Source: an uncultured Flavobacteriaceae bacterium (GTDB taxonomy: Bacteria > Bacteroidota > Bacteroidia > Flavobacteriales > Flavobacteriaceae). From it: a stretch of 32,185 nt of DNA. The position numbers and the translations under genes are program-made. The notes beneath the pieces are model-generated. The model was not told the origin of the DNA and ran no database searches. It saw only the letters and a list, made by a program, of their open reading frames with translations. The DNA is taken from assembly GCA_913043275.1 (NCBI GenBank), contig CAJWLL010000026.1:1-32185 (forward strand), in the 5' to 3' direction. This document shows positions 1 through 32,185 of the stretch, piece by piece; the stretch's first letter is position 1, and the number at the start of each line of letters is the position of its first letter.

Positions 1-34
1 TGTATATTATCTTCAAAACAATTTATTTTGAAGT

Positions 35-706
35 ATGAAAAAAGGTATTTCTTGCAAAAATATTTTTAAAAGTTATGGTGATTTAAGTGTCCTTAAAGGG
101 ATTGATATAAAAATAGATCCTGGGGAGATTGTTGCTATAGTAGGCCCCTCTGGTGCAGGAAAAACAACCCTATTACAAATATTAGGAACCCTAGATTCTG
201 CTGATCTCAATATAAAAACTCAAATAGAAATTGAAGGTATAGATTTACAAAAAATGGCTCCAGCTCAAATGGCTGAATTCAGAAACAGTTATTTGGGTTT
301 TATATTTCAATTTCACGAACTCCTACCAGAATTCACAGCTCTTGAAAATGTATGTATACCTGGTTGGATAGGAAAAAATGATCCTCGAAAACTAAAAGAA
401 AAAGCCAAAGGATTATTAGGTCAAATGGGGCTTGCCGATCGAATCCACCACAAACCTCAAGAATTATCAGGCGGAGAGCAACAACGTGTTGCAGTTGCAC
501 GTGCCTTAATTAATGATCCCAAGGTTGTTTTTGCTGATGAGCCAAGTGGTAATCTCGACTCTCAAAATTCTACCTCCTTACATGAAATCTTTTTTAAACT
601 CAGAGATCAAATGGGTTGTACTTTTGTAATTGTGACGCATAATGATAAATTAGCAAACATGGCTGATAGAAAAATTACACTAAAGGATGGTAATATCATT
701 CCATGA
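35..706 (+). CDS. lolD: LolD-like lipoprotein-releasing ABC transporter ATPase
   Basis: This is an ATP-binding subunit of the MacB/LolD class, which drives release of outer-membrane lipoproteins from the inner membrane together with LolC/E-type permeases. Visible motifs are Walker A at residues 37-45 (GPSGAGKTT), a Q-loop in the run [13 protein letters not shown], the ABC signature LSGGEQQR at 144-151, Walker B VVFADEP at 164-170 and the switch histidine H202. The length of 223 aa is normal. The wording around the Q-loop ([14 protein letters not shown]) is characteristic of the Bacteroidota LolD group. No permease gene is present in the window. The last four bases overlap the next gene (ATGA), so the two are probably co-translated. 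The family is certain; the LolD assignment, rather than another exporter ATPase, is likely. Confidence 0.85.
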
Positions 707-1461
707 GTCCAAAAGAACTGCAATCTTTTCTCGATTTCAAAGCCCAACAATATGAATCAACAGCATTCATAGCGCATGACCCAATTCAAGTTCCACATCA
801 ATTTTCAAAAAAAAAGGATATAGAAATTGCTGCTTTTCTCAGTTCGACTATAGCCTGGGGAAACAGGCTCAGTATTATAAAAAGTGCTCAAAAGATGATG
901 GATATGATGGATCTATCCCCCCATGATTTTATCCTTAATCATCAAGAAAAAGACTTAGAAAATCTTAAAGGATTTGTGCATCGAACATTTAATGAACAAG
1001 ACTTGATGCTTTTTGTAAAAGCATTGAAAAATATTTATACAAACCACAATGGATTGGAAAGCCTTTTTTCTTCAAATAAAATCAGCCTTCAAGATCGCAT
1101 TCATGAATTCAAAAAAACTTTTTTTGAAATAGATCACTTCCCAAGAACACAAAAACATGTATCTGATCCCAAAAAAGGATCCGCTGCCAAAAGAATAAAT
1201 ATGTTTTTAAGGTGGATGGTGAGATCCAGCGAAAAAGAGGTTGATTTTGGGATTTGGAAAGACATCTCAACATCTGAATTATCTCTCCCGTTGGATGTTC
1301 ATACTGGAAATATAGCTCGAAAACTGGGTCTTTTGAAAAGAAGACAGAACGATGCTAAAGCTCTATTGGAACTAGATACTGTGCTCAGAAATTTTGATCA
1401 AAAAGACCCTGTAAAATATGACTTTGCGCTCTTTGGGTTGGGGGCCTTTGAGAAATTCTAA
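703..1461 (+). CDS. TIGR02757 (DUF2400) family protein
   Basis: This 252-aa protein belongs to a family that is common in Bacteroidota and has no established biochemical role. Recognisable family blocks are an N-terminal FLSSTIAWGNR segment, the block KRINMFLRWMVR at residues 163-174, and the C-terminal PLDVHTGNIARKLGLL and DPVKYDFALFGLG blocks. There is no signal peptide or membrane segment, so it is probably cytoplasmic. The ATG lies inside the stop codon of the preceding ABC ATPase gene (four-base overlap), which suggests translational coupling. Family membership is confident; function is unknown. Confidence 0.85.
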   Translation: MSPKELQSFLDFKAQQYESTAFIAHDPIQVPHQFSKKKDIEIAAFLSSTIAWGNRLSIIKSAQKMMDMMDLSPHDFILNHQEKDLENLKGFVHRTFNEQDLMLFVKALKNIYTNHNGLESLFSSNKISLQDRIHEFKKTFFEIDHFPRTQKHVSDPKKGSAAKRINMFLRWMVRSSEKEVDFGIWKDISTSELSLPLDVHTGNIARKLGLLKRRQNDAKALLELDTVLRNFDQKDPVKYDFALFGLGAFEKF

Positions 1462-1505
1462 AATATTAAAGGTCTAATATAAACTCTTTTTTACTCTTGA
1501 TTTTA

Positions 1506-1513
1506 TATTTTTG
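1506..1513 (+). promoter_or_regulatory. Candidate -7 box upstream of the dihydroorotase-like gene
   Basis: TATTTTTG matches the Bacteroidota -7 consensus TAnnTTTG exactly and ends 18 bases before the ATG at 1532. No clear TTG element is seen 17-23 bases further upstream, so this is only a candidate promoter. The preceding gene ends 70 bases before the ATG, so a separate promoter is plausible. Confidence 0.4.
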
Positions 1514-1531
1514 TAGTATTGTAATTTCTTA

Positions 1532-2788
1532 ATGAAGATACTTCTAAAAAATGCCACAGTATTAAATCCTCAAAGTTCCCATCATTCTTCCCGTCGAGAC
1601 ATTCTCATTTCAGCAGGTATAATCGTCCAAATTTCCGAAACTATAAAAGCTGATAAAGAAACTAAAGTATACACATTTGAAAATCTTCATGTTTCTTGCG
1701 GTTGGTTTGACAGCGGTGTTTCTTTTGGCGAACCAGGATACGAAGAAAGAGAAACCCTTTCTAATGGCTTGGAAGTGGCAGCAAGATCCGGTTTTACTAA
1801 GATATTACTAAATTCAAACACCTACCCCGTTCCTGACTCTAAATCGATCATTGGACATTTGATCAAAATGGCCAGAGGATCAACCACATCACTCTATCCT
1901 TTAGGAGCCCTAACAGTTGAATCCAAAGGAGAGCAAATGGCTTCGCTTTATGATATGTTCACAGAGGGAGCAATAGCTTTTGGTGATCATAAAAGCCCGA
2001 TTCAAAAAGCAAACCTGCTTAAAATAGCGCTGCAATATTGTCAAAGTTTTGAAGGAATAGTGATCTCTCACCCTATAAATAAAGAACTTGCAGGTAAAGG
2101 AGTTATGCACGAGGGGATTACCAGTACCCGAATAGGCATGAAAGGAATTCCTTCAATGGCTGAATCGGTTCAAATTGCAAGAGATCTTGAAATTTTAAAA
2201 TATGCTGGAGGAAAACTTCATATATCCAATATCAGTACAGAGGCAGGAGTTGATTTGATTAGAAAATCCAAAAAAGATGGACTAAACCTCAGTTGCAGTG
2301 TTGGGCTACCACAGTTGATCTTTGATGAGGTTGAACTGGAAAGTTTTGACCCAAATTTCAAAGTATACCCACCCATTCGATCTAAAACAGATCAACAAGC
2401 CCTCAGGGCTGGATTATTGGAAGGCACCATTGATATGATAAGCAGCATGCACGAGCCAATTAATATTGAATATAAAAAGTTGGAGTTTGAAAATGCACTT
2501 CCCGGTTGTTTAGGACTAGAAAGCTGCTTTGGTATTCTGAACAAAGTTTTCCCACTGGATAAAGTCTTGAGTTTCCTAACTCGTGGGGTAAAGTGTTTTG
2601 GAATACCTGAATCTAATATTGATGTTGGAGCAGGTGCAGATTTAACCCTTTTCAACCCTGAAAAATCATATAGCTATAATGAGAAAGATTTAAAATCTAC
2701 ATCAAAGAACAGTCCCTATCTTGGATTAAAACTCCAAGGCAAAGTTTTGGGTAGTTTTAACAATGGGAGACTTACGCTAAATGATTAA
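1532..2788 (+). CDS. pyrC: Dihydroorotase-like amidohydrolase with degenerate metal site
   Basis: This 418-aa protein of the dihydroorotase/amidohydrolase fold is the homologue usually labelled PyrC in Flavobacteriia. Real dihydroorotases close carbamoyl-aspartate to dihydroorotate in pyrimidine synthesis. The fold and family blocks are present: the first block GWFDSGVSFGEPGYEERE, GKLHISNIST, the TIDMI block, and a C-terminal GAGADLTLF strand. The zinc ligands, however, are missing. The usual HxH of the first block reads GVS, the His of the HIxH block is Asn, and the Asp of the usual DH(A/N)P block is Met (SSMHEP). By this reading the chain is either a non-catalytic DHOase homologue, as known for PyrC' partners of aspartate transcarbamoylase, or a repurposed amidohydrolase. 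The esterase gene starts 6 bases after its stop. Confidence 0.75.
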   Translation: MKILLKNATVLNPQSSHHSSRRDILISAGIIVQISETIKADKETKVYTFENLHVSCGWFDSGVSFGEPGYEERETLSNGLEVAARSGFTKILLNSNTYPVPDSKSIIGHLIKMARGSTTSLYPLGALTVESKGEQMASLYDMFTEGAIAFGDHKSPIQKANLLKIALQYCQSFEGIVISHPINKELAGKGVMHEGITSTRIGMKGIPSMAESVQIARDLEILKYAGGKLHISNISTEAGVDLIRKSKKDGLNLSCSVGLPQLIFDEVELESFDPNFKVYPPIRSKTDQQALRAGLLEGTIDMISSMHEPINIEYKKLEFENALPGCLGLESCFGILNKVFPLDKVLSFLTRGVKCFGIPESNIDVGAGADLTLFNPEKSYSYNEKDLKSTSKNSPYLGLKLQGKVLGSFNNGRLTLND

Positions 2789-2794
2789 TTAGTC

Positions 2795-3436
2795 ATGTTA
2801 TCATTTAAAGTCAGAAAAGCAACCACAGGAAATGCTCCTCATCCTTGCATCATGCTTTTACATGGTTATGGAAGTAATGCCGATGATCTTTTTTCTTTTT
2901 CAGACTATTTAGCAAATCATTTTACAATTATTTCACTCGAAGCCCCACTGGAAACTCCCTTCGGAGGGAAAGCCTGGTATTCAATTCATTTTGATGCGGC
3001 ACAAGACAAATGGTCTGATATCGAGGAGGCTAAAAAATCCCTAGCCTACATCTCTCAGCAATTGGAATATTTCATAAAAGAATATAATTTGAATTCTAAA
3101 GACATCTGTTTAATGGGTTTTAGCCAAGGAGCCATACTTAGTTGGTCACTTTTGTTAGATCAGCCCGATCAATTCAGAAGAGCTATTTGTATGAGTGGAT
3201 ATATCAATACTAAACTTTTGGAAAAACCCTTAAATGAATACCAAAATATTTTGGCTTATGCTTCCCATGGCACCAACGACCCAACGATTCCTTATAATTG
3301 GGCAGACTCAAGTATAAAACATCTGAGAGCGAATAACACCAATATAATTTTTAACTCGTACCCTGATGAACACAATGTATCCCAAGAAAACTTTAGAGAT
3401 TTGTTGGAATGGTTATCAAAAACTAATCTGGATTAG
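2795..3436 (+). CDS. Alpha/beta hydrolase, phospholipase/carboxylesterase family
   Basis: This is a 213-aa cytoplasmic serine esterase of the phospholipase/carboxylesterase (acyl-thioesterase-like) family. The N-terminal LLHGYGSN supplies the oxyanion loop. The nucleophile elbow GFSQGA has its serine at residue 110, and the probable triad partners are D162 (in GTNDPTIPY) and H193 (in DEHNVS). The length fits the small single-domain members. It begins 6 bases after the dihydroorotase-like gene and is probably in the same transcript. Its 3' end overlaps the convergent minus-strand gene by 14 bases. The natural substrate cannot be read from the sequence. Confidence 0.85.
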   Translation: MLSFKVRKATTGNAPHPCIMLLHGYGSNADDLFSFSDYLANHFTIISLEAPLETPFGGKAWYSIHFDAAQDKWSDIEEAKKSLAYISQQLEYFIKEYNLNSKDICLMGFSQGAILSWSLLLDQPDQFRRAICMSGYINTKLLEKPLNEYQNILAYASHGTNDPTIPYNWADSSIKHLRANNTNIIFNSYPDEHNVSQENFRDLLEWLSKTNLD

Positions 3437-3917
3437 GGTATAAAAAATGCTCTTTCAATTCAAAATTGAGTCCATTATTTTTGTCTATTTTATAGGTCAA
3501 AAATATTTCTCCCCAATGGGTCCCATCCGAAAAATCAGCTATAATCCAATTGTGGTTTAGCACCTTTACTTTGTTAATTAGAAAAGTACGTCCCATAGAA
3601 GCATATGGTATCAAGTTGTTATTCTCACGCAACAAATTTGTTTCATAAAGCTGGTCCTTAACATGACTGGCAATATTTTCAATAATTAAGTTTTCAAAAT
3701 ACCGTAAGGCATATTCATTTCCTTCTAAATCAAAGTCATTTTGTTCATCCAATCTAAGCTGAAGTCTAAATATAGAGTCTTTTAATTTTTCATTATGTTC
3801 TTTTGAATAGGTCCATTTTTCCATCAAATCATCAAAAACCTTTTTGGAATTGATCATTTGAAAAACAAGGATCAAAGTTGTAAAAACAAACAGATAAAGG
3901 ATAAGATGTTTTTTCAT
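3423..3917 (-). CDS. Conserved membrane-anchored protein of unknown function
   Basis: This is a 164-aa protein with an N-terminal hydrophobic anchor (about residues 6-22), then a charged, probably coiled-coil stretch (about 25-62). A compact C-terminal domain follows, containing HNWIIADFSDGTHWGE and the terminal LYPNPD. It resembles a small protein that is common in Flavobacteriia and often loosely labelled 'hydrolase', but I see no hydrolase catalytic motif. It lies 20 bases downstream of the polysaccharide lyase gene on the same strand and could be read through from it. Its last 14 bases overlap the convergent esterase gene. It is probably a core-genome gene against which the accessory block sits. 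Confidence 0.7.
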   Translation of the reverse strand: MKKHLILYLFVFTTLILVFQMINSKKVFDDLMEKWTYSKEHNEKLKDSIFRLQLRLDEQNDFDLEGNEYALRYFENLIIENIASHVKDQLYETNLLRENNNLIPYASMGRTFLINKVKVLNHNWIIADFSDGTHWGEIFLTYKIDKNNGLNFELKEHFLYPNPD

Positions 3918-3937
3918 TTAAATCAATTAAAAATGAC

Positions 3938-6220
3938 TTATTTAATCACAACAGATTTGCCTGAATAACTTCCTTGAGGTAAATTTATTGTAATTTCTGA
4001 GAGGCCCTCTTCAGAAATCCATCTGGAATCAAAACTCTCCCCACCTTTTTCAAACTTTTTAGATACCTTAAGAAGAAGTAAGCTTAATTCCCTGTTAGGA
4101 TCACTAATAGTAATACTATCAATCTGTTCATTTTGATTCATTTTTATCATCAAAATACAGGGAGCGGTAGCTTGAATCTTAAAAGCCTCCCCTACAAGTA
4201 ACTGAGCTGCTTTATAAAAAACGGCTTGGATAAGGTTCAGGCTAGTATTATGAACCGCTTGTAAATAAGGAGTATTAGATAGTATTTCTATAGGATTAAG
4301 TTCTTGCTTATTTTTCAATTCAAGTAAATCAGTATTTGGTCTTACGATGTATTCATAGGTCTCATTATCAGGTGACTCACCATGATTGATCCAAGCTTTA
4401 AACACATCTTTAACGATGATTTCTTTAGAAGAATCTATCTGCTTACTGATTCTCCACCAAGAACCTTTTTCTAAATCATTCATTACAGAAACATCTTGAG
4501 GTTTGGGTAAAAAGTAAGCGATTTTATCGTGGTGAATCCAATCAACATCCTGATACATTTGTGTCCCCCTATCGAGTTTTCGATGCTTGCCTTTAGATGA
4601 AATACTAACCTTTCCGTTAAGTAGGCATTGGTTTAAAGTGGTGTTTACCTCATTTTTGGATTTCGAAGAAATACCTGAACCTAAACAAACGTATTGCTCG
4701 TCGAAGAAAAACCATGCTTTTCTGGCCACCAATGGATCGTGAATGCTTTTAAAATCAAACCCTACTACACCATAGTGTCCATCAGTGGTAGCACCGACAA
4801 AATCGGTCAATCCCAATTTCTTGATTTGATTGTGATGCGGCAATTCTTTTTTTTGAACTACAGTCGTTCCGGTAATTCTTTGATAATCCAAAACTGGAGA
4901 AATATCGTCATATTCATTACCTTGGATGTAAATATGATTGGCTCCGTCTCCCCTGTGGTGGTTTAACAATCCCTGACTGTTATAAGGACTTTCCATATTC
5001 ATATTTCGCGAGGAATAAAGCCTGACAGAGGAATAAAAATCAGGTCTTTGAAAAGCAAAATGCTCACTGTTCCAATAGAAAGTGGCGTGTGAAATTGGGG
5101 ATTCTAAGGCTTCACCAGATCTCAATCCAATGATTTCGTTCATTTCCTCATTCCTGTAATCGGTAAGTGCAATAATTTTATGAGGTATTTCATTATCAAA
5201 GGCTTTTGTAGTTCCAGGTCTGGATATACTCCTGTTTTTGGCCCCATAGTCAGGTTTGACACCATAAACTGAATTTTTACAAATACCGTCCAAATAATAG
5301 TCAACCAAAATTTTTGTTTTTTCTGTCGAAAAGGCATATTCGGTATTTCTTACATGGTATGCCCATTCAACAAATGCCATTGCCCAACCAAGACCATAAG
5401 ACAGTATATTGTTGACTCCATCAGTTCTATGGTGAAAACTGTAGTCGTATTTCAATCCCCTTCCATTGGCTTTTAAAAACTCGTTAAAACCTCCTGTATC
5501 GGATTTAGAAAAGGTATAACCAAATTCTCCTCCAATCCAGTCTACAAACTTGATTTCATTTTCGATAATTTTTATAATGAATTCAAATTGAGTTTGATGG
5601 CCCAAAAAAAGTTGGTTTTTGGCAGCAATAGAACATACTTTGATTCGATCGCCCCCAGGCCGTGAGCCACCTTTGTTGATGTTGGCTCGATTTATGATCT
5701 CTTGAGATTTTGTTATCAACTCTTGAGGGATCTCCTCCCCAATAACCAGCATCAATTCGACCATACTGCGCGGTGTCCCAATTTGATTATTCCACCAATT
5801 ATCCCCAAAAAAATCATTCTCACACCAAAACTTCAAGGCATCTATGATTTTTTTGCATAGGTTTTTGTCCAAATGATATTTTGAAGCCGAAGATTTATAA
5901 GCAACTGCCATTCTGACAAGATTACTGAGGTGAATTCTATTGTCAAATCCTTCTCTAGATACATCGCTATAGTTAATATAGGGCCACTTTTCTCCGTCAA
6001 AATCAGAAAGAATCGTTTTGATTGTCTGGTCAAAATCTTCTGATGTAGCGTTTGAAGAAGTGCTCAAATGGTCATTGATGATGCTGTGATATATCCTAGA
6101 CTTTATAATCTCTATGCTATTTTCTTGAGCATTTAAATTTATTAAAACAAGAAGAAAGAGCAGTATGGTCAATTTTACATGCCAACAACAGTCAAAATGT
6201 ATTTCCTTTAATATCTTCAT
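3938..6220 (-). CDS. Polysaccharide lyase family 8 (chondroitin/hyaluronan-type lyase)
   Basis: This is a secreted or periplasmic lyase of 760 aa. Family 8 enzymes cleave uronic-acid polysaccharides such as chondroitin, hyaluronan or xanthan by beta-elimination. A signal peptide covers residues 1-31 (hydrophobic core LTILLFLLVLINLNA, probable cut before QEN). The alpha-toroid carries NWWNNQIGTPR at 141-151 and the catalytic His/Tyr block with H263/H264 and Y275. These are followed by KNRSISRPG (probable catalytic Arg) and NHHRGDGAN in the super-sandwich domain, and a short C-terminal domain ends in GKSVVIK. There is no type IX secretion C-terminal domain, so it is more likely periplasmic. It lies 41 bases after the cytochrome gene, in the same direction. 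The exact polysaccharide is uncertain; a chondroitin AC-like substrate is my best guess. Confidence 0.9.
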   Translation of the reverse strand: MKILKEIHFDCCWHVKLTILLFLLVLINLNAQENSIEIIKSRIYHSIINDHLSTSSNATSEDFDQTIKTILSDFDGEKWPYINYSDVSREGFDNRIHLSNLVRMAVAYKSSASKYHLDKNLCKKIIDALKFWCENDFFGDNWWNNQIGTPRSMVELMLVIGEEIPQELITKSQEIINRANINKGGSRPGGDRIKVCSIAAKNQLFLGHQTQFEFIIKIIENEIKFVDWIGGEFGYTFSKSDTGGFNEFLKANGRGLKYDYSFHHRTDGVNNILSYGLGWAMAFVEWAYHVRNTEYAFSTEKTKILVDYYLDGICKNSVYGVKPDYGAKNRSISRPGTTKAFDNEIPHKIIALTDYRNEEMNEIIGLRSGEALESPISHATFYWNSEHFAFQRPDFYSSVRLYSSRNMNMESPYNSQGLLNHHRGDGANHIYIQGNEYDDISPVLDYQRITGTTVVQKKELPHHNQIKKLGLTDFVGATTDGHYGVVGFDFKSIHDPLVARKAWFFFDEQYVCLGSGISSKSKNEVNTTLNQCLLNGKVSISSKGKHRKLDRGTQMYQDVDWIHHDKIAYFLPKPQDVSVMNDLEKGSWWRISKQIDSSKEIIVKDVFKAWINHGESPDNETYEYIVRPNTDLLELKNKQELNPIEILSNTPYLQAVHNTSLNLIQAVFYKAAQLLVGEAFKIQATAPCILMIKMNQNEQIDSITISDPNRELSLLLLKVSKKFEKGGESFDSRWISEEGLSEITINLPQGSYSGKSVVIK

Positions 6221-6261
6221 TTATTTTTGAGAATAGATATGAATATTTATGGGTTATGGAC

Positions 6262-8358
6262 TTACCAAAAAATCAATTCATCGATAAATATCCAAGAATT
6301 CTTTTTTTTCCATTTTTTATAGACCGGAGCATCAGGAAATTTCATGTGGTTTATCGCCCGTATCTTTACATCATTGTATCCCTTTAAGTCAACGGCTAGC
6401 GTAAAGTCCTTAAAATAAGATATTCTTTCGTCGGGTTCATGTTGGACCGGTATAGACAAATTATTGAGTAATTCGTATTTTCCAATTGGTGATTTACCGT
6501 AAACCTCAATTTTTTTTGGATAAACAGTACTCATGTCCAGATTTTCCAGCATACTCAAAGTGACATAATTGATTTTTTCAGCTTCCTTGAGTTTTACCTC
6601 AATTTCTAAATCCTCTTTCTTTACTCCCAGCCACGTTTTGGCATCTTCAATACTGGTTCCCCTATAAACCCTTTCCCCTTTTTTCCCGTCAAATATAACC
6701 GCCTGATTGTTATTAAAAGTAAAATTGACATGATGACTGATGGAAAATTCATTATCCAAGTTGTTATTAACCTTATGGTCGGTAATATGATTGTTGTTTT
6801 TAAAAATCATTTGTTCAAACAGATCACTGTCTTTCCAGCCAACTTTAATCGACTTTGCCCTTAACATTTTGGAATCAATCAACTTAATAGGGTCGTCATA
6901 AACAGGGGCACTTTCGTCAGGCTCACTTCCATCCAAAGTATAGTGGATGTTGATATTTTTAACCTGTGGTTCCTCAAATACGATACTGATAGTATCACTA
7001 AAGATGACATTCTTATTTAGGATATAAGGGGGACTAAGGCTCAACTTCTCCGAAAATAAATCCGAGGTACCAAAATGAATCAATGAGGGAGTTATGGAAG
7101 CCAATTGTTTTTCTTGATTTCTGTCAATTGCAGTATTCCATGCATAAATAGTTTTTGGAGGATTCAGTTGAAGCAAGTTTTGCACCCCTTGATGTGTTAC
7201 CCTGGTGTTGCAGAGGTTTAATACTTCCAAGGCTAATTTTTCCAGGGAATTCAATGCATCATCACTGATTTTGGTTTGATCTAATCGCAAAACTTTAAGG
7301 CGCGTAAATTCCCTTAAAACAAAAGCCATTTCATCATCAAAATTGGTATTGCTCAGATCCAATTCGAGTAGTTGATTTTTGACCTTAACCAACGTTTTCA
7401 AATGCTCCCCAGTCAATTGAGGCTTCATGAACTTTACCTTCAGGAGATTGTCGTTCAAGGCGTTGGGTTTGATTCTAAAACCTGTGGCCAACAGCTTTGC
7501 CAAATCGCTTCCTCCGGCTGCTTTCACCTGTTCATCTAACCCCCAAAAGGCCATTACATTGGCCTTTAAGGAATCCTTATCGGCCCAACCCATTGCCCCC
7601 TCTTTAAGATATGCTCCAGATGTCGCCCAGTGGGTCAAAAGCCATTTTTCTTTTTCGGTCAGTTGGGACTTGTTTTTAGGAGGCATGTGCAAGTCGTCTT
7701 CCATGGGCAGACTTATATATTTGACCAAACGTCCTTCTTGAGGATTTTGCGGATCGAACAGACTTCCACTTTCTCCTCCTTTCAAAACCAAATCATAGCG
7801 ATCCAAACGCAATTCATTTTTGCTTTTGTTGGCATTATGACAACTGATGCATTTGTCTTCAAAAATCACGTGAACCACCTCTTTGTAATAATCGACACTG
7901 TCTTTTTGTACTACTAATTTGATATCTTCAAATAAATTGGCTGTAGAGAGATAATCCTCCCCATGAGTGATTTGTCCCCCTTTATGTCCCGCAACCATTA
8001 ATGCGATTAAGGTCAATATATATGAACCAAAGAAAAGGGTTTCTTTGCCCTTCATTCGATGTAAAAAACACAAACTGAAACTCATTATTAAAGTTACGAT
8101 ACCCGCCCAAAAATGGAATTTAAGGGTGTTAAAATCATAAGCTTCGTCCAAAGAAAGCAAATAACCCAATAGACTGGCCATGAATGCTCCGGCAAAAGAA
8201 AAGTCAACGCCTATACGAATGGCCTTTTCAAGAGTCACCTTTTGAAGCTTTGAAATGAGCACCAACAAAAAAGTCATCAATAAAGACCCTATGGGCAGGT
8301 GAAGCACCAAAGGGTGAAATTTACCTATATATTTTAATATTTCTAAACTATAATCCAC
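6262..8358 (-). CDS. Membrane cytochrome c with DUF2231-like, LRR and chitobiase-like domains
   Basis: This is a 698-aa mosaic protein. Four membrane helices lie within residues 15-125 and resemble a DUF2231 domain (FHPLVLHLPIG), with histidines at 15, 20, 82, 125 and 132. A planctomycete-type cytochrome c domain follows, with heme site CISCH at 170-174 and a probable axial Met in HMPPK (M225). Next come leucine-rich repeats (about 330-410, LLELDLSNTNF), and a chitobiase/FN3-like domain (YTLDGSEPDESAPVY, about 473-487). A C-terminal discoidin-like beta domain ends in FIDELIFW. The start is GTG, four bases after the DUF1501 stop. The large C-terminal part probably faces the periplasm. Function is unknown; the context suggests electron transfer coupled to work on a carbohydrate or glycoconjugate. 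Confidence 0.8.
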   Translation of the reverse strand: MDYSLEILKYIGKFHPLVLHLPIGSLLMTFLLVLISKLQKVTLEKAIRIGVDFSFAGAFMASLLGYLLSLDEAYDFNTLKFHFWAGIVTLIMSFSLCFLHRMKGKETLFFGSYILTLIALMVAGHKGGQITHGEDYLSTANLFEDIKLVVQKDSVDYYKEVVHVIFEDKCISCHNANKSKNELRLDRYDLVLKGGESGSLFDPQNPQEGRLVKYISLPMEDDLHMPPKNKSQLTEKEKWLLTHWATSGAYLKEGAMGWADKDSLKANVMAFWGLDEQVKAAGGSDLAKLLATGFRIKPNALNDNLLKVKFMKPQLTGEHLKTLVKVKNQLLELDLSNTNFDDEMAFVLREFTRLKVLRLDQTKISDDALNSLEKLALEVLNLCNTRVTHQGVQNLLQLNPPKTIYAWNTAIDRNQEKQLASITPSLIHFGTSDLFSEKLSLSPPYILNKNVIFSDTISIVFEEPQVKNINIHYTLDGSEPDESAPVYDDPIKLIDSKMLRAKSIKVGWKDSDLFEQMIFKNNNHITDHKVNNNLDNEFSISHHVNFTFNNNQAVIFDGKKGERVYRGTSIEDAKTWLGVKKEDLEIEVKLKEAEKINYVTLSMLENLDMSTVYPKKIEVYGKSPIGKYELLNNLSIPVQHEPDERISYFKDFTLAVDLKGYNDVKIRAINHMKFPDAPVYKKWKKKNSWIFIDELIFW

Positions 8359-8362
8359 CAGG

Positions 8363-9832
8363 TCAACTTGATAGTATATCTCTTTTCACTTCACCTGAAA
8401 CGTCAGTTAGTCTGAACCTCCTACCTTGGGTTTTATAAATCATTTTTTCATGATCAACACCAAACTGATGGAGTAAGGTTGCTTGCAAGTCATGGACATG
8501 CATGGGGTCTTTGACAATGTTATATCCAAAGTCATCAGTCTCTCCATAACTGAATCCGGGTTTGATTCCCCCTCCTGCCATAAAAATGGTGAAGGATCTT
8601 GGGTGATGATCTCTGCCATAGTCATTGTCGGTAAGTCTCCCCTGACAGTAGTTTGTTCGGCCAAATTCTCCACCCCAAATCACCAAGGTGTCTTCCAACA
8701 GCCCTCTTTGTTTAAGGTCCATTATTAAGGCAGCTGTTCCTTGATCCACATCCTCTGACTGACGTTTGATTTGCGCAGGGAGATTGTCGTGTTGATCCCA
8801 GCCCGTATGGTACAACTGAACAAAACGTACATCCTTTTCTATCAAGCGACGGGCCAAAAGACAATTTGCGGCATATGTGCCAGGTTGATAAGAGTTTTTG
8901 CCATACATCCGCAAAATATGATCCGGTTCGTCACTAATATCCATTACATCAGGGACTGAGGTTTGCATTCTATAAGCCATCTCGTAATTTGAAATGCGAC
9001 TGTTAATTTCGGGATCACCAAATGTTTTTTCTTGCGATTCATTGAGAACGGCCAAATGATCCAACATGTTTCTTCTTTCGCTTTTGGAAACTCCTTCAGG
9101 ATTTTGCAGATACAAAACAGGATCTTTACCAGAACGGAATTGTACTCCCTGATGCAGTGAACTTAAAAAACCATTGCCCCACAAACGTGAATACAAGGGT
9201 TGGGGTTGAGGCTTGCCATTACCAGTAGAAAGTAAAACGATAAAGGAAGGCAAATTGTCATTTAGACTCCCTAAACCATAGCTCATCCACGAACCTATAC
9301 TTGGCCGACCTGGCAATTGGGAACCAGTTTGAAAAAAAGTAATTGCTGGGTCATGATTAATCGCCTCAGTATGCATCGATTTTACAAAACACAACTCGTC
9401 CACAACTTTAGAGACATGCGGCATCAAATCACTCACCCAAGCGCGAGATTCCCCATATTGCTTAAAATTATAAAGACTTCCTGTGACGGGAAATTTGTCT
9501 TGACTAGCAGTCATACCAGTTAATCTTTGCCCTTTCCTAATCGAATCGGGTAAATCCATTCCCCGGTATTTGTTTAGATAAGGCTTAAAATCAAACAAAT
9601 CCAATTGTGAGGGTCCTCCACTTTGAAAAAGATAAATCACCCTTTTGGCCTTGGGTGCAAAATGAGGTAGAGGTAATGGACCAGCTTGTAATTGAGGACC
9701 CAAAGAATCAGGAGAAGTCATGTTAAACGGATCGAGCAAACTTCCCAAAGCTAAACCGCCAATACCAAATCCCATATTTTTTAGAAAATGGCGACGGTTG
9801 TTGTTTTGAAAATATTTTTTTAATTCTTGCAT
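8363..9832 (-). CDS. DUF1501 family protein with Tat signal
   Basis: This is a 489-aa member of DUF1501, a family related to the sulfatase/alkaline-phosphatase fold and of unproven activity. The N-terminus has a twin-arginine export signal NRRHFLK at residues 12-18, followed by a hydrophobic Gly-rich segment. It is therefore probably exported folded and may carry a metal. Family blocks include FQSGGPSQLDLFDFKP, EAINHDPAITFFQTGS, SIGSWMSYGLGS, LYHTGWDQHDNLP, WGGEFGRT and GRDHHPRSFTIFMAGGG, rich in the His and Asp expected of metal ligands. It starts 3 bases after the DUF1553 gene and ends 4 bases before the cytochrome gene, so the three are tightly coupled. DUF1501 is regularly encoded next to PSCyt1/DUF1549/DUF1553 proteins. 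Confidence 0.88.
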   Translation of the reverse strand: MQELKKYFQNNNRRHFLKNMGFGIGGLALGSLLDPFNMTSPDSLGPQLQAGPLPLPHFAPKAKRVIYLFQSGGPSQLDLFDFKPYLNKYRGMDLPDSIRKGQRLTGMTASQDKFPVTGSLYNFKQYGESRAWVSDLMPHVSKVVDELCFVKSMHTEAINHDPAITFFQTGSQLPGRPSIGSWMSYGLGSLNDNLPSFIVLLSTGNGKPQPQPLYSRLWGNGFLSSLHQGVQFRSGKDPVLYLQNPEGVSKSERRNMLDHLAVLNESQEKTFGDPEINSRISNYEMAYRMQTSVPDVMDISDEPDHILRMYGKNSYQPGTYAANCLLARRLIEKDVRFVQLYHTGWDQHDNLPAQIKRQSEDVDQGTAALIMDLKQRGLLEDTLVIWGGEFGRTNYCQGRLTDNDYGRDHHPRSFTIFMAGGGIKPGFSYGETDDFGYNIVKDPMHVHDLQATLLHQFGVDHEKMIYKTQGRRFRLTDVSGEVKRDILSS

Positions 9833-9835
9833 TAG

Positions 9836-12163
9836 CTAGCTTTTTTGAGAGGTTTCATCTAAATTATAAATTAAATGAGCTAGAGAAATATAGCTTTTCA
9901 TTTCTAAATCAATTTTACTCATTTCGGCTGTTTTTTCTGCGTAGATCTCCCATACTGTATCCCGATAATCGATCATTTCGGACAAGGCCTTTCGGCTAGG
10001 TTTTCGCCCAGTAATTCGCCTATGAAGGGCAACAATTCTATCTTTATCTCTTTTAATTTCACTTTTGAGGATCAATGAGGCAATGGCCTCAGCTGCATTT
10101 TGAACCTGTGGATCATTCAAGAGAATCAGAGATTGCAAAGGTGTACTAGTTTTCTGACGCTCTACAGTGCAGTAATCTCTAGTGGAAGCGTCGAAAGTAA
10201 TCATACCTGGAGGAGGGACAGTTCTTTTCCAGTATGTATAAAGGCTTCTACGGTATTGATTTCCATTGATCGATACAATATAGCGCTTAAGGGAATTGGA
10301 TGTACTCCCTCCGGTCATTTCATCCCATAAACCTGGTGGCTGATAGGGTTTAACACTGGGACCACCTATTCGGTCCACAAACAAACCACTACTTACCAAT
10401 ACATTGTCTCTTATCATTTCCGCTGTAAGCTTTTGTCTTGGAAAAACAGACAAATATTGGTTTTTAGGATCAATACTCAACTGTAAAGCATTAGGTTTAC
10501 TAGATTTTTGATAGGTTGAGGACATGACTATTCTTTTGATCATCTTTTTAGTATCCCAGCCCTCTTCCATAAAAGTCACCGCCAACCAATCCAATAATTC
10601 TGGATGGGTAGGTAATGACCCTTGATTTCCAAAATCAGAGGGTGTGGCTACAATACCCATGCCAAAAAATTGTTGCCACAGATTATTCACCGCTACCCTC
10701 GATGTTAAAGGATTTTTAGGATCAAAAAGCCATTTTGAAAGCCCTAATCGATTCTTAGGGAAATGAGCTTCAAAGTTCAAGATATTGCTTGGCATTCCCC
10801 CTTCAACTTTATGCTCTGTAGGAGAGTCATAGGCTCCACGATTCAGAATGTAGGTATTTCGTAAACTCTCTACCTCTTCCATGACCATTACCTCCAACTC
10901 TGGTATGCTGTCTGGCATTTTGATAAAAGAAAGTTCTTCTTTTACTGTACTTTGATCAAGTTTCAAGTTTGGTCTAGGTGCTTTATTTTCGTAGGAAATT
11001 CTACCTTCTTCGTCAATTCGGTTGAAAAAGTCAAATAAATTAAAAAAATCTTTTTGGGTGAGCTCATCGTATTTGTGGTCATGACAACGCGCACATTCCA
11101 TTGTTAATCCCATCAATGATTTGGCTGTAGTTACGACACGATCCGCAACATACTCAACACGGTATTCCTCCTCAATTACACCCCCTTCTTGGGTTATCAT
11201 ATGATTGCGGTTAAATCCTGTGGCTAATATTTGTTCTTTGGTTGCAGTAGGTATCAAATCACCCGCTAGTTGCCAGGTAATAAATTTATCATAGGGAAGA
11301 TTTTTATTATATGCATGAATCACCCAATCACGCCATGGCCACATTGTTCGTTCAGTATCATCTTGATATCCATTCGTGTCTGCATATCGTGAGATATCCA
11401 TCCATATTGATGCCATACGCTCTCCATAGGAAGGAGATTGCAGTAAACGATCCACTACCTTTTCATATGCATCATCAGAAAAGTCATTAAGAAAATTATC
11501 AATTTCACTAATTGAGGGTGGAAGCCCTATAAGATCAAAATACAAGCGTCGAAGCAGCATCTCTTTGGGTGCTTTAGCCGATGGCTTTAATCCTTTTTTA
11601 AACATTTGATTGGCAATAAAACGGTCAATTGTATCGGTGCTCGAAATGTCAAAATTATTTGCTATGGGATTACTTTTTACAGGAGGATTATATGCCCAGT
11701 GAGTATCCCATTCAGCACCCTGTTCAATCCACCTTTCAATGATTATTTTCTCTCTTTCGGTCAAAACTAAATTAGATTCTGGTGGAGGCATCTGGTGAGA
11801 AGCTCGAGTTGAACGAATGCGATTAACCAACTCACTCTTATTCGTATAACCAGGAAAAATAATCTGTTTACTGTTATCTTCTATACTTGGTCTGTACCAG
11901 TTATCCTTAATATCCAGCCTAAACTCACCCCGAACAGATTTGGGATCAGGGCCATGACATGTGTAACATTTGTCAGAAAGAATCGGTTTAACATCAAAAT
12001 TATAGCTGATTTCTTCAGGTACAGGGCCATTGATGTTATCTCGATCCACAATATAACTGAGAAGAACCGTTTTACTTTCGGGTTCATCTTTAAAGAAATA
12101 CTTAACACCAAAAGCAAAAACAAAGGCACCTATAAAAAACAATTGAGGTGTAAATTTTTTCAA
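9836..12163 (-). CDS. PSCyt1-DUF1549-DUF1553 protein (planctomycete-type cytochrome c)
   Basis: This is a 775-aa exported protein with an N-terminal hydrophobic segment at about residues 6-24. The PSCyt1 cytochrome c domain has CYTCH at 66-70 and a probable Met ligand in HQMPPP. DUF1549 (about 175-385) contains DLIGLPPS, GERMASIWMD and a second CxxCH at 355-359 (CARCHDHKYD). DUF1553 follows (about 465-740; NPLTSRVAVNNLW, THPELLDWLA, RRSLYTYWKR, TPLQSLILLNDP). The linker between the two DUFs is shorter than in many planctomycete members. The start codon is TTG, forced because an in-frame stop lies six codons upstream and the next ATG comes after the first heme motif. It is the first gene of the accessory operon. 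The family is certain; enzymatic activity is not established. Confidence 0.88.
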   Translation of the reverse strand: MKKFTPQLFFIGAFVFAFGVKYFFKDEPESKTVLLSYIVDRDNINGPVPEEISYNFDVKPILSDKCYTCHGPDPKSVRGEFRLDIKDNWYRPSIEDNSKQIIFPGYTNKSELVNRIRSTRASHQMPPPESNLVLTEREKIIIERWIEQGAEWDTHWAYNPPVKSNPIANNFDISSTDTIDRFIANQMFKKGLKPSAKAPKEMLLRRLYFDLIGLPPSISEIDNFLNDFSDDAYEKVVDRLLQSPSYGERMASIWMDISRYADTNGYQDDTERTMWPWRDWVIHAYNKNLPYDKFITWQLAGDLIPTATKEQILATGFNRNHMITQEGGVIEEEYRVEYVADRVVTTAKSLMGLTMECARCHDHKYDELTQKDFFNLFDFFNRIDEEGRISYENKAPRPNLKLDQSTVKEELSFIKMPDSIPELEVMVMEEVESLRNTYILNRGAYDSPTEHKVEGGMPSNILNFEAHFPKNRLGLSKWLFDPKNPLTSRVAVNNLWQQFFGMGIVATPSDFGNQGSLPTHPELLDWLAVTFMEEGWDTKKMIKRIVMSSTYQKSSKPNALQLSIDPKNQYLSVFPRQKLTAEMIRDNVLVSSGLFVDRIGGPSVKPYQPPGLWDEMTGGSTSNSLKRYIVSINGNQYRRSLYTYWKRTVPPPGMITFDASTRDYCTVERQKTSTPLQSLILLNDPQVQNAAEAIASLILKSEIKRDKDRIVALHRRITGRKPSRKALSEMIDYRDTVWEIYAEKTAEMSKIDLEMKSYISLAHLIYNLDETSQKS

Positions 12164-12199
12164 TAATTTATGTCTTTTTTAAAATTATAGCACAATTTA

Positions 12200-12229
12200 C
12201 TAAAATATTGGAATAAACATGAAAGTCAA
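12200..12229 (-). promoter_or_regulatory. Candidate promoter of the cytochrome/lyase operon
   Basis: On the minus strand a TTG (12227-12229) is followed after 19 bases by TATTTTAG (12200-12207). This matches the flavobacterial TTG-N17-23-TAnnTTTG pattern in all but one position. Transcription would begin about 30 bases before the TTG start at 12163. It lies in the 102-base gap after glyA, so the operon can be expressed independently of glyA. Confidence 0.45.
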
Positions 12230-12265
12230 AACACTCTCAAATCTTTTGATAGTTATATAAAAGTA

Positions 12266-13543
12266 TTAGTTTGCGAAGAGAGGTCGGCCTTCCATCAATT
12301 GATTGACTTCTTTTGCTACAGCTTCAATGCTTTTCTCATCCTCAGGATTGGAAATCACCCGATCAATTAAGTTCACTATGGTCTCCATATCCGCTTCTTT
12401 TAGTCCACGAGTGGTAACTGCAGCCGATCCAAATCGAATTCCAGAGGTCACAAAGGGGGATTTATCATCAAAAGGAACCATATTTTTGTTGGCAGTAATA
12501 TCCGCCTTAACCAAAGCCTGCTCAGCTGCTTTTCCAGTAATGTCCTTGTTTCGCAAATCAATCAACATCATATGATTGTCTGTTCCTCCAGAGATCAAGT
12601 TATAACCTATTTTTAAGAAAGCCTCTGCCATGGTGCTCGCATTTTTCCTTACCTGTAACATATAATCTTTAAAGCCAGGGGTCAAAGCCTCACCAAAAGC
12701 AATTGCTTTGGCGGCCACTACATGCTCCAAGGGTCCTCCTTGGTTGCCAGGAAAAACAGCCATGTCCAACAAATAGGACATCTTTCTTAAAATGCCATTT
12801 TTTAGCGCAATGCCGAATGGATTATCAAAATCCTCACCCATCAAAATAAGTCCTCCTCTAGGACCTCTTAGTGTCTTGTGAGTTGTAGTGGTCACTACGT
12901 GACAATAAGGAATTGGATTGGAAAGCAATCCAGTAGCAATCATGCCAGATGGATGCGAAATATCGGCCAATAAAAAAGCGCCTACTTGATCTGCAATAGC
13001 CCGAAACCTTTTAAAATCAATATCTCGTGAATATGCCGAAGCCCCTGCAATAATCATTTGTGGTTGCACTTTCTTGGCGATGGCCAAAATATTGTCGTAA
13101 TCCAATATTCCTGTATCTTTTTGAACACCGTAAAAGTGGGCTTTGTATAAGCGTCCAGAGAAATTAACTGGAGAACCGTGGGTTAAATGTCCGCCGTGAG
13201 ATAAGTCAAACCCTAATATTCTATTACCCGGTTTTAAAAAAGCATGAAATACCGCCGTATTGGCTTGAGAGCCAGAATGCGGCTGTACGTTGGCATAGGT
13301 TGCACCAAACAATTCCTTGGCGCGATCTATAGCAATTTGTTCTATTTGATCCACAACCTCACATCCACCATAGTAACGTTTACCGGGATAGCCCTCTGCA
13401 TATTTATTAGTCAATACAGATCCCGTAGCCTCCATTACGGCAGGACTGGTAAAGTTTTCAGAAGCAATCAATTCAATACCATTCAACTGGCGTTGATTTT
13501 CTGAATTAATCAAATCAAAAATAGTATTGTCTCGTGCTCTCAT
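12266..13543 (-). CDS. glyA: Serine hydroxymethyltransferase
   Basis: This PLP enzyme interconverts serine and glycine and charges tetrahydrofolate with a one-carbon unit. Diagnostic features are LIASENF near residue 25, the block [18 protein letters not shown], the HGGHLTHG loop, and the PLP-binding lysine K223 in [14 protein letters not shown]. The length of 425 aa is normal. The ATG gives the expected N-terminus, and a TATTTTTG box lies 22 bases upstream. It is divergent from the NAD(P)HX repair gene. Confidence 0.97.
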
Positions 13544-13564
13544 CGTTCAATAAAATTTGGAATT

Positions 13565-13572
13565 CAAAAATA
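13565..13572 (-). promoter_or_regulatory. Candidate -7 box of glyA
   Basis: TATTTTTG on the minus strand is an exact TAnnTTTG match, 22 bases before the glyA ATG. No TTG is present 17-23 bases further upstream, so the call rests on the -7 box and position alone. Confidence 0.4.
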
Positions 13573-13588
13573 CGTTTTTAATAAAATC

Positions 13589-13616
13589 TTGATTATTTAT
13601 TACTAAATTAAATTTG
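13589..13616 (+). promoter_or_regulatory. Candidate promoter reading toward the NAD(P)HX repair gene
   Basis: TTG (13589-13591), a 17-base spacer and TAAATTTG (13609-13616) fit the flavobacterial promoter pattern in full. The box ends 125 bases before the ATG at 13742, which would give an untranslated leader of about 115-120 bases. The rest of the 198-base divergent gap is AT-rich, with no RNA gene or small reading frame that I can recognise. Confidence 0.4.
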
Positions 13617-13741
13617 AAATATTTTTAACAGTTCAGAAATAAAACTAACCCACGAAAATAAAAGACTAAAATACAATTTCTTAAATAAGATAAATCAAGA
13701 ATTAAATCTTAATAAATTGGCTAATTTGTAAATAACAATTA

Positions 13742-15250
13742 ATGAAAATCCTTAATCAATCGCAAATCCGTGAGGCTGACCACCAAACCATTAATAGAGA
13801 ACCCATTCCCTCCATTGCTTTAATGGAAAGGGCTGCAAAAGCCTGTATCGGGTGGTTGGTGGAACGCTATGATAAGACCCAATCCTTTTGTATAATCTGT
13901 GGAACAGGAAACAATGGTGGGGACGGACTGGCCATTTACCGGTTGCTAGCCGAAAAAAAATACCCCTGTAAATTGTTTGAATTTCCACTTGATAACAGTC
14001 CAAGCAAAGATTTTATCGAAAACAGAAAAAAAATTAAAATAGGGGAAATTAAAAAACTCACCCTTGAGGCGCTTTGTTCTCTTCCCGAAGAAGTTATCCT
14101 TATTGACGCCTTGCTTGGAACGGGAGTAAATCGACCGGTTAAAGGAATTTTAAAAAGAGTCATTCAAGAACTTAATAAACTTCCAAACACCATTTTGTCC
14201 ATAGACATTCCCTCAGGGCTCTTCCCCGAATTCAATAGTGAAAATTATACTGAAAGAATCGTACAGGCCAATCATACCCTTAGTTTTCAATTGCCTAAAC
14301 TGGCATTTCTTCTTCCTGAAAAAGGAGGAAAAACAGGTGAATTTCATTTGCTGGACATCAATTTATCGCCCTCTTTTTTGGACGAAGTCAAAACTCCCTA
14401 TAATTTCTTGACCTCCAAAATTGCAAATACTCTCTATAAATCCACCAATAAATTCGATCACAAAGGAACAAACGGACACCATTTATTGATTGCAGGCAGT
14501 AAAGGTAAAATCGGCGCCGCCATACTGGCAGCAAAGGCTGCCTTAAGAACGGGATTAGGGAAATTATCCATACTTACACCTCTATGCGGAGTGGAAATAT
14601 TGCAAAACAACATTACTGAAGCAATGATAGAATTAAACACAGGAAACAATTGTTTATCAGGATATTATGGTTTAAATTTTGATACAGTGTCTTTGGGCCC
14701 TGGCCTAGGGACTAGCGCCGATACTAAAGATTTTTTACATTCATTTTTTACTAAAACTAAAGTCCGTATGGTTATTGATGCTGATGCCATCAACCTAATT
14801 GCCCTCAATCCGAAATGGATCAAGAAACTACAGCAAAAAACGATACTTACCCCTCATCCCAAGGAATTTGAAAGACTTGTTGGGCCTTGGGAAGGCGATA
14901 AAGATAAATTGGAGCGTCTTATCGATTTCGTTAAACAAAACCAACTCATTTGTGTTTTAAAAGGTGCTCACACGGCAATCGCTCTTCCAGATGGAAACAT
15001 ATGGTTCAATAGCAGCGGTAATACAGGCATGGCTTCGGCAGGAAGCGGAGACGTACTTACCGGCATTATAGGAGGACTGTTGGCGAAAGGTTATACCCCC
15101 GAAAATGCAGCCCTTTTAGGAGTCTATGCCCACGGACGTGCTGCTGACATCCAAACTCAATCCCTCTCCCCTCCTTTTATGTTAGCCTCAGACATCATCG
15201 ACGGACTCAATGATGTTTGGAAGGAAATGGAAAATTTAGCGAAGAAATAG
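13742..15250 (+). CDS. nnr: Bifunctional NAD(P)H-hydrate epimerase / ADP-dependent NAD(P)H-hydrate dehydratase
   Basis: This enzyme repairs hydrated NADH and NADPH (NAD(P)HX). The N-terminal YjeF epimerase domain (about residues 1-215) interconverts the R and S forms; it shows GTGNNGGDGLA near 54-64 with D61, and SIDIPSGL. The C-terminal ribokinase-like dehydratase domain (about 230-495) shows GLGTSADT, LTPHPKEFERL and the catalytic NTGMASAGSGDVLTG loop with D437. The length of 502 aa is normal for the fused form. It is divergent from glyA. Confidence 0.95.
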   Translation: MKILNQSQIREADHQTINREPIPSIALMERAAKACIGWLVERYDKTQSFCIICGTGNNGGDGLAIYRLLAEKKYPCKLFEFPLDNSPSKDFIENRKKIKIGEIKKLTLEALCSLPEEVILIDALLGTGVNRPVKGILKRVIQELNKLPNTILSIDIPSGLFPEFNSENYTERIVQANHTLSFQLPKLAFLLPEKGGKTGEFHLLDINLSPSFLDEVKTPYNFLTSKIANTLYKSTNKFDHKGTNGHHLLIAGSKGKIGAAILAAKAALRTGLGKLSILTPLCGVEILQNNITEAMIELNTGNNCLSGYYGLNFDTVSLGPGLGTSADTKDFLHSFFTKTKVRMVIDADAINLIALNPKWIKKLQQKTILTPHPKEFERLVGPWEGDKDKLERLIDFVKQNQLICVLKGAHTAIALPDGNIWFNSSGNTGMASAGSGDVLTGIIGGLLAKGYTPENAALLGVYAHGRAADIQTQSLSPPFMLASDIIDGLNDVWKEMENLAKK

Positions 15251-15342
15251 ACAATTTGTCAGCTTTTGAAAGGCTAAACAAGACAAAACTGCGGCAATAG
15301 AGAGGTGGAATAAATCTTGATCGTTATTTATAAAAAACCGCC

Positions 15343-17943
15343 ATGAATCTGAATAATTTTACCCTAAAATCACAAGAGGTAGTGCAAACTGCCCAGCAGC
15401 TGACCCAGCAACTGGGACAACAACAAATAGAAAATGAACACCTCTTTAAGGCTTTATTGGATGTGGATGACAACGTATTACCTTTTGTTTTCAAAAAACT
15501 CCAGATTAATTTTTCACTATTAAAAAAACTAGCAAATAGTGCTTTGGATAGCCTGCCAAAGGTATCAGGAGGGGAAATCGCCCTCTCTCCCAATGCCTCC
15601 AAAACTCTTATCAAGGCTATCAACATCTCCAAATCCTCTAAAGATCAGTTTGTAGCTACCCAGCACCTATTGGTTGCCCTTTTCGACAATACCGGAAGCA
15701 TTAGTAAAATGCTAAAAGACCAAGGCGTAACAAAAAAAAGCTTGGAAGAAAGCCTTGTCCAACTTCAAAAAGGTGAAAAAATCACCTCTGCATCTGCAGA
15801 GGATCAATACAACTCCTTAGGTAAATATTCCAAAAACCTAAATCAACTTGCTAAAGACGGAAAATTAGATCCTGTGATCGGTCGTGATGAGGAAATCCGA
15901 CGTTTGTTGCAGATCATTTCTCGCAGAACCAAAAACAACCCCATACTTGTGGGAGAACCCGGAACAGGAAAAACAGCCATTGCAGAGGGATTGGCCCACC
16001 GCATCATCGACGGTGACGTTCCCGAAAACCTAAAACAAAAAGAAATATTTGCCCTAGATATGGGTGCGCTTATTGCCGGGGCGAAATACAAAGGAGAATT
16101 TGAAGAACGGCTTAAAAGTGTCATCAAAGAAGTCGTAAACAGCAATGGAGACATTCTCCTTTTTATCGACGAGATCCATACTCTGATCGGCGCCGGAGGT
16201 GGTGAGGGAGCCATGGACGCGGCCAACATACTCAAACCTGCCTTGGCAAAGGGTGAACTTCGAGCCATCGGTGCCACAACTCTGGACGAATACCAAAAAT
16301 ATTTCGAAAAAGACAAAGCACTAGAAAGACGTTTTCAAAAAGTAGTTGTTGATGAACCCGATACTGAGAGCGCTATTTCTATTTTACGCGGCATCAAAGA
16401 AAAATACGAAGCCCACCACAAAGTTCGGATAAAAGACGAGGCCATTATTGGCGCGGTAATACTATCCGGCCGTTACATTTCTAATCGATTCCTCCCCGAC
16501 AAAGCCATCGACCTAATGGATGAGGCCGCCTCTAAATTAAGAATGGAAATGAATTCCAAACCCGAAGAGCTCGACACCTTGGACCGAAAAATCAGACAGA
16601 TCGAAATCGAAATCGTTGCCATCAAGCGAGAAAAAGACAAAGAAAAGGTGACCAAGCTCAGCGAAGAACTATCCAACCTCAAAGAAGACCGCAATTCACT
16701 TTTCGCCCAATGGAGTAAAGAAAAAGAGCAGGTGGACAAAATCCAACAAGCCAAGCAGGAAATCGAGAACTACAAACTGCAAGCCGACCGAGCCGAACGT
16801 GAAGGTGATTATGCTACAGTTGCCGAAATACGCTATGGTAAAATCAAAAATTCTCAGCAAACTCTCGACCGACTGCACCGTAAATTACTAGAATATCAAG
16901 AAAAAGAAATTCTTATCAAAGAGGAAGTAAACTATGACGACATCACCGAAGTAGTCGCCAAATGGACTGGTATACCTAGCAACAAAATGCTACAGTCCGA
17001 CAAAGAACGATTGCTAAATCTAGAAAAAGAAATCCACAAACGCATGGTCGGTCAAGAAACCGCAGTAGAAGCAGTTTCTGATGCCATCCGACGAAGCCGT
17101 TCGGGACTGCAAGACCAAAACCGTCCTATTGGTAGTTTTCTATTTCTCGGAACCACAGGAGTGGGAAAAACAGAATTGGCCAAATCCCTGGCCGAAGTGC
17201 TTTTCGACGACGAAAAGAACATCACCCGTATCGACATGAGCGAATACCAGGAGCGCCACGCCGTCAGCCGATTGGTTGGAGCACCTCCTGGATATGTAGG
17301 TTATGAAGAAGGAGGCCAGCTCACCGAGGCCGTCAGGCGAAAACCCTATTCGGTAGTACTTTTGGATGAAATAGAAAAAGCCCATCCCGACACCTTTAAT
17401 TTGTTATTGCAAGTACTCGACGAAGGAAGATTGACGGACAATAAGGGGCGAACTGCTGATTTTAAAAATACCATTGTAATCATGACCTCCAATCTTGGAA
17501 GCCATGAAATCAAAGCTGAATTTGAAGCCCACGAAGATTTTGACCAAGCCCAAGAAAAAGCCAAAGAAACAGTTTTGCAATTGCTTAAAAACACCATAAG
17601 GCCGGAATTCCTTAACCGAATCGATGACATCATAATGTTTTCTCCCCTTACTGCCCGAGAAATCGAATCCATTGTCCGCTTGCAATTCAAAATTTTGGTC
17701 AAAAGGCTAACAGAGCAAGAGCTCGATATCTCTGCTTCAGACGAAGCCATTGCCGCACTATCTCAGTGGGGGTTTGAACCGGAATACGGCGGAAGACCTG
17801 TCAAAAGGGTGATGCAAAAAAGAGTACTCAATGCTTTAAGCAAGTCCTTGTTGGCTGGAAAAATAGATAACACAAAGCCCGTTTTGATTGATCAATTTGA
17901 TGGACAAATCGTATTCCGAAATACTGAAAAGACTAAGGAATAA
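15343..17943 (+). CDS. clpB: ATP-dependent chaperone ClpB
   Basis: This hexameric Hsp100 disaggregase threads protein aggregates together with DnaK. Its 866 aa contain an N-terminal double Clp repeat (about 1-145), AAA domain 1 with Walker A GEPGTGKT at 204-211 and Walker B LLFIDEIHTL, a long charged coiled-coil middle domain (about 405-525), AAA domain 2 with Walker A GTTGVGKT at 603-610, and the small C-terminal D2 domain. The middle domain distinguishes ClpB from ClpA and ClpC. The coding sequence reads as noticeably richer in G and C than its neighbours, as expected for a strongly expressed gene. The ATG gives the usual MNLNNFT-type start. smpB follows 17 bases after the stop. Confidence 0.97.
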   Translation: MNLNNFTLKSQEVVQTAQQLTQQLGQQQIENEHLFKALLDVDDNVLPFVFKKLQINFSLLKKLANSALDSLPKVSGGEIALSPNASKTLIKAINISKSSKDQFVATQHLLVALFDNTGSISKMLKDQGVTKKSLEESLVQLQKGEKITSASAEDQYNSLGKYSKNLNQLAKDGKLDPVIGRDEEIRRLLQIISRRTKNNPILVGEPGTGKTAIAEGLAHRIIDGDVPENLKQKEIFALDMGALIAGAKYKGEFEERLKSVIKEVVNSNGDILLFIDEIHTLIGAGGGEGAMDAANILKPALAKGELRAIGATTLDEYQKYFEKDKALERRFQKVVVDEPDTESAISILRGIKEKYEAHHKVRIKDEAIIGAVILSGRYISNRFLPDKAIDLMDEAASKLRMEMNSKPEELDTLDRKIRQIEIEIVAIKREKDKEKVTKLSEELSNLKEDRNSLFAQWSKEKEQVDKIQQAKQEIENYKLQADRAEREGDYATVAEIRYGKIKNSQQTLDRLHRKLLEYQEKEILIKEEVNYDDITEVVAKWTGIPSNKMLQSDKERLLNLEKEIHKRMVGQETAVEAVSDAIRRSRSGLQDQNRPIGSFLFLGTTGVGKTELAKSLAEVLFDDEKNITRIDMSEYQERHAVSRLVGAPPGYVGYEEGGQLTEAVRRKPYSVVLLDEIEKAHPDTFNLLLQVLDEGRLTDNKGRTADFKNTIVIMTSNLGSHEIKAEFEAHEDFDQAQEKAKETVLQLLKNTIRPEFLNRIDDIIMFSPLTAREIESIVRLQFKILVKRLTEQELDISASDEAIAALSQWGFEPEYGGRPVKRVMQKRVLNALSKSLLAGKIDNTKPVLIDQFDGQIVFRNTEKTKE

Positions 17944-17960
17944 GTTGTTAACTTTACCTG

Positions 17961-18422
17961 GTGCAAAAGCGAATCAATATACAAAACAAGAAGGCCCGGT
18001 TTGAATACGAGTTACTCGATCAATTTACTGCAGGAATTGTCTTGACTGGAACCGAGATCAAGTCTATTCGCAACAGTAAAGCATCCATTGCTGAAAGTTT
18101 TTGTGAATTCAACGAAAACGGTGAACTCTTTGCCGTCAACATGTATATTGAAGAATATGCCTTTGGCACTCGTTTTAATCATCGCCCAAGGGGTAGTAGA
18201 AAGCTTTTGCTTAAAAAAAGAGAATTAAACAAACTTTTCAAACAGGTGAAAAATTCCGGCTTGACCATTGTACCACTTAAGCTTTTCATCAACGAAAAAG
18301 GTTTTGCCAAAATGTTGATCGCTTTAGCTCGGGGGAAAAAACTTTACGATAAAAGAGAAGCCCTTAAAGATTTAGACAATAAAAGGGATTTAGATAGGAT
18401 TAAAAAAAATTTCAATAAATAG
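17961..18422 (+). CDS. smpB: SsrA-binding protein SmpB
   Basis: This small RNA-binding protein (153 aa) delivers tmRNA to stalled ribosomes for trans-translation. Family features are the N-terminal [31 protein letters not shown], the central YEEYAFG-type strand (here [22 protein letters not shown]) and a lysine-rich tail ending [11 protein letters not shown]. The start is GTG, preceded in frame by a stop four codons upstream. It sits 17 bases after clpB and is probably co-transcribed. The tmRNA gene itself is not in the window. Confidence 0.95.
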
Positions 18423-18493
18423 TTTTTCTCACCAAATTATAGTGAACAACCTCAAATTAAAGATTATAAAAATTTTACAACACACAGTAAACC

Positions 18494-18537
18494 TGCTCTA
18501 ATCAATCCAAAAAACTACCGACGTAGAGCAATTTTTT
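18494..18537 (+). terminator. Candidate intrinsic terminator after smpB
   Basis: TGCTCTA (18494-18500) pairs perfectly with TAGAGCA (18524-18530) across a 23-base loop. A run of six T (18532-18537) follows almost immediately. The stem is short and the loop long, so it would be a modest terminator, but the position 72 bases after smpB fits. The remainder of the 263-base gap between smpB and pcm (18423-18685) holds one perfect palindrome and no recognisable gene. Confidence 0.4.
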
Positions 18538-18587
18538 AACAAAATTTATAAAATCGAAGAGTGAATATTCTTATCAGCTACGAAGCC

Positions 18588-18601
18588 TGAAGTATACTTC
18601 A
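18588..18601. repeat. 14-base perfect palindrome between smpB and pcm
   Basis: TGAAGTATACTTCA reads the same on both strands. Four further flanking bases on each side (GAAG at 18582-18585 and CTTC at 18603-18606) can also pair across a small internal loop. It lies between two convergent genes with no T-run beside it, so it is not an obvious terminator. It could be an operator-like site, a bidirectional hairpin or chance. Confidence 0.4.
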
Positions 18602-18685
18602 CCTTCCATCTTCAAACAATTGATATTGTCAAGAGCTATAAATTCAGTAAGGAAAATCCGATATTCACGAAGTACTTAACAAGCT

Positions 18686-19330
18686 CTATCTCTCATCCTT
18701 TAGCAAAGGGACAAATCTGAAATTCCCAAAGGTTTGTCGATCAAAGGTCTTTTCCCCTGTTCGCATATATCGGGTCATGACTTGGTCTTTCTCTCCCACA
18801 GGGATTACGAGTCTCCCTCCAATGGTCAATTGTTCCAACAAAGGTTTGGGTACTTGAGGCGCACCTGCAGTAACGATGATGGCATCAAAAGGTGCTTGAT
18901 CTGGTAAACCTTGGTAACCATCACCAAATATCACTTTTTTGGGATTTAACCCCAACTTTTTAAATAACAAAACAGTTGTTTTATATAACTCCAGTTGGCG
19001 TTCAATGGTATACACTTTTAGACCTTCAAGGGCGATTAAAATAGCTGTTTGATAGCCCGAACCCGTTCCGATTTCCAAAACTCGATCCCCTTTCTGAAGT
19101 TCCAGCAATTGGGTCTGAAAAGCTACGGTGTAAGGCTGTGATATGGTCTGATTAGCCGCAATGGGATAGGCTTTGTCAATATAGGAATACTCCTCCAAAC
19201 CCGAATCCATAAACAGATGACGGGGAACACTTCCAACAGCATTCAAAACCCTTTTGTCGTAGACTCCTTTCTCCTCTAACAATTTTACCAACTGTCTTCT
19301 TTGTCCTTGATGCTTGGTTGAATCAATCAT
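18686..19330 (-). CDS. pcm: Protein-L-isoaspartate O-methyltransferase
   Basis: This SAM-dependent enzyme methylates damaged isoaspartyl residues so that they can revert to aspartate. From the ATG at 19330 the protein is 214 aa. It shows the active-site block NQTISQPYTVAFQ (residues 60-72), the SAM-binding motif VLEIGTGSGYQ (84-94), a DAIIVTAGAP strand and GGRLVIPVG. An in-frame TTG at 19354 would add eight residues. I prefer the ATG because the family usually begins a few residues before KHQGxRRQLV and because a TACATTTG promoter box lies inside the longer version. It converges with smpB and diverges from the oxidoreductase gene. Confidence 0.93.
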   Translation of the reverse strand: MIDSTKHQGQRRQLVKLLEEKGVYDKRVLNAVGSVPRHLFMDSGLEEYSYIDKAYPIAANQTISQPYTVAFQTQLLELQKGDRVLEIGTGSGYQTAILIALEGLKVYTIERQLELYKTTVLLFKKLGLNPKKVIFGDGYQGLPDQAPFDAIIVTAGAPQVPKPLLEQLTIGGRLVIPVGEKDQVMTRYMRTGEKTFDRQTFGNFRFVPLLKDER

Positions 19331-19335
19331 GAGGA

Positions 19336-19343
19336 CAAATGTA
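19336..19343 (-). promoter_or_regulatory. Candidate -7 box of pcm, 5 bases from the ATG
   Basis: TACATTTG on the minus strand matches TAnnTTTG exactly and ends 5 bases before the pcm ATG. If used, transcription would begin at or next to the A of the start codon, giving a leaderless or nearly leaderless mRNA. No -33 TTG is seen. Confidence 0.35.
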
Positions 19344-19375
19344 ATTACTTCCAAAAAAAAATCAGAAAAAGATGG

Positions 19376-19383
19376 TATTTTTG
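19376..19383 (+). promoter_or_regulatory. Candidate -7 box of the Gfo/Idh/MocA gene
   Basis: TATTTTTG matches TAnnTTTG and ends 17 bases before the ATG at 19401, in the short divergent gap shared with pcm. No -33 TTG at normal spacing is visible. Confidence 0.4.
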
Positions 19384-19400
19384 ATTAAAAATTAAGTGCT

Positions 19401-20366
19401 ATGATAAAAGTCGGCGTCTTGGGTGCAGGACATTTGGGTAAAATTCATCTGCGTTTACTAGAGGCCTCTAAACGATACCAATTAGTGGGGTTTTATGATC
19501 AGGATAAAAAAAACACCAAGGCCTTAGCTAAAGAAAATGGCTATACCGCTTTTAAAAGTGAAGCCGATTTGATCCAAGCTTGCGATATGGTAGATATTGT
19601 CACTCCTACATTTTTCCACCATAAAAATGCCATAAATGCAATCCAAAAAGGAAAGCATATATTTATAGAAAAGCCTATTGCCAATAATGTTACCGAAGCC
19701 CTTGAAATTACCGAAATGGCTACAAAAAAAATGGTTCTTGGTCAGGTGGGACACGTAGAACGTTTTAATCCGGCTTTTAAGGCGGTAAAATCATCGATTA
19801 CCCACCCAAAATTTATAGAGTCCCATCGTTTGGCAGAATTCAATCCAAGAGGAACCGATGTTCCAGTGGTTTTAGATTTGATGATTCACGATATTGATGT
19901 ATTGTTGAGTGTTGTCGATGCCAAAGTAAAATCCGTATCCGCTTCTGGGGTGGCGGTAATAAGCTCCACCCCCGATATAACTAACGCAAGAATTGAGTTT
20001 GAAAACGGCTGTGTTGCCAACCTTACCGCAAGCAGGATTTCACTAAAAAAAATGCGTAAAACGCGCTTTTTCCAGAAAAACACTTATATCGCAGTAGATT
20101 TTCTAGAGAAAAAAGTCGAGGTAGTAAAAATGAAAAAAGCTCCAAAAAAACCGAAAGACTTTGCCATGATTCTTGAAAATGCACAGGGAGAAAAAAAACA
20201 AATCTATTTTGAAAATCCACGAATTGAAGATTCCAACGCCATACTGGAAGAGTTAGAGGTTTTTGCTGATGCCATCGAAAATAATGATCCAATTATTGTT
20301 CCTCTGGAAAGCGGAACCCGTGCTTTGAAACTTGCACATCAAATCATGGAATGTTGTAAATTTTAA
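19401..20366 (+). CDS. Gfo/Idh/MocA family oxidoreductase
   Basis: This is a 321-aa NAD(P)-dependent oxidoreductase. The N-terminal Rossmann fold has the dinucleotide motif GVLGAGHLG (residues 5-13) and the family signature EKPIANN with K91. The C-terminal half has the GQVGHVERFNPA segment and the HDIDVLLS motif typical of substrate-site His/Asp. Members act on sugars, sugar acids or amino-sugar nucleotides; the substrate here cannot be assigned. It is transcribed divergently from pcm and is separated from the next gene by 70 bases. Confidence 0.9.
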   Translation: MIKVGVLGAGHLGKIHLRLLEASKRYQLVGFYDQDKKNTKALAKENGYTAFKSEADLIQACDMVDIVTPTFFHHKNAINAIQKGKHIFIEKPIANNVTEALEITEMATKKMVLGQVGHVERFNPAFKAVKSSITHPKFIESHRLAEFNPRGTDVPVVLDLMIHDIDVLLSVVDAKVKSVSASGVAVISSTPDITNARIEFENGCVANLTASRISLKKMRKTRFFQKNTYIAVDFLEKKVEVVKMKKAPKKPKDFAMILENAQGEKKQIYFENPRIEDSNAILEELEVFADAIENNDPIIVPLESGTRALKLAHQIMECCKF

Positions 20367-20424
20367 ATGCTTTAATTCAACTTCAATTTCAATTCATTCT
20401 TTAAAAAATACTCTGTGAAAATTG

Positions 20425-20432
20425 TAAGTTTG
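20425..20432 (+). promoter_or_regulatory. Candidate -7 box of the YggS-type gene, 4 bases from the ATG
   Basis: TAAGTTTG matches TAnnTTTG exactly and ends 4 bases before the ATG at 20437, implying a transcript that begins at about the start codon. No TTG is present 17-23 bases upstream. Confidence 0.35.
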
Positions 20433-20436
20433 TATT

Positions 20437-21087
20437 ATGAATATAGCAGAAAATATTTCTAGGATAATCAAGGAGATACCCCCATCAGTCCAACTGGTGG
20501 CTGTTTCTAAAACTAAATCCAATGAGGAAGTAATGCAAGCTTATGATGCAGGACAAAGGATTTTTGGAGAAAACAAAATCCAAGACATGAACCTCAAACA
20601 TGAGGAGCTACCTAAAGACATACAATGGCATATGATAGGTCATGTGCAATCCAACAAAGTCAAGTATATGGCACCCTATGTTAGTTTGATCCACGGTGTC
20701 GATAGCCTGAAGCTGTTAAAGGAAATAAACAAGCAAGCCAATAAAAACAACCGTGTTATTCCCTGTCTACTACAAATTCATATTGCCGAGGAAGACAGCA
20801 AGTTTGGACTGTCTACCGAGGAATCTCAGGAAATTATTAAACTTTCTAAAGACCTCCGCAGTGTCAAAATTAAAGGACTGATGGGAATGGCTAGCTTCAC
20901 CAAAAAAGAAAACCAAGTTGCAAAGGAATTTTTGGGACTCAAAAGTCTATACGATAAATTTATACAACAAAATATACCACTAGAAATCCTCTCGATGGGG
21001 ATGAGCGGGGATTATCCAATCGCTATCCAAAAAGGCAGCAATATGATCCGCGTGGGCAGTCAAATTTTTGGAACTCGAAACTATTAA
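20437..21087 (+). CDS. YggS family PLP homeostasis protein
   Basis: This 216-aa protein has the alanine-racemase N-terminal-like fold and binds pyridoxal phosphate, helping to balance the B6 vitamers and amino-acid pools. The PLP lysine is K25 in VAVSKTKS. Further family blocks are FGENKIQDM, IQWHMIGHVQSNKVK, IHGVDSLKLL, GLMGMASF and the phosphate-binding SMGMSGDYPIAIQKGSNMIRVG, given here as separate parts of one C-terminal region. The length is typical. It heads a tight plus-strand run, the nuclease gene starting 2 bases after its stop. Confidence 0.93.
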   Translation: MNIAENISRIIKEIPPSVQLVAVSKTKSNEEVMQAYDAGQRIFGENKIQDMNLKHEELPKDIQWHMIGHVQSNKVKYMAPYVSLIHGVDSLKLLKEINKQANKNNRVIPCLLQIHIAEEDSKFGLSTEESQEIIKLSKDLRSVKIKGLMGMASFTKKENQVAKEFLGLKSLYDKFIQQNIPLEILSMGMSGDYPIAIQKGSNMIRVGSQIFGTRNY

Positions 21088-21089
21088 TC

Positions 21090-22472
21090 ATGTACGCCAT
21101 TGTTGACATTGAAACCACCGGAGGTGAATATAATAAAGAGGGTATTACCGAAATTGCCGTTTATAAACACGATGGATTAAAAGTGACCGATCAATTTATT
21201 AGTCTGCTCAATCCGGAAAAGACCATACAGCCTTTTGTCGAAAAACTTACAGGTATTAATAGCAAGATGTTGCGAAATGCTCCTCGGTTTTTTGAAGTGG
21301 CCAAACGCATCATAGAAATCACCGAAAACTGTCTTATTGTAGCCCATAATGCAGATTTTGACTACCGAATACTCAGAACCGAATTTAAGCGCTTGGGGTA
21401 TAACTTCGAAAGAGACTCCCTTTGCACCATTAAACTTTCCCAAAAACTTCTGCCAGATATGGAATCTTACAAACTAGGCAATCTAGTTCGTTTACTTGGT
21501 ATCCCCTTAAGAAGCCATCATCGTGCCAAGGACGATGCCTTGGCTACGGTCAAGCTCTTTGAGTTACTCCTTGAAAAAGATAGTAGAAAGGAGGTAGTGA
21601 GGTCACAAATCAACTCCATAAACACCAATAAATCCACGTCAAAACACCTTTCCATTATCGAAGAATTACCCTCAGTTTCAGGAGTTTACTACATTCACAA
21701 TGACATGGGTGATTTACTATATATCGGTAAAGGTAAAAACATCCAAAAAAGAGTAAGAAGGCATCTTATTGGGACAGATTACAAATCGAAGGAAATTAAA
21801 AAAAAGCTCCATAAAGTTAATTTTGAAATCACCGGCAGTGAACTAATTGCTATTCTAAAAGAGCAACATGAAATCAAAAAAAATCAACCCCAAATGAATA
21901 AAGACAGACACTACCGTCTTTACCCTATAGGAATAAGAATTGATAAAAAAAGTTTTTACCACCAACTCGTATTGGAGCAAGTCAGAAACAACAAAGACTA
22001 CCTACTTGTATTTAAAAATGGACGTGTCGCCAAGCAAACCTTTACCCAGTGGGTGAAAACCTACCAACTCTTTCATAATTTTTCCACTCTACAGGATCCT
22101 GATAGAGACTGTTATGTCAATAAAAATGACAAATGCAAAGACACTTGTTTGGAAGAAGAAACCCCACAAATATACAACCAAAGACTCAAGCAAATCGAAG
22201 AAAAAAACAAATATCCTTATGACAATTTTCTAATTATAGGAAATGGAAGAAAAGATGCAGAATGGAGCTTTATATATATTGAAAATCAATGTTTTAAAGG
22301 TTATGGTTTTTACGAAATAAATCACCAAATCAACAACAAAGAAAAAATCCTTAACCGTATGATCGCCATGGATAATAATTCTGATTTCCGTGCACTAATT
22401 AGGGTCGATATCAAAAAAAATAAATATATAAAATTAATACCTTTGGGAGAATCCTTAGATAATCCTCATTAA
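21090..22472 (+). CDS. DnaQ-like exonuclease fused to GIY-YIG nuclease domain
   Basis: This is a 460-aa fusion. Residues 1-165 form a DEDDh 3'-5' exonuclease like DNA polymerase III epsilon (D6 and E8 in VDIETTG, D91 in HNADFDYR, H144 and D149 in HHRAKDDA). Residues 195-275 form a GIY-YIG endonuclease domain of UvrC/Cho type (GVYYIHN, LLYIGKGKNIQKRVRRH, then a Glu-rich helix and NQPQMN). The remaining 185 residues have no named domain. They contain C341, C349 and C353 in a C-x7-C-x3-C pattern that recalls the iron-sulfur cysteines of UvrC. Such fusions probably act in DNA repair, nicking and trimming damaged strands. The gene follows the YggS-type gene by 2 bases. Confidence 0.88.
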   Translation: MYAIVDIETTGGEYNKEGITEIAVYKHDGLKVTDQFISLLNPEKTIQPFVEKLTGINSKMLRNAPRFFEVAKRIIEITENCLIVAHNADFDYRILRTEFKRLGYNFERDSLCTIKLSQKLLPDMESYKLGNLVRLLGIPLRSHHRAKDDALATVKLFELLLEKDSRKEVVRSQINSINTNKSTSKHLSIIEELPSVSGVYYIHNDMGDLLYIGKGKNIQKRVRRHLIGTDYKSKEIKKKLHKVNFEITGSELIAILKEQHEIKKNQPQMNKDRHYRLYPIGIRIDKKSFYHQLVLEQVRNNKDYLLVFKNGRVAKQTFTQWVKTYQLFHNFSTLQDPDRDCYVNKNDKCKDTCLEEETPQIYNQRLKQIEEKNKYPYDNFLIIGNGRKDAEWSFIYIENQCFKGYGFYEINHQINNKEKILNRMIAMDNNSDFRALIRVDIKKNKYIKLIPLGESLDNPH

Positions 22473-22482
22473 TAATAACCCA

Positions 22483-23304
22483 TTGATTTACAAGAATTTT
22501 AAACACCGATTACACGAAATCATTTACGAGGCGGATACTAGAGCCGGTAAATTTTTTGATGTGGTTTTACTCTTCTTCATTCTTTCCAGTGTCGCATTAG
22601 TTGCCTTAGAGAGCGTTAATAGGATAGATGAAAAATATCACGACCAACTTGATAACGCTGAATGGATCATCACCATTATCTTCTCGCTAGAATACATTTT
22701 TCGGATCATATCGATCAATAAACCTTCCAAATACATTTTTAGTGCCTTCGGCATCATCGATTTTATAGCTATCGTACCAAAATACATCTCCCTTTTTTTT
22801 GTGGGCACTCAGTCACTGCTTGTTCTTAGAGCACTTCGTCTATTAAGGGTTTTTAGAATTCTAAAACTCACCCAATTTGTGGGAGAATCTAATGCGCTTG
22901 TCAAAGCCCTTGCCCGAAGCAAAACCAAAATATTGGTCTTCATGTTCAGTGTAGTGGTTTTGTGTATAATTTTTGGAACCATCATGTATATGGTTGAGGA
23001 CGACGAAAGTGGATTTACCAGTATTCCCCGAAGCATCTATTGGTGTATAGTTACACTAACAACTGTTGGCTATGGTGATATTGCACCCGAAAGTCCTTTG
23101 GGGCAATTTATCGCCTCGATAATCATGGTCTTGGGCTATGGTATAATTGCCGTTCCCACAGGTATCATTTCGGCCGAATTTACTTCACAAGCTTTTAACA
23201 TCGACCACAATACACAATCCTGTCCCTATTGCATGACCACACAACATAAAGACGAAGCTAAATATTGTCATCAATGCGGTGAAATCCTAAATAATATTGA
23301 ATAA
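22483..23304 (+). CDS. Voltage-gated-type potassium channel with C-terminal zinc ribbon
   Basis: This is a 273-aa ion channel with six membrane helices. The fourth is an Arg-rich voltage-sensor segment (RALRLLRVFRILK, about 116-128). The pore loop carries the K+ filter TLTTVGYGD (191-199). The short cytoplasmic tail ends in a two-knuckle zinc ribbon with cysteines 247, 250, 262 and 265. The start is TTG, ten bases after the nuclease stop; no ATG is available before the last membrane helices. Its 3' end overlaps miaA by 8 bases. Selectivity for K+ follows from the filter; gating is not shown by the sequence. Confidence 0.9.
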   Translation: MIYKNFKHRLHEIIYEADTRAGKFFDVVLLFFILSSVALVALESVNRIDEKYHDQLDNAEWIITIIFSLEYIFRIISINKPSKYIFSAFGIIDFIAIVPKYISLFFVGTQSLLVLRALRLLRVFRILKLTQFVGESNALVKALARSKTKILVFMFSVVVLCIIFGTIMYMVEDDESGFTSIPRSIYWCIVTLTTVGYGDIAPESPLGQFIASIIMVLGYGIIAVPTGIISAEFTSQAFNIDHNTQSCPYCMTTQHKDEAKYCHQCGEILNNIE

Positions 23305-24193
23305 ACAACTCCTTTATATTGCAGGACCAACAGCAGTGGGAAAAACAGCTTTAAGTGTAGCACTTGCAAAGCATTTAAAAACCGAGATTGTTTCCTGTGA
23401 CGCCAGGCAGTGCTATAAAGAAATGACTATTGGTACTGCCGTTCCAACTTTGGAAGAACAGCAGGGTGTTGCCCACCACTTCATTCAAAATAAAAGCATC
23501 CATTGTCATTTTGACGCAGGCGATTTTCAAAAAGAAGGCTTGATCCTGCTGAATCAATTGTTTAAAAAACATGATATACTCATTATGGTAGGTGGTTCAG
23601 GACTCTTCGCCAAAGCTCTAATAGAGGGGTTAGATGATTTCCCTGAAGTATCTCAAAGATCAATAGATAAAGTAGGTAGACTTTATAAAACCTACGGTTT
23701 GGAGGGCTTACAAAAAGCATTGTCAGAAAAAGACCCCGAGTATTTTAAGACTGTAGATCTTATGAACCCCCGACGGCTTATTCGCGCATTGGAGGTTTAC
23801 GAATCAGCCCATAAGCCCTATTCCTCTTTTTTTGGAAAATCGACTAAAGACCGTTCTTTTATAACCAGAACTCTATTGCTGACACTGCCCAGAGCTCAAC
23901 TCTATAAACGTATTAACCAGCGAGCTAAACTTATGGTTAAGGATGGATTGGAAAAGGAAGCCCAAAACCTCTATGCCTATAAAAACCTATCTACTCTAAA
24001 AACAGTAGGCTATCAAGAATGGTTTGATCACTTTGATGGAAAATACTCCCGGGAAAAAGCCATTTCAGAAATCCAAAAAAATACCCGGCACTACTCTAAA
24101 AGACAAATGACTTGGTTTCATAGAATGGATACATGCGCTCTAACAATGGGAGAGTTTAATCAGACTTTAGAGCAGGCAATCCAACTAATTTAG
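23297..24193 (+). CDS. miaA: tRNA dimethylallyltransferase
   Basis: MiaA adds a dimethylallyl group to A37 of tRNAs reading UNN codons. The P-loop GPTAVGKT sits at residues 10-17. It is followed by the substrate-binding block SCDARQCYKEMTIGTAVPT, the GGSGLFAKAL motif, NPRRLIRALEVYE, and the C-terminal KTVGYQEW and NTRHYSKRQMTWFHR blocks. The length of 298 aa is usual. The start is TTG, forced by a stop three codons upstream and a P-loop only nine residues in; it overlaps the channel gene by 8 bases. It converges with purC. Confidence 0.95.
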   Translation: MNKQLLYIAGPTAVGKTALSVALAKHLKTEIVSCDARQCYKEMTIGTAVPTLEEQQGVAHHFIQNKSIHCHFDAGDFQKEGLILLNQLFKKHDILIMVGGSGLFAKALIEGLDDFPEVSQRSIDKVGRLYKTYGLEGLQKALSEKDPEYFKTVDLMNPRRLIRALEVYESAHKPYSSFFGKSTKDRSFITRTLLLTLPRAQLYKRINQRAKLMVKDGLEKEAQNLYAYKNLSTLKTVGYQEWFDHFDGKYSREKAISEIQKNTRHYSKRQMTWFHRMDTCALTMGEFNQTLEQAIQLI

Positions 24194-24230
24194 GTATAAC
24201 TGTATTACTTTCAATTGACTAAAAGAAGTA

Positions 24231-25181
24231 TTAGAGTCCCTTCAGGTATTCCAAAATATTTTCCTCAATACGTTGGTTAATATTGGAGGTGTCCGCTTTT
24301 ATAAAATTTTCTCCGGTTATATTTTCATATAGCTCGATATAGCGATCTGAGACAGAAGTGATGTATTCGTTAGACATAAAAGGAACCTTCTGTCCTTCTA
24401 AACCTTGAAAACCATTGGAAATCAACCACTGGCGAACAAACTCTTTCGATAATTGTTTTTGAGGCATACCCTCAGCTTTTCTGGCACCATAGCCATCAGA
24501 ATAGAAATAACGAGAAGAATCGGGCGTATGAATTTCGTCGATTAATATGATTTTTCCATTGGAATTTTTCCCGAATTCGTATTTGGTATCCACCAAAATC
24601 AAATTCTGTTTTTCAGCTATTTCGGTTCCTCTTTGAAAAAGAGAACGGGTATATTCTTCCAATTTACAATAGTCAACTTCACTAACTATACCTTTCTGAA
24701 TGATGGAATCACGGGAAATGTCCTCATCGTGTCCTTCTGCTGCTTTAGTAGAAGGCGTGATGATTGGATTGGGAAAAGCATCGTTTTCGTTCATGCACTC
24801 AGGCATTTCTACTCCGCAAATAGTTCGCTTGCCATCTTTGTATTCCCTTGCAGCATGACCTGAGAGATAACCTCTAATAACCATTTCAACTTTAAAGGGT
24901 TTACAGCGTTGACCAATAGTCACATTGGGGTCTGGTGTTGCGGTCAACCAGTTGGGAACTATATCTTCTGTTGCTGCCATCATTTTTGTTGCTATTTGGT
25001 TAAGGATTTGTCCTTTATAGGGAATCCCTCTAGGCATAACTACATCAAAAGCCGACAGTCGATCAGAAGCCACCATGACTAGTAGATCATCTTTAAGCTC
25101 GAAAACTTCTCTGACTTTTCCATTGTAGTGAGAAAGTTGACCAGGAAAATGAAAATCACAATGGATTAATGTATTAATCAA
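24231..25181 (-). CDS. purC: Phosphoribosylaminoimidazole-succinocarboxamide (SAICAR) synthase
   Basis: PurC joins aspartate to CAIR with ATP in purine synthesis. Features are the N-terminal [11 protein letters not shown], the [18 protein letters not shown] block, the [17 protein letters not shown] block, [11 protein letters not shown], and [17 protein letters not shown] near the middle. At 316 aa it is the longer Bacteroidota form. The start is TTG, with no in-frame ATG between it and a stop four codons upstream. It begins 5 bases after phoH, so the two form an operon. An inverted repeat sits directly over the start codon. Confidence 0.95.
25164..25179. repeat. Inverted repeat covering the purC start
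   Basis: GATTAAT (25164-25170) and ATTAATC (25173-25179) form a perfect 7-base inverted repeat with a 2-base spacer. It covers the first codons of purC and touches its TTG start. A hairpin with so small a loop would be strained, so it is more likely a protein site or chance. Confidence 0.3.
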
Positions 25182-25186
25182 TATAA

Positions 25187-26140
25187 TTAATTATGATGTT
25201 CTATACGTTTGTAGGCATCTATTACTTTTTTTACCAAAGAATGGCGGATCACGTCTTTTTGGTCCAAGGAAATGATACTAATACCTTCGGTTTCTTTAAG
25301 CATCAAGAGGGCTTCTTTAAGACCAGAAATTACCTTGCGGGGCAAATCAATCTGACCAGGGTCGCCCGTTACCATAAACTTGGCATTACGACCCATGCGG
25401 GTCAAAAACATTTTCATTTGGGCGTGAGTTGTGTTCTGGGCTTCGTCTAAAATTACAAAGGCATTGTCCAAAGTCCGACCGCGCATAAAAGCCAAAGGCG
25501 CAATTTGAATCGTCTCGTTTTCAATATGAGTCTTAAGTTTTTCATTTGGAATCATATCCCTAAGGGCATCGTATAGAGGTTGCATATAAGGGTCTAATTT
25601 TTCTTTCAAGTCCCCAGGAAGAAAACCTAAGTTCTCCCCTGCCTCTATAGCCGGACGGGTCAGTATAATTCTTTTGACTTGCTTGTCTTTCAAGGCTTTA
25701 ACTGCTAGAGCTACCCCAGTATAGGTTTTACCTGTTCCCGCAGGGCCAATGGCAAAAATCATATCATTATTTTTCGAGGCCTTTAATAAGCGCTGCTGAT
25801 TGTTACTCAAAGCTTTGATCATCTTTCCACCAACACCATGAAGGATGAAATTATCTTTATCAGAAGATGAATTAAAATTGGGGGGGGAACTGGCGTAAAC
25901 GACGCGTTCGATGACCTGCTCGTTTAGGTTGTTAAATTCACCCAAATAGGTGATCAGCATGTCAACACGTTTTTCGAAATCCTCAAGTATAGATTCTTTA
26001 CCAAAGGCTTTAATAGCGCTACCTCTAGCGATAATTTTTAACTTGGGAAAATAATATCTTAATTTTTCAATATTGATGTTTTGATGCCCGAAAAAATCTT
26101 GAGGATTAACCTCAGAAAGTTCAATTTTTATTTCGTTCAA
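25187..26140 (-). CDS. phoH: PhoH family ATPase
   Basis: This is a 317-aa PhoH-like P-loop ATPase, related to the helicase core and thought to act on RNA. Walker A is GPAGTGKT at residues 132-139 and Walker B is in [12 protein letters not shown]; further blocks are [20 protein letters not shown] and [11 protein letters not shown]. The N-terminal [21 protein letters not shown] module is usual for the group. The start is TTG: an in-frame stop lies four codons upstream and the next ATG is 60 residues in. It leads purC by 5 bases. Confidence 0.93.
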
Positions 26141-26188
26141 AGGATAGTCAATTAAAAAAAATTAATTTTGTTTTAAAATGTTTATTTT

Positions 26189-26196
26189 CAAATTTA
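26189..26196 (-). promoter_or_regulatory. Candidate -7 box of phoH-purC
   Basis: TAAATTTG on the minus strand matches TAnnTTTG and lies 48 bases before the phoH start. The shared divergent gap (26141-26220) also holds TAATTTTG on the plus strand (26163-26170), 50 bases before the next gene. Neither has a clear -33 TTG. Confidence 0.35.
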
Positions 26197-26220
26197 AATA
26201 ATTTTATTCACTAAACTTCT

Positions 26221-27051
26221 ATGCCGATAGTAACTTTAATGACTGATTTTGGAAATAAAGATTACGCCGTAGCAGCTGTAAAAGGAGCCATTCTAAGTAC
26301 AGTAGAAAACCCCCAAATTATTGACATAAGCCATGAAATAACTCCTTACAACTCGACTCAAGCAGCTTATGTACTCAAAAACGCTTACAAAACTTTTCCC
26401 AAAGGCAGTATCCATATCATTGGTGTTGAATCTGAAAAGACCCCTGAAAATCAACACCTGGCAATGTATTTTGACGGGCATTATTTTATCGGGGCAGACA
26501 ATGGGATTTTTGCAATGATAAAAGGGGGTTTAAAATCCGAAAAAATCGTATTGATCAACATCCACGATAAAATGCCAGCCTCCTACCCTGTTTTAGAGGT
26601 TTTTGTCTGGGTAGCTGCCCATATATCGCGTAAGGGTAAACTTGATGTGGTGGGTAAACCTATTAATCGAATCAAAGAAATCAAAGAACTACGTCCTGTC
26701 ATGAACCAACAAGGTGACCAAATCTTGGGTGCGGTAATCTATGTGGACAATTATGGTAATGTCATCACCAATATTACCCGAAAATTATTCAACGAGGTTG
26801 GGAAATCTAGACCCTTCACCATTTTTGCTAGAAATGTAAAATTCAGAAAAGTATACAAGACCTACAGCGATGCCATCGACTTTTCCATTCCAAATGAAAA
26901 AAGAGAAGAAGATGGTAAAAAAATAGCTCTTTTCAACGATGCTGATCATCTCGAACTGGCCATATACAAAAGCAATACCCAATCCGTTGGAAGTGCTCAA
27001 TCACTTTTTGGCTTGGAGTATAGAGAATCCATAACCGTTAAATTTGAATAA
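26221..27051 (+). CDS. SAM hydroxide adenosyltransferase (DUF62 family)
   Basis: This 276-aa enzyme of the fluorinase-like DUF62 family splits S-adenosylmethionine with water or hydroxide to adenosine and methionine. Its N-terminal block is TLMTDFGNKDYAVAAVKGAI, with the usual Asp (D9) at the nucleoside site. Further family blocks are DISHEITPYNSTQAAYVL, FIGADNGIFAMI and VDNYGNVITNI. It is the first gene of a plus-strand run with gldF, the two separated by a single base. A role in gliding is not known; the pairing may simply be conserved chromosomal order. Confidence 0.9.
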   Translation: MPIVTLMTDFGNKDYAVAAVKGAILSTVENPQIIDISHEITPYNSTQAAYVLKNAYKTFPKGSIHIIGVESEKTPENQHLAMYFDGHYFIGADNGIFAMIKGGLKSEKIVLINIHDKMPASYPVLEVFVWVAAHISRKGKLDVVGKPINRIKEIKELRPVMNQQGDQILGAVIYVDNYGNVITNITRKLFNEVGKSRPFTIFARNVKFRKVYKTYSDAIDFSIPNEKREEDGKKIALFNDADHLELAIYKSNTQSVGSAQSLFGLEYRESITVKFE

Positions 27052-27052
27052 T

Positions 27053-27793
27053 ATGTGGGCATTAGTCAAAAGAGAATGGTTTGTTTTTTTTAGTAGCCCG
27101 ATAGGCTATCTAAGCTTAGGTTTTTTCCTTACTCTATCTACCCTTTTCATGTGGTTTTTTGACACCGATTATAACCTGCTTAACGCTGGATTTGCAGACC
27201 TTAACTCCTTCTTTACAATTGCTCCTTGGTTTTTTTTACTTCTCGTTCCTGCATTGTGTATGCGGAGCTTTTCGGATGAAAAACGTTTGGGAACTTTAGA
27301 GTTATTATTGACAAAACCTTTAAACTTATGGCAGATCCTGCTAGCTAAGTATATCGCCAATATAGGACTGTTATTAACTGCGTTGATTCCGACACTGGTA
27401 TATTTTTTAGCCATCGATTCACTTAAACTAGGGGAGGTCCCGATCGATTTGAGTAGTACAATTACTGCATATTTTGGATTGATTTGCGTAGGTGCCAGTT
27501 TTGTTGCTCTTGGAATTTTGTCTGCTTTGCTAAACAAAAGTCAAGCCGCAGCTTTTATAACGACCCTATTACTTTGTTTTATACAATTATATGTATGGAA
27601 AGGCATTGCAGACCTTATGCAACAGGAAGGTCTATACCGCTTTTTCAATGCTCTTGGTATTTTTGAACATTACTTCAGTCTCCGGCAAGGAGTAATTGCA
27701 CTTAAAGATGGAGTATACTTTATCGGCTTTAACTATATAGTACTCTATCTAAGTAAATTGTTATTGTACAGGATCAAAAATCAAGAGTCTTGA
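27053..27793 (+). CDS. gldF: Gliding motility ABC transporter permease GldF
   Basis: GldF is an ABC-2 type permease which, with GldG and the ATPase GldA, is needed for gliding in flavobacteria. The protein has six predicted membrane helices, an N-terminal VKREWFVFFSSPIGYL segment close to that of other GldF proteins, and the coupling-type motif FSDEKRLGTLELLLTKPL. I start it at the ATG at 27053 (247 codons including stop), one base after the previous stop. A TTG at 27044 would add three residues and overlap that stop. The 3' end overlaps gldG by four bases. gldA is not in the window. Confidence 0.93.
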   Translation: MWALVKREWFVFFSSPIGYLSLGFFLTLSTLFMWFFDTDYNLLNAGFADLNSFFTIAPWFFLLLVPALCMRSFSDEKRLGTLELLLTKPLNLWQILLAKYIANIGLLLTALIPTLVYFLAIDSLKLGEVPIDLSSTITAYFGLICVGASFVALGILSALLNKSQAAAFITTLLLCFIQLYVWKGIADLMQQEGLYRFFNALGIFEHYFSLRQGVIALKDGVYFIGFNYIVLYLSKLLLYRIKNQES

Positions 27794-29448
27794 GAAATAA
27801 GATGCATTTGTTTAAAAACCTCCTCATTCCATTGCTGTTGATGCTCTTGACTCAATTTATTGATCACCGTTGGGACATTACCCAAGACCAGCGCTATTCT
27901 TTAAACGACAACACCAAAGCCCTTTTAAAACAAATAGAGTATCCCCTAAAAATCGATGTTTTTTTAACAGGTAAGCTCCCCGCCAGTTACCTCCGTTTGC
28001 AAAGAGAAATCAAAACATTAATAAAAGGAATGGGAGAATACACGGATAAATTGGTAGTTCGTTTTATCGATCCTTTTGAAGGAGCAGAAAGCAGCAAAGC
28101 ATTGATTGGAGAAATGACGCAGTATGGACTCACCCCTGAATACATAATTTCCGATCAAATGCAAGCCCTTGAGCAAACAGTTGTTTTCCCATGGGCAATG
28201 GTCAATGACGGTAGCAAGACCTTGAAAATTCCCTTGATGGAAAAAGTATTGGGAGATGATGAACAACAGAAAATTAATCGCTCAATCGCCCAACTGGAGT
28301 TTAATTTTTACGATGCTTTTTTTAAGATTGCCCAAAAACAAAAACCGACACTTGCGGTATTGACATCACACGGCACCTCTGAAGCATTGAAAATTACAGA
28401 TTTTATGCGGAGTCTCCAACCTTATTACAAGTTGGCTTCTTTCGATCTAAAAGCCCTGGAAAACGACCCCAAAAAAACCTTACAAAACCTAAAGCGATAT
28501 CCCTTATTAATGGTGCCAAACCCAACTGAACACTTCAATGAAACAGAAAAATACCTGTTGGATCAACACTTAATGCACGGGGGGAAACAATGGTGGGCTG
28601 TCAATGCAGTTGCCTTAAATCGAGACAGTTTGTTCAATTCCGGAGGATCAACAGTTGCGGTGGGACGATCTATAAACATGGAGAATGCCTTTTTTAAATA
28701 TGGCTTCAGATTACAAAATAATTTGATCAAAGACTTGAATTGTGCTCCAGTAGTATTAGCTAGCGGAACAGATCGTCAAACACAATATTTACCATATCTC
28801 TGGCCCTATTACGCATTGGGTAAACCCAAACAAAAAAAATTATTTGGAAACCATTCTGGTAATGTTTTATTACCTTTTTCTTCTACTATAGATACCCTTA
28901 AAAATCTAGTGAACAAAACAATACTCATCAGCAGCTCTGATTTCACACAAACACTACAAACCCCAGTAAGTATTAGTATAAATGAAGCCTTGGAAAATTT
29001 AAATCCCGTACTATTCGATCAAAAACCACAACCCTTGGGGGTTTTACTGGAGGGAGAATTCAGTTCAGCCTTTGAAAACAGAATCCCTCCTGTAAAGCTC
29101 GAAGAGGAAAAAACAACTGGAAAAAGTAAGTTTATTATTTTTTCCAGTGGTTCCATTGCAGAAAACCAAGTTGATAAGGACAATCCACTCGAGCTGGGGT
29201 ACGACAAATGGACCAATAATTTTTACTTTAACAAAATATTTCTAAAACATACCGTTCATTATTTGATGGGCAATCAAAAACTAATTAATCTCCAAAAAAA
29301 AACGATTGAACTTCCCTTACTGGATTTTCAAAAAGTGGAAAATCTCTCTGGCTTTTTGAAAGCAATACTGCTAGTTGTTCCCTTGATAATTTTATTAATT
29401 TTAGGAGGGGTGGTTTACCGTTGGAGAATTCTCAGATTTGGTCAATAA
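27790..29448 (+). CDS. gldG: Gliding motility-associated ABC transporter substrate-binding protein GldG
   Basis: GldG is the partner of GldF. This 552-aa protein has an N-terminal anchor (about residues 8-24), a DQRYSLNDNTK segment, the VFLTGKLPASYLRLQREIK block and an extracytoplasmic ABC_transp_aux-type domain. A C-terminal membrane helix (LLVVPLIILLILGG) precedes YRWRILRFGQ. The TTG at 27790 overlaps the gldF stop (TTGA); an ATG at 27802 is the alternative and would remove four residues. dnaN follows 64 bases later, the usual order in Flavobacteriia. Confidence 0.92.
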   Translation: MRNKMHLFKNLLIPLLLMLLTQFIDHRWDITQDQRYSLNDNTKALLKQIEYPLKIDVFLTGKLPASYLRLQREIKTLIKGMGEYTDKLVVRFIDPFEGAESSKALIGEMTQYGLTPEYIISDQMQALEQTVVFPWAMVNDGSKTLKIPLMEKVLGDDEQQKINRSIAQLEFNFYDAFFKIAQKQKPTLAVLTSHGTSEALKITDFMRSLQPYYKLASFDLKALENDPKKTLQNLKRYPLLMVPNPTEHFNETEKYLLDQHLMHGGKQWWAVNAVALNRDSLFNSGGSTVAVGRSINMENAFFKYGFRLQNNLIKDLNCAPVVLASGTDRQTQYLPYLWPYYALGKPKQKKLFGNHSGNVLLPFSSTIDTLKNLVNKTILISSSDFTQTLQTPVSISINEALENLNPVLFDQKPQPLGVLLEGEFSSAFENRIPPVKLEEEKTTGKSKFIIFSSGSIAENQVDKDNPLELGYDKWTNNFYFNKIFLKHTVHYLMGNQKLINLQKKTIELPLLDFQKVENLSGFLKAILLVVPLIILLILGGVVYRWRILRFGQ

Positions 29449-29512
29449 CTTTTAATAACTTCATTTTTTTTGAAATGGCCTAAAGTTTATATTTAAAAAA
29501 TATTTAAAACCA

Positions 29513-30631
29513 ATGAAGTTTATCGTATCCAGCGAATCATTGCTAAAAGAATTACAGATTTTGGGTGGAATTATTAATAACACCAACACCCTTCCCATTT
29601 TGGACAATTTTTTATTCCATCTGAATGGCAGTCAATTAGTTTTGACCGCTTCAGACTTGGAGACTTCCATGTCCACTAACATAGAAGTGGAATCGCAAGA
29701 CAGCGGAATGATCGCCCTACCTGCAAGACTGATTTTGGATACCCTAAAAACTTTTCCTGAACAACCTTTGACTTTTGTCAAAACCAAAAACAATACCGTT
29801 GAAATAAGTGCCAATAATGGTAAATATGCCTTAGCCTATCTAAATGGCGAAGACTTCCCCAAAGCAACTCAGGTTAAAGATCCTATCAATATCCAGATCA
29901 ACGGTCAAATTTTGGCTAAGGCCATCAATGCTACCCTATTTGCATCGGGCAATGATGACCTCAGGCCAGTGATGAGTGGAGTTTTTTTTCAATTTAACAC
30001 CTCCGAATTAACTTTTGTGGCTACAGATGCCCACAAACTAGTAAAATATACCCGTTCAGACATTCAAGCCGATAAAAATGCAGAGTTCATAATGCCCCAA
30101 AAACCCCTTCAGTTAATGAAAAGTATTTTGCAAGGCATTGACGAAGATGTGTTGATTGAATATAATGAAACCAATGCAGAATTCATTTTTGGAAATGTCA
30201 GAATGACTTGTCGATTGGTCGAGGGGAAATACCCAAATTATGAAGCGGTCATTCCAAAAGAAAATCCTAATGTGATGCAAATTAACCGTACCGAATTCCT
30301 TAATTCGGTCCGAAGAGTAAGTATATTTTCCAATAAAACTACCCACCAGGTAAGACTAAAACTGGCAGGGGCTGAACTACAGGTATCCGCCGAGGATTTT
30401 GACTACAGCAATAAAGCTGATGAAAGATTTGGTTGTGAGTATTTGGGAGACGATCTTCAAATTGGGTTCAATTCTAGATTTTTGATCGAAATGCTTAACA
30501 ACATAAATTGTGATGAGATTAAACTCTCCATGTCACTAGCTAACCGTGCGGGGATCATTACCCCAATGGATCATGTAGATGAAGGGGAAGACATTACCAT
30601 GCTAGTGATGCCTGTTATGTTAAATGATTAG
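29513..30631 (+). CDS. dnaN: DNA polymerase III subunit beta (sliding clamp)
   Basis: The beta clamp is a ring-shaped dimer that tethers the replicase to DNA. The 372-aa chain has the three-fold clamp repeat. Visible blocks are NTNTLPILDNFLFHL, LPARLILDTLKTFP, LRPVMSGVFFQF, FVATDAHKLVKY, GKYPNYEAVIP and the C-terminal LVMPVMLND. It is not beside dnaA or an origin here; in Flavobacteriia it usually follows gldG, as seen. The 3' end overlaps the convergent acyltransferase gene by 17 bases. No strong promoter was found in the 64-base gap before it, so read-through from gldG is possible. Confidence 0.97.
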   Translation: MKFIVSSESLLKELQILGGIINNTNTLPILDNFLFHLNGSQLVLTASDLETSMSTNIEVESQDSGMIALPARLILDTLKTFPEQPLTFVKTKNNTVEISANNGKYALAYLNGEDFPKATQVKDPINIQINGQILAKAINATLFASGNDDLRPVMSGVFFQFNTSELTFVATDAHKLVKYTRSDIQADKNAEFIMPQKPLQLMKSILQGIDEDVLIEYNETNAEFIFGNVRMTCRLVEGKYPNYEAVIPKENPNVMQINRTEFLNSVRRVSIFSNKTTHQVRLKLAGAELQVSAEDFDYSNKADERFGCEYLGDDLQIGFNSRFLIEMLNNINCDEIKLSMSLANRAGIITPMDHVDEGEDITMLVMPVMLND

Positions 30632-31886
30632 ACTTTACTTCTGCAGTGATGTGATTGGAAATTTTCTTATAAGTTCCATTCTCCAATTTTTCTCTTATAC
30701 TTGCAAAAGCTTCAAGCGTTTCATTAACGTCTTCTATGGTATGGGAAGCTGTAGGAATTAATCGCAGGAGAATCATTCCTTTGGGAATCACTGGATAAAC
30801 GACGATGGAACAAAAAATACCGTAGTTCTCTCTCAGGTCTTTGACCAATGTCATAGCCTCAGGTATACTTCCTTTAAGATAAACAGGTGTTACACAACTT
30901 TGGGTGTTACCAATATCAAACCCCTTTGCTTTGAGGCCGTTTTGAAGAGCATTAACATTTTCCCAGAGCTTTGCTTTAAAATTAGGTTGATTTCTGAGCA
31001 TGTCTAATCTTTTTAGCGCCCCTTTTACCAACTGCATTTGCAGTGATTTTGCAAACATCTGAGAACGCATATTATACCTTAGATAGTCTATAATTTCTTT
31101 ATCCGCACCAATAAAAGCTCCGGTTGAAGCCATAGACTTGGCAAAAGTGGCAAAATAAACATCAATATCGTCTTGTACACCCTGCTCAACACCAGATCCT
31201 GCCCCATTTTTACCCAATGTTCCAAAACCGTGGGCATCATCTACCAAAAAACGAAATTTGTATTTACTTTTCAGAGCTGTAATCTCTTTCAACTTTCCCT
31301 GTTCGCCTCGCATACCGAAAACTCCCTCAGAGATTACCAACATACCTCCTCCGGTTTGTTCGGCAACCCTTTGGGCTCGCTGAAGGTTTTTTTCAAGGCT
31401 TTCAACATCATTATGCTTGTATGTAAAACGTTTACCCAAATGAAGTCGAACTCCATCAACAATACAGGCATGAGAATCCACATCATAAACAATTACATCA
31501 TCCTTGCCTACCAATGTATCGACTGTGGAAAGTATGCCTTGATAACCGAAATTAAGTAAATATGCAGATTCTTTATTGACAAACTCAGCCAGTTCACGCT
31601 CTAACTGTTCATGAAGATGGGTATGACCAGACATCATTCTTGCCCCCATAGGGTAAGCGGAACCATATTCTGCTGCGGCTTCGGAATCTACTTTTCTAAC
31701 TTCAGGATGATTTGCCAAACCCAGGTAGTCGTTGACGCTCCAAGTGATGACCTCTTTTCCCATAAAGAACATTCGATTGCTTATAGGCCCTTCCAATTTA
31801 GGAAAAACAAAATACCCTTCTGCATGTTCAGCCCATTTTCCAAGCGGACCTTTATTTTGGTAAAATCTATCAAATAAATCCTTCAT
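30615..31886 (-). CDS. Alpha-oxoamine synthase, probable cysteate acyltransferase (serine palmitoyltransferase-like)
   Basis: This 423-aa fold-type I PLP enzyme joins an acyl-CoA or acyl-ACP to an amino acid with loss of CO2. The PLP lysine is K250 in ATFAKSMAST. Other ligands are H139 (DVDSHACIVDG), and D216 and H219 (VDDAHGFGTLG). MSGHTHLHEQLERELAEF and NFGYQGILS blocks are also typical. It could be annotated as glycine C-acetyltransferase or serine palmitoyltransferase. The adjacent cysteine-synthase-like gene, 25 bases upstream, and the flavobacterial setting favour the cysteate acyltransferase of capnine/sulfonolipid synthesis. That assignment is inference; the alpha-oxoamine synthase family is certain. 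Confidence 0.85.
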   Translation of the reverse strand: MKDLFDRFYQNKGPLGKWAEHAEGYFVFPKLEGPISNRMFFMGKEVITWSVNDYLGLANHPEVRKVDSEAAAEYGSAYPMGARMMSGHTHLHEQLERELAEFVNKESAYLLNFGYQGILSTVDTLVGKDDVIVYDVDSHACIVDGVRLHLGKRFTYKHNDVESLEKNLQRAQRVAEQTGGGMLVISEGVFGMRGEQGKLKEITALKSKYKFRFLVDDAHGFGTLGKNGAGSGVEQGVQDDIDVYFATFAKSMASTGAFIGADKEIIDYLRYNMRSQMFAKSLQMQLVKGALKRLDMLRNQPNFKAKLWENVNALQNGLKAKGFDIGNTQSCVTPVYLKGSIPEAMTLVKDLRENYGIFCSIVVYPVIPKGMILLRLIPTASHTIEDVNETLEAFASIREKLENGTYKKISNHITAEVKSNHLT

Positions 31887-31911
31887 ATTTAGATTATTAA
31901 GCTGTCAATAC

Positions 31912-32185
31912 TTATATGTATTCGATTTTGTTGAGGGCTTCTTGGTTGGCGGAATCAAAGAATCCTTGTTCATTCATCCAATCATCACTGTATATCTTAC
32001 TCATATAACGAGAACCGTGATCTGGGAAAATGATTACAACAAAGCTATCCTCATTGAGCTTTCCTGTTTTATTGAGTTGCTTAACGGCTTGCATTGCAGC
32101 GCCAGATGTATAGCCCACAAAAAGGCCTTCTTTTCGGGTTCCCTCGCGAGCCATATGAGCACTATCCTCATCTGTAACCTTGATG
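31912..32185 (-). CDS. PLP-dependent cysteine synthase family protein (5' end beyond window)
   Basis: Only the C-terminal part (about 90 residues) is present; the reading frame stays open through the right edge, so the gene continues outside. It matches the cysteine synthase / cystathionine beta-synthase fold-type II group: [18 protein letters not shown] is the usual helix, [11 protein letters not shown] is the phosphate-side SSGA-type motif (here TSGAA), and [17 protein letters not shown] is the final strand with the D-G-x-R-Y signature. The neighbouring alpha-oxoamine synthase suggests that it may make cysteate, not cysteine, but the substrate-binding half is not visible. Confidence 0.85.

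Follow-up and report, generated by a model that had tools for sequence, protein, structure and literature searches.

A DUF1549/1553, DUF1501 and DUF2231-PSCyt1 gene module of Flavobacteriaceae: a candidate periplasmic redox complex with a changeable PL8 lyase neighbor

The first three genes of a four-gene operon from an uncultured Flavobacteriaceae bacterium seem to encode a stand-alone Bacteroidota PSCyt module, an inner-membrane-anchored redox complex of the periplasm, whereas the fourth would be a separate PL8 lyase that occupies the 3' end of the operon in part of the genus. Judging from sequence, we assign this reading a probability of roughly 60%. The module would comprise a DUF1549/1553 diheme protein, a Tat-exported DUF1501 protein and a DUF2231-PSCyt1 membrane cytochrome, and would work on its own. 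The membrane cytochrome may pass electrons to or from the quinone pool or a terminal cytochrome, the DUF1549/1553 protein may relay electrons between its own hemes and a putative substrate site, and DUF1501 would serve as a slowly evolving, metallohydrolase-like partner. The lyase gene is probably co-transcribed in those species that carry it at the 3' end.

The operon lies on the minus strand of a 32,185-nucleotide stretch of DNA (the window). The open reading frame (ORF) coordinates confirm the four same-strand genes and the intergenic gaps of 3, 4 and 41 bases that had been noted. The first gene (9836..12163) encodes a 775-residue protein with PSCyt1, PSCyt2/DUF1549 and PSD1/DUF1553 domains. 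The second (8363..9832) encodes a DUF1501 protein of 489 residues with a twin-arginine N-terminus, and the third (6262..8358) a protein of 698 residues in which a DUF2231-type membrane domain is followed by a PSCyt1 heme c domain and CHB_HEX_C_1/Fn3_assoc. The fourth (3938..6220) encodes a PL8-fold lyase of 760 residues with a signal-peptide-like N-terminus and the three-domain PL8 architecture of Lyase_8_N, Lyase_8 and Lyase_8_C. Apart from DUF2231, these Pfam assignments scored over the cut-offs. The first protein has two CxxCH motifs and the third has one, accounting for the three c-type heme sites of the original prediction. Also as predicted, neither a SusC/SusD pair nor a sulfatase was detected in the window when 27 of its 32 ORFs of at least 100 residues were scanned, the other five being nested within longer ORFs. 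None of 72,556 plasmids matched the 8.2-kb operon in a megablast search, which excludes only near-identical copies.

The heme sites of the first protein are C66xxC69H70, accompanied by an invariant M125, and C357xxC360H361, as judged from conservation across 64 sequences. The CxxCH count is constant in all 60 DUF1553 proteins from 59 sampled loci. The N-terminus appears hydrophobic by eye and was not called by a crude hydropathy scan. The twin arginine of DUF1501 (R13, R14) is kept by 98% of the sequences in an alignment of 64, and the pattern was matched in 59 of the 60 sampled DUF1501 proteins; cytochrome c assembly genes and TatC genes are present. DUF1501 is the slowest-evolving of the four operon genes, with pN values of 0.030–0.056 compared with 0.141–0.225 for PL8 and 0.047–0.074 for serine hydroxymethyltransferase (SHMT; five species pairs listed of ten computed). 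Profile comparison suggests a likeness between DUF1501 and sulfatases of the alkaline phosphatase superfamily, limited to the C-terminal 103 columns (hhalign probability 90, E 1.7e-6, one target). A forced global alignment lowered the probability to 63, consistent with a partial likeness, and a single-sequence PDB search returned one sulfatase at E 0.49. No catalytic nucleophile was located in DUF1501. AlphaFold models of DUF1501 (six close sequences, pLDDT 29) and of the DUF1549/1553 protein (four sequences, pLDDT 35) gave no usable fold and thus no fold backing for a redox or a metallohydrolase reading.

The third protein carries five invariant histidines (H15, H20, H82, H125 and H132) beside a heme c site formed by C170xxC173H174 with M225. 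The histidines, the CxxCH motif and M225 are invariant in 54 sequences, and the single CxxCH is constant in all 51 membrane-cytochrome relatives. The DUF2231 assignment (Pfam PF09990) follows from orthologues in three genomes (G020, G307 and G317) scoring 27.0–27.9 bits, above the cut-off of 26.4; the window copy itself stays below it at 16.3–20.3 bits. A crude hydropathy scan called 3 to 8 membrane segments across the relatives. The leucine-rich repeats once ascribed to this protein were not called by Pfam in the window copy (E <= 0.05) and were called in some relatives (LRR_8 at 2e-7 in L045; LRR_4 at 0.011 in L034 and L066). On another contig of the same genome (C11), DUF2231-PSCyt1 is fused to a PSD3/5/4-PSCyt3-PSD2 protein beside a DUF1552 gene, and the fused unit retains the same five histidines, CxxCH and methionine in 15 of 15 aligned rows. 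Because the histidines adjoin a heme c and a second PSCyt protein has this unit as a fusion, the sequences suggest that DUF2231-PSCyt1 is an inner-membrane b/c-type cytochrome common to PSCyt systems. We also consider a more specific version, tentatively and at somewhat less than even odds: an unrecognised b/c-type cytochrome that may hold heme b or another metal at the five histidines, on the periplasmic face and next to the Met-His heme c, and that may link both the DUF1549/1553-DUF1501 and the PSCyt3-DUF1552 types to the quinone pool. If so, the PSCyt protein families would be respiratory enzymes. Occurring both on its own and fused, the five-histidine heme c unit is a concrete protein on which to test a redox role.

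We then surveyed the module across the family. Strong DUF1501 matches (E <= 1e-100) occur in 74 of 299 family genomes; a further 107 hold weaker matches only and fall outside the sample. Among the family genomes, one-contig assemblies such as G227, G201 and G032 hint at isolates in culture. From the best matches listed we took 60 loci in 56 genomes, all among the 74, with three loci each from G020 and G249. This sample leaves out the window locus and the G249:C10 locus, a triad with PL8. Twenty hand-picked stretches on genomes of the same set served as controls. Family labels were assigned by phmmer with reference proteins, several of which had been Pfam-scanned; named by sight were SusC of L019, the sialidase/esterase-like and xylose-isomerase-like (L009) references, SulfD (L007) and one Gfo/Idh reference (L007). 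The DUF1501 runs contain DUF1553 in 59 of 60 cases, the PSCyt1 membrane protein in 50 and an NHL propeller in 39. At L064 the tested long ORFs before DUF1501 matched no DUF1553 query. None of DUF1501, DUF1553, the PSCyt1 membrane protein, NHL or CHB appeared in the 20 control stretches. The membrane cytochrome is missing from 10 of the 60 runs, which indicates that it may not always be needed; nine of the 60 stretches lack any scoring over 100 bits. PL8, whose recurrence as a partner would have supported the original prediction, was found in none of the 60 loci, or in one of 61 when the separately added PL8-linked locus of G249 (L025) is counted. For PL8 relatives from outside the genus (L019, L021 and L027–L031), the flanks read contained no triad. 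The description of the operon as accessory holds at family scale, given the 74 of 299 genomes, and fails within the genus, where the membrane cytochrome occurs in 19 of 22 genomes.

Most of these 22 genomes are incomplete MAGs. PL8 follows the module in eight of them, so the triad-PL8 arrangement is not unique to this genome. The gap to PL8 measures 31–51 bp in all eight, which fits co-transcription; selection keeping PL8 in place could be another sense of this steady spacing. Six sister species have PL8 next to a sulfatase instead of the triad, and in other genus genomes it stands apart or was not found. Sister species retain the triad without PL8, at the same place where this is visible. The usual upstream neighbor of the triad in the genus is glyA, encoding SHMT, which lies outside the system (12266..13543, minus strand, in the window). 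The host belongs to a marine bacterial genus in which this exported heme-binding set keeps a steady genomic place. Since PL8 accompanies a sulfatase or is missing in sister species, the module does not need PL8, and their link looks local and changeable, with no general rule. The pairing of PL8 with a sulfatase also prompted the idea that DUF1501 stands in for a missing sulfatase. We rejected this idea as a main claim: an orthologous sulfatase (at least 860 bits) occurs in 19 of 22 genus genomes, in this genome at a site other than the operon, and the triad is likewise present in five of the six species with the PL8-sulfatase pair (L034 among them), the exception being G310, where the membrane cytochrome was not found.

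The strongest alternative holds that the lyase gene landed downstream by chance and uses the operon promoter, with no common biochemistry and no selective advantage of its position. The tree requires at least five changes of PL8 adjacency, and 99 of 500 shuffles came out as low, which shows no clustering of the PL8-adjacent label beyond that of shuffled labels; the varied sites of PL8 within one genus point the same way. Against it, eight genomes keep the 31–51 bp spacing, and the compared pairs show 64–76% protein identity with pN much lower than pS, which argues that PL8 has long remained intact and nearby. We regard such a passenger gene as unlikely, though it deserves more weight than the alternatives below. 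A less likely account is that the module draws on sugar oxidation of the 3-keto-glycoside type in the periplasm, with electrons flowing from GMC or Gfo/Idh-type dehydrogenases through the module into the respiratory chain. One single-strand run (L066) indeed reads Gfo/Idh, 3-keto-disaccharide hydrolase, GMC, gluconate-2-dehydrogenase subunit 3, DUF1553, DUF1501, NHL, CHB and PSCyt1. After another triad of the present genome (L006) come genes for Gfo/Idh (GH109-type), 3-keto-disaccharide hydrolase and Gfo/Idh, and at two further loci, L037 and L090, genes of this kind lie no more than 18 kb away. Within that distance, however, these families are not enriched over the controls: Gfo/Idh in 7 of 60 versus 2 of 20, DUF1080 in 3 of 60 versus 1 of 20, and GMC in 1 of 60 versus 1 of 20.

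The original prediction had joined all four genes into one redox-linked periplasmic route for a uronic-acid polysaccharide, in which the lyase would make unsaturated fragments and the cytochrome module would oxidise them. What stood was an exported or membrane-bound multi-heme c-type module with DUF1501 and a PL8-fold lyase in line; PL8 as a regular partner did not, and its glycosaminoglycan (GAG) type became doubtful. The best solved relative of the lyase is chondroitinase AC from Pedobacter (Flavobacterium) heparinus (PDB 1hm2/1cb8; E 4e-83 by single sequence, 2e-123 by profile). The active-site set of chondroitinase AC consists of Asn, His, Tyr and Arg. Passages of PMC8733870 name Asn175, His225, Tyr234, Arg288 and Arg292. 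The lyase shares the PL8 architecture and the Tyr234, Arg288 and Arg292 positions; in contrast, Asn175 is replaced by Asp191, and the His225 position is occupied by Arg265, preceded by His263-His264. It is possible that the catalytic histidine has shifted to a neighboring position. In all 18 rows (17 distinct) of this PL8 subgroup the Asn of chondroitinase AC is missing and Arg takes the place of its His, and the lyase scores 349 bits on the NCBIfam chondroitinase AC equivalog NF043001, whose cut-off is 1000. These altered positions leave GAG specificity unsupported. The enzyme of PDB 7r2x, presumably the PL8 mannuronate lyase of Paradendryphiella salina, is reportedly a family member acting on a non-GAG uronate polymer; this fungal protein is a weaker match with a far lower score than chondroitinase AC. 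The window gene probably encodes a separate periplasmic uronate lyase, and its subgroup, given the rearranged active site, is an obvious place to look for a new uronate lyase specificity.

A single route from lyase to cytochromes is possible on the basis of gene position, and we judge it improbable, about on a par with electron uptake from sugar oxidation. The common strand, the short gaps and the recurrence of the arrangement within the genus (8 of 22 genomes) speak for it. Elsewhere the PL8 subgroup occurs in uronate-type loci, one with an Alginate_lyase-family and a heparinase II/III-family protein and SusC/D (L019), another with GH88 and SusC/D (L031). In L020, L132 and L133 the gene after PL8 encodes a sulfate permease; the same holds, by coordinates, for the gene after a PL8 fragment in G307. 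On the other side stand the absence of PL8 from the 60 sampled DUF1501 loci, the sister species that have the triad without PL8, the labile adjacency on the tree and the very unequal evolutionary rates of the genes. With local additions like PL8 set apart from the module genes, a misleading hint at the substrate falls away.

The reading of the triad as a stand-alone redox module can be set beside PSCyt/PSD gene sets that excerpts of earlier work describe in Verrucomicrobia and Planctomycetes, including Rhodopirellula baltica (He et al. 2017, PMC5615132; PMC2754498). According to these excerpts, PSCyt2 and PSCyt3 genes each adjoin one family of unknown genes, sulfatases lie nearby, and a role on mono- or oligomers was suggested. 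DUF1501 and DUF1552 are probably the two neighbor families, since PMC5615132 mentions each of them three times. The operon shares the PSCyt/PSD domain combinations of these sets, as far as the excerpts describe them, and differs as a Bacteroidota version with DUF2231-PSCyt1 as third gene and PL8 as fourth in part of one genus; neither DUF2231 nor "polysaccharide lyase" was found in the main text of PMC5615132. That source, in the part available, states that nothing was known of PSCyt protein function as of 2017. Open-licence PMC texts on DUF1501, DUF1549/1553, PSCyt, DUF2231 and DUF1552/1592/1588/1587, as far as available, yielded no experimental function for the module. PSCyt proteins can be numerous per genome.

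Passages of PMC8981238 describe a further relative, Cbp2D/CjX183 of Cellvibrio japonicus, an exported c-type cytochrome with a PSD-type (DUF1587) domain that is tied to polysaccharide oxidation. It differs in having an LPMO partner, and those passages leave DUF1549/1553, DUF1501 and DUF2231 unmentioned. By analogy with the proposal for Cbp2D, the module might send electrons outwards to an oxidative enzyme, and the isolated CjX183 domain activates LPMOs (PMC8981238, same passages), but the triad proteins appear to reside in the inner membrane or periplasm and we consider outward delivery very unlikely. DUF1587 is also one of the PSD domains of the fused PSCyt protein on contig C11.

The main interest of the window operon lies in its conserved module, the triad of a DUF1549-DUF1553 protein, DUF1501 and a membrane cytochrome, and above all in two of its members, the membrane cytochrome and DUF1501, which evolves unusually slowly. 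The source genome (2.0 Mb, 88% complete) contributes contig C26, which the window covers in full. Coordinates and Pfam confirmed the positions, strand, gaps and families of the predicted operon: four minus-strand genes, spaced by 3, 4 and 41 bases, encode a PSCyt1-DUF1549-DUF1553 protein, DUF1501 (8363–9832), a PSCyt1 protein with Fn3_assoc/CHB_HEX_C_1 and a three-domain PL8 lyase. The LRR ascribed to the third protein is called by Pfam in relatives, but not in the window copy. Its membrane part is DUF2231, which scores below the Pfam threshold in the window copy and above it in some orthologues.

Related systems have been described. PMC5615132 reports PSCyt/PSD architectures in Verrucomicrobia, their conserved neighbours and their nearness to sulfatases, and suggests a role on mono- or oligomers while stating that the function is not known. 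Since DUF1501 and DUF1552 both occur in this source, their pairing with PSCyt genes is probably not new. Two further papers record 41 copies each of DUF1553 and DUF1549 in R. baltica (PMC2754498) and show that Cbp2D of C. japonicus, a DUF1587-containing protein, has a cytochrome domain able to reduce LPMOs (PMC8981238). In the literature searched on DUF1501, DUF1549/1553, PSCyt, DUF2231 and PL8 we found neither a triad–PL8 operon nor a DUF2231 described as a cytochrome.

DUF1501 matches of any strength occur in 181 of 299 family genomes, and strong ones (E ≤ 1e-100) in 74 by our own count, the remainder being weaker types. From 56 of these 74 genomes we sampled 60 loci, with 20 stretches as controls. 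The same-strand run of DUF1501 includes DUF1553 at 59 loci, the PSCyt1 membrane protein at 50, an NHL propeller protein at 39 (38 with a twin-arginine pattern) and a CHB protein at 14; none of these module genes, DUF1501 included, was present in the controls. In the single run without DUF1553 (L064), the stretch before DUF1501 holds three long ORFs that overlap one another (1104, 1110 and 1122 aa; 5225–8639), and neither plus-strand ORF tested matched DUF1553. Within 18 kb we counted CRTAC-type proteins at 10 of 60 loci versus 0 of 20 controls, sulfatases at 9 versus 1, Gfo/Idh at 7 versus 2, SusC at 5 versus 1, DUF1080 at 3 versus 1 and GMC at 1 versus 1. Because of these counts we consider the module constant in composition and its glycan-type neighbours variable. 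The original prediction called for a check of whether PL8 is a regular partner of the triad; none of the 60 sampled stretches contains PL8.

Two loci deserve separate mention. A one-strand run in L066 (1557–13615) joins Gfo/Idh, a 3-keto-disaccharide hydrolase, a GMC oxidoreductase and gluconate-2-dehydrogenase subunit 3 to a DUF1553-DUF1501-NHL-CHB-PSCyt1 module. On contig C1 of the source genome (L007, 7533–10588), a distant DUF1501 with a weak secretion-system C-terminal sorting domain adjoins a DUF1800 gene and is probably a different, secreted DUF1501 type.

All 60 sampled DUF1553 proteins carry two CxxCH motifs, and all 51 PSCyt1 membrane proteins scoring above 100 bits carry one. When the window copy and two other copies from the same genome are added to these 51, H15, H20, H82, H125, H132, C170-x-x-C173-H174 and M225 are invariant in 54 of 54 sequences. 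The five histidines sit at the ends of hydrophobic segments, and we infer a position facing the periplasm and a role in binding heme b or a metal. A second PSCyt system, on contig C11 of the same genome (L171, 4656–11444), consists, in this order, of a sulfatase, a 1208-aa DUF2231-PSCyt1-PSD3-PSD5-PSD4-PSCyt3-PSD2 fusion and DUF1552. In 15 of 15 aligned rows, the five histidines, CxxCH and methionine of this fusion match those of the window protein. DUF2231-PSCyt1 thus stands alone in one PSCyt system and forms part of a fusion in the other, which is evidence that the unit functions together with PSCyt proteins.

DUF1501 evolves slowest of the four proteins. Across five species pairs of ten computed, its identity is 91.8–95.3% and its pN 0.030–0.056, lower in each pair than that of serine hydroxymethyltransferase, the product of the adjacent housekeeping gene glyA (0.047–0.074); PL8 has 0.141–0.225. 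Only pN was compared, because dS approaches saturation in most pairs. When 64 DUF1501 proteins (47 after filtering) were made into a profile, 103 of its columns aligned with a profile built from 21 sulfatases at probability 90 (E 1.7e-6, single target); a forced global alignment gave probability 63. These values hint, short of proof, at membership in the alkaline-phosphatase superfamily; predicted fold models gave no usable structure for DUF1501.

The active-site residues of PL8 lyases act in a general acid/base scheme. Alignment with chondroitinase AC, whose active-site roles are outlined in PMC8733870, matches Y275, R330 and R334 of the window lyase to Tyr234, Arg288 and Arg292, whereas D191 and R265 occupy the positions of Asn175 and His225. 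GDR and SFHHR are common to 18 of 18 subgroup rows (17 distinct), while Asn and His are kept in the three other aligned PL8s. With Asp and Arg at these two positions, the label of a glycosaminoglycan-type lyase is unsupported, and the residues suggest that uronate specificity is probably different. One of the three Asn/His enzymes is the second PL8 of the source genome (contig C10; L022, 5075–13157), which adjoins two sulfatases; a third lies close by on the opposite strand. Of this genome's PL8 enzymes, this second one is a better candidate for degrading GAGs.

A PL8 orthologue occurs in 16 of the 22 genus genomes, and the PSCyt1 membrane protein in 19. PL8 adjoins the membrane cytochrome, with a gap of 31–51 bp, in eight (G000, the source genome, G249, G300, G301, G305, G306, G307 and G309); DUF1553 is unseen in G306 and G309 because the contig ends within DUF1501. 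Seven genomes have PL8 away from the triad. It is directly followed by a sulfatase in six (G020, G299, G303, G310, G312, G317), and the short contig of G308 holds neither triad nor sulfatase. In G302, PL8 lies at the very end of its contig. The membrane cytochrome gene is intact but has no PL8 beside it in ten genomes; G313 has a broken copy of this gene, and the search for PL8 there found none. The sulfatase orthologue (≥860 bits) occurs in 19 of 22 genomes, and in the source genome lies on C14 near PfkB, DHDPS, SSF, GH32 and GH39 genes. The triad sits beside glyA in 13 of 19 genomes and elsewhere in one (G304), five contigs being too short to judge. In G304 (L116, 816–11802) the triad, without PL8, adjoins a divergent SusC-like/SusD-like pair in place of glyA.

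On a membrane cytochrome tree of 18 genus genomes and one outgroup, PL8 adjacency requires at least five changes, and four well-supported sister pairs differ; 99 of 500 label shuffles need as few changes. The simplest reading is one gain followed by several losses. Triad-linked copies form one clade of the PL8 tree, with L015 as the one exception. The predicted tie between triad and lyase is local to one genus and reversible (8 of 22 adjacent, sister pairs differing).

In named genomes, the PL8 sequences nearest to the window lyase come from Flavobacteriaceae and other Bacteroidota MAGs. Among 10 relatives found across genome contigs, all three triad genes precede PL8 in L012, L018 and L020, and as much of the triad as the contig holds in L013 and L014; no triad was found in the 640 bases upstream of PL8 in L015, nor with four more distant relatives. 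Within the 299 family genomes, copies of 48–51% identity are solitary in L027–L030 and part of a SusC/D locus with GH88 in L031. Three of the four solitary copies (about 50% identical) lie just before the same gene, which we take to be radA-like. The L019 locus combines PL8 with SusC/D, an Alginate_lyase-family protein and a heparinase II/III-family protein. In three genus genomes, the gene after PL8 encodes a SulP-type sulfate permease (L020, 12489–14018; L132, 1–420; L133, 1–755), and in a fourth, G307, coordinates place one behind a PL8 fragment on contig C24.
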